From Gemmataceae bacterium (GTDB lineage Bacteria; Planctomycetota; Planctomycetia; Gemmatales; Gemmataceae), in contig JAKEHV010000463.1 in the NCBI GenBank assembly GCA_022614915.1, forward strand, positions 1 to 38,634: 38,634 nt of DNA. The letters are read 5' to 3'. This document shows positions 1 to 38,634 of this stretch, piece after piece. Below the pieces are notes generated by a model that searched no databases, was not told the origin of the DNA, and was given only the letters and a program-made list of their open reading frames with translations. The position numbers were made by a program, and so were the translations under genes. Each line of letters begins with the position of its first letter. Within the stretch, counting starts at the first letter, position 1.

Positions 1-1121
1 ATGGTAATCGCCCCGTTGCAGCCACCCAGTCCTGCCGGCGGGCTGCCCGCAACGTTGTCAGCGATTAGCACGCCCGCGTAGCCGGCTATCTGCGCGTTCA
101 GCACCTTGACGATGAAGCCGCACAGTCCGCGGTCAATCAGGGCAATCCGTCCCGGCCCACCCGCAGGCGGCAACGGTTCGCATCCATTGGTCACCACTCC
201 CACTCCGTCATTGACGAGCTCCACGTTGCCGGTGAGCCCGGCTGGCGGGAAGGGAGAGCCGAACCCCGCCGGACCGATCAGGTAAGAACCCGCGATGCCT
301 GCGGGCGAGTTGACCGTCAGCGTCGGATTTCCTGTCAGCGCGCCGGCGTTCACTGCGGTGGTGACGTTCGATCCGATCCACACGACATTGCTGGTGTTGA
401 TGGCGGATGCCTGTCGCTCAGCATTCGTCATGATGTCCCAGGTCTTTCCGGTCGTGTTGTCGCGAGTGAACTTGGAGTAGATGTCATCTAGTCCGGCAGC
501 CTCCGCGCCGGTCGCCTCGTTCACGAAGTTGGAAAATCCCAGTCCGTGCCCGAACTCATGCAGCAGCACCGCCACCAGGTTGATGCCGTTGGGAGGGGTG
601 TTGGTGTCCAAGCCGTAATACCAGAAGCTGGGTGCGCAAGCCGGATTGGTGCCCAGACCGCTGTTGAACGTGGCGATGATCTCGTCGTTTTCTATTGGGC
701 TGGGAAGAAGCGTCGGGACGGGGTCGAACTTGGGTCCAGGCAGCAGGTCAAATCCCGCCAGCTTATTGGCTAGCGAGGCGTGATACCAGGTGCTGGGAAA
801 GGTTGCGCCGGGGAAATCGCTCAGGATGGTGATAGGCCCTGCTGAGCCCAGAACTACCCCGGCGGGGCTGCAGGTCAGAGGATTGAACCGGGCGAAAACG
901 CGAATCTGGTAATCCCCGATGTCGGGCAGCGTTGCCGTCCAGATTCTGGCCGCATACTCGAAAGCGACCTGACGCTGCTCGCCCCTTCCGAGCCGAATCC
1001 GCGTTGGGAGTGAACCCCCATTTCCGCGCGGTCGGCTCGTTTTTGTTTGCCTTCCGAATTTCCGGTCAATAGGATCATTTCTGGCGCTTGCTCGCGCCTG
1101 ACCCCCTGACCGGATCCCCAC
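1..1121 (-). CDS. PA-domain zinc metalloprotease, C-terminus beyond the left edge
   Basis: The minus-strand frame is open from the left edge to a TAG at 1131-1133. It carries the metalloprotease motif HEFGH at 546-560 followed by GLGF. Just before it is the segment FWYYGLDTN, and just after it a conserved stretch containing KTWDIMTNAERQ. The last ~75 visible residues (positions 1-240) resemble a protease-associated (PA) domain, with RIALIDRGLCGF and AGVLIADN. This order, with an upstream LGSAGPITILSDFPGA block, matches a family of secreted bacterial HEXXH proteases with a PA insert. The start is uncertain. The only early candidate I see is GTG at 1121, and the N-terminus it gives is Arg-rich with no signal peptide, unlike the expected secreted protein. 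The 5' end may be decayed or shifted. The C-terminus lies outside the window. The family is fairly sure, the start is not. Confidence 0.75.
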   Translation of the reverse strand, partial: MGIRSGGQARASARNDPIDRKFGRQTKTSRPRGNGGSLPTRIRLGRGEQRQVAFEYAARIWTATLPDIGDYQIRVFARFNPLTCSPAGVVLGSAGPITILSDFPGATFPSTWYHASLANKLAGFDLLPGPKFDPVPTLLPSPIENDEIIATFNSGLGTNPACAPSFWYYGLDTNTPPNGINLVAVLLHEFGHGLGFSNFVNEATGAEAAGLDDIYSKFTRDNTTGKTWDIMTNAERQASAINTSNVVWIGSNVTTAVNAGALTGNPTLTVNSPAGIAGSYLIGPAGFGSPFPPAGLTGNVELVNDGVGVVTNGCEPLPPAGGPGRIALIDRGLCGFIVKVLNAQIAGYAGVLIADNVAGSPPAGLGGCNGAIT

Positions 1122-1251
1122 GCGATCCGGCTAACGCGGGGGTAAAGGGGATGTCTGTCCTCGAGTCGTCGTTACATCACGGTGATCTTCTTCCGTCCGG
1201 GAAGTCGCGGCGCGTGGGGGTGCGGATTCCCGGCAACGAAGAGGGTTCACC

Positions 1252-2649
1252 ATGACAGTGCGCAAGCATTTCAAAAAGCTCGTCCGCGAGCGCATGACGA
1301 AAACCGGCGAAAGCTACACCTCATCGCGCCGCCAGATTCTCCAACAATCGATCTCGACCGGCCAGCGAGCCGCTGTTGATCCTGCCGCAAAGTGGCATTG
1401 CCCCGGCAGCATACCGGCAACCACGGCGCTGCGCGTCGTGTTGGCCGCCGCCGGCGTCAACAACCCGGAGAGCGGCCAACCGTTTACCGAAGAAATGCTG
1501 TTCGGCATCGCCGGCGGCATCGGCATCGGCGTGGCGACGTTCCGCTACGAGCAAGAGGACTTTTCATCCTTCTTCCTCGCGGGCCGGCATCTCTGGTTCG
1601 ATGACGTGGGCTATTTGCGCGGGGCGCTGGACCGGTTTGGCATCAAGCCCGCGCTCGAAGAAAGCTCCGGGGCCAAGCCCGCCTTCCAGAAGTTGCAGGA
1701 TCTGTTGAGTGTCGGGCCCTGCATCGCTTGGGTGGACATGGCCCATTTGCCGCATCGCGCATTGCCCGCCCACACCAGCGGCGGCGGCTACCACGTCGTC
1801 ACTGTCTATCGCCTGGACGAGCAAGCGCAGACCGCGCTCATCGGCGACTTGACGGACGAGCCGGTGGCCGTTCCGCTGGTCGATTTGGCGAAGGCCAGGT
1901 CGCGCATCAAGAAATTCGCGCACCGGCTTCTGAGCATCGCGCATAGTGCTCCGCTTCCTCACGGGCGCGGCTCTGACCATGTCCCGCTTCCTCAGGGGCG
2001 CGGCTCTGACAGGCGCGGGGAGAATCTGCGCGAGCTGGTGCGCGGCGGCTTGCGTGCTTCTCACCAGGCCCTCAGCGCGAAGCCGGGCAAAGGGCCGCTT
2101 GCCATGTCCACGCTCGAATCGCTGCGGCGCACAGCCACGCGCTTGGCCAACGACAAAGACAAGCAAAGCTGGGACAAGCTTTTCCCGCCCGGCGCGAACT
2201 TGTGGCGGGCGCTCACTTCCTTTCATCAGTTCATCGAGATGTACGGCACCGGCGGGGGTCTATGCCGGCCGATGATGGCCGGCTTCCTCGCCGAAGCGAG
2301 CCAAGCGCTATCCGACGCGCGGCTGCGCGCGCTCGGCGACGAGTACGCCGCGCTGGGCTCGGCCTGGTCCGAATTGGCCGACGCCGCCTTGCCCGACGAC
2401 GTACCGCTGTTGGGTCAAGCCAAGAAGCTGCACGGTCAGTATGCCGAGTTGTTCACCAGTAACGGATCGGTGGAGGAGAAGCGCGCCGTCTGGGTCCAGT
2501 TGGAGAAGCTGGCCGCCCAGGCCACGGAGAAGTTCCCTCTGTCCGACACAGATTGCGCTCTGCTGCGCGCTGGGCTCCACCAGCGCGTCGAGCGCGTCAT
2601 CGCGGCGGAAGAAGCGGCCCTGGCGTCCATGGCGCGCGTACTGGCGTAA
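1252..2649 (+). CDS. BtrH N-terminal-like / DUF4872-type protein
   Basis: The 465-residue product opens with a basic segment, MTVRKHFKKLVRERM, then a domain resembling the butirosin BtrH N-terminal family (C39-peptidase-like fold). Visible features are WHCPGSIPATTALR near residue 45, FTEEMLFGIAGGIGIG near 80, and a GGGYHVVTVYR strand near 175. The following ~170 residues are helical and fit the DUF4872-type partner domain. BtrH transfers an acyl chain from a carrier protein in butirosin synthesis, but no carrier protein or biosynthetic cluster is visible here, so the substrate is unknown. At about residues 234-253 two tandem in-frame copies of a 27-bp repeat add LPHGRGSD-type residues between the two domains. 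The ATG at 1252 gives the conserved basic start. The preceding GAAGAGGG is a weak ribosome site. The fold is fairly sure, the function is not. Confidence 0.8.
   Translation: MTVRKHFKKLVRERMTKTGESYTSSRRQILQQSISTGQRAAVDPAAKWHCPGSIPATTALRVVLAAAGVNNPESGQPFTEEMLFGIAGGIGIGVATFRYEQEDFSSFFLAGRHLWFDDVGYLRGALDRFGIKPALEESSGAKPAFQKLQDLLSVGPCIAWVDMAHLPHRALPAHTSGGGYHVVTVYRLDEQAQTALIGDLTDEPVAVPLVDLAKARSRIKKFAHRLLSIAHSAPLPHGRGSDHVPLPQGRGSDRRGENLRELVRGGLRASHQALSAKPGKGPLAMSTLESLRRTATRLANDKDKQSWDKLFPPGANLWRALTSFHQFIEMYGTGGGLCRPMMAGFLAEASQALSDARLRALGDEYAALGSAWSELADAALPDDVPLLGQAKKLHGQYAELFTSNGSVEEKRAVWVQLEKLAAQATEKFPLSDTDCALLRAGLHQRVERVIAAEEAALASMARVLA
1951..2010 (+). repeat. Two tandem 27-bp repeats inside the BtrH-like gene
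   Basis: Copies at 1951-1977 and 1984-2010 begin CCGCTTCCTCA and differ at one base. The spacing is 33 bp (11 codons), so the frame is kept. They encode LPHGRGSD and LPQGRGSD. I recognise this peptide as a common read-through repeat of Gemmata-like genomes. Confidence 0.85.
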
Positions 2650-2690
2650 TCTCCCAATCTCCATCGTTACACCAATCAAGGACTACTACC

Positions 2691-3233
2691 ATGCATTGGA
2701 TACTCATTGTGTTGGCTTGCGCCGTCGGCATCTTGGTCTTGGCAACCGGCTTGATCCTGGTTGTGGGCAGATTCTTGCCCGAACGCTACGAGGCGCAGCT
2801 AGTCGTGGAAGTCGACAGGAATCCGGAAGAGGTTTGGAATGCCCTTATGAACGTGGCGCAAAACCCCATGACCGGCCGCATGCTGAAGCGGCTGGAACCA
2901 CTGCCCGATGTGAACGGCCTCTCGTCATGGCTCGAAGACATCGGCAGCACCAAGCTCGTTGCGACCACCGAACAGGCCGACAAGCCGCGGCTGTTGCGCC
3001 GCCGGCTTGCCGATCAGGTGGTGCCGATGACCGCGGACTGGGAAATGCGCTTGGAAGAGCTGGCCGCAGGGTGCCGTCTGACAGCCGCCAGCGTCACCAC
3101 CGTTCGCAAGGGAACTTGGCACGTGCCGTTCTTCCGGTTCATGTTGACGGTCACGGGCAACGGCAAAAGCCAACTGCGTGGCTTCTGCAAGCGCCTAGCC
3201 GGCGATCTGGGTACGAAGCCGCGTTTTGTTTGA
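2691..3233 (+). CDS. SRPBCC-family protein with N-terminal membrane anchor
   Basis: The product is 180 residues from ATG 2691, preceded by AAGGACTACTACC (AAGGA ribosome site). Residues 1-25 form one hydrophobic helix starting MHWILIVLACAVGILVLATG. The rest reads as a polyketide-cyclase/START-like (SRPBCC) fold: a first strand with YEAQLVVEVDRNPEEVWNAL, a middle stretch with PRLLRRRLADQVVPMTADWE, and a C-terminal helix ending in GDLGTKPRFV. Such domains bind hydrophobic ligands. The ligand cannot be told from sequence. A longer ORF reading back to 2553 only overlaps the upstream gene in another frame and is not supported. The gene follows the BtrH-like gene after 41 bp in the same direction and may be co-transcribed. 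Confidence 0.85.
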   Translation: MHWILIVLACAVGILVLATGLILVVGRFLPERYEAQLVVEVDRNPEEVWNALMNVAQNPMTGRMLKRLEPLPDVNGLSSWLEDIGSTKLVATTEQADKPRLLRRRLADQVVPMTADWEMRLEELAAGCRLTAASVTTVRKGTWHVPFFRFMLTVTGNGKSQLRGFCKRLAGDLGTKPRFV

Positions 3234-3302
3234 TTTTTTGCAGCGAACTTGCTTGCAATGCCGCTCCAGGCTGGGTAGAACATTGTCCAATCCCGTGCCT
3301 TC

Positions 3303-3401
3303 GTACGCTAGGCTCCCTCGCTGGCGCGTCGGGCTAGTGTAATGTCCTTCGCTTGCGCGTCGGGCTAGTGTAATGTTCCTCGCTTGCGCGTCGGGCTAGG
3401 G
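3303..3401 (+). repeat. Tandem array of ~31-bp dispersed repeat (three copies)
   Basis: Units at 3315-3345, 3346-3377 and 3378-3401 share the core GCGCGTCGGGCTAG, with a degenerate partial unit before them. The same core recurs in reverse at 33522-33546 and forward at 36950-36980, so it is a genome-dispersed family. The array fills most of the 224-bp gap between the SRPBCC gene and the small membrane ORF. Confidence 0.85.
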
Positions 3402-3457
3402 CGATGGTTGCGGGGGCCCAGCCTGTTCTCTTTCTTCTTTGAGAAAGGATGTGACGC

Positions 3458-3547
3458 ATGGAATGGTGGATGTGGGTGCTGATCCTTCTCTTGATCGTCC
3501 TGGTTGGTGTGCTTATTTATTTGCGCAATCAGCGTCCGGAAGAATGA
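3458..3547 (+). CDS. 29-residue single-pass membrane peptide
   Basis: A short ORF begins with ATG at 3458 and ends with TGA at 3545-3547. An AAAGGA ribosome site lies about 8 bases upstream. The peptide begins MEWWMWVL. It has one strongly hydrophobic helix of about 16 residues (VLILLLIVLVGVLIYL) and a short charged tail ending RNQRPEE. It stands alone between a repeat array and the convergent HtrA gene. No function can be assigned. The ribosome site and the clean hydrophobic/charged layout argue that it is translated. It could also be chance. Confidence 0.55.
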   Translation: MEWWMWVLILLLIVLVGVLIYLRNQRPEE

Positions 3548-3555
3548 CCTGGGCG

Positions 3556-3608
3556 GTTTCGTTTACGCTTCGCGCTTGCTGCTGCCGGCGCGAAACGTAA
3601 ACAGAAAC
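3556..3608. repeat. Imperfect palindrome between convergent genes
   Basis: The arms at 3556-3575 (beginning GTTTCGTTTACGC) and 3588-3608 (ending ACGTAAACAGAAAC) are near-complementary. The repeat lies between the 29-residue ORF and the 3' end of the HtrA gene. A related palindrome sits at 23603-23663. It may act as a bidirectional terminator but has no clear T-tract. Confidence 0.6.
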
Positions 3609-3609
3609 G

Positions 3610-4716
3610 TCACGGATTCACCTGAAATTGCGCCTGCGCCTTGGACCAATCACCCACCACTGCTTCCAGGCTGGTCGTTCCTCGCTGCCGCCAGACCTGA
3701 AGACGGATGCGTTGTCCCGCCGGCAAGCCGCTGATCGTGTTGATCAAGTGGTTTTCCGAGCGCACGCTGATGCTCTCTACCTGCAGGATCACGTCGCCCG
3801 GCTGAAGGCCGGCGGCGGCGGCGGGTGTGTTCGGGTACACTTTCTCCACCAGCGCTCCCTGCACCCGGTCCAATCCCAGGCGTAGCGCCTCGCCAGGATC
3901 GAAGCTGCCCGCGAGTTGCATCCCCAAGTAGCCGCGTTTGACCGCTCCGTGATTCAACAACTGTTGGGCGACGCGCTTTACCAAATTGATCGGGATGCTG
4001 AAAGACACGCCGCTGTTGCTCCCGTTGTGCGAGGCGATGGCCGTATTGATGCCGATCACTTCACTCTGAAGATCGACCAGCGGCCCGCCGCTCGAGCCGG
4101 GATTGATCGCCGCGTCGGTTTGCAAAAACTCCTTGATGCGAATGGCGTTGCCCAAGCTAACTTGTCCACGGTCGCGGGCGCTGATGATGCCGTGCGTAAC
4201 CGTTTGATTGAGCCCGAACGGACTGCCGACCGCCAGCACCCAGCGGCCGACTTTGGCGGTCTCACTGTTGCCCAGGGCAGCGTGCGGCAAATTCAAGGCG
4301 CCGTCGAGGCTGAGAATAGCCACGTCCGTTTCCGGATCGGTCCAGACCTGGCCGGGGCGAAACACGCGGCCATCGGCGAGGTGGATCGTGATCTGATCGG
4401 TGCGGGCTTGAGCGATGACGTGGTTATTGGTGAGGACGAAGAAGCCGTTTTGGCCGTCGAGCTTCACGATGACGCCGGAGCCGGATTCCTCAACGGGCTT
4501 GTTCTTGCCCTGGGCCGGCTTGGGCGGCTTGACGGCTTCAACGGAGACCACCGCGGGGGTGACCTTGGCGGCGACGGCTTCGAAGCGTTCGCTCACGACC
4601 AAAAGCGGATCGGACACTTTGGTCTGGGCGCCGATCTGCAACGGGATGCGGACGTTGGCGGCCACAACAAAGTAGAGCCCGGCGCCGATTGCGCAAAGCA
4701 AGAGGACGCGTTGCAT
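3610..4716 (-). CDS. HtrA/DegP-type secreted serine protease with one PDZ domain
   Basis: Counting from ATG 4716 the product has 368 residues. It opens with a hydrophobic signal or anchor, MQRVLLLCAIGAGLYFVVA. The trypsin-like domain shows the catalytic triad: His99 in LTNNHVIA, Asp131 in PETDVAILSL and Ser209 in NPGSSGGPL. One PDZ domain follows (GYLGMQL ... AAAAGLQPGDVILQVESI). HtrA enzymes degrade or refold damaged envelope proteins, and the protein should act outside the inner membrane. I chose 4716 because AAGAGGCG lies just upstream. The earlier in-frame ATG at 4749 would encode MTRINTDKRRL, which comes from a dispersed 9-bp repeat rather than protein-like sequence. The length is usual for a one-PDZ (DegS-like) member. 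The start is inferred, the family is sure. Confidence 0.95.
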   Translation of the reverse strand: MQRVLLLCAIGAGLYFVVAANVRIPLQIGAQTKVSDPLLVVSERFEAVAAKVTPAVVSVEAVKPPKPAQGKNKPVEESGSGVIVKLDGQNGFFVLTNNHVIAQARTDQITIHLADGRVFRPGQVWTDPETDVAILSLDGALNLPHAALGNSETAKVGRWVLAVGSPFGLNQTVTHGIISARDRGQVSLGNAIRIKEFLQTDAAINPGSSGGPLVDLQSEVIGINTAIASHNGSNSGVSFSIPINLVKRVAQQLLNHGAVKRGYLGMQLAGSFDPGEALRLGLDRVQGALVEKVYPNTPAAAAGLQPGDVILQVESISVRSENHLINTISGLPAGQRIRLQVWRQRGTTSLEAVVGDWSKAQAQFQVNP

Positions 4717-4728
4717 CAATCGCCTCTT

Positions 4729-4757
4729 ATCCGTGTTGATCCGTGTCATCCGTGGTT
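4729..4757 (-). repeat. Dispersed ACACGGATT-type 9-bp tandem repeat
   Basis: On the minus strand this reads AACCACGGATGACACGGAT and onward, three units of a 9-bp motif. Copies of the same repeat lie at 9617-9645, 36736-36763 and, inverted, 36796-36817. It lies directly upstream of the likely htrA start. Confidence 0.85.
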
Positions 4758-4872
4758 GGTGTGGATCGGCATGATCCGTGACTTCTCGACAAGGCAGACA
4801 ATTGTAGACGGCAGGTCGATGGGAGTTGAGAAAAAGTCGCGCGCTTTCCTAAGAAAGAGCGGCACGACGCCC

Positions 4873-4916
4873 AAAAAAACGCCAAAGGCCCGCGAACTGT
4901 CGCGGGCCTTTGGCGT
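4873..4916 (-). terminator. Strong intrinsic terminator of the DksA/TraR gene
   Basis: A perfect 16-bp stem pairs 4879-4894 with 4901-4916 around a 6-base loop. In the minus direction it is followed by a run of seven T (the A-run at 4873-4879). It lies about 25 bp beyond the stop of the DksA-like gene. Confidence 0.92.
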
Positions 4917-4940
4917 CAAGTTAGGTCAAGCGCTACGGAT

Positions 4941-5411
4941 TTAGCGATTGGACGACATGTCAAACTCCAGCTCGGAGAGTTTCAACTCGCGCTGCTCTTC
5001 CAATGGGATTGGCGCGTCCGACACCTTATCCCAGTTTCCGGCCCCGCGGCCTTCAAAACTGCCGTAGATCTCCATTTCGCGCTGGCAGGGAACGCACGCA
5101 GTGCTGAAAGGCAAGGCGTTGAGGCGGGCAACTGCGATCTTTTTGCCGCATCCCTCACAAACGCCATAGGTTCCCTGTTTGAGGCGGGCCAAGGCGCGCT
5201 CGATCTGCACTACTTCGCGGGCTTCGAGCTGAGCCAGCTGCGAAGTAACCTCTTCGCTGCCGGAATCAAAGGCCATATCGGCCGCATCCCCGCCCTCTAG
5301 GGACTTATAGTCTCTGAGGATTCTCAGTTCTCCGCCCAAGCGTTTCCGCAGTTCGTCACGGCGTGCGGTCAAGTTCTTGTGCAGGCGGAGCAAGGCATCT
5401 CGTCTTGCCAT
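4941..5411 (-). CDS. DksA/TraR-family zinc-finger protein
   Basis: The product is 156 residues. Residues 1-80 are mostly helical and charged, as expected for the coiled coil of this family. A four-cysteine zinc finger follows: Cys85 and Cys88 in YGVCEGCGKKI, Cys106 and Cys109 in TACVPCQREME. Members bind RNA polymerase through the secondary channel and adjust promoter choice, often with ppGpp. The acidic pair usual at the coiled-coil tip cannot be placed with confidence, so it may be a DksA relative rather than DksA itself. The ATG at 5411 follows AAAGGTGGTGAGCC, a good ribosome site. The gene is monocistronic and ends at a strong terminator. Confidence 0.92.
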   Translation of the reverse strand: MARRDALLRLHKNLTARRDELRKRLGGELRILRDYKSLEGGDAADMAFDSGSEEVTSQLAQLEAREVVQIERALARLKQGTYGVCEGCGKKIAVARLNALPFSTACVPCQREMEIYGSFEGRGAGNWDKVSDAPIPLEEQRELKLSELEFDMSSNR

Positions 5412-5821
5412 GGCTCACCACCTTTCAAAAGCAAGTCAAAGAAGGCCAAAGGCGACGCTTTCTATAGCAACTGCAATGCCATTTTTGAGAAAACAACGTT
5501 GCAGGTGGTTTTTTCCATAAAGTTCTAATTGAAAACCGTTTGCATTGATAACTTTGGAAGGACTTACAGCTGGCCCTGTCAGTTTTTCGGTCTAATCTGC
5601 TCCAAACCGCGTCAAAATTGAGCAATTCGGTTTCCAGCCGGCCAACTTCACGCAAATATAGCTGACCATTTCGCTTGCGTGTGAAAAGTTTAATCCTTTC
5701 CACATGGAAGACGCCGAATTGCCCCATTTCGACTGACTCACCATTAGATTCCGACGAGTTGGTCCGAGATCCGAAACGAAGTGTCCTTCGTAGTATATTT
5801 GCGTTTATTAGTGGAGAAGTG
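5412..5821. other. AT-richer gap upstream of the DksA/TraR gene
   Basis: About 410 bp of visibly lower GC separate the DksA-like gene from the small secreted protein gene. An ORF of 137 codons on the minus strand (5425-5838) has no recognisable domain and overlaps the neighbouring gene. I take it as chance. The stretch probably holds the promoter of the DksA-like gene, but no confident -35/-10 pair was found. Confidence 0.5.
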
Positions 5822-6241
5822 TCACTGATTCTGGTCAAGAGCTACAGTTGCAGCCTGTAGTGAAGTAACTTCGCCGCGTCGGGCCTCAAAGACGAAGCGA
5901 AGGGCGAAGGGGCGCTCGATTTCCCAATACTCCAAATAGCGATGGAAGAGGATTTGCCGGCTGACCCGTTTGTTGACCGTTGGGCCCAAGGCTTGGAGCA
6001 CGTCTTCCGGCGTCTTCGCCTTTTCCTCAGCGATCTTCGCCCAACGCTGCAACTGCATCTTGAGCTCATTTCTCGGCAAGACGGCGTCGTCAAGAACACG
6101 CACAAGTTTCGCCAAGACCGGCAAGGCCTTCTTTGGCTCGGCCGTTGCTGCCTGCGCAAACAAATGATTCAAGTCTTCGCGCGGTGGTGCTTGACCTGGA
6201 ATCAACACTAAACAAAGGAGCGGCAGGTTGCGGAGCATCAA
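5822..6241 (-). CDS. Small secreted hypothetical protein
   Basis: The product has 139 residues and starts with a plausible Sec signal peptide, MMLRNLPLLCLVLIPGQA. The mature part is helical and charged (DLNHLFAQAATAEPKKAL, then KMQLQRWAKIAEEKAKTPEDV) and carries no motif I recognise. The second Met (6238) is an equally good start. No strong ribosome site is visible. The protein-like composition and signal peptide support it as real. Its function is unknown. Confidence 0.6.
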   Translation of the reverse strand: MMLRNLPLLCLVLIPGQAPPREDLNHLFAQAATAEPKKALPVLAKLVRVLDDAVLPRNELKMQLQRWAKIAEEKAKTPEDVLQALGPTVNKRVSRQILFHRYLEYWEIERPFALRFVFEARRGEVTSLQAATVALDQNQ

Positions 6242-6463
6242 GCGACCATTTCAGAGCCGCGGCCGTTAGGAAGCGGGGACATCTTCACGGACCGCTTCCC
6301 GATGGCGCCACTCTGATTCATGCGCAATTATGCCCAGACCGCGCGGAATCCTCAACTTCTACTTCGCCGCTTTGCGCGCTTTGCCGCGCCAAAGACCACA
6401 ATTGACCGCTGGCGCTCCTTCCGGTTACAAGCGCCGCCCGCTGCACTGGAGCAGTGATTCCTC

Positions 6464-9400
6464 ATGATCCTCCGCCCTTGGCCTCTGTTCGCGCACGCGC
6501 TGCTGTTTTTGTCGTGGTTCGCTCCAGGCGTCCGCGCCCAAAACGTAGACCCCACGCTCCGCGTGGTGGACGCAAGCTCGCGTCATGCGGAAGGTGTAAG
6601 TTCGTCCCACGCGGAGCGCGGCGTCAACTCTTTGCCGCGCTACGACCTGGCTATCCGACTCGACACGACCAAGCGCCAAGTGCACGTGAATGCGCTCATC
6701 ACTTGGACTAATCGTTCCAAAAACCCAGTGCACGAAATCGTCTTCAATACGCATTCGCGCTACACCGTCCCCGACGACCAGGTCGGCTTCCTCGCCAAAA
6801 TGCTCGAGATTCTGCGCCTGTCGCCGAGCGAGGCCTTCGACTTCAACGGGCCCCCGCTGGACGTTCAGCAAATCACACTGGCGAGCGGGGGGCGTAAGCC
6901 CCCTGATGACGTCGCGCCTGCTGGGGCGAATAATCAGGGGGCTCACGCCCCCCGCTCGCCACTCGCCTTTGCCTATCCGAACGACAACCCGACCTCGATG
7001 ATCGTCGCCCTTCCCGAAGCGCTTAAGCCAGGCGAATCGGTCACCATGAAGATGTCTTTCTCTCTGCGCATCCCGCCCAAGAAAGGACGCTGGGGGCAAT
7101 GGGACGGCGTAACCACCTTAGCGCAATGGCTGCCCGTGATCGCCGTCCACGACGACGCCGGCTGGCATCCTGTGCCGTTCATCCCCTGGCATCAACCGTT
7201 TTTCAACGAAGCCGGGCACTACAAAGTCCGCATCGCCGCTCCAGCCGACCAGAAGATCGCCTCATCTGGCATGATCCAAGAGTCGCGCGACTTGGGCGAC
7301 GACTGGGTTGAGCACACCGTTGCGCCGCTGTGCGTGCGCGACTTCGCGATCATCGCCAGCAACCGATTCAGTGAATTCATCGGCGAGTCGGACGGCGTCA
7401 AGATCCGCGTCCTCACGTTGCCGGAGCATGAATGGTACGGCAAGGAAACGGTCAAGTTCGTGATGGAAGCGCTGCCCGTTTACAACCAGTGGTTTGGCCG
7501 TTATCCCTATCCGCAGTTCACGGTGGTCGAATCGTTCTTCGGCTGGAACGGCAACGAATGCGGCAGCCTGGTTATGATCGACCACCGCATGTTCGGCATG
7601 CCGCACCTCGCCCGCGCCTACATCGACTACCTCGTCTCCCACGAGCTTTGCCATCAGTGGTGGTACAACGTCGTCGGCACCAACGGATACGCCGAAACGT
7701 GGATGGACGAAGGCCTGGCCACATATTTCAGCCATCGCCTCATGAACGCGAAGGTCGGCAAGGACAACACGCTCTTGCAATTCCCGCGCGGCCTGGAATG
7801 GCTGCCCAACATCACGCGCGACGACTTCCGCAACTACGGCTACCTCGGCGCCCGCGCCCGCGGCCAGATCCATCCGACCGTACAGGACATGCCCAAGTTC
7901 AACAACCTGGTCAACCTGTCGGCCACAACCTACGACCGCGGCAGCAAAATCGTCGGCATGATCGAAGAGCGCATGGGCGAGCAAGCGTTTCTTGGCTTCA
8001 TGCGGCACATTTACAAGTCGTATCAATTCCGCATCCTGCGCGTCGCCGACTTCCAGCGCGAATTGGAAACCTACACCGGACGGAGCTGGGACAACTTTTT
8101 CCAGAATTGGGTGTATGGCAGCGCGGCCAGCGATTGGTCCGTCGAACGGGTCAATGTGCAATACGATCGGCTCACCACCCCCAATCGCATCGCGCCCCGT
8201 CATCGCGTCGTAGTCACGCTTCGGCAACTGGGCGAATTCAACGAGCCGACTGTGCTCGGTATTCGCCTCAGTGGCGACGATGGTTATCAGATCCGCATTC
8301 CCATCATTCCCGAAGCGGCAGTGCTCGAATTGCCTGAAGAACGCGCTAAGGTGGAGAGCTTCGTGGACGGCAAGACCGCGACCGTGCGCGTCTCGCTCGA
8401 GTTGAACGAGGAGCCCACACAGATCAGCGTCGATCCGGATCGCGTCCTTCTGGACAGCTCGCCGACGAACAATCACTGGAAGCCGGAAGTGCGCTGGCGG
8501 TTCGCGCCGATTTACACGCAGCTTGAGGAAGCGGACGTTACCAATCGCTATGACCGCTGGAACGTCATCTTCGGCCCGTGGATCTACGGCGCCGCTTACG
8601 CCGATCCCTGGTACACGCGCTCGCCAATGGCAGGCCTCAAGGCGTCGGTGCTGCGGACGCAGCATTTTCTCGCGGGGGCCTATGTCGGCTACCGCAGTAA
8701 CGACCGCAACTTGATCGCCGGCGCGGATGTGATCTGGGACCATTTTCCGTTGCCCAACACCCAGCTTGGCTTCACCTATGAAAAAAGCCTCGACACCTTG
8801 GGCGGCGACGACGTGCCTTGCACCCGCGGCGTGCTCTATGGCCGCTACGTGATCATGCCGACCAGTTCTTTATACCTACCGCCGTTTGAGTACGTCGAAG
8901 TGTTCGGCACGGTGCAGAACCGCTGCCTGCCCAACCCGCGTGTTTCGCCGCCGGGGTCTGATCCCTTTGACAACCGCACCGCCCTCGGCATCCATTACCA
9001 CAAGAATTACCTGACGCCGTACTGGAACGCGGAAGCCGGCTTCGCTCTCGATGTCTCGTATCAGTACGGGCTGCCCATCTTCGGCAACGACGACACGTTT
9101 CACCAGGTATATGGTCAAGTTTCGACTGTGAAAAAGACGCCGCAGTTAGATTTTCTGGGCGACGGGCCGCTCCTTAACTGGCTGCGCGAATCCCGTTGGG
9201 GGTTTCGCCTGGGGGGGGCTGCAGCGCTGCCGGACCGGGGTCAATTCTTCACTCTGGGCGGCGGCGAAATGTTCCGCGGCTTCGACCTCTCCGAGCGCCA
9301 GGGCAGTCTCATGTGGGTCGCCAGCGTCGAATGGCGCATCCCCGTTTTCACGGATGTCTGCTGGGACGCGCTCGATCACCTGGTCGGCATCCGCAACGTC

Positions 9401-9607
9401 TACGTCGCCCCTTTCTACGACGTCGGCGACGCGTATGTGAACGGCCATTCGCTCGGCCCGGTCGCCCACGCTTTCGGCGCCGGCCTGCGCGTCGACGTCG
9501 CCTGGCTCGGACTCATCGAGCGCACCATCCTCCGCTTCGACGTTGCCAAGACGATTCACGGCGACAGCCCGGTGCAATTCTGGTTCGGCGTGCAGCATCC
9601 GTTTTAG
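6464..9607 (+). CDS. M1-family aminopeptidase fused to a C-terminal outer-membrane-type beta-barrel
   Basis: The product is 1047 residues with a signal peptide ending near GVRAQ. The gluzincin signature is exact: H393-E-L-C-H397, then Glu416 in WMDEGLATYF, that is HEXXH-X18-E. The usual GAMEN exopeptidase motif is replaced by NGNECGSLVM. Residues ~680-1047 alternate aromatic and polar residues. They carry GGGEMFRGFDLSERQGSL and YVAPFYDVGDAY and end in the aromatic strand VQFWFGVQHPF, as in Omp85/D15-type barrels. M1 enzymes cut N-terminal residues from peptides. Here the enzyme is probably held at the outer membrane by its own barrel. Two palindromic repeats interrupt the N-terminal domain in frame (6552-6630 and 6881-6959). 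The peptidase call is sure, the barrel is inferred from pattern. Confidence 0.93.
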   Translation: MILRPWPLFAHALLFLSWFAPGVRAQNVDPTLRVVDASSRHAEGVSSSHAERGVNSLPRYDLAIRLDTTKRQVHVNALITWTNRSKNPVHEIVFNTHSRYTVPDDQVGFLAKMLEILRLSPSEAFDFNGPPLDVQQITLASGGRKPPDDVAPAGANNQGAHAPRSPLAFAYPNDNPTSMIVALPEALKPGESVTMKMSFSLRIPPKKGRWGQWDGVTTLAQWLPVIAVHDDAGWHPVPFIPWHQPFFNEAGHYKVRIAAPADQKIASSGMIQESRDLGDDWVEHTVAPLCVRDFAIIASNRFSEFIGESDGVKIRVLTLPEHEWYGKETVKFVMEALPVYNQWFGRYPYPQFTVVESFFGWNGNECGSLVMIDHRMFGMPHLARAYIDYLVSHELCHQWWYNVVGTNGYAETWMDEGLATYFSHRLMNAKVGKDNTLLQFPRGLEWLPNITRDDFRNYGYLGARARGQIHPTVQDMPKFNNLVNLSATTYDRGSKIVGMIEERMGEQAFLGFMRHIYKSYQFRILRVADFQRELETYTGRSWDNFFQNWVYGSAASDWSVERVNVQYDRLTTPNRIAPRHRVVVTLRQLGEFNEPTVLGIRLSGDDGYQIRIPIIPEAAVLELPEERAKVESFVDGKTATVRVSLELNEEPTQISVDPDRVLLDSSPTNNHWKPEVRWRFAPIYTQLEEADVTNRYDRWNVIFGPWIYGAAYADPWYTRSPMAGLKASVLRTQHFLAGAYVGYRSNDRNLIAGADVIWDHFPLPNTQLGFTYEKSLDTLGGDDVPCTRGVLYGRYVIMPTSSLYLPPFEYVEVFGTVQNRCLPNPRVSPPGSDPFDNRTALGIHYHKNYLTPYWNAEAGFALDVSYQYGLPIFGNDDTFHQVYGQVSTVKKTPQLDFLGDGPLLNWLRESRWGFRLGGAAALPDRGQFFTLGGGEMFRGFDLSERQGSLMWVASVEWRIPVFTDVCWDALDHLVGIRNVYVAPFYDVGDAYVNGHSLGPVAHAFGAGLRVDVAWLGLIERTILRFDVAKTIHGDSPVQFWFGVQHPF
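6552..6630. repeat. Palindromic repeat read through by the M1 peptidase
   Basis: CACGCTCCGCGTGG near 6552 is the inverse of CCACGCGGAGCGCG near 6617. The enclosed codons give RVVDAS and SHAERG-type peptides, which I recognise as planctomycete repeat peptides rather than peptidase sequence. Confidence 0.7.
6881..6959. repeat. 26-bp inverted repeat element inside the M1 peptidase
   Basis: The arms at 6881-6906 (starting GCGAGCGGGGGGCGTAAG) and 6934-6959 are 26 bp each and complementary except for the GTAAG/CTCAC position. The element spans 79 bp and encodes SGGRKPPDD..GAHAPRS in frame. Confidence 0.9.
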
Positions 9608-9616
9608 AAATGTTCT

Positions 9617-9645
9617 AACCACGGATTACACGGATTAACACGGAT
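9617..9645 (+). repeat. ACACGGATT-type 9-bp tandem repeat
   Basis: AACCACGGATTACACGGATT and following bases lie 10 bp after the M1 peptidase stop. This is the same family as 4729-4757 and 36736-36817. Confidence 0.85.
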
Positions 9646-9748
9646 AGAAAGATCAAGAATCCCGCGCCACACGTCTCGTCCGCCGCTTGACGGCTTCGCG
9701 CTCACTCCGCGCTTGCAAAAAAAAGGACTGGCTCCGTCCTAATAGAAC

Positions 9749-9870
9749 TTTGGAGTGCTGAGGCTCGTCTCAGCTTTTGGATTCTTGGAGAACGACGAAT
9801 CAGTTCGGCGACGTGTCCCGCTCCAAAAATCCTAAAGCGGTGACCAGTCACCGCACTCCAAAATCCAAAA
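9749..9870. repeat. Inverted-repeat element upstream of the first WD-like gene
   Basis: TTTGGAGTGC at 9749-9758 pairs with GCACTCCAAA at 9853-9862. Inner segments (CTCGTCTCAG, GGTGACCAGTCACC) are also palindromic. It ends just before the first gene of the paralogous set and fills most of the 9608-9882 gap. Confidence 0.7.
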
Positions 9871-9882
9871 GTGAGACGGGCG

Positions 9883-11535
9883 ATGTCTTTCTGGGCCAAA
9901 CTTAACCCGCGCCGCTGGCGGTTTCGCACCGTACTCTGGCCCGGCGTCCTCGTCGGCGTCGGCTGGGGCGTGTGGTTTTTCTCAAACCCTGTGCCGCGTT
10001 GGCAGACGCCAATGCCCATGTGGCGTACTTCTTCCAACTTTGAAGCCGTCTCATTCCTAGGATTCACTCCCAATGCCCAGCTCGTGGTCATGACACAAAC
10101 AGTGACCGAAGGTCCCGGTGAGCAACGGCGCACTTTTTCCTATTGGGACCTGGCTACGGGAAAACGGGTTGGATTCTTTGAAAAGAGCTGTACCTATTTC
10201 GCGCTTTCCGCTGATTTCCGTTTTCTCGCCGCGGGCAACGGCAGCAGGTGCTGGATCACCGATACCCAAACCGGCAAGGAAGTCCTTGCGGCCACGACGG
10301 AATCGCCGGACAGGATCGCGACGCCGTCCTTGCAATTCTCGCGCGACGGCAAGTACCTGACTCGCCACGGCGAACACCTTGTGCTCGTGGAATCGTCCAC
10401 GGGATCGATCCGGAAGACGTGGGACGCCTTTGACGGCAACCCCAGCTTTATCTCGGACACCAATCGCCTCGCGTGCTTCAAGCAAAAGGGCATGGTGCAC
10501 ATCTGGGACGCCGACGCCAATCAGCCCGCCGGGTCGTTTGGCCCGTACGCCGGCATTTTCGGCACCGACGACAAGGCGCGTTTTCTTCTTGCTCAGCCAA
10601 CCCCACTCCCCTTGGGGCCCAAGGGAGTCGTCTTGGCGCCGCCGCGACTTGAACTTATCGATCTGGGCGCAGGCAAGAAACTGTTTCAGATTCCTTATGA
10701 CACCGAGCGCGTTCGCTTCGCAGTTTCGGACGACGGCGGCGTTTTGGCGCTATGGGGTCAGCGCATAAAGGGAAAGGATGTGTCCACCATCGAGTTTTGG
10801 AGCATCCCCGACGGCCGCAAACTGTCGTTGCTCGAAGTGGACTATCGCGACAGCTACGGCTTCTTCGCTCCGAATGGATCGAAGTTAGTTCTTATGACCC
10901 AGAAGCTTTGGTCGCCGGCCGCCGACGTGCGCATGATCGACGTCGCCTCGGGCACGCTCTTGTGGCTGCGGGAATTCCGGATCACGCCCGCGACCGGCCG
11001 GTTCACGCCCGACTCCGGCGCGTTCCTTGTATCCGGCCTGCCCGAGGGCGCCGTTGGGTTTCTTGATTGCATGACACAAGAATTGCAGCATTTGCACACG
11101 ACGCCCAACCCGAGCGCCACGTTCAACTTCTTCGTGGAGCCGACGCCGCTCAGCTTGCCGCACAAATTGGTCTTCCGCAATCATGAATTGAAGCGCGCCC
11201 TCCGGATTCCGCTGTTGAATCTCGAATTCTCCCTCGGAACGGCGGACGAGTTGGTCGTTGTCGATACGGACAAGAGACAAGTGCAACTGACGCTTCCATT
11301 GGAAATGATCGCGGACTGCGGCGTCAGCGCGCACGGCCCGACTCTCGTCACCTGCCATCAGGAAGGCGACGAATGGTACCTCGCCGCCTGGGACCTGCCG
11401 CCGGCGCGGCCGTGGCTGCGGATCGTCGGCGTGCCGGCGGTGCTGTGGCTCGTCGTTGCCGGTTTGAAGTGGGCGGTTCGCCGACGCCAAGCGTCGAAGC
11501 GCAATGTTTTAGGGCAATCGACAACCTTAGAATAG
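9883..11535 (+). CDS. WD-like beta-propeller membrane protein, copy 1
   Basis: The product is 550 residues and is the first of three tandem paralogues. A short basic N-terminus (MSFWAKLNPRRWRFRT) precedes a membrane helix (VLWPGVLVGVGWGVWFF). About 470 residues of repeated strands follow, with propeller-like turns such as FTPDSGAFLVS and FAPNGSKLVL and repeated W-D pairs. A second membrane helix (IVGVPAVLWLVVAGLKW) and a basic tail close the protein. I chose ATG 9883 over GTG 9871 because it aligns with the other copies. Propellers of this kind usually mediate protein contacts. No partner is evident. The gene ends 27 bp before copy 2. Confidence 0.85.
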   Translation: MSFWAKLNPRRWRFRTVLWPGVLVGVGWGVWFFSNPVPRWQTPMPMWRTSSNFEAVSFLGFTPNAQLVVMTQTVTEGPGEQRRTFSYWDLATGKRVGFFEKSCTYFALSADFRFLAAGNGSRCWITDTQTGKEVLAATTESPDRIATPSLQFSRDGKYLTRHGEHLVLVESSTGSIRKTWDAFDGNPSFISDTNRLACFKQKGMVHIWDADANQPAGSFGPYAGIFGTDDKARFLLAQPTPLPLGPKGVVLAPPRLELIDLGAGKKLFQIPYDTERVRFAVSDDGGVLALWGQRIKGKDVSTIEFWSIPDGRKLSLLEVDYRDSYGFFAPNGSKLVLMTQKLWSPAADVRMIDVASGTLLWLREFRITPATGRFTPDSGAFLVSGLPEGAVGFLDCMTQELQHLHTTPNPSATFNFFVEPTPLSLPHKLVFRNHELKRALRIPLLNLEFSLGTADELVVVDTDKRQVQLTLPLEMIADCGVSAHGPTLVTCHQEGDEWYLAAWDLPPARPWLRIVGVPAVLWLVVAGLKWAVRRRQASKRNVLGQSTTLE

Positions 11536-11562
11536 ATAGTGTGCCCCTTCGAGAGACGCTTG

Positions 11563-13170
11563 ATGGCACTTTGCACCTACTTGCACCCGCGAAATTGGCG
11601 TCTCCGCTCTATCCTCTGGCTCGCCGTCCTTGCCGGCGTCGGCTGGGGCGTGTGGTTTTTCTCGAGCCCTTTGCCGCGCTGGCAGACGCCGGCGGAAGGC
11701 CAGATCTTAGGTTTCACGCCAAACGCTGAGGTTGTCACAACTGATCACTCCGTCATAGTCGATAGATTAAAGGGGCGCACATCCAGAGCCGTGCCTCGCA
11801 ACGTCTCCTTCTTGTGGTGGGACTTAACTTCTGGAAAACAGCTTAGGACAATTGAAAGGAAATTCTCTTATTACGCTTTCTCCACTGATTTCCATTTTCT
11901 GGCAGCGGGAGACGGCAGTCGATTCTGGATCACCGACACCAAGACAGGCAACGATGCGGTGGTGCCCGTGTCGGAATCGCCGGACAGAAAGTTGCCTTCG
12001 CTGCAATTCTCGCGCAACGGCAGGCACTTGACTCGGCACGACGAGAATCTCTTGCTCATTGATTCGTCAACTGGTGCGATCAGCAAGTCATGGGATGGTC
12101 TTGACGGCAACCACGACTTTGTCCCGGATACAAATCGCCTAGTGCACTTCCAGAAAGACGATAGCTTGGTGCGCATTTGGGACGCGGACGCCAATGAGCT
12201 CGCCAAGTCGTTCGGCCCGATCACGTACGTTATCGGCATGGACGGGGCAATGCGTTTTCTTCTCGCTGCCGTCGATGCACCGACTGCGCATCTCGACCTC
12301 TTCGACTTGCGCTTAGGCCGGAAACTGTTTAGGATTCCTTGCGCCTTGGATCACTGCACCGTCGCCGCATTCGCAGAGAATGGGCGACTGCTGGCGCTTT
12401 GGGCCCAGCCTGCAATAGCAAAAGAAACCACTGTCGAGTTTTGGAGCATCCCCGACGGTCAGAAGGTTTCCTCGCTCAAGGTGTCGAATAAACACAGCGA
12501 CGGTTTCCTCTCGCCAGACGGCTCGAAGTTTGTCTTAAAGACCCAAAAGTTCCTGTCCGAGGCCTGCGACTTCCGCATGATCGACGTCGCCACGGGCAAG
12601 CTCTTGTGGCAACGGGACTTCCACTTCACGCCGGCGACCGCACGATTCACGCCCGACTCTGGCGCCCTCCTCGTGTGCCGCTTGCCGCGCGGTGCGATTG
12701 GGTTCCTTGACTGCGTTACGGGCGAGTTGGAAGAGCTACCTACGCCCAATTTGAGCACCACTTTCAGTTTCTTCGTCGCGCCGGCGCCGCACAGCACGCC
12801 GCATACATTGCTTTTCCGTCATGTTGAAGTGAAGCGTGCCTTCCGCATTCCGCTTTTGAACCTCGAATTCTCCCTCGGCGTTGCGGACGAGCTTGTCGTC
12901 GTGGATGCGGACAAGCGCCGAGTGCAACTGACGCTGCCCTTGGAAAAGATCGCCGACTGCGGGGTCAGCGAGCACGGCCCGACGCTGGTCACCTGGCATC
13001 AGGAAGGCGGCGAGTGGTACCTCGCCGCCTGGGACTTGCCGCCGGCTTGGCCGTGGCTGCGGATCGTCGGCGTGCCGGCGGGGTTGTGGCTCGCGGTTGC
13101 AGGTCTGAAGTGGGCGGTTCGCAGACGCCAAATAGCGCGCAAGCAATTGGGGTCGCCGGCGTCCAAGTAA
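11563..13170 (+). CDS. WD-like beta-propeller membrane protein, copy 2
   Basis: The product is 535 residues and close to copy 1 throughout. The N-terminus MALCTYLHPRNWRLRS leads into a helix with LAGVGWGVWFF. Shared blocks include FWSIPDGQKVSSL, FTPDSGALLVCRLP and RIPLLNLEFSLG. The C-terminal helix is IVGVPAGLWLAVAGLKW. The ATG at 11563 is preferred over an in-frame GTG at 11539 because it aligns with the start of copy 1 and follows GAGAGACG. The coding DNA at both ends is nearly identical to copy 1, whereas the middle has diverged. This indicates a tandem duplication. Confidence 0.85.
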   Translation: MALCTYLHPRNWRLRSILWLAVLAGVGWGVWFFSSPLPRWQTPAEGQILGFTPNAEVVTTDHSVIVDRLKGRTSRAVPRNVSFLWWDLTSGKQLRTIERKFSYYAFSTDFHFLAAGDGSRFWITDTKTGNDAVVPVSESPDRKLPSLQFSRNGRHLTRHDENLLLIDSSTGAISKSWDGLDGNHDFVPDTNRLVHFQKDDSLVRIWDADANELAKSFGPITYVIGMDGAMRFLLAAVDAPTAHLDLFDLRLGRKLFRIPCALDHCTVAAFAENGRLLALWAQPAIAKETTVEFWSIPDGQKVSSLKVSNKHSDGFLSPDGSKFVLKTQKFLSEACDFRMIDVATGKLLWQRDFHFTPATARFTPDSGALLVCRLPRGAIGFLDCVTGELEELPTPNLSTTFSFFVAPAPHSTPHTLLFRHVEVKRAFRIPLLNLEFSLGVADELVVVDADKRRVQLTLPLEKIADCGVSEHGPTLVTWHQEGGEWYLAAWDLPPAWPWLRIVGVPAGLWLAVAGLKWAVRRRQIARKQLGSPASK

Positions 13171-13194
13171 CGGCTACGTGCATCTGGGTGGCCG

Positions 13195-14766
13195 TTGAAG
13201 GCTCTTTGGCCCTACCTTCGGATCAGGACTGCGCTCTGGCTCGGCGTCCTTGCCGGCGTCGGCTGGGGCGTGTCCCTCTTCACAGTTCCCGCGCAGCGCT
13301 GGAAAACGCCCGGCCGATTCTCGATTGAGGGCTTCACACCCGACGCCAGCGCGGTTGTCACGCTCAAGTGCAACGACGATGAGCACTCCTTGACTTTCGC
13401 ATGGTGGGATTTGAAATCGGGCGCCCAACTGCAATTCGTGGGCCCGGCGATTTCTGCTCGCCAGTACCTTTTCTCTCCCGACTTTGCACTACTCGCGATC
13501 GAAAACAACGCTCGCTTCTGGTTCACGAACACAAGCGGACTGGATGCATCCGTTCTGGGTGTTTGGTCGTGGAACGGCCCCCTGGGACAATACCATTTCT
13601 CCAAGAGCCGCAGATTCTTCGCACGTCGCGATGTCACACCCTGGAAAAGGCTGGCGCTTATCTCCACGCGGACCGGCTCGATCTTGCGGGAATGGGATTA
13701 TTTGAAGGGCAAAAGCGAAGGATTCATTTCCGACACGGAACGATTAGTTTTTTACAACCAGGAGAATGGGACGGTTACTGTCTGGGATGCGGAACAGAAC
13801 CGCTCCGGCGGGTCCTTTGGACCGTATTGCGACGACTATGCCATTAGTCCGGATCGGCAGTTTCTTATCGCCTGGTCGTTCTCGGCGTGGTCGGAACACC
13901 TCGATGTGGTGAACCTGGCCGCCGGCCAGAAGCTTTATCAGATTCCGATTCCGGGCAAGGCTGTTTCCAACGTGTTGTTTTCAAAGAATGGACAGCTCGC
14001 GGCGATTTGGGTTTACGAGAATCGCTGCACTCAACGGATTGAGATTTGGAACGTCGCCGAAGGACGGAGGCTTTCCACAAGCCGTGCGGACAGCGCCTTG
14101 TCGCGCGGCTTATTCTCTCCCGACTGTAAGAAACTGCTCCTCTTTTCCGACCCAATGATGCCGGGCTCACCCGAGACGGAGTTTCTGGTTGCGATGCACG
14201 ATATGGCCGCGGACAAGATGCTTTGGCAACGTCCATTCGTCGGCGACCCGGACACGTTGTTCTGGAATGACAAGGCGCGCTTCAGCTTTCGCTCCCCAAA
14301 GGATGACTCAATCACGTTCTGTGCCACGGATGGCGGCCATCCTCTAAGAACAATACATTTCGATCGGGATTGGCAGATGCGCTTACTGGATTCAGGGGCC
14401 GATCTTGGGTTCGTCTGCTTTCAGCGCGAAGAGGTGCAGAGGACTGTCAAGATTCCGTGGATCGAATTCATTTTCCAATTGGGTAAGGTGGACGAGATCG
14501 GCGTTTTTGACGTGGAAAGCAACTGCGTTCGAATTCTTGTCCCCGTTCAAGAGCACTTTGACTCCAAATGCTGTGCCCAGGCCGCTACGCTCGTTACCTG
14601 CCATAAAGAAGGCGACCAGTGGTACCTCGCCGCCTGGGACCTGCCGCCGACCCGGCCGTGGCTGTGGATCATCGGCGTGCCGGCGGGGTTGTGGTTGTCT
14701 ACAGAGTTGGCAAAGCAGTTTATTCGTAAACGACGGAAACGACTTCTTCATCACCGACAGTCATGA
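13195..14766 (+). CDS. WD-like beta-propeller membrane protein, copy 3
   Basis: The product is 523 residues and the most diverged of the three copies. Its N-terminus (MKALWPYLRIRTALW if read from TTG 13195) and helix LGVLAGVGWGVSLF align with copies 1 and 2. No ATG is available in frame upstream of the helix after the stop at 13168, so a TTG start is likely. The C-terminal helix (IIGVPAGLWLSTELAKQF) and basic tail are retained. The block WYLAAWDLPP before that helix is identical in all three copies. The last codons overlap the 3' end of the opposite-strand frameshifted gene (14761-15032). Confidence 0.8.
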   Translation: MKALWPYLRIRTALWLGVLAGVGWGVSLFTVPAQRWKTPGRFSIEGFTPDASAVVTLKCNDDEHSLTFAWWDLKSGAQLQFVGPAISARQYLFSPDFALLAIENNARFWFTNTSGLDASVLGVWSWNGPLGQYHFSKSRRFFARRDVTPWKRLALISTRTGSILREWDYLKGKSEGFISDTERLVFYNQENGTVTVWDAEQNRSGGSFGPYCDDYAISPDRQFLIAWSFSAWSEHLDVVNLAAGQKLYQIPIPGKAVSNVLFSKNGQLAAIWVYENRCTQRIEIWNVAEGRRLSTSRADSALSRGLFSPDCKKLLLFSDPMMPGSPETEFLVAMHDMAADKMLWQRPFVGDPDTLFWNDKARFSFRSPKDDSITFCATDGGHPLRTIHFDRDWQMRLLDSGADLGFVCFQREEVQRTVKIPWIEFIFQLGKVDEIGVFDVESNCVRILVPVQEHFDSKCCAQAATLVTCHKEGDQWYLAAWDLPPTRPWLWIIGVPAGLWLSTELAKQFIRKRRKRLLHHRQS

Positions 14767-15032
14767 GCTGCTAATATTAGCCTTCAAAGACGACCGAGCT
14801 TTGGTCTTGATCAACGCCAAAAATGGCCGACGCGTTCGTAACTCTCGGCCGCCTTCCTTTCGGAAGGAGTCAAACTACCTGCTTTGGCTTTTGTCAAAAA
14901 GTTGTGCATGCGCTTTTGATCTTTCTCAGGGTACTTCCAGCGCAAGACCATCTCGGCCACTGCGGCGGGCAATACGGACTCCCCAGAGCCGATTACGCGC
15001 TCCAGGATCGTGACTTCATTTTCTGAAGGCAT
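14761..15032 (-). pseudogene. Frameshifted small planctomycete-type protein gene
   Basis: From ATG 15032 the first frame encodes 73 residues beginning MPSENEVTILERVIGSGES, and stops shortly after YERVGHF. One frame over, directly at that point, the sequence continues LALIKTKARSSLKANISSS and ends with TGA at 14761-14763. Together these make a protein of about 90 residues that fits a small helical family I recall from Planctomycetes (N-terminal VTILERVI, central LTPSER, C-terminal K-A-R-x-x-L-K). The break falls in a run of five T at about 14819-14823, and one extra T restores the frame. It may be a real lesion, a sequencing error or slippage. The function of the family is unknown. Confidence 0.65.
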
Positions 15033-15091
15033 CGGAGGCCTCCCACAATTACTGTTGATACTAGCAGATTCCGTCGTGCTAAGCTGCCCGC

Positions 15092-15160
15092 TCGATTCTT
15101 CGCGCTACGCGCTGCGCGCTTCGCGCTCCACTCTCCGCGCTACGCGCTCCACACACCACT
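15092..15160. repeat. CGCTACGCGCT-rich short repeats
   Basis: Segments TTCGCGCTACGCGCTGCGCG and CTCCGCGCTACGCGCTCC repeat within 65 bp in the gap before the polytopic membrane gene. Nothing else was seen between 15033 and 15278. Confidence 0.6.
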
Positions 15161-15278
15161 CTTGCACCCCATTTCCCGCAAGATTACGATCAAGAAACGG
15201 GCCCGGGTCCAGACACTTCGTTGTCATTTCCATTTTCTGGCCTCGCGCTTTTGCCCGCACGACTTGAGGGATCGCGTC

Positions 15279-16934
15279 ATGGCAACTATTCCTACTGTTC
15301 GCGGCGAGCCTGTGCCCTGGAGCATCGGCGGCCGCGAGCTCGTCCGCTGGGTGTGCACGCAGAACCCGTTTTACATCATCAGCGCCGGCTTGTTCCTCGT
15401 CGGGCTCTGGATTTCCTTCGGGGGCACCGGCCGCGACATGGACAACTGGGCGCTCATGGGCGGCCTGGGCGGCTACACGCTGCTCTTGGCCGGCGCGGCG
15501 TTCTTGCTCGTGCGCTTCGCCAAGGTCTGGGACGACGTCCGGACCGTACTCTTGCTCGTCGTGCTCATGTTCCTGGCGACTTCGGTGACGTTCGATGAAA
15601 CCTTCGCGCTCCATCCGGGGCGGGGTTGGATCTTCTATGTCGTGGGTCTGGCTTTCGCCGCGCTCGTGAGCGAAGGCGTCTTGCGCGGCATCAGGCTGCG
15701 GCTGCCGGCGGGATTTCGTGTGCCTTATTATCTCATTCTCTCTTTGTTCTTCTTGTATCCGCTGGCTCTGTCGCCTGTCCTGGACGCGCCACGCAGTGAA
15801 GCCTTGATGTGGGGGCTGTTCGCATTCTCCACGGTGGCGGGCCTCTTGTTCTTGACATTATTGCCGGCCATTCGCCGCGGCCCGGACTATGTAAAAGGCA
15901 ATGGCAGCCCCTGGCCGTGGCCGCTTTATCCGTGGTCGTTGTTCTTTTTCCTTGGGCTGGCGGTGCTGGGCCGCGCGTTTCTTTTGTGCTGGTCGATGCA
16001 CCTTTTGAACGGTCAAGACATAGGCCAATTGATCTTCGGTACGTATTTCCTCGTGTCGTTTGGCCTGTGCGTGGCGGTGCTGGTTCTGGAGATCGGCCTG
16101 GAGATGTGCAAGCGAACACAGCGGACGACCAACGGTGCGCTGACGGCCGCGCTCGTGCTGCCGCTCGCGCTCGTGGGCTTGACGCTGTTCGGGCATCGCC
16201 AAGATCCCTTGTATCGTGAATTTCTCGACATGTTCGCTGGCCGGCTCGGGGGCGATCCGTTGCATCTGGCGCTGTTCGCGGCGGCGGGCTTCTATGTCTA
16301 TGCAGCGGCGCGGCGCGTGCGGTTCGCGACCGAAGCGCTCACAGCGGCTTTGATGCTCTTGTCCGTCGCTGGTCCAAACACGATGCTGGCGCGCGAGCTG
16401 GTTTCGCCGCAAGCGGCGCCGCTCGTGGTTGCCGCGCTATTGCAATTGGTGCTGGGATTGTGGCAACGCTCGTCGTGGCGCTGCCTGCTCGGCGCGGGCT
16501 TGGCGATCCTGGCTACGGGCACGGTGCGAATCGGCACGGGCTATGATCCATTGCGCGGCCTGGTCGCTTTCCACATTGCCCTGGGCGTTATGTGGCTCGT
16601 CGGCGCTGTCTTTAGCGATTGGTGGGCATTGCGGCTGCGCCAGGCGGCGGCGCTCTTGGCCGCGTTCGCGAGCCTGGGCGCGATCGTGATCAGCTTCAAC
16701 GGTCCCGCTGGTTTTCCGCCGTGGGCGGTTCAGGGCTATCCCTTCATGATGGCGATCGCGCTGGCGCTATATGGTTGGTGGATGGCGCATCGCTTTTCAC
16801 ACGGCGCGGCGGCCTTCGTGCTCGCCGCCTGGCTCGGCGGCGCGACCCTGCGCGGTTATGTCGCGCTCAGGCAAGCCGTCGCCGGACTGGATACCTCGCC
16901 GGCAGTCTGGTCGTGTTGGCGGTCGCGGTCTTGA
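15279..16934 (+). CDS. Polytopic membrane protein of unknown function, C-terminus apparently frameshifted
   Basis: The product has 551 residues in the uninterrupted frame. It starts MATIPTVRGEPVPWSIGGRE at ATG 15279 after GAGGGATCGCGTC. It contains about a dozen hydrophobic helices, for example LLAGAAFLLVRF, VLLLVVLMFLATSV and LLFLTLLPAI. I recognise no motif. The frame ends abruptly in Ser-Cys-Trp-Arg residues (PAVWSCWRSRS). In another frame the DNA continues as a well-formed final helix, AGSLVVLAVAVLISLGKAG, and a basic tail ending TRRSDSTG at 17002. A one-base loss near 16885-16910 is the simplest explanation. The full protein would then be about 574 residues. Confidence 0.85.
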   Translation: MATIPTVRGEPVPWSIGGRELVRWVCTQNPFYIISAGLFLVGLWISFGGTGRDMDNWALMGGLGGYTLLLAGAAFLLVRFAKVWDDVRTVLLLVVLMFLATSVTFDETFALHPGRGWIFYVVGLAFAALVSEGVLRGIRLRLPAGFRVPYYLILSLFFLYPLALSPVLDAPRSEALMWGLFAFSTVAGLLFLTLLPAIRRGPDYVKGNGSPWPWPLYPWSLFFFLGLAVLGRAFLLCWSMHLLNGQDIGQLIFGTYFLVSFGLCVAVLVLEIGLEMCKRTQRTTNGALTAALVLPLALVGLTLFGHRQDPLYREFLDMFAGRLGGDPLHLALFAAAGFYVYAAARRVRFATEALTAALMLLSVAGPNTMLARELVSPQAAPLVVAALLQLVLGLWQRSSWRCLLGAGLAILATGTVRIGTGYDPLRGLVAFHIALGVMWLVGAVFSDWWALRLRQAAALLAAFASLGAIVISFNGPAGFPPWAVQGYPFMMAIALALYGWWMAHRFSHGAAAFVLAAWLGGATLRGYVALRQAVAGLDTSPAVWSCWRSRS

Positions 16935-17027
16935 TCAGTCTGGGCAAAGCCGGCGTGCTCGCGCGTTGGCTGGAGACGCGCCGCTCCGACTCGACCGGAT
17001 AACACGTTGTCTTCCAAGGGAGCGTAA

Positions 17028-17843
17028 ATGGCCAAGAAACGCGTAAACACCGACAAGAGCACGGACAAAGACGGCTGGGTGCCGAACCTGTCGCTGAGCC
17101 GGACGGCGCGGGTGGGAGAGAAGACGGAAGACGAGTTGCTGTTGGAGCGGCCCAAACCGGCGCGGCCGCAAGCGCTCTTGCCGGAGCAGGCCGAGTTCAC
17201 GCGCGGCGACCCGTGGCGCGTCTTGCGCATCATGGGTGAATACGTGCACGGCTTCGACGCCCTGGCCCAGGTCGGCGCCGCCATCACGATATTCGGTTCA
17301 GCTCGGACCACCGAGGCCGATCCGATGTATCAAGCCGCGCGCGATCTGGCGGCGCGCTTGACCAAGGCCGGTTTCGCAATCATCACCGGCGGCGGGCCCG
17401 GCATCATGGAGGCGGCCAACCGCGGCGCCCATCAAGCCGGCGGCGTTTCCATCGGCTGCAACATCGAGCTGCCGCGCGAGCAAGCCGTCAATCCCTATGT
17501 CGATGTCTCGATTAATTTTCGCTACTTCTTTTGCCGCAAGACGATGTTCATGAAGTATTCAGAAGGATTTGTGCTGTTCCCTGGCGGCTTCGGCACTTTG
17601 GATGAGCTTTTTGAGGCGCTGACCCTAATTCAAACCGGCAAGATCAAACGCTTTCCCGTCGTTCTCTTCGGCAATGCGTACTGGAGCGATCTTTTGAATT
17701 GGATGCGCCACCATCTGCGCGACACTGGCCGTATCGACGCCCGCGACTTGGACCTCATGCACTGCACGGACTCGGCGAAAGAGGCCTGCACCTATCTCGT
17801 TCGTTGTTTCAGCGAGCAATCCTGGAATCAGACGACGAATTGA
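17028..17843 (+). CDS. LOG-family (TIGR00730-like) nucleotide phosphoribohydrolase
   Basis: The product is 271 residues. The Rossmann-like domain carries both family signatures: GGGPGIMEAANRGA near residue 123 and PGGFGTLDELFE near 184. Proteins with this pair hydrolyse nucleoside monophosphates, either cytokinin ribotides or AMP. They were once mislabelled lysine decarboxylases. About 80 extra N-terminal residues, rich in Lys and Asp, precede the domain. The ATG follows GGGAGCGTAA, a good ribosome site. The gene overlaps the convergent gene at its 3' end by 16 bp. The substrate is not determined by what is visible. Confidence 0.92.
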   Translation: MAKKRVNTDKSTDKDGWVPNLSLSRTARVGEKTEDELLLERPKPARPQALLPEQAEFTRGDPWRVLRIMGEYVHGFDALAQVGAAITIFGSARTTEADPMYQAARDLAARLTKAGFAIITGGGPGIMEAANRGAHQAGGVSIGCNIELPREQAVNPYVDVSINFRYFFCRKTMFMKYSEGFVLFPGGFGTLDELFEALTLIQTGKIKRFPVVLFGNAYWSDLLNWMRHHLRDTGRIDARDLDLMHCTDSAKEACTYLVRCFSEQSWNQTTN

Positions 17844-18088
17844 TTGCGATATAGCTCAAAGGCCGCTTCCCAAGCGTCAGTGCGGTTTACCAGCACGGGC
17901 TCGGTGGCGGCCAGATCGGCGCCGTCGGCGGTGCGGCGAACAAAGGCGGCGAAGGCGCCGTTCTCCCCCGCGCGAATGCCGATGTATGCTTCCTTCGAAT
18001 TCGGCGCGGTCACTTTGTACAAATCGGGACCGGCTTCCTCCAGCTTCGCTTGGCGCTGCTTGAACCAGAAGGGCGTTACCGGTGTCAT
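17828..18088 (-). CDS. Small conserved-looking hypothetical protein
   Basis: The product has 86 residues (MTPVTPFWFKQRQAKLEEAG ... ELYRNQFVV). Its mix of strands (YIGIRAGENGAFAAFVRR) and helix (RTDAWEAAFELYRNQ) looks like a genuine soluble protein. A GAGAGAG ribosome site lies upstream of the ATG. It converges on and overlaps the LOG-family gene by 16 bp. No family was recognised. Confidence 0.65.
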   Translation of the reverse strand: MTPVTPFWFKQRQAKLEEAGPDLYKVTAPNSKEAYIGIRAGENGAFAAFVRRTADGADLAATEPVLVNRTDAWEAAFELYRNQFVV

Positions 18089-18186
18089 AACGAACTCTCT
18101 CGCTCTGGTGAAATCGGAATCTTTTCATCCTATGTGTGGGGACTTCGCTGGAAACTCCTCTTCGGCTCTCCTAGATTGCCAAGGCC

Positions 18187-18693
18187 ATGTACAAGTCATT
18201 GATCCGCCCGGAGCGAGAATCCGATCAAGCGGCCATCCATGCCGTGCACGCGTCGGCGTTTCCCACGCCAGTCGAGGCGCGCTTGGTCGACGCCCTGCGC
18301 GGCGCGAGCCGGCTAACAGTGTCGCTCGTCGCGGAAGTCGACGGACTGGTCGTCGGTCATGTGGCCTTAAGCCCGGTCACCATTGCGGGGGCCGCAGACG
18401 GACTCGGGCTGGCGCCGGTCGCGGTGCTGCCAGTTCATCAGCGGTGCGGCATCGGCGGCCTTTTGGTTAAAGAGAGCTTGGCAGCGGCGGCGCAATTGGG
18501 TGCCGGGTTGGTCGTCGTGTTGGGCGCGCGGGAGTATTATGGCCGATTCGGTTTTCAGCCGGCGGCCGATTGGGGGTTGATGGACGAATATGGCGGCGGG
18601 TCGGCGTTTCAAGTGATCGAACTGCGGGCGGGAGCGATTCCACGCGGGGCCGGCTTGGTTCGCTATGCTCCAGAGTTTGCGATAGTAGCCTAA
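18187..18693 (+). CDS. GNAT-family N-acetyltransferase (YhbS-like)
   Basis: The product is 168 residues. It has the GNAT order: IRPERESDQAAIHAVHASAF (first strand and helix), LVAEVDGLVVGHVALSPV, then the acetyl-CoA-binding segment LAPVAVLPVHQRCGIGGLLV, and a later REYYGRFGFQPA. The last element is typical of YhbS-like members. It should transfer an acetyl group from acetyl-CoA to a small amine or protein. The substrate is unknown. Its stop overlaps the stop of the convergent oxidase gene by four bases. Confidence 0.9.
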   Translation: MYKSLIRPERESDQAAIHAVHASAFPTPVEARLVDALRGASRLTVSLVAEVDGLVVGHVALSPVTIAGAADGLGLAPVAVLPVHQRCGIGGLLVKESLAAAAQLGAGLVVVLGAREYYGRFGFQPAADWGLMDEYGGGSAFQVIELRAGAIPRGAGLVRYAPEFAIVA

Positions 18694-19943
18694 CGAAACC
18701 GTGTCGCCCGGTACGGCGTCGGATCCAGGTGCGTTGGCGCGCCGCTCAGCATTTGCGCGACCAGTTTCCCCGTCGCCGGCGCCATAGACAAGCCAAGCAT
18801 GTTATGTCCCGCGGCGATGACCACATTATCTAGCGCCGGGCTGCGGTCGATGATCGGCAAGCTATCCGGGGTCATCGGACGCCAGCCAAACCACTCCTCT
18901 TCGACAGGATCGCATTCCGGCTCATAGAGGTAATGGCGTGCGCCTTCGCGCAACAGGTTCAAGCGCTTGCGATTCAAGCTGGCGTCGTAGCCGGCGAATT
19001 CCATGGTCGAGCCCAGCCGATAGCCGGACTGAAACGGCGTGACGCCGACGCGATGCTCTTCGAACAACAAAGGGACCTTGGGGCAGCGCGCCGGTCGGGC
19101 CATCGTGATCGAGTAGCCTTTGCCCGGCTGGATCGGAATCGCGCAGCCGAGTTCTTTATTCAAAAGCGGCGTCCAGGCGCCGGCGGCCACGACGAACGCG
19201 TCTGCTTCCAAGTCGCCGCGACTTGTTCTTAGCGCTCGGGCTGTGCCGGCATCGGCGACGAATTCGGTCGCTTGGCAATTCTCGAGAACTTGTACGCCGT
19301 AGGTTGCAAGCCGGCTTTTCCACGACGACATGAGGCGATCGGGCCGCAGTTGAGCGTCGGAGTCATAGTAGAAGCCGCCTGCCAATCCCGATTTCAGCGC
19401 CGGCTCGAACGCGGTGACTTCGTCGCCGTCCAAACGCTGCGCGGTCTGGTTGAATTGCTTACGCAAGAGCGCATCTGTTGCCGCGAAGTGTTGCATGCCA
19501 TGGCGGCTATGCAAAACGAAAAGAAGGCCGCGCGTGTCCCACTCACAGTCGAGCGCCTCGGCGGCAATGAGCTCGTCGTAGAGTTTGCGCGATGACTGCA
19601 AAAGCGCCTGGATGGCCCGGCCGGCGTGCAGAAGATCGCGCTCATTGCAGCGCCGCGCGAAGCGCAGTAGCCAGGCCCATAAGCCAACGTCGAGGCGCGG
19701 CTTGATGGCGAAAGGCGAGTTGGGCCGCAGCATGGCCCGCAGCGCGCCGCCCATCGCGCCTGGCGCAGCCAATGGCAATACATGACTCGGCGTCACCAGG
19801 CCGCAATTGCCGTGCGAGCAGCCACGGCCAAACGCGCCTTTATCGAGGACCGTTACGCGCCAGCCGGCCTTTTGAAGAAAATGGGCGCAGGCAGCGCCGA
19901 TGACGCCGCCACCCAAAACGATCGCATGCCCGCGCGGACCCAT
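18690..19943 (-). CDS. FAD-dependent D-amino-acid oxidase/dehydrogenase (DadA-like)
   Basis: From ATG 19943 the product has 417 residues and begins MGPRGHAIVLGGGVIGAACA, which holds the FAD-binding GxGxxG motif and the acidic end of strand 2 (VTVLDKG). The C-terminal part has EEEWFGWRPMTPDSLPIIDR and AAGHNMLGLSMAPATGKLVA, typical of DadA/glycine-oxidase-like enzymes. These oxidise D-amino acids or related amines to oxo acids. The longer ORF reading back to 20108 adds Arg/Pro-rich sequence over a dispersed repeat (19973-19994) and is not supported. The gene lies downstream of the phage-like cassette in the same direction but is probably unrelated to it. Confidence 0.92.
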   Translation of the reverse strand: MGPRGHAIVLGGGVIGAACAHFLQKAGWRVTVLDKGAFGRGCSHGNCGLVTPSHVLPLAAPGAMGGALRAMLRPNSPFAIKPRLDVGLWAWLLRFARRCNERDLLHAGRAIQALLQSSRKLYDELIAAEALDCEWDTRGLLFVLHSRHGMQHFAATDALLRKQFNQTAQRLDGDEVTAFEPALKSGLAGGFYYDSDAQLRPDRLMSSWKSRLATYGVQVLENCQATEFVADAGTARALRTSRGDLEADAFVVAAGAWTPLLNKELGCAIPIQPGKGYSITMARPARCPKVPLLFEEHRVGVTPFQSGYRLGSTMEFAGYDASLNRKRLNLLREGARHYLYEPECDPVEEEWFGWRPMTPDSLPIIDRSPALDNVVIAAGHNMLGLSMAPATGKLVAQMLSGAPTHLDPTPYRATRFR

Positions 19944-19972
19944 GTCATCTATGTACAGGCTTGCCTTTCGTA

Positions 19973-19994
19973 GGACAGGATTCCGCTCCTGTCC
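19973..19994. repeat. GGACAGGATTCC palindrome
   Basis: The 22-bp imperfect palindrome GGACAGGA..TCCTGTCC, preceded by GTA, lies between the oxidase gene and the zinc-ribbon gene. Further copies lie inside the C69 gene (32034-32055) and mqnD (34006-34027). Confidence 0.85.
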
Positions 19995-19999
19995 ATCTC

Positions 20000-20194
20000 T
20001 CACGCGGCTTTGCGCACGCGCGACGCGTCGGCTTGTCGTTTTTTCGGGCAAGCACAGCGGAAGTACGCGCCGCGCCGTCCAAGCCGCGCCACCAGGAAAT
20101 GCCGGCACAGCGGACAGCGCGGCGTCATGAGCGCTTCCACCAGTTGGTTTTTGCTCAGGTCTTGAGCGACCTTAGAATGACGCTGAGTTGCCAT
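20000..20194 (-). CDS. Small zinc-ribbon protein, last gene of the phage-like cassette
   Basis: The product has 64 residues from ATG 20194, preceded by GCGAGGTCGCC. It has a helical start (MATQRHSKVAQDLSKNQLVE) and then a probable zinc ribbon with CPLCRHF and FRCACPKK, giving CxxC and CxC pairs. It ends in a basic tail. It follows the ABC-ATPase/GNAT gene with a 22-bp gap and is likely in the same transcript. It may bind DNA or another protein. No family was recognised. Confidence 0.65.
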   Translation of the reverse strand: MATQRHSKVAQDLSKNQLVEALMTPRCPLCRHFLVARLGRRGAYFRCACPKKRQADASRVRKAA

Positions 20195-20216
20195 GGGCGA
20201 CCTCGCAATCAAACGG

Positions 20217-21464
20217 TCAAGATGAGTGAAACTGGGTATTTGAACTCGTATGAGTTCCGTGCGAAGCGAGTCTTTGCGAACGCGGCTGCAGGTCTTCCAG
20301 CAGCGCTTCGGCCAGCGCGGCCGGCAGCGGCGGCCCGACGTACGTGAAGCCCGCCGTCAGCCGTGTCGTCGCGTGCCGCACTTTGCCGTCGCCCTTGTCG
20401 GCGAGCGACGGCGCCCGGTGCAGTGCCCAGTGCGGCGACGCCAAGCGGGCGCGGATCATGGCCGGGTGTGTCGTCGTGGAAACGGCGCGGTAACCCAGGC
20501 CGGTCCATAAGGCGGCACTGAAATCTGAAAACGCATTGCCGATGCCCGCGCCTTGATAATCCGGCAGCGTGACCGTGCGATGCTCGCGCCGCGTCTTTGG
20601 ACCCGGACCGTAATAAGGCAACCACGCCGAGAACGCGACAGGGCGTGCGACCGACTCCCCTCGCCCCTCGGGGGAGAGGGGTTGGGGGTGAGGGGGAACG
20701 CCACTCCATGTCGCCAAGAAGCACACGGCGCTTTTGTGCAAGCGCTCGCTCAGATAGTGATGCGGTGCGAAGAGCGGCCACGCCGATGCCCGGCAACGAA
20801 CGACGTAAAGGCATATGCTGGGTCGACGCCGAAGCCGCCTCCAGGCAAAGGTGTTTTCGGCGGGACGATAGACCCAGTCGGGCTGCAGCCAATCTTCCAC
20901 GTCCTCGTGACAGGTGACGGCGACAAACTGCTGCCCGCGCTGGCGCACGGTTTTGGCGAGCGCGTGCGAGCCGATCTGCGCCACGGTGCGATCGACTGCG
21001 CTGGTGTACTCATCGAACACAATGCGCTGTCCCGGCGCCGCGTGCGCCAAGAGCAATGCAAGCGTGACGCGAAATTGCTGCCCGGTGGAGAGGACGTGAT
21101 ACGGCCTTAGCCACGCGGGCGGCGACGAAAAGCCGACCGACGACAACCAGAGCGCGATCTGTTTGATCGGCAGATCGTGCGGAAAGGCGTCCACGACCGC
21201 GCCGCGCGCGACCCAATCCGCGAATGCGCGCGGCCGTCCGTCTTTGTCCAGATCAGCCATCTCCCGAAAGTAATGTCGCGCGACGGTCGTCTTGCCGCAG
21301 CCGGACGGACCGGCGATGAGGCCCACGTGCCATGGCCGAGCGTCGAGGGGCAGGTCCACGTGCCACGCGACACGGCTCGCTTTCTCGAGGGGCAGATCGA
21401 ACAAGCCACAGAGCTGCTGCACGCGCGGCGACGGTTGAATCGGCGTTTCCAGGGCGATGTGCAT
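20217..21464 (-). CDS. ABC-type ATPase fused to a GNAT-like domain (COG2401 type)
   Basis: The product is 415 residues. The N-terminal half is an ABC ATPase: Walker A GPSGCGKTT at 52-60, a signature-like LSTGQQFR near 125-132, and Walker B RIVFDEYTSAVD at 147-158. A likely switch histidine follows in VAVTCHEDVEDW. The second half (about 225-385) resembles a GNAT acyltransferase (LPDYQGAGIGNAFSDFSAAL). This pairing matches COG2401, ABC ATPases fused to a predicted acetyltransferase. There are no membrane segments, so it is not a transporter by itself. A G/C-rich repeat at 20655-20698 adds PQPLSPEGRGES inside the GNAT part. The gene follows the ParB-like gene by 17 bp, with TTGGAGAAACGCC before the ATG. 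Confidence 0.85.
   Translation of the reverse strand: MHIALETPIQPSPRVQQLCGLFDLPLEKASRVAWHVDLPLDARPWHVGLIAGPSGCGKTTVARHYFREMADLDKDGRPRAFADWVARGAVVDAFPHDLPIKQIALWLSSVGFSSPPAWLRPYHVLSTGQQFRVTLALLLAHAAPGQRIVFDEYTSAVDRTVAQIGSHALAKTVRQRGQQFVAVTCHEDVEDWLQPDWVYRPAENTFAWRRLRRRPSICLYVVRCRASAWPLFAPHHYLSERLHKSAVCFLATWSGVPPHPQPLSPEGRGESVARPVAFSAWLPYYGPGPKTRREHRTVTLPDYQGAGIGNAFSDFSAALWTGLGYRAVSTTTHPAMIRARLASPHWALHRAPSLADKGDGKVRHATTRLTAGFTYVGPPLPAALAEALLEDLQPRSQRLASHGTHTSSNTQFHSS
20655..20698. repeat. CCCCTCGCCCCTCGGGGGAG-type repeat inside the ABC/GNAT gene
   Basis: The element is a CCCCTCG/CGGGGGAGAGGGG palindrome with a GGTTGGGGGTGAGGGGG tail. In the gene's frame it encodes PHPQPLSPEGRGE, a known read-through repeat peptide in planctomycetes and other bacteria. 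Confidence 0.75.
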
Positions 21465-21481
21465 GGCGTTTCTCCAAAGCG

Positions 21482-22027
21482 TCAGGCGATCTTGACCGAA
21501 CAGCGAATCCCTTCCTTTTGGAAGCGTTCCAAAAGCGCGATCTGCTCCGCTTCATCGCGGCAATAGATGAGGAGCAAATACTGCTCCGGCACGGATGCGC
21601 GCGTTTCGTCCAGGCGCTTTTGCGTGATTGCCGCCCCTTCTTGCAGAATGTCCCAAAGCGGCTGGATCGCGGGGGAATCCTGCTCAACGATGCCGCGCAG
21701 CTTGTCCAAGGTCTCCTGCGCGTAGCCGGCGATCTGCGCCAAGGGATCGATCGCCAAGAGCAGCGCGCGGGCCTCGGCGTCGCTCACGTCCAACACTTCC
21801 ACGTCGAGTTCCGCATCGGGCGTCATGTCGGCGCGGAGATGGCCGTCGATGAGCTTGAGCCTGCCGTCCGGAAGTTGATACGCCAGGAGCGAGCGGGCGA
21901 AGCCGATCTCGTCGTAAAGCAGTTGAAGCGCGCGGCGCTGGGCGTCGGTGTGTACGCGCGGATTAAGCTCGTGCAACAGAAGGTCACCGGCCCGGACGCG
22001 AACATGTTTGATTATGCGATTGCGCAT
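21482..22027 (-). CDS. ParB-like nuclease-fold protein
   Basis: The product is 181 residues from ATG 22027 (MRNRIIKHVRVRAGDLLLHE). Residues 5-75 resemble the ParB/Srx N-terminal domain: VRAGDLLLHELNPRVHTD, then the central motif LKLIDGHLRADMT in the place of the family's GEHR box, and VEVLDVSDAEARALLLA. The C-terminal half is helical. In phages, ParB-like proteins of this kind often lie beside terminase or packaging genes and act on DNA. None is seen here. The longer ORF extending to 22924 reads over two neighbouring genes and is not real. Gene order places it just before the ABC/GNAT gene. Confidence 0.82.
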   Translation of the reverse strand: MRNRIIKHVRVRAGDLLLHELNPRVHTDAQRRALQLLYDEIGFARSLLAYQLPDGRLKLIDGHLRADMTPDAELDVEVLDVSDAEARALLLAIDPLAQIAGYAQETLDKLRGIVEQDSPAIQPLWDILQEGAAITQKRLDETRASVPEQYLLLIYCRDEAEQIALLERFQKEGIRCSVKIA

Positions 22028-22098
22028 GGCTATTACCTGAAGCGTGGAGGGTAGAGCGGAGCGCGACAGACGCAGTGCGCGGCGCGCTCCCTGTCGGC

Positions 22099-22434
22099 TC
22101 AGCCCGGATTGGGCAGAGGCGACGGCGTGGGCGCGGGCAGCGACGCCAGCAGTTTCTTCAGGATGTCCGCGAACGGACCGGACGACAAAAGCGGCACGAG
22201 GCTCTGCGCCAGGTTGGGAATGAGTTGACTCGCGGACATTTTCGGCGTCGGCCAGCTCGCATCCGCCGCCGCCTTGACGATGGCGTGATAGAACACGCGA
22301 AAGGTCTCCCACACATGCAAGTGCTTGGCCCGCACTGTGGCGTCGGAAAGATCGGGACTGATCGGCACGTCGCCGGCGCCGGAGGCCGCTTGAGTCAGTT
22401 GGGCCGCGACATGCATGGCAAGAAGCTTTTCCAT
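22099..22434 (-). CDS. Hypothetical protein of the phage-like cassette
   Basis: The product has 111 residues and starts MEKLLAMHVAAQLTQAASGA. It contains amphipathic helices (VWETFRVFYHAIVKAAADAS) and a proline-rich tail ending LPAPTPSPLPNPG. GAGGTG lies just before the ATG at 22434. It lies between the proline-repeat protein and the ParB-like gene on the same strand. No function can be inferred. Confidence 0.7.
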   Translation of the reverse strand: MEKLLAMHVAAQLTQAASGAGDVPISPDLSDATVRAKHLHVWETFRVFYHAIVKAAADASWPTPKMSASQLIPNLAQSLVPLLSSGPFADILKKLLASLPAPTPSPLPNPG

Positions 22435-22467
22435 CGTTCACCTCATTGGGAAAAAGTAAGAGTTTCG

Positions 22468-22842
22468 TCACCGGATGGGCCAGCCCAGTGCGTGGCGCCA
22501 TTGCGAATAGCGTTGCGGACCGGGCGGCAAATCCTGTCGCGGCCCGCCGGGACCGGGCAGCTCTTGTTTGGGCCCTCCCGGCAGCGGCAATTCCTGCTGG
22601 GGCGCTCCCGGAATCGGCAAAGGTTGCTTTGGGTCGCCCGGAATGGGCAGGACCTGGTGCGGTTGGCCAGGTATGGGCAAGGCCTGGTGCGGCGCGGGTG
22701 CGCGCTGTCCCAGAAGTTGCAGCATCAAAGCGTGTTGTTCGCGCAGGCGCTGCTCCACCTGGTTGCGCCATGGCAGGAACGATTCGGCCTGAACGAGACT
22801 GGGAAGGAACAAGAGCGGGACAATTCGGCACAGGGAAGACAT
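22468..22842 (-). CDS. Secreted protein with proline-rich decapeptide repeats
   Basis: The product is 124 residues from ATG 22842, chosen because the perfect ribosome site AAAGGAGG sits 10 bases upstream. The earlier in-frame ATG at 22863 lies in front of that site. The signal peptide is MSSLCRIVPLLFLPSLVQA. A short helical part (NQVEQRLREQHALMLQLLGQ) is followed by about six copies of a ten-residue unit of the form LPIPGxPxQx, then a tail with Trp and Arg. The repeats could form an extended polyproline rod or a binding surface. Finding a Sec-exported protein inside a capsid cassette is odd. The function is unknown. Confidence 0.75.
   Translation of the reverse strand: MSSLCRIVPLLFLPSLVQAESFLPWRNQVEQRLREQHALMLQLLGQRAPAPHQALPIPGQPHQVLPIPGDPKQPLPIPGAPQQELPLPGGPKQELPGPGGPRQDLPPGPQRYSQWRHALGWPIR
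22545..22695. repeat. 30-bp-period coding tandem repeat
   Basis: About five to six degenerate units with the core GGAATGGGCA/GGAATCGGCA repeat every 30 bp. They encode the decapeptide array of the proline-rich protein. Confidence 0.85.
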
Positions 22843-22920
22843 GATGAGGCATCCTCCTTTCAATGAGTTTCACAGATCGGCAAAAACGTGAGTCAGGCGC
22901 ACGGCCCGCGCCGTTTACTT

Positions 22921-23589
22921 TCACTGAAAGGGCGCAGCAGGAGGCGGCGCCCGCGGCGCGTCGGGCCAGTGCGGTTCGAGGAAGCGCAGGACGGCTTCAT
23001 GGGAGACGTAGAGGCCGCGCTGGTTGGGCCAGATCTCGTAACCTTGCACGACGCCGATAAGGCAGGGCCCGGCCAGGTCGATGAGCCCGCCGCCGCTGCG
23101 CCCGTGCCAGGGTTTCTCACGCGTGAAGGTGGTGTTGCCTTCGGAAAATAGCAGCGACACCGGCACGCTCGTCACCGGCCAAGCCATGTTGTCGTAGCCC
23201 AAGCTGCGCAGGTTCTTCGAAGGCGCGTGGCCGCGCGCTGCGACCGGCACAAAATGAAAAGGCCCGTTGTCCAATTCAATGAGACACAAATCCAGTTCAA
23301 GATTGAACGCACGCAGGCGTGCGGCGGCATGCGGCTTTGAGGCGCGCGGTTGCGGCGGCCCGTCGAGGGCAAGTGGTTTCTTCACCAAGGATTCGTCGAG
23401 CCGTCCTGCTGCATCCGCCAGCATGTGCCCGCAACCCAGGAGCCACGAGCGTCCCGGCGCGCTGGCGATTACGGTGGCCGATGCACCGTGGCTCTTGATG
23501 CGGACCGTGGCGAGCGCGGGGTCCTGGCTTTGGACAGTGTGACTCCAGAAGAGAATGAACGTCGTGGATAGAAGAAAAAGTCGTTTCAT
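22921..23589 (-). CDS. Secreted trypsin-like serine protease
   Basis: The product is 222 residues. Its signal peptide is MKRLFLLSTTFILFWSHTVQS. The catalytic triad of a trypsin-like fold is visible: His55 in LGCGHMLAD, Asp100 in NLELDLCLIEL and Ser165 in HGRSGGGLID. There is no PDZ domain, and the length is short but complete for a bare protease domain. It lies in the capsid cassette between a phage-like small protein and the secreted proline-repeat protein, all on the same strand. It would be exported, so it is unlikely to be the capsid-maturation protease (that role fits the gene at 27779-28654). It may cut surface proteins or its secreted neighbour. The fold is fairly sure. Confidence 0.85.
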   Translation of the reverse strand: MKRLFLLSTTFILFWSHTVQSQDPALATVRIKSHGASATVIASAPGRSWLLGCGHMLADAAGRLDESLVKKPLALDGPPQPRASKPHAAARLRAFNLELDLCLIELDNGPFHFVPVAARGHAPSKNLRSLGYDNMAWPVTSVPVSLLFSEGNTTFTREKPWHGRSGGGLIDLAGPCLIGVVQGYEIWPNQRGLYVSHEAVLRFLEPHWPDAPRAPPPAAPFQ

Positions 23590-23602
23590 GACGGGACCTC
23601 CT

Positions 23603-23663
23603 GTTTACGTTTCGCGCTCGAAACATCCCGCGCGGAGGCATGACAGCAAGCGCGAAACGAAAG
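23603..23663. repeat. TTTCGCGCT palindrome
   Basis: CGTTTCGCGCT near 23609 pairs with AGCGCGAAACG near 23649. The repeat lies between the trypsin-like gene and the next upstream gene, and resembles the palindrome at 3556-3608. Confidence 0.6.
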
Positions 23664-23668
23664 CAGCA

Positions 23669-24031
23669 TCACAGATTGTTCGTCGGGTAAGTCACCGCTT
23701 CGCGGTAAAGGTAGACGCGGCGGCGGTCGTTGGGCGTGCCGTAGGACGTCCGGATCACGCCGATAACTCGAAAGCGCGTGCCGTTCTTGTCGGGCACATA
23801 GACCTTGTCGCCGCCGGGGCCAAACGCCGCTGCGTTGTCGCGAATGTCCGCGCCCAACTCGACTTCCATGACGTGGGTTACGTTGAAAGTCGCGTCGGCC
23901 TCGGCAAACTCAAAGCCCGCGGGGAAAAACGGCCGCAGCGTACAGGCGACGCCGGCCACGTCGGGCGCGGCGGGCGGCGCGTTGCCGGCCCGATAGACAT
24001 CACAGGTGTTGTTGGTGTGGCTGGGGAGCAT
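23669..24031 (-). CDS. Phage-like small structural protein (possible head-closure protein)
   Basis: The product is 120 residues from ATG 24031, after AGGACGACCGCA. It begins MLPSHTNNTCDVYRAGNAPP and is rich in strands (GDKVYVPDKNGTRFRVIGVI), ending RRRVYLYREAVTYPTNNL. Its size, composition and position directly after the connector-like gene fit head-closure or tail-attachment proteins of HK97-type phages. No motif proves it. A longer ORF to 24118 reads through a repeat array and is rejected. Confidence 0.65.
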   Translation of the reverse strand: MLPSHTNNTCDVYRAGNAPPAAPDVAGVACTLRPFFPAGFEFAEADATFNVTHVMEVELGADIRDNAAAFGPGGDKVYVPDKNGTRFRVIGVIRTSYGTPNDRRRVYLYREAVTYPTNNL

Positions 24032-24043
24032 TGCGGTCGTCCT

Positions 24044-24165
24044 GAAAAGGTGAAGGGGTGAAGGGGTGAAAGGGTGATGGGGTAACGCGTGGATACGAAC
24101 GGTTTCGAGTGATATCACCTTTTCACCCTCTCACCCTTTCACCCCTTCACCCTTTCCCCTTTCAC
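24044..24165. repeat. Facing G-rich/C-rich short-repeat arrays with a ~30-bp core
   Basis: The left array (24044-24083) repeats units such as AAGGGGTG. The right array (24113-24165) repeats their complement, such as CACCCTTT. A short unique core (24084-24112) lies between them. The arrangement matches the arrays around the four-helix-bundle gene at 25107 but has no gene inside. The right arm runs into the 3' end of the connector-like gene. Confidence 0.85.
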
Positions 24166-25034
24166 ACTCGCAGATTCCGGTACGGTTCCAACATCAAGAG
24201 CACGGCGGGCGGCATGCCCAGGACTGGGCGGCGCTCGACGGCGCCGGGCACCGTCTCGTGAGCCAGGCCGGGATCGCGCTTCGTTTGCCAATACAGCGCG
24301 GCCACCCAATGAGCGCAAGCTTCTTGCACGTCTTCGGGCACGGTTGCGAAGCCGGCCGTGTACTGGACGCGCCAGTTGTGCACGCCGCCGAACCAGGTCG
24401 GCCACTCGGCTTCCACTTCGAGCGGGTCGAGCCAGCCCGAACGCGAGCGCCACAGGTAGCCGCGCGCCGCATCGACGTCGAAATCCGTCAGCTCGAACAG
24501 GTGCAGCTTCATTTCCGCCAGTGCGTCCTTGGCGTTGCAAGCGCCTTGCAGCGCGCGCAAGTCCGCCGCTGCGCGGTTGGTGTGCGCCGCGTCCGGAATG
24601 GTCGCCGACCAGCCGTTGCCCAAGGCGTCGACGGCGGCCTTCATGGCGGACAGCGTCGGGTTGGCGGCGAAGGTCAGCGTGTTGGTCGTACTGACTCCGG
24701 AGGCGACGCGCGTCAGTTCCAGCGCGGTTGCGGTGACGCGCGCCGTGGCGCGCTGATTGGCTGCGGAAGCGTTGGTCACCTGCAGCACCGCGGTCGGCCC
24801 ATAGGCTACGCGCTCGACGCTGACGATGGGAAACTGGTTCAAGATCAGAAGCGGCTGCCGTGTGCCGTTGTACAATTCGTCGAACGGTTGGCTGTCGAAT
24901 TCGCGCCGGCAATAGCGCCGAATGGCCTTGGAGCACGCGGTCACGAGCGCGGCGATCGTCGTGTCTTCGGCGCTCGTGAACGAAGTTTGCGCGATGTTGT
25001 ACTTCGCGCGGGCTGTTGTAATTAGGTCGGCCAT
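24162..25034 (-). CDS. Phage head-tail connector-like protein (gp6-like)
   Basis: The product is 290 residues from ATG 25034. The N-terminal MADLITTARAKYNIAQTSFT, CSKAIRRYCRREFDSQPFDE and ELYNGTRQPLLILNQFPIVS are typical of phage gp6-like head-tail connectors. So is the C-terminal VQYTAGFATVPEDVQEACAH. A central insert of about 100 residues (AALELTRVASGVSTTNTLTF region) is Ala/Thr-rich and strand-like, making it longer than most members. The protein would join the portal to downstream structures. The cassette order portal, protease, capsid, unknown, connector supports it. The very end is encoded next to a repeat array. Confidence 0.8.
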   Translation of the reverse strand: MADLITTARAKYNIAQTSFTSAEDTTIAALVTACSKAIRRYCRREFDSQPFDELYNGTRQPLLILNQFPIVSVERVAYGPTAVLQVTNASAANQRATARVTATALELTRVASGVSTTNTLTFAANPTLSAMKAAVDALGNGWSATIPDAAHTNRAAADLRALQGACNAKDALAEMKLHLFELTDFDVDAARGYLWRSRSGWLDPLEVEAEWPTWFGGVHNWRVQYTAGFATVPEDVQEACAHWVAALYWQTKRDPGLAHETVPGAVERRPVLGMPPAVLLMLEPYRNLRV

Positions 25035-25053
25035 GGTTATGATTCCCGATTGG

Positions 25054-25361
25054 CGTGAAGGGTGAAAAGGTGAAAGGGTGAAAGGGTGACAAGGGGGGGT
25101 GACTCGATGCCGACGAAGATTACGCATCACTGGCAATTGGACGTTTACAAGAAGGCGTTCAAGAGCGCCACTCGAATTCATGAATTGTCGAGAGCTTTCC
25201 CGAAAGAAGAACAATACTCTCTGACAAGTCAGATACGAAAAGCATCACGTTCCGTATGTGCACAAATCGCAGAGGGATGGCGCAGGCGCCGTTACGCTGA
25301 GTTGGAGAAAGAGTGAATGACATTCACCCCTTCACCCTTTCACCCCTTCACCCTTTCATTC
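25054..25361 (+). mobile_element. Putative small element: inverted short-repeat arrays around a four-helix-bundle gene (truncated)
   Basis: The left array (about 25054-25090) has G-rich units like GTGAAAGGGTGAAAGGGTGA. The right array (about 25319-25361) has the complementary C-rich units. Between them lies one plus-strand gene fragment (25107-25316), opposite in direction to the phage genes on either side. The arrays, gene and strand arrangement mirror the element at 28675-29177, which uses a different repeat family. No transposase is present. Mobility is an inference. Confidence 0.55.
25107..25316 (+). CDS. Truncated four-helix-bundle (S23/bIVP family) protein
   Basis: The product is 69 residues from ATG 25107 (MPTKITHHWQLDVYKKAFKS). 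The first two helices match the family pattern: LDVYKKAFKSATRIHELSRA, then FPKEEQYSLTSQIRKASRSV and CAQIAEGWRR. Family members are about 110-130 residues, but this one stops after RRRYAELEKE, just as the right repeat array begins, so helices 3 and 4 are missing. Relatives occur as intervening-sequence proteins in some 23S rRNA genes and as accessory Avd proteins of diversity-generating retroelements. Neither context exists here. It lies head-on against the phage genes. Confidence 0.8.
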   Translation: MPTKITHHWQLDVYKKAFKSATRIHELSRAFPKEEQYSLTSQIRKASRSVCAQIAEGWRRRRYAELEKE

Positions 25362-25847
25362 TCAAATGGCGCTGGGCGGCGTCGCCTCGGCAAAGCGCGG
25401 TTCGGAAAGCACATACAACACACAACCAAGCTGGGCGTTGACGCCGGTGTCGTTGAGGTTGAGGCGGACGTGGTCGAAGCCGCCGTCCACGTCGAGCATG
25501 TCGGCGTCGATCTCCAGCACCCAGATGGCTTGCTGGTGAGCGTCGGTGTTCGTGTACGTGTTGGCGGCTGCTTGCGTAGTCTTGGTGAATTGTCCGATGG
25601 TTTGCACGTCGGTCGCTTGCTTGCGCCAGATCTCCGTGAAGTTCAGGGCTTTGACGCCCGTGCCGGCGTTGTCCTGGGCCTGTTGCAGCGTGACAATCGC
25701 ATCGTCGCCGTCCGTGCCGCCGGCCTTGTAGAAGATCACGGTCAGGTGATTGAAGTCTTTCATGCTGACCCAATCGCCGTCGCGCTGAATCTGCAAGTCA
25801 AGCGGAACAAAGCCGGCGACGATCTGGGAGTTTTCGACGAGTTTCAT
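25362..25847 (-). CDS. Hypothetical protein of the phage-like cassette, downstream of capsid
   Basis: The product is 161 residues, starting MKLVENSQIVAGFVPLDLQI after GAGAGGTGCTCC. It is strand-rich (HLTVIFYKAGGTDGDDAIVT; QAIWVLEIDADMLDVDGGFD) and ends LYVLSEPRFAEATPPSAI. It has no signal peptide. The position between capsid and connector genes suggests a capsid-decoration or minor structural protein. That is from context only. Confidence 0.78.
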   Translation of the reverse strand: MKLVENSQIVAGFVPLDLQIQRDGDWVSMKDFNHLTVIFYKAGGTDGDDAIVTLQQAQDNAGTGVKALNFTEIWRKQATDVQTIGQFTKTTQAAANTYTNTDAHQQAIWVLEIDADMLDVDGGFDHVRLNLNDTGVNAQLGCVLYVLSEPRFAEATPPSAI

Positions 25848-25859
25848 GGAGCACCTCTC

Positions 25860-26066
25860 AGGGGTCAGGAGTCAGGGAACAGGAGTCAGGGTCAGGGGAC
25901 AGAGGTCGGGGAGGGAATTTCAAATTGCAAATTGCAAATTGTAAATTTCAAATTGACGAACGCGCGACACTTCTTGCAATTTGCAAATTGAAATTTGCAA
26001 TTTTCAATTTGAAATTCCCTCGGTTAACTGCGCGGCGCCGTGGGGCAGGCTCTGGGCCTGTCCCAC
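25860..26066. repeat. Repeat-rich gap between capsid and the next gene
   Basis: From left to right the gap holds GGTCAGGAGTCAGGG-type tandem units (25860-25911) and an A/T-rich array pair. The left array (25914-25955) begins GGAATTTCAAATTG. The right array (25974-26019) ends CAATTTGAAATTCC, with an 18-bp core between them. A GTGGGGCAGGCTC/GGCCTGTCCCAC palindrome follows at 26039-26066. No gene was found from 26067 to 26246. Confidence 0.8.
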
Positions 26067-26246
26067 GTGCTCCGGCGGAATGGGTGTCGACATGGCCCGC
26101 GCGCCGGAGCCGGTCGGCACGCGGGGGGCACTTGAGCAGAATGCGGCGCTTAGGTCCCGGAAGCAGCGCGACGTGGGCGCCGCACGCTGCGGGGAAAAGA
26201 CCGGCGCTCTATGTTGCTCCGGATAGAGCGACGGCTCACGAGGAGG

Positions 26247-27557
26247 TTAACTGCGCGTTTGCAGGGTCACGAAGCACGACTGCGTATTCGTCCCTTTGTA
26301 CGGCGTCAGGGGCGCCGACCACCATGGTTGGCCGTCCACGCGGAAGGTGAAGCGGAAGACCGATTCGTCGAAGTCGAAACGGATGTGCGTGGACGTGCGT
26401 TGGTTAATGTCGCCGCGCGTGGCGGTGACGTAGTGGCGCAGGTCGGCGAGGATGATGTCGCCCGCCGTCCCCAGCGTGGGACACCATTCGACGGGCAGCA
26501 CGGGGCGGCCCAAGAGCGTGGCATAGGGTTTGGTGGACAGCCCGCCGGGCGGCAAATACGCCAAGGTGGCGGCCGAACCGCTGCCGACGGTCATCGAATG
26601 CAGCTGGCTTTCGACGTCCTGGTTGATGAGCCAGACTGCGTTCTGCCGGCACGGGGCGAACAAGCGCGACCACATATTGACGACATTCTGCGCGAGCAGT
26701 GTGTTGGCCACCTGGCCCGATTCCTTGTTCACCGTGACCAGACAGCTTGAGCTCAAGAGGCCGGTCGGCTGGCCCGCGCCCGTGCCGTTGATAATCGCGT
26801 CGCCCACCACGAAGTTGATTTCGTCGCTGGCCACGCGCATAAGGTATTGCTCCAGGGCCAGGCCTTGCGTGTCCGCCAGCAGTTCGTCCGACGAGTGAAT
26901 CATCACAAACAGCTTGTGCAGGTTGAGCTGAATGCGGCCGATGGCCGGTTTGCTGGCCGTGCCCTGATCGCCCTCTTCGCGCCAGTAGGCGCGGACGCCG
27001 CCCCAGCGCGACCCGTTGGCCCGCGAGGTTTCGGCAATGCGCGGAAACGAGATCGAGTTGCCGTGGATGGTGTAATTGTCGGTGCGGCCGAGCAATTGCT
27101 CTTGGGAGTAAATGCGCTCGAGCAGTCTGTCGATAAACTCGGGCGGCACCAGGAAGCCGCCGTCGGAGCCGAAGGCCTCGCCCATGCCGCTGGCCGCCTT
27201 GGCGACCAGGTGCAGGCGGTCGTCGGGGCGCTTGCCGGGCTGACAGGCGTCTTTGACGGCGAGGGCGAACTCGCCGAAGTTTTTGAAGCCGGCCCGGGGA
27301 TCGTCGATTGCGGAATCGCCCTGTCCCGTGAACGGGATCCGCGGGACTCGCTGCGCTCGTCCCGCGGCGTTGGTCCAGCGCTGGAAGGCGCGGTCGAGCG
27401 AATCGTCCAAGGCGCGGCTCAAAAGCGGCGCCACCGGATCGTGATCGAGCGGCTCGGCAAGCCCCTGCTCGATCAGCCGCTGGGCGTCGGCTTCGGCAAG
27501 ATCGAGGCGTTGGCCGGCGGACTGGTTGCGGACATCTTGGGTTAGCTGGACGAACAT
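26247..27557 (-). CDS. HK97-type major capsid protein
   Basis: The product is 436 residues from ATG 27557, preceded by AGAAAGGG. About 120 residues form a scaffold-like N-terminal segment (SRALDDSLDRAFQRWTNAAG). They lead into the typical capsid start GMGEAFGSDGGFLVPPEFID. Further family features are DNYTIHGNSISFPRIAETSR, KLFVMIHSSDELLADTQG, GDAIINGTGAGQPTGLL and VWLINQDVESQLHSM. The C-terminus FVTLQTRS ends a clean beta-sheet region. It should assemble the phage-like shell after cleavage by the upstream prohead protease. The reading frame is intact. The longer ORF to 27749 reads over a palindromic repeat and is rejected. Confidence 0.93.
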   Translation of the reverse strand: MFVQLTQDVRNQSAGQRLDLAEADAQRLIEQGLAEPLDHDPVAPLLSRALDDSLDRAFQRWTNAAGRAQRVPRIPFTGQGDSAIDDPRAGFKNFGEFALAVKDACQPGKRPDDRLHLVAKAASGMGEAFGSDGGFLVPPEFIDRLLERIYSQEQLLGRTDNYTIHGNSISFPRIAETSRANGSRWGGVRAYWREEGDQGTASKPAIGRIQLNLHKLFVMIHSSDELLADTQGLALEQYLMRVASDEINFVVGDAIINGTGAGQPTGLLSSSCLVTVNKESGQVANTLLAQNVVNMWSRLFAPCRQNAVWLINQDVESQLHSMTVGSGSAATLAYLPPGGLSTKPYATLLGRPVLPVEWCPTLGTAGDIILADLRHYVTATRGDINQRTSTHIRFDFDESVFRFTFRVDGQPWWSAPLTPYKGTNTQSCFVTLQTRS

Positions 27558-27609
27558 GACAAACCCTTTCTGTGAAACGTGGGAATGGAGATGTACTCTG
27601 TGCTCTGTG

Positions 27610-27730
27610 CTCGTTCCCAGGCTCCGCCTGGGAACGCAATCCTCGAGGCTCTGCCTCGGCGCGTTTCGACAATGGCGGCATAGAGGCGGAGCCTCTCGGA
27701 AGGCGTTCCCAGGCGGAGCCTGGGAACGAG
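27610..27730. repeat. 121-bp palindromic element with perfect 27-bp arms upstream of the capsid gene
   Basis: The arms 27610-27636 and 27704-27730 are exact reverse complements, each itself containing CCCAGGCTCCGCCTGGG-type hairpins. The inner part has a second nested pair (CGAGGCTCTGCCTCG and AGAGGCGGAGCCTCT). It encodes the SAWERE-type repeat peptide when read through. It lies between the protease and capsid genes. Confidence 0.93.
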
Positions 27731-27778
27731 AAGTCTCGGACGTTCGCATGCCTCCTTTGTTTACTGTACAAATGTATC

Positions 27779-28654
27779 TTATACCATGCCCCGATGTTTT
27801 TCAAAGGCCCGGTGCAAAGATTTGCAAAGTTTTTTTCGAAATCCCTCCGAGCCAAGCACGCGCAGCAGTCCTTCCACGCGCAGGAACGGAACACGATCCT
27901 CTCCGCGATGAACCAGCGTCGGCGCATCCGAGGATGGAGCGGCGTTGACCCGGTGCAGTGCCTTTTTGACTTCTTCCACGAGCGCGAAGGGCTGCATGGG
28001 TAGAAAGCAGCAAGCGTATTCAAGCAGCAGCCAGCGCGTGACAACAAAGCGCACCTTGTCCAGCCGCGGGTTCTTGGTGCGCTCCTGCTCCGTCGGGCTG
28101 TGCCGGTGCAAGGGTAAGAACCCGATCGACTTGCCGCGCAGCAAGCCCGCCTCGACAAGTTGGAACGCGGTGTCCGCAGGCCAATCCCCGCTCCAGTCGT
28201 CTGGACGCGGCGGGTACACCGTCTTGGCCTTCACGCCTGCGGGCTGGAAAGTAGCAGGCACACTCCGTGTGCCGTCCGCCAGCAACGGCACACGGAGTGT
28301 GCCTACTACACTGGAATCGCGCAGCCGCATTACCCGTCGCCACACGGACCGCCCCACCGGCGGCGTTGTGTACGAGTGATTGAGCGTTACGATCGGATTG
28401 AGCCGATAGATCGAATCGTCCATGCCGTCCGCCAACACGAGGTCGCCCAGGTGATCCGGCGATTCCACGGTGATCCAGGAAATGTCCGAGCGTTGGTCGG
28501 CGAGCAGCACCGAAACGCCGCGCTGCGTTGCCAAGCGCCTCGGCAAGAACGCGTCGTCCTTTGGGATCTGGGTGATTCGCGCGGCCAGCGCCTTGGCTTG
28601 GGCGTCGAGGAGAGGCAGGCCGACGGGACCTTCAATGAGGTTTTGCATGTTCAT
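27779..28654 (-). CDS. HK97-type prohead (capsid maturation) protease
   Basis: From ATG 28654 the product has about 291 residues; the Met two codons later is also possible. Probable catalytic residues of the herpesvirus-assemblin-like fold are His93 in VTLNHSYTTPPVGRSVW and Ser176 in LLRGKSIGFLP. The protease cleaves the capsid N-terminal segment during shell maturation, and the capsid gene lies directly downstream. Between the two catalytic residues (about 118-138) a palindromic repeat inserts GTLRVPLLADGTRSVP. If that loop is tolerated, the enzyme still works. If not, this is a decayed copy. The C-terminal 100 residues are basic and helical. The family is fairly sure, the activity is open. 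Confidence 0.85.
   Translation of the reverse strand: MNMQNLIEGPVGLPLLDAQAKALAARITQIPKDDAFLPRRLATQRGVSVLLADQRSDISWITVESPDHLGDLVLADGMDDSIYRLNPIVTLNHSYTTPPVGRSVWRRVMRLRDSSVVGTLRVPLLADGTRSVPATFQPAGVKAKTVYPPRPDDWSGDWPADTAFQLVEAGLLRGKSIGFLPLHRHSPTEQERTKNPRLDKVRFVVTRWLLLEYACCFLPMQPFALVEEVKKALHRVNAAPSSDAPTLVHRGEDRVPFLRVEGLLRVLGSEGFRKKLCKSLHRAFEKHRGMV
28251..28309. repeat. GTLRVP-type palindrome inside the prohead protease gene
   Basis: The arms 28251-28273 and 28287-28309 (GGCACACTCCGTGTGCC core) are complementary with one mismatch around a 13-bp loop. The element adds about 20 codons in frame. Confidence 0.93.
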
Positions 28655-28674
28655 GGGGTACCATTTCGTGAGTA

Positions 28675-29177
28675 TTTCAAATTGCAAATTGAAAATTGCA
28701 AATTGAAAATTGAAGATGGCTTGTCACCTAACTTTCATTGGAGGACATAATGTCGCCGGAAGTACTTTCGGAACGCCTGTTGGACTTTGGAGTCCGCGTT
28801 GGCAAGTTGGTTGATGCGCTGCCGGACACGCGCTTGGGCCGGCACGTCGGCGGACAAATCTTGCGGTGCGGCACTTCACCAGCTCCCAACTACGAAGAAG
28901 GATGTGCCGCGGAGAGCTGGGCGGACTTCGTTCATAAGCTCTCGATCGTCCTGAAAGAACTCCATGAATCACGCCATTGGCTCCGCTACCTCATGAAGGC
29001 CAAGCAACTGCCAGACAAACGCGTTCAACCACTCTGGAAAGAAGGCGATGAACTTTGCAGGATCATTGGCCAATCCCTCGTTACAGCAAAAGGAGTAAAA
29101 CACCCAAAAGGCGGCAGTTAGTCTTGCAAGTCCCGTGTTCAATTTGCAATTTGCAATTGACAGTTTTCAATTTGAAA
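28675..29177 (+). mobile_element. Putative small element: inverted A/T-rich arrays around an intact four-helix-bundle gene
   Basis: The left array (28675-28715) repeats CAAATTGAAAATTG-type units. The right array (29139-29177) repeats the complement (CAATTTGCAATTTG). One plus-strand gene with its own strong ribosome site lies between. The element separates the portal and protease genes, which are adjacent in HK97-type phages. Its right array encodes the last residues of the portal ORF. No transposase is present, so mobility is inferred. Confidence 0.6.
28750..29121 (+). CDS. Four-helix-bundle protein (S23/bIVP family), intact
   Basis: The product is 123 residues from ATG 28750. The upstream TTGGAGGACATA gives a strong GGAGG site, so the ATG is preferred to the in-frame TTG at 28738. 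Family features run along the whole length: SERLLDFGVRVGKLVDALPD, GRHVGGQILRCGTSPAPNYE, AESWADFVHKLSIVLKELHE and SRHWLRYLMKAKQL, ending in a fourth helix (LCRIIGQSLVTAK). Proteins of this fold form oligomers and bind nucleic acid in the Avd branch. The cellular role of stand-alone members is not known to me. It is convergent to the surrounding phage genes and likely transcribed on its own. Confidence 0.9.
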   Translation: MSPEVLSERLLDFGVRVGKLVDALPDTRLGRHVGGQILRCGTSPAPNYEEGCAAESWADFVHKLSIVLKELHESRHWLRYLMKAKQLPDKRVQPLWKEGDELCRIIGQSLVTAKGVKHPKGGS

Positions 29178-30426
29178 TGATGACTGGCTTCTCGCCCCAG
29201 TCCACCGCCGGCAGTCCGCGTGCACTGCGTACTTCGTTAATCGTCCGCACCCCGAGTCGAAGATCGGATGCTTCCTGCCGGAGTCCGAAGTCGCGGTTTT
29301 CCGGGGTCGGATCGTCCGAAGCCAGAAACAGCCGGCCGCTTGGATCGAAGAGCGGCACGAGCTGTTCGTTGAGTTTTTCGTCGCGGCGGCGCAGGCGCGG
29401 CCGGATCGCCAGCGTCTTGTGCAAGTGATCCGCCGCCTGCATGTTCGCGAGATTCGTGTCCCCCGAGAGAAACGGCAGCGGCACGTGAAAGGCGTTGGCG
29501 ATGTCCTCCTTGGTCGCCTTGATGTCGGCGAGCGCGGCCAAATCGCCCAACGATTGCGACAACTGCGTGACGTGAATCTTGCTGTCAGTAACGAGAGCCT
29601 GGCCCTGGCCGCGGCGCCGAAACCTCTCTTGAAACTGCGCTTCGAGCCGGTCGCGTTCGCCGGTCCCGAGCGTGCCTTCCGGCCCAATGATGGCGTTGGG
29701 CAAGCCGGCGTTGTCGTACAGCGACCGTTTCAGGGCCGCGTATTCCGAGGTGAGGTCGACTTGCTCGAAGCAGGCGCGTAAGGGCGACAGGCCTGACGTA
29801 TAAGGATCGCGCGGATCGGGAAAGCGGAAGTGAATGATGCGCTCCGGCGCGAACCGCTTTACTTCTTGGCCGCGGAATTCGTAGTAATCGACCAGCTTCG
29901 CGCTGTGCGACTCGCGCTTCGGCGTCACCAGGTGTGCGGGCAAGACATAGATGTTGCTGGGCACGTTCAGCATGGCGTCGAACTCGAGCAGCCAATACGC
30001 CGAGCCGTGCACTTCGAGATAGAGCTGCGTGAGTTCCCACAGATCAAAACTGTTGTGGACGGGATTGACCTGGCGCAGCAATGCCAGGAGCGGATGCTCG
30101 ATGACTTCCTCGACCTGACATGCGGAAGAAGATCGCAGAGAGAGTTTGCGCACGGTCGCGGGATCAAGTGCGCGCGTACGGCAACGCGGCGGCGGCTGGC
30201 CTTGGCCGGTCGCGACATAGAGCTTCGGCGGATAAGAAGCGCACACCGCGGCGTTGATGGAAGTACACGTCCAGGCAGTGTTCTTGAGCGAAGCCAATAG
30301 TTCGGCGGGAGTTGGCGAGCGATGCGCGCGATAGGCATCCAAAAACGTGTGCGCCGGCGTCGGCGGCAGGAACGCCGGCGCGGACTTGCGGCGAAACAGG
30401 CGCAGCAGGCGACGAAAGAGATTCAT
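29167..30426 (-). CDS. HK97-family phage portal protein
   Basis: The product is 419 residues. It has a basic N-terminus (MNLFRRLLRLFRRK), then TAWTCTSINAAVCASYPPKL, HPLLALLRQVNPVHNSFDLW, and LTQLYLEVHGSAYWLLEFD. The central motif AERIIHFRFPDPRDPYTSGL-like segment is followed by LSPLRACFEQV. Late features are ALADIKATKEDIANAFHVPL and SGDTNLANMQAADHLHKTLA. All are typical of portal proteins, which form the dodecameric ring at one capsid vertex. The last codons (GEKPVIISN) run into the A/T-rich array, so the original C-terminus may have been trimmed. No terminase gene precedes it. The gene upstream is a small unknown. Confidence 0.92.
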   Translation of the reverse strand: MNLFRRLLRLFRRKSAPAFLPPTPAHTFLDAYRAHRSPTPAELLASLKNTAWTCTSINAAVCASYPPKLYVATGQGQPPPRCRTRALDPATVRKLSLRSSSACQVEEVIEHPLLALLRQVNPVHNSFDLWELTQLYLEVHGSAYWLLEFDAMLNVPSNIYVLPAHLVTPKRESHSAKLVDYYEFRGQEVKRFAPERIIHFRFPDPRDPYTSGLSPLRACFEQVDLTSEYAALKRSLYDNAGLPNAIIGPEGTLGTGERDRLEAQFQERFRRRGQGQALVTDSKIHVTQLSQSLGDLAALADIKATKEDIANAFHVPLPFLSGDTNLANMQAADHLHKTLAIRPRLRRRDEKLNEQLVPLFDPSGRLFLASDDPTPENRDFGLRQEASDLRLGVRTINEVRSARGLPAVDWGEKPVIISN

Positions 30427-30568
30427 GGGCGAAATACCATTGGATTGAGCTTGTGCAGAACGTGAGGCTAAACCAAGCGAACATCCTGAAGAAAAACGAC
30501 CGGCAGCTCATCGTGAACGCCGTAATCGACAGCTGCGGGTAGAACGACTTGAACGTAGACCAACAGCT

Positions 30569-30799
30569 TCAATGCGTGAAGTGCAGGCGTTGCTTTTCGC
30601 GCAAACGCGTCATGAGGTCATCCATCCAGACGCCGTCTTGCATAGGCTCCGTATGTTTCTGCAAATCGGCGGCGGTGTACTGTTCCTTGTAGGCGGCGTA
30701 GATTTCTTTCAACTCCACTGGCGAAAGCTCGCGCGGCGATTCAAGTTTCTTGAGAAACTCCTCCAAGAAATCTGGGTCATCGATCTTGATGAATCTCAC
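30569..30799 (-). CDS. Small acidic hypothetical protein
   Basis: The product is 76 residues from a GTG start at 30799, chosen because the strong site AAAGGAGA lies 8 bases upstream. An in-frame ATG at 30835 lies before that site. The protein is helical and highly charged (DDPDFLEEFLKKLESPRELS, VELKEIYAAYKEQYTAADL) and ends REKQRLHFTH. It lies 142 bp before the portal gene on the same strand. It has no recognisable motif. Whether it belongs to the phage-like cassette is unclear. Confidence 0.7.
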   Translation of the reverse strand: MRFIKIDDPDFLEEFLKKLESPRELSPVELKEIYAAYKEQYTAADLQKHTEPMQDGVWMDDLMTRLREKQRLHFTH

Positions 30800-31184
30800 A
30801 GCGTCATCTCCTTTCTCTTCATTTACATTAACCACGATTCTTCGGCGATTGCTAGGTCAGTAGGTCGTTTTTATTTGAAATGTTTCTACTGGTTGCGCCG
30901 CAATGGTTTGCAAGCCGGTCCGCGCAAAAAGTTGCGCTCGGTTCGGCGGCCGGCCACGGCGCATGGGCCGGTTCTGCCGGTTGTGCCGTTAGGTGAAACT
31001 TTTCCCGTGGTGCCGAAAAAGCATTTGCCCTTCCACGGCCGCCCTGCTCCAATACAATCAATGGACGGCTGGGCCGCTTGGGCCCCGCCACACCTGTCTG
31101 GGTTTTAACGACACTCGCGCCGGCGTTATTCCATTTCCGAAGAACGGATTCGGCCGGCCACGCTTGCACATCGAGGAGCGCAAC
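30800..31184. other. Divergent intergenic region
   Basis: About 385 bp separate the small acidic gene (minus) from the C69 dipeptidase gene (plus). An A/T-rich stretch near 30860-30895 could hold promoters. No convincing -35/-10 pair, repeat or gene was found. Confidence 0.4.
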
Positions 31185-32501
31185 ATGGCCTGCGATCTTG
31201 TCGTGGCTTTGAATCCCGCCACAGCGGACGGCGCCAAACTCTTCGGCCTGAATTGCCACGAACTCAGCCCGCGTCCCATATCGCTCCGACGCTGCGCCGG
31301 ACAAATACACACTCCTGGCGACGTCCTCATGACCAAACATCACCGTATCCCCCAGCCGCGGCAAACCTGGACCGTCCTGGGCGTCGGGCCGCGCGACGAC
31401 GCGGGACTGACGCACGGCGTCAACGAGCACCAGGTCGCCATGGGTTTGGCGCGCTGGCAAAGCCGCATCCACCCGCAAAAGCCCGGCCTCTTGGGCGACG
31501 AGTTGGTGCGCTTGACATTGGAGCGCAGCCGTTCGGCGCGGCAAGCGGCGGACACGCTCACGGATTTGATCAGTCGTTATGGGCAAGGGCGCTTTGAGCC
31601 GGGTGAAAGCGATCATCTGTTTCTCATCGCCGATCCGCAGGAAGCCGTGTTGGTGGAGGCGGCGGGTCCGTATTGGGCGTCGCTGGAATGCCAACACGTG
31701 CGCGCCGCTGCCGACGCCGCGCTCATTCGGCAAGATTGGCAACGCTTGGCCCCCGGCCTGGCGTCGCTCGCTATCCAGCAAGGTTGGTTTCCAGACGACG
31801 GCCACAAGCTCGATTTCGCCGGCGCGCTGGCGGAACCGCGTGCGCCAAACGTTGGAGCGGATTCCGATCCCATGCCGCCCACGCACTCGCTGGATATGCA
31901 CAGCTGGGCGCTCAAGCGCTGGGCCAAGGCGACCTTGTTGCTGGAGCAACAAAGCGGCCACATCGACTTGTGGTTTCTGCGGCGCATGCTCGCGGAACAC
32001 TTCGAGACCGTGCTGACGAAGTATCCACTCGTAGGACAGGATTCTATTCCCGTCCTCATTGGCGGACAAGAACGGAAGCCTATCCTCCGTTCGGTCCCGC
32101 AAATGGTCAATACTTTTCTCGCGCCCTTGCTGCCGGCGGCCGACGCCGTGCCCATGGCCTGGTGCGCCTTCGGCGACCCGGCGCGGGCTTTGTACTTGCC
32201 GGTATTGCTCGACGGCGAACTGCCGGAGTTGTACGCCGACGGCGCTTGCTCGCGCTGGCTGGCCCGCGGCTTGACGCGCCAGGACATCGACAAACGGCAA
32301 GCGCTCGTGGATCAGAAAGCGGAAGAATTCCTGCCGCAGGCGCGCATGCTCAAACAGCAGGGCAATTTGACCCTCTTGCAACGGCTCGCCACGCTGTTCA
32401 TGCAAGACGTGTGCGACATGCTCACTGTAGAGCCGTCACGCACGCCGTCGCGTCGCGCCGATCACTATGAGGCGCAAGACCTGGCCTACGTCGCGGAATA
32501 G
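31185..32501 (+). CDS. Peptidase C69 / secernin-like dipeptidase
   Basis: The product is 438 residues from ATG 31185, preceded by CGAGGAGCGCAAC (GAGGAG site). The start MACDLVVALNPATADGAKLF matches the secernin/C69 pattern, in which a cysteine near the N-terminus (Cys3 here) becomes the nucleophile after removal of the leading residues. Later features are GVNEHQVAMG, GLLGDELVRLTLERSRSARQ, HSLDMHSWALKRWAKATLLL and MAWCAFGDPARALYLPVLLD. It is probably an Ntn-fold amidase or dipeptidase in the cytoplasm. There is no signal peptide. The repeat at 32034-32055 adds VGQDSIPV in frame at about residue 283. The next gene starts two bases after the stop, so the two are likely co-transcribed. Confidence 0.88.
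   Translation: MACDLVVALNPATADGAKLFGLNCHELSPRPISLRRCAGQIHTPGDVLMTKHHRIPQPRQTWTVLGVGPRDDAGLTHGVNEHQVAMGLARWQSRIHPQKPGLLGDELVRLTLERSRSARQAADTLTDLISRYGQGRFEPGESDHLFLIADPQEAVLVEAAGPYWASLECQHVRAAADAALIRQDWQRLAPGLASLAIQQGWFPDDGHKLDFAGALAEPRAPNVGADSDPMPPTHSLDMHSWALKRWAKATLLLEQQSGHIDLWFLRRMLAEHFETVLTKYPLVGQDSIPVLIGGQERKPILRSVPQMVNTFLAPLLPAADAVPMAWCAFGDPARALYLPVLLDGELPELYADGACSRWLARGLTRQDIDKRQALVDQKAEEFLPQARMLKQQGNLTLLQRLATLFMQDVCDMLTVEPSRTPSRRADHYEAQDLAYVAE
32034..32055. repeat. GGACAGGATTC palindrome inside the C69 gene
   Basis: This is the second copy of the family at 19973-19994, with a GCGGACAAGAACGG tail. It encodes VGQDSIPVLIGGQ in frame. Confidence 0.8.
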
Positions 32502-32502
32502 C

Positions 32503-33483
32503 ATGCTCTCCCGTGTGCGCCGCTGGTGGAAAAGCGGCGCGGTTCCCCCCACTCCAGTGTTTCAGGTTTCATGCCCGTGCGGCCATGTCGCCCGCGGCAC
32601 GCGCACAGCCGAGCATCAAGCCGTCCCCTGTCCACGATGCGGCCGAGTGCTCTTCATACTTCCCACAAGCCCGTGGACGGCATTGGCCCGCCACGCCGGT
32701 GCGGCCCAGTCACCTTCGGCGTGGCGACGGCGCGACTGGCTCCTGCCGGTCGCGGCCAGCGCGCTGGCGGCGCTGGCGCTGTTCATGGTTTATCGATTCC
32801 TTATCGCGCCTTATTGGTTTTCGACAAAGGAAAACGGCGATTTGCCTACAAGCGCCGAAGCGCGGTTTCGGGAGCAGTTGCAAATAGCTCAGCAACTTCT
32901 CGGCGAAGGCCAGTTCCGCCTGGCTTTGCAGTCACTCTACGGCCCTTCTCCCCCAAAAGGGCGAATGGAAGCGCCGGCCGAATTGACGGAAGACGAGCGC
33001 CGCCAGTGGACCCAAGTCGAACTCCAGGCCGCCGTGCTTGCCGATCTGTTGCACGAGTCCTTGGAAGACATCTTGCGCCATGCCGCCGGCTCGCGCGATT
33101 CCGAGTGGCAACTCGAGTTCGCCAACCGCTACGAGGGCAGGTCGCTCGTGCTGGACGCCGAGTTCCGCAAGCAGGGACAAAGCTGGCAAACCTCATTCCC
33201 GCTGCAACTGGGCAAGGAAAACGCCCGCCTCATCGTGGACAATCTGGAGCTGTTGAACCGTCTGCCCGGCCAAGAGCCGCACCGCCTTGTGCTCGGCGTG
33301 CGCTTGGCGAGCGTGCGCTTGGAGGCGCCGGGGCCCGTCTGGACCGTTCGCTTGCAAGCCGGCTCCGGCGTGCTGCTTACCCACTTCGACGCCGCCGTTC
33401 GCGTTTGTCCGGCCCTTGCCGATCCCGAGGGCCGCGCTTTATTGGACAAACAAAAAAAGTGGCTCTTCGAGACGCCGCGTTAA
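32503..33483 (+). CDS. Zinc-ribbon protein with single membrane helix
   Basis: The product is 326 residues from ATG 32503, one base after the preceding stop codon. A probable zinc ribbon uses Cys24 and Cys26 (SCPCGHVARG) with Cys43 and Cys46 (PCPRCGRVLF). One membrane helix follows near 75-95 (LLPVAASALAALALFMVYRF). The rest is a soluble domain with helix and strand (EARFREQLQIAQQLLGEG; LADLLHESLEDILRHAAGSR; WTVRLQAGSGVLL). No enzyme motif is seen. A G/C-rich repeat at about 32942-32966 adds PSPPKGRM. Close spacing to the dipeptidase gene suggests an operon. The function is unknown. Confidence 0.85.
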   Translation: MLSRVRRWWKSGAVPPTPVFQVSCPCGHVARGTRTAEHQAVPCPRCGRVLFILPTSPWTALARHAGAAQSPSAWRRRDWLLPVAASALAALALFMVYRFLIAPYWFSTKENGDLPTSAEARFREQLQIAQQLLGEGQFRLALQSLYGPSPPKGRMEAPAELTEDERRQWTQVELQAAVLADLLHESLEDILRHAAGSRDSEWQLEFANRYEGRSLVLDAEFRKQGQSWQTSFPLQLGKENARLIVDNLELLNRLPGQEPHRLVLGVRLASVRLEAPGPVWTVRLQAGSGVLLTHFDAAVRVCPALADPEGRALLDKQKKWLFETPR

Positions 33484-33521
33484 TCTCAACTGGTGTCGCC
33501 GGTTAGTACAATGCGTTCTAG

Positions 33522-33546
33522 CACTAGCCCGACGCGCGAGCGAGGG
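33522..33546 (-). repeat. Inverted copy of the GCGCGTCGGGCTAGTG repeat
   Basis: CACTAGCCCGACGCGCGAGC and the following GAGGG are the reverse complement of the 3303-3401 units. It lies in the 99-bp gap before mqnD. Confidence 0.85.
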
Positions 33547-33582
33547 AACTAACCACAGCGGCACAGAGAAGAAAGACTGAAC

Positions 33583-34458
33583 ATGGCGAAACGAGTCATC
33601 ACCGTCGGGCACAGTCCCGATCCCGACGACGCTTTCATGTTTTATGCGCTGGCCCACAGCAAGATCGACACGGGCGATCTGGAGTTTCGGCACGAGTTGC
33701 AAGACATCGAGACGCTCAATCGCCGGGCGCTTAAGGGTGAATTGGAAGTCACCGCCGTCAGCATCCACGCCTACGCACAGCTGCACGATAAATACGCCCT
33801 GTTGCCCAGCGGTTGCAGCATGGGCGACCGTTATGGCCCAATGGTGGTGGCGCGCGCGCCGTTGTCGATCGCCGACTTGTCCCAGGCGCGCATCGCCGTG
33901 CCGGGGACCATGACGACGGCGTTTTTGGCGCTGCGGCTCTTGTTGCCGGGCGGTTTTTCGTACGAGGTGATGCCGTTCGACAAGATCCTCGACGCCGTCG
34001 CCGTAGGACAGGATTCCGATCCTGTCCGCCCAGGGACGAGGGGAGACTTTGAGGCGGGCCTCATCATCCACGAGGGGCAACTCACCTTTGGGAACCAAGG
34101 GCTGAAACTGGTCGTCGATCTGGGCGTGTGGTGGCAGGAGAAGACCGGGCTGCCGTTGCCTTTGGGAGGCAACGTTGTCCGCCGCGACCTGGGGCCCGAG
34201 ACTATGAAGCGCATCAGCCGGCTCTTGAAAGAGAGCATCCGCTATGCGCTCGCGCATCGGCAAGACGCGCTCAGCTACGCGCTTCAGTATGCGCGCGATA
34301 TGGACCGCGCTCTTGCGGACCAATTCGTCGGCATGTACGTCAACGATTGGACGCTCGACTATGGCGAGCGCGGCCGGGCTGCTGTCAAGAAGCTCCTCGA
34401 TGAGGGTTATCGCGCCGGCATCATTCCGAATCCGGTCGAAGTGGAGTTTGTGGAATGA
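33583..34458 (+). CDS. mqnD: 1,4-dihydroxy-6-naphthoate synthase (futalosine menaquinone pathway)
   Basis: The product is 291 residues. The N-terminal [20 protein letters not shown] is a clear MqnA/MqnD hallmark. [34 protein letters not shown]-like segments and [11 protein letters not shown] identify the MqnD branch. MqnD converts cyclic dehypoxanthinyl futalosine to 1,4-dihydroxy-6-naphthoate, a menaquinone precursor, in the cytoplasm. A palindromic repeat at 34006-34027 inserts [15 protein letters not shown] directly before [11 protein letters not shown]. Family members have only a short GEVDAG-type link there. The frame is intact, so the insert is probably tolerated. The gene faces the next gene across a 5-bp gap. 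Confidence 0.92.
34006..34027. repeat. GGACAGGATTCC palindrome inside mqnD
   Basis: This is the third copy of the family seen at 19973-19994 and 32034-32055. It lies within codons for a surface loop next to a conserved motif. Confidence 0.85.
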
Positions 34459-34463
34459 CCTGA

Positions 34464-35795
34464 TTACGGTTCGTCTCCATTCAGCTTGCGTTCCTCCAGC
34501 TTGAGCACTGGTCCGGGGAGGACCGTGAATAGCGTACCGGTCTTGGGTTTCATCTTGGCGACCAGGCGGCCGAATTGTTGGTGGTTCTCCAGTGGTTGAA
34601 ACCTTGCCCCATCGATGATCGCCGCGAAGAGCAGCTTCGATTCCTGTTGCATCTTGAGCGCGTTGGCATGGGCCGGCGTACCGTTCGTGTTGGACACCGC
34701 TGCACCAAGCGCCTGACGCAAGCGCTCTCCTTGAATCTTCCACGGCTGCATGGCCGGCAGACGATCTTTGTCCTTCGGGTCACGTTTGATATTGACGAAA
34801 TCCTTTTGATACTCGCTGAAGAACTCGGCGAGCGTGCGGCCCACCAGGTAGACGCCGGCGCTTGGGTCGTAGTTGACGGAAAACGGATCGCGCAAATTGC
34901 AGACGCCGATGGCCGCCTCGATCTTTTCCGAAAGCGACGGCGCGGGCGTGAGCCCTTCGTCGCCCTCGGAGAGGACGCGCAACAGACCATACGCCGCCGG
35001 TCCTTCAATCTTGTTGACTTTCTTGATGGCCGCCACCGCCGGCGTGCCCACTTGCGCCAGGCTGGCGATGGCTTTGCGGCGCAGAAAGCGAATGACATCG
35101 GGGTCCAAGTCATTCGGCCATTTGCGTTGAATGTAGGAAGTAAGGATGCCGATGCGTTCCAAGTCCTTGTCTTTCTTCGCAACGACCTTATTGTCTTTCC
35201 AATCATCGTTCTCGGTCACCGTTTTGGCCGGCAAGAACTCGCCCAAGGCCTCGGCGGCATAAGCCTTGATGAGCTCATGTTTGTCTTTGTCGCGGATGAG
35301 CTCCGTCGCCAGCTTGCCGATTTCGTCCTGCTTGAAGCGGGCCGCCTCGGCAAACATGATCGAGGCATTGACCACCGCTTGACGGTTGGCGGCGAAGTCT
35401 AGATCGAACACATCCTTGAAGCGGACAGCCAGGTGCTTGCCGAATTGATACACGAACTCGCGGTTGTTCTTGTTGAGCGGGCTGGTGGTGCCGGAGTCCA
35501 CGAGATCGACTTTGAAGTCGCGCTGTATGCGGTCCATGACTTTGGAGTCTTCCTTGGCCTTCACGGCAGTGACGCGCCAGATGTAGTACTTGGCCATGAC
35601 GTCGAGATACTTCTCATCCGCCTTCGTGGGCAGCCGTTCGCCGCGCATCAGCCGGCCGCGATCGGCGAAGTTAGCCGAGAATTCCTTCTCGATGCCCTCG
35701 TCAATGAGTTGTCTTATCTCTCCTTGCCCCCAGGCAACGGAGACCCAAAAGAGCATTGCCAAGAAACTGCAAAGTGCGAAAACTCTTCGAGACAT
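34464..35795 (-). CDS. Secreted hypothetical protein, helical-repeat-like
   Basis: The product is 443 residues from ATG 35795. GGGGAGA lies 6 bases upstream and decides this start over ATGs further up. The signal peptide is MSRRVFALCSFLAMLFWVSV followed by AWGQ. The mature protein is largely helical (AEAARFKQDEIGKLATELIR; IRFLRRKAIASLAQVGTPAV), with features that recall HEAT-like repeats. A late extended part ends KPKTGTLFTVLPGPVLKLEE. No catalytic motif was recognised. It is transcribed alone, towards mqnD. Confidence 0.85.
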   Translation of the reverse strand: MSRRVFALCSFLAMLFWVSVAWGQGEIRQLIDEGIEKEFSANFADRGRLMRGERLPTKADEKYLDVMAKYYIWRVTAVKAKEDSKVMDRIQRDFKVDLVDSGTTSPLNKNNREFVYQFGKHLAVRFKDVFDLDFAANRQAVVNASIMFAEAARFKQDEIGKLATELIRDKDKHELIKAYAAEALGEFLPAKTVTENDDWKDNKVVAKKDKDLERIGILTSYIQRKWPNDLDPDVIRFLRRKAIASLAQVGTPAVAAIKKVNKIEGPAAYGLLRVLSEGDEGLTPAPSLSEKIEAAIGVCNLRDPFSVNYDPSAGVYLVGRTLAEFFSEYQKDFVNIKRDPKDKDRLPAMQPWKIQGERLRQALGAAVSNTNGTPAHANALKMQQESKLLFAAIIDGARFQPLENHQQFGRLVAKMKPKTGTLFTVLPGPVLKLEERKLNGDEP

Positions 35796-35893
35796 GTACA
35801 TTCTCCCCATTGAAGAAAGGCAAGCGCGAATTTCCCCAGTGACGTGCGCGAAGCCCAACTATCTTTGAGGCTAACAAGTGCGCGCGGGCGTTG

Positions 35894-36160
35894 TCAAGCA
35901 ACTCTGTTTGTGGGGCAAACTTTCTTGTTTGCCCTTCGTGACGCGAAGGCTGGGCAAACAGGAATGTTCGCCCCACGGAACGCACGGCGTTCAAGTTTGC
36001 GCGATGCGTAAACTTTTCCCATGTCGCCGTTGTAGCGTTTGCCCAAATAGGCCTTGATTTTTTGAAACAATTCCAAACCGCGCACCAGCGGGCGGACGCC
36101 GGCTTCACAAAAGTAGCGCCCGAACACGTTGGCGCAGCGCGACTTGCCGCACAATCGTCG
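35894..36160 (-). pseudogene. Gene fragment of unknown origin ending in a dispersed repeat
   Basis: A minus-strand frame without an ATG (a TTG at 36154 is available) encodes LCGKSRCANVFGRYFCEAGV and then LFQKIKAYLGKRYNGDMGKV, and passes into a dispersed repeat (35910-35976). The cysteine-rich, basic sequence looks protein-like but too short to stand alone. It starts just after a stop and has no ribosome site. I think it is a truncated C-terminal piece of a lost gene. It could also be a chance ORF. Confidence 0.35.
35910..35976. repeat. GTGGGGCAAAC palindrome
   Basis: GTGGGGCAAACTTTC and CTTGTTTGCCC at the left pair with GGGCAAACAGG and TTCGCCCCAC at the right. Read through, it gives NIPVCPAFASRR-type repeat peptide. 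Apart from this and the fragment above, 35796-36319 holds only a second short palindrome near 36288 (GGACAGGTTGCAAGCTGTCC). Confidence 0.75.
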
Positions 36161-36319
36161 TTTGGCTTAACCGCTCTGGCACACCGATTGCGTTTCTCGT
36201 TCACGTCAAACGATGACGATTACAACCAGGCGCAAAGCCTGCTTGAACCGGACGACGGATTCTCAATCTGTTCGCCAGATGGACAGGTTGCAAGCTGTCC
36301 TACTTAAGAAGGAGATGTC

Positions 36320-36526
36320 ATGAGCCAGCGTGAAAACAATCTCTTGTGGTTGAAAGACCTGCTCGATCATCTCGCGGATTGCCGCAACCAGCTCGAATGG
36401 GCCCAGGAACAGTTCGCCGTCAATATTCTCACGGAAACGATGACGCGCGATCTGGATAGCTGCCGGCGTTTGTGCGATGAACTGCGGCGGCGCTCGCCGC
36501 GCGACATGTTTTGCAGCGTCAATTAG
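36320..36526 (+). CDS. Small helical hypothetical protein
   Basis: The product is 68 residues, starting MSQRENNLLWLKDLLDHLAD after AAGAAGGAGATGTC, a strong AAGGAG site. It reads as two amphipathic helices (NQLEWAQEQFAVNILTETMT; RDLDSCRRLCDELRRRS) and has no membrane segment. Nothing identifies its role. The strong ribosome site and composition support it as real. Confidence 0.78.
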   Translation: MSQRENNLLWLKDLLDHLADCRNQLEWAQEQFAVNILTETMTRDLDSCRRLCDELRRRSPRDMFCSVN

Positions 36527-36566
36527 GCGTTCACCACAGAGCCGCAGAAAAGACCGGATTGTGCCT

Positions 36567-36608
36567 TTCAATTTGCAATTGAAAATTTGCAATTTTCAAT
36601 TTGAAATT
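36567..36608. repeat. A/T-rich short-repeat array without a gene
   Basis: TTTCAATTTGCAATTGAAAA and the following TTTGCAATTTTCAATTTG belong to the same family as the arrays at 25914-26019 and 28675-29177. The two halves face each other with essentially no core. Confidence 0.85.
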
Positions 36609-36681
36609 CTGTGATTGTGGTTAGTCTCGAGCAAAGTCCTTGTCGGCCATAAGCCAACCTGTGCCCTCCAGTCCCCTCTCG

Positions 36682-36712
36682 AGCCGGCGTTCTTGGTGAA
36701 CGCCGGCTTTTT
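36682..36712 (+). terminator. Intrinsic terminator
   Basis: A perfect 11-bp stem pairs 36682-36692 (AGCCGGCGTTC) with 36698-36708 around a 5-base loop, followed by a T-run. It lies 155 bp after the small helical gene, in its direction. Confidence 0.85.
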
Positions 36713-36735
36713 GCGCGGTAGTTTAAGATTTTTCT

Positions 36736-36817
36736 AACCACGGATGACACGGATTGCACGGATAAGAAGTGCTTGGACAGTTTTCCTCATCGGTGCTGAT
36801 CCGTGCAATCCGTGGTT
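36736..36817. repeat. Inverted pair of ACACGGATT-type repeats
   Basis: AACCACGGATGACACGGATT at 36736 and its near-complement GATCCGTGCAATCCGTGGTT ending at 36817 form an inverted pair. It is the same family as 4729-4757 and 9617-9645. Confidence 0.85.
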
Positions 36818-36927
36818 AAGTCTCCTGATCTTTTTATCATCAGTTTCTCAAAAACAGCGAAACTCTTCAGCCTTCGAATCGTTCAATATGGAGACTGCGC
36901 CCACCCCACTAGCTGTACATTTAGTCC

Positions 36928-36980
36928 TTGCTCGCGCATCGGTACTTGTCCCTCGCTCGCGCGTCGGGCTAGTGTCCACT
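36928..36980 (+). repeat. GCGCGTCGGGCTAGTG dispersed repeat, one full and one partial copy
   Basis: The full copy at 36950-36980 and partial copy at 36928-36942 match the units at 3303-3401. The rest of the 36527-37039 gap holds only the features listed. Confidence 0.8.
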
Positions 36981-37039
36981 AGTCCAACCTGCATCGGGTT
37001 TGCTATCCCCAAGCCCACCCTTCATTAAGTTGCCGCGCA

Positions 37040-37663
37040 ATGGACGTCCGTCTCATTGTGACTGTGGGAAAAGACCAGGGACGTGAAATCCCCCTTCCTA
37101 GTGCGTTGTTTCTCATTGGCCGAGATCGCCAATGCCACTTGCGCCTCCATTGCCGGCAAGTGAGCAAGCGCCATTGTGCCATTGCTTGCTGGGCGGGCAA
37201 AGTCGTTGTGCGCGACCTCAAAAGCCGCAACGGCACCTTTGTGAACGGGCAGCGCATCCACTCTGAAACCCGCTTGCGCGACAGCGATGCTCTCAAAGTC
37301 GGTTCCTGCACATTTACGGTTCGCCTTCCGGCAAATGCCGAAAACGAGTTCCCGCTTTGGCTAGTCCACGAAGGCGAAGTGCGTTGGCTGCTCAAGGCCG
37401 GCCAGGGGCCGCAAGGACTTCACCAAGAAAAGACCCAGGAGTTGGACACGGATTCACTCCTCGCGGAAATCGCGGCGCTGCAAAAGAGCCCCTCTCCCTC
37501 CGTGGCGAGGGGAGACGAAGCGGGCCCTTTCACCTCCGACTCCTCTCCCCCCAAAGGGCGAACGGACGAATCGGTGCGCGCCGGTGACCCTCCACGGACG
37601 ATGTCCGCAGGTGAGTATCTGGCCGATTTAGTCAAGAAGAAACCGCCGCTCATAGCCCGTTGA
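37040..37663 (+). CDS. FHA-domain protein
   Basis: The product is 207 residues. Residues 1-95 form a forkhead-associated domain with its phosphothreonine-binding motifs: FLIGRDRQCHLRL, VSKRHCAI and LKSRNGTFVNGQRI. The remaining part is low-complexity and includes two read-through repeat peptides (SPSPSVARGDE and SSPPKGRTDE, 37490-37566). It ends with a short helix (MSAGEYLADLVKKKPP). FHA domains bind phosphothreonine on partner proteins. The phosphatase gene directly downstream suggests a shared signalling pathway with Ser/Thr kinases, which are numerous in planctomycetes. Confidence 0.93.
   Translation: MDVRLIVTVGKDQGREIPLPSALFLIGRDRQCHLRLHCRQVSKRHCAIACWAGKVVVRDLKSRNGTFVNGQRIHSETRLRDSDALKVGSCTFTVRLPANAENEFPLWLVHEGEVRWLLKAGQGPQGLHQEKTQELDTDSLLAEIAALQKSPSPSVARGDEAGPFTSDSSPPKGRTDESVRAGDPPRTMSAGEYLADLVKKKPPLIAR
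37490..37566. repeat. CCCCTCTCC / CCCCCCAAAGGGCGAA repeats inside the FHA gene
   Basis: These G/C-rich units are read through in the linker of the FHA protein. The CCCAAAAGGGCGAATGG unit recurs in the zinc-ribbon gene at about 32949-32966. Confidence 0.7.
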
Positions 37664-37713
37664 AACAGGGATCCAGACTCCTCTTCAACGGCATCGTACA
37701 CTCCGAGACTCGC

Positions 37714-38634
37714 ATGCGCATATTGGCTGCCTGGGACGACGCCGTCGAAGCGGAATTGCTCAAGCTTTTCCTCGCCGCCGGCGACAACGAAGCCGAAATG
37801 ACGCTGTCCCCTGAGTCGCTCGCGGCCAGCGCCCGCGCGGGCGGCTGGGATGTCGTGCTGGCGCCGATCGCCTTTCCCCATTCCATCGAGGAAGGCTTCG
37901 CGCAATTCACCCGTCTGCAAGAATTGCTGCCGGGCATTCCCATTGTGCTGGCCTGCCGCCAGCAAGAAATGATCGGTCTGCCGCGGTTTCTCACGCGCGG
38001 TTTGCGGCATTACCTCGTCCGCGACGAACAGGGCGATTTCCGTTTCCTGGTGTTATCGAGCCTCGAGTCCGCGGTGGCCGCCGCCCGCGCCGAGGAAATC
38101 CGCCAGCTTGCCGATAAACTGCGCGAAGAAATGGAAGGTGTGCGCCGCCTGCAAGAGTCCATCATTCCCAAGGGACTGAAGCCTCCCGCCGGCTACGAGA
38201 TCGCCGCCCGCTACGAGCCCGCCCAAGTCCAGGTCTTGCACGGCCAGCCCGTCGTCATGGCCGGCGGCGATTACTACGATCTGTTTAGTCCCGACGACCA
38301 CACCCTCATTGTCATCATCGGCGACGCCTCCGGGCACGGCCTCAAAGCGTGCATGTCCATCATGGCCATGCACACGCTCATCCGCATGTTCAGCGGCTCG
38401 AAGTTTCGCGATACGGGCGCCTTCGTCGCCGAGATCAACGAACGGCTTTGTGAAAACTCGATCGTGCAATCGGGCGGCGGCTTCATCACGCTGTTCTACG
38501 CCGCCCTCGATACGCGCACGCACACCATGTCGTGGTCTTCCGCCGGGCACCAACTGCCGCTGTTGCAATGCCTGCGCAGCGGCGACATCACGCAGATCGG
38601 CCGCGACGAGGACGGCGGCCTGCCTTTGGGCATC
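37714..38634 (+). CDS. SpoIIE/PP2C-type serine phosphatase with degenerate receiver domain, right end beyond the window
   Basis: The open frame runs 307 codons to the window edge. Residues 1-125 resemble a response-regulator receiver (MRILAAWDDAVEAELLKLFL), but the strand-3 segment reads WDVVLAPIAFP, with Pro where the phosphoacceptor Asp should be. A coiled-coil linker (ARAEEIRQLADKLREEMEGV) leads to the phosphatase: LQESIIPKGLKPPAGYEIAA, the metal-binding VMAGGDYYDLF and IGDASGHGLKA, and FITLFYAALDTRTHTMSWSS. Such RsbU-like enzymes dephosphorylate anti-sigma-factor antagonists. The ATG at 37714 is preferred. A TTG at 37660 overlapping the upstream stop is an alternative. It probably forms an operon with the FHA gene. 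Confidence 0.92.
   Translation, partial: MRILAAWDDAVEAELLKLFLAAGDNEAEMTLSPESLAASARAGGWDVVLAPIAFPHSIEEGFAQFTRLQELLPGIPIVLACRQQEMIGLPRFLTRGLRHYLVRDEQGDFRFLVLSSLESAVAAARAEEIRQLADKLREEMEGVRRLQESIIPKGLKPPAGYEIAARYEPAQVQVLHGQPVVMAGGDYYDLFSPDDHTLIVIIGDASGHGLKACMSIMAMHTLIRMFSGSKFRDTGAFVAEINERLCENSIVQSGGGFITLFYAALDTRTHTMSWSSAGHQLPLLQCLRSGDITQIGRDEDGGLPLGI

Follow-up and report, generated by a model that had tools for sequence, protein, structure and literature searches.

The window analysed here, a stretch of 38,634 nucleotides from a Gemmataceae bacterium, carries among phage genes an intact gene of the S23 (23S_rRNA_IVP) family, enclosed by two arrays of short repeats in opposite orientation (Table 1). 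Its product matches TIGR02436 with 71.6 bits (cut-off 24) over profile positions 3-107 of 109 and PF05635 with 47.4 bits (cut-off 33.8), and family membership follows from scores above both curated cut-offs with most of the profile covered. The closest solved relative is 2RLD (E 4.8e-13). The arms formed by the arrays are 46 nt long, 85% complementary and separated by 413 nt, with a period of 7 and a 14/21 super-period, and the right one also encodes the C-terminal end of the portal protein (...IISN and the stop codon). No transposase was found between the arms by profile search: the S23 gene occupies this space, its sole family matches are PF05635 and TIGR02436, and no catalytic domain was found in it.

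Table 1. Features of the window relevant to the S23 element and its relatives (position 1 is the first letter of the window)
Feature	Position	Strand	Basis
Gene-less inverted pair, unit AAGGGTGA / TCACCCTT	24042..24165 (24042-24083, 24115-24165)	+	predicted fold, z -7.8
Left AAGGGTGA array of second S23 element	25057..25094	+	array scan
Truncated S23 gene of 69 aa (covers 1-53 of the 109 profile positions)	25107..25316	+	profile match
Right TTCACCCC array of second S23 element	25323..25358	+	array scan
Gene-less inverted pair, AATTGCA (unit of the intact element)	25914..26016 (25914-25954, 25974-26016)	+	predicted fold, z -7.6
Flanking gene, putative head maturation protease	27779..28654	-	weak profile matches only
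Left (upstream) arm of the inverted pair, an array of AAATTGC/AAATTGA units (~7 bp)	28674..28719	+	arm pairing, period analysis, resampling
Ribosome-binding site GGAGG	28740..28744	+	read from the sequence
Intact S23 / four-helix-bundle gene, 123 aa (ATG at 28750, stop at 29121)	28750..29121	+	profile matches (TIGR02436, PF05635); 2RLD closest among solved structures
Right (downstream) array, left unit in reverse complement; contains the portal stop codon and the codons before it	29133..29178	+	sequence, arm pairing
Phage portal gene flanking the element	29167..30426	-	PF04860, phrog_2662
Single unpaired AATTGCA array	36566..36608	+	array scan

An earlier note, made from the sequence alone, had described a plus-strand gene with a strong ribosome site, a four-helix-bundle product of S23 type, framing by two opposite ~7-bp arrays and a right array supplying the last portal codons, and all of this is borne out. 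The arm-to-arm alignment scores 28.5; first-order-Markov resampling of the flanks (2,000 draws) gave at most 15.0, and resampling only the arms 5,000 times never attained the observed score. In the predicted RNA fold the arms pair across the S23 gene (z -3.7). The same note had placed the gene between portal and protease genes, which stands for the portal gene; the gene on the other side, between the arm and a clearly matching HK97-type capsid gene, is a putative protease with weak matches only (phrog_80, E 3.6e-4).

The S23 gene is antisense to these flanking phage genes. A second genus (genome G004, locus L036) has an orthologue of it with 72% protein identity at this portal site, and this shared insertion implies that the window copy may predate the split of the two genera. 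At the portal-protease junction of relatives from IMG/VR, several states are found: gene-less arrays of other units (ATGACGA in L159 and L160, CCGCAGATT in L156), another hairpin (L155), absence of the array (L163, L164 and L166) and, in some relatives, other genes. A search with the window protein found no relatives of it in viral contigs, and S23 is nearly absent from the 50,697 cultured-phage records searched. Two palindromic repeats, GTTCCCAGGC...GCCTGGGAAC and GCACACTCCGTGTGCC...GGCACACGGAGTGTGCC, were also noticed at 27600-27735 and 28245-28310 of the window, the second of them in frame within the putative protease gene.

Three further inverted array pairs, absent from the earlier note, occur in the window at 24042-24165, 25057-25358 and 25914-26016. 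Taken together, the pairs of the window represent two unit types, each found once with S23 and once without. In the host genome, a 601-contig assembly covered by searches and sampled stretches, there are six S23 matches, all six of which lie by eye between inverted arrays with one unit per copy (AATTAGC, AATTGCA, AGGATTA, an A-rich unit, AAGGGTGA and a G+C-rich unit). An E. coli genome searched as a control gave no S23 match. Matches to AAATTG, the unit of the window's intact element, number 53 in the host genome, 19 in G015, 7 in G004, 5 in G013 and 1 in G014, with none in the 16 remaining relatives; the planctomycete G015 has its 19 matches with S23 undetected. The usual polarity of the arrays is not absolute, as window-unit pairs in the opposite, divergent order exist in the window's own genome (G000:C344:123-194 and G000:C457:4778-4837).

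Beyond the host genome, the layout was assessed by aligning the 300 bp upstream of each S23 gene to the reverse complement of the 300 bp downstream, with a strict score of at least 16. This score is reached by 26 of 33 S23 loci of the host family (median 23.5, against a median of 9 for arms from different loci). The own partner arm ranks best of all in 28 of these 33 loci, and the sum of the arm scores was reached by none of 20,000 permutations. Similar proportions are found in loci from multiple phyla (59/77, median 20.5; 77 of 80 loci had enough flank), where the arms are mostly clean heptamer arrays, in Xanthomonadaceae (26/30) and on viral contigs (24/33), against 0/30 for PIN-domain control genes of the same genomes (score 9.0) and 0/123 for random placements. 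A period detector returned 7, 14 or 8 where it found a period and gave 0/60 in control flanks; it proved too strict for degenerate arrays, which is why arm-to-arm alignment was used instead.

Judged by these sequence comparisons, matched inverted arms are the general layout of S23 genes, and the question posed in the earlier note, whether arrays flank them more often than random genes, is answered in the affirmative. The contrary outcome that it had envisaged, a family whose members mostly lack arrays, did not materialize: some three quarters of the loci pass the strict score, and inverted arrays are visible by eye in several of 15 inspected loci with low scores or short flanks. About a quarter of the loci, in a material that consists in part of metagenome assemblies, are without arms in the strictest sense. 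A/T-rich arrays can align through composition, and their origin by chance, or from low-complexity sequence of an ordinary kind next to a small gene, was for this reason considered. It is refuted by the cross-locus, Markov and control-gene tests, and many arrays are G+C-rich, so that the probability left to it is practically nil. At two loci (L075 and L093) the arrays exceed 200 nt on each side and are of the GTGGACG and GTGAGTT/GTGAATG types.

The elements occupy mainly gene-gene junctions and sometimes lie in frame within genes. A host reading frame remains open across the whole element in 6 of 80 loci (L079, L081, L092, L110, L136 and L151), always in frame S23+2. Two of these, L136 and L151, come from different phyla and occur at the same insertion place in the same kind of gene. 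In three planctomycete genera (L018, L020 and L385), S23 copies or remnants sit just upstream of a nuoE-like gene that appears by eye to be the same in all three, a further recurrent junction. A scan for 23S motifs over the loci up to L202 gave a single locus, in which the motif is 2 kb away from S23.

The different states of one site are best seen at the junction of accB and accC, which holds 16 of 30 Xanthomonadaceae S23 loci, the genes being named from their sequences; carA-carB is another operon junction with an element. In its empty state, found in some 43 genomes, the accB-accC junction measures 3-13 bp; in its filled state, found in 26 genomes, S23 lies between arrays and the junction measures 433-532 bp. 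Gene-less inverted arrays occupy it in four genomes: G061 and G052, as well as G119 and G067, where they have the unit of the S23 that the genome in question carries elsewhere. In G131, the arrays and both ends of S23 are kept and the middle is deleted. Sequence comparison thus reveals empty and filled states of a single junction together with a derivative that has lost S23 by deletion. The alternative raised beforehand, that related genomes would all share the insertion with no empty site, does not apply at accB-accC or at the phage portal-protease junction, even though G004 shares the insertion of the window. When empty and filled accB-accC sites were compared by eye, no clear target-site duplication emerged, because the arrays start near the stop codon and end at the start codon. 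REP-like double palindromes were seen at this junction in S23-less Xanthomonadaceae (L228, L258, L235, L247, L231, L259, L225 and L237). Speaking against a spreading element, several S23 copies have long been passed on by vertical descent, namely the accB-accC copy in 26 genomes and the portal-site copy in two genera.

The two arms of an element also change jointly. At accB-accC, both arms consist of GGGAATC in some genomes and of GGGATTC, GTGAATC or GTGATTC in others. Among 25 orthologues of this site, the mean fit of an arm to its own partner is 22.3, compared with 15.6 for the partner arm of an orthologue, a difference reached in none of 20,000 permutations. At the portal site of L036, both arms have changed and are now identical over 39 nt (39/39). 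Joint change is what would be expected of a device acting in RNA, in which the arm stem is processed in transcripts, for instance by RNase III as in the intervening sequences (IVS) of 23S rRNA. Gene-less hairpins would then be sites of operon processing or attenuation, and S23 a host-selected RNA-binding partner rather than a selfish gene. The pairing of the arms in predicted folds, the operon-junction positions at accB-accC and carA-carB and the cleavage of the Coxiella IVS stem by RNase III (PMC4990558) are in keeping with such a device. However, the window copy runs antisense to its phage neighbours, and RNA processing alone leaves the repeat arrays, the genome-specific units, the in-frame insertions within genes and the patchy presence unexplained, so that this reading is rather improbable.

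A genome-wide population of gene-less arrays with the unit of the resident S23 goes beyond what the earlier note had foreseen. The doubled unit GGGAATCx2 occurs 86-244 times per genome in four Xanthomonas whose S23 has GGGAATC arrays, and ten unrelated S23-bearing genomes give one match in total. In a sample of 99 Xanthomonadaceae genomes (44 with S23, 55 without), the median number of GGGATTCx2 and GGGAATCx2 words per genome is 53 with S23 versus 0 without. At least ten GGGA[A/T]TCx2 words are present in 28 of the 44 and in 5 of the 55 (Fisher p 8e-9, Mann-Whitney p 2e-10, uncorrected for phylogeny), and many of the S23 genomes poor in these words carry S23 of another unit. The genome G097, in which the S23 arrays are of the AGGAACG type, contains AGGAACGx2 84 times; the S23-bearing G037 contains it 18 times and each of the other 97 genomes at most once. 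On a tree of AccB/AccC there are six independent pairs, of which about 3-5 run in the same direction and about 0.1 in the opposite one (p 0.06-0.25), which agrees with the counts but falls short of significance with so few pairs. Uncorrected for phylogeny, the arrays are nearly absent from genomes without S23. Arrays despite undetected S23 occur in G046, G066, G074, G083, G131 and the planctomycete G015, and deletion of S23 explains one alone of these.

Comparable populations appear in planctomycetes, where unbiased stretches were scanned with an array filter that was loosened after the first pass. G010, with four S23 matches, has 17 gene-less pairs in 800 kb; G004 has 11 pairs in 215 kb and G009 has 6 in 180 kb, both counts including S23-bearing elements; the one pair of G001 in 400 kb is its only S23 itself; and the S23-less G008 has no inverted pairs in the 400 kb scanned. 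When only gene-less pairs resembling some S23 arm in the set are counted, the unit is that of an S23 of the same genome in 9 of 12 pairs in G010 and 3 of 6 in G004 (pooled 12/18, binomial p 3e-9). The fourth, truncated S23 of G010 has a TGAGCCA unit, as do two otherwise unmatched gene-less pairs. In Xanthomonadaceae, an inner AGAGC motif is common to gene-less and S23 copies, and apart from it the loops of the gene-less copies are mostly unrelated. Some of these loops (L295 and L303) contain what appears to be the native terminator of the preceding gene. Unrelated loops, some with apparent native terminators, show that the gene-less copies did not arise by plain copying of a single master. The 20 gene-less pairs read in Xanthomonadaceae were chosen as plus-then-minus and therefore do not by themselves prove polarity; no opposite-order pairs within 1 kb were found among the matches listed in the GGGA[A/T]TC and AGGAACG scans of this family.

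Commonness of gene-less pairs and unrelatedness of their loops would also be expected if S23 merely inserted into pre-existing arrays, produced by polymerase slippage and hairpin formation, whose loops serve as landing sites in the way that IVS sit in hairpin loops of 23S rRNA (PMC4990558). Yet genomes without S23 in the same families are mostly free of arrays, most S23-less accB-accC sites are array-free junctions of 3-13 bp, and gene-less units match the S23 of their own genome. This explanation is already disfavoured by these observations and is held to be unlikely.

The S23-coding IVS of 23S rRNA genes, known from Coxiella and Leptospira, are considered selfish or mobile, with an unknown mechanism (PMC4990558). 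Like them, the window element has a PF05635/TIGR02436 homologue between complementary, stem-forming ends. It differs from them, as do nearly all loci considered here, in lying outside rRNA and between protein genes, and the ends of the present loci are arrays of changing heptamer units accompanied by a genome-wide gene-less population. A parallel in organization is the REPIN/RAYT system, in which one or a few vertically inherited genes lie in inverted repeats and dispersed gene-less hairpins match their flanks (PMC3116915). RAYT is a Y1 (HUH) tyrosine transposase, whereas S23 is a four-helix bundle, and this difference in the protein excludes the S23 element from that system; moreover, its repeats are tandem heptamer arrays instead of single REP palindromes, and its loops are not conserved. 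Absence of a transposase between the window arms likewise sets the element apart from insertion sequences and MITEs.

The repeats themselves have been described before. The GGGAATC repeats of Xanthomonas (Rehm et al. 2015, PMC4692102) have the same unit as the arrays around Xanthomonas S23, and convergent inverted GGGAATC pairs were reported as '70 cases in Xcc and 75 in Xac' (PMC4692102). The heptamer repeats of Nostoc, GGGGA(C/T)T (Rehm et al. 2015), and of Beggiatoaceae, TAACTGA, are related known systems. In these papers the heptamers are treated as simple sequence repeats, quadruplex-forming or regulatory, whereas here they are linked to S23; a term search of the Xanthomonas/Nostoc and Beggiatoaceae repeat papers found no mention of S23 or of a helix bundle. 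No paper linking S23 with heptamer arrays was found in a literature search that left aside most subscription journals and all preprints.

A further relationship exists with diversity-generating retroelements (DGRs), whose Avd protein shares fold and superfamily with S23, PF05635 and Avd being structurally homologous (PMC10053308). S23 could accordingly play the part of Avd while a reverse transcriptase acting in trans copies the hairpin RNA, and a self-priming hairpin RNA would yield matched arms. Against this, any RVT_1 reverse transcriptase was found in only 10 of 44 S23-bearing Xanthomonadaceae genomes, which makes a requirement for reverse transcriptase unlikely and this route very improbable.

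The S23 layout and the gene-less arrays, in combination with the lack of a known enzyme, point to a class of spreading DNA that has so far gone unrecognised. The window copy is probably one of a widespread family that consists of a short-unit (mostly 7-bp) array, an S23 gene and a reverse-complement array, with gene-less arrays of the same unit as non-autonomous relatives, as REPINs are to RAYT. The idea of a transposase-less mobile unit, put forward in the earlier note, is supported by the layout and the site states; since no movement was observed, we infer that the unit is mobile from these two lines of evidence. The elements would thus have spread, with the S23 protein as the presumed cause.

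How this could work is more tentative. S23 might be the factor acting in trans in a new class of mobile DNA of bacteria, a suggestion given somewhat less than even chances; it would recognise genome-specific heptamer arrays and would spread and homogenise inverted-array hairpins with no transposase, recombinase or reverse transcriptase of its own. As an Avd homologue, S23 may bind either the hairpin or the arrays in single-stranded form, as DNA or RNA, and once bound it could bring host replication or repair enzymes to copy or re-insert the hairpin. Fold-back copying and slippage might then extend the arrays and keep both arms alike. As a catalytic domain was looked for in S23 and not found, the host would need to supply the chemistry. 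Two predictions ensue: the array unit that an S23 recognises should be the one present in its genome, and deletion of S23 should stop the formation of new arrays.

The S23 element joins three loose ends, namely the role of the S23/IVP proteins, a family of very wide occurrence, the abundance of heptamer repeats (PMC4679880, PMC4692102) and the origin of the 23S IVS (PMC4990558). If S23 is indeed a trans-acting factor, both the excess of heptamers long noted in bacteria and the way in which the 23S IVS arose would be accounted for, and an element that spreads without a known mobility enzyme would represent a new mechanism.
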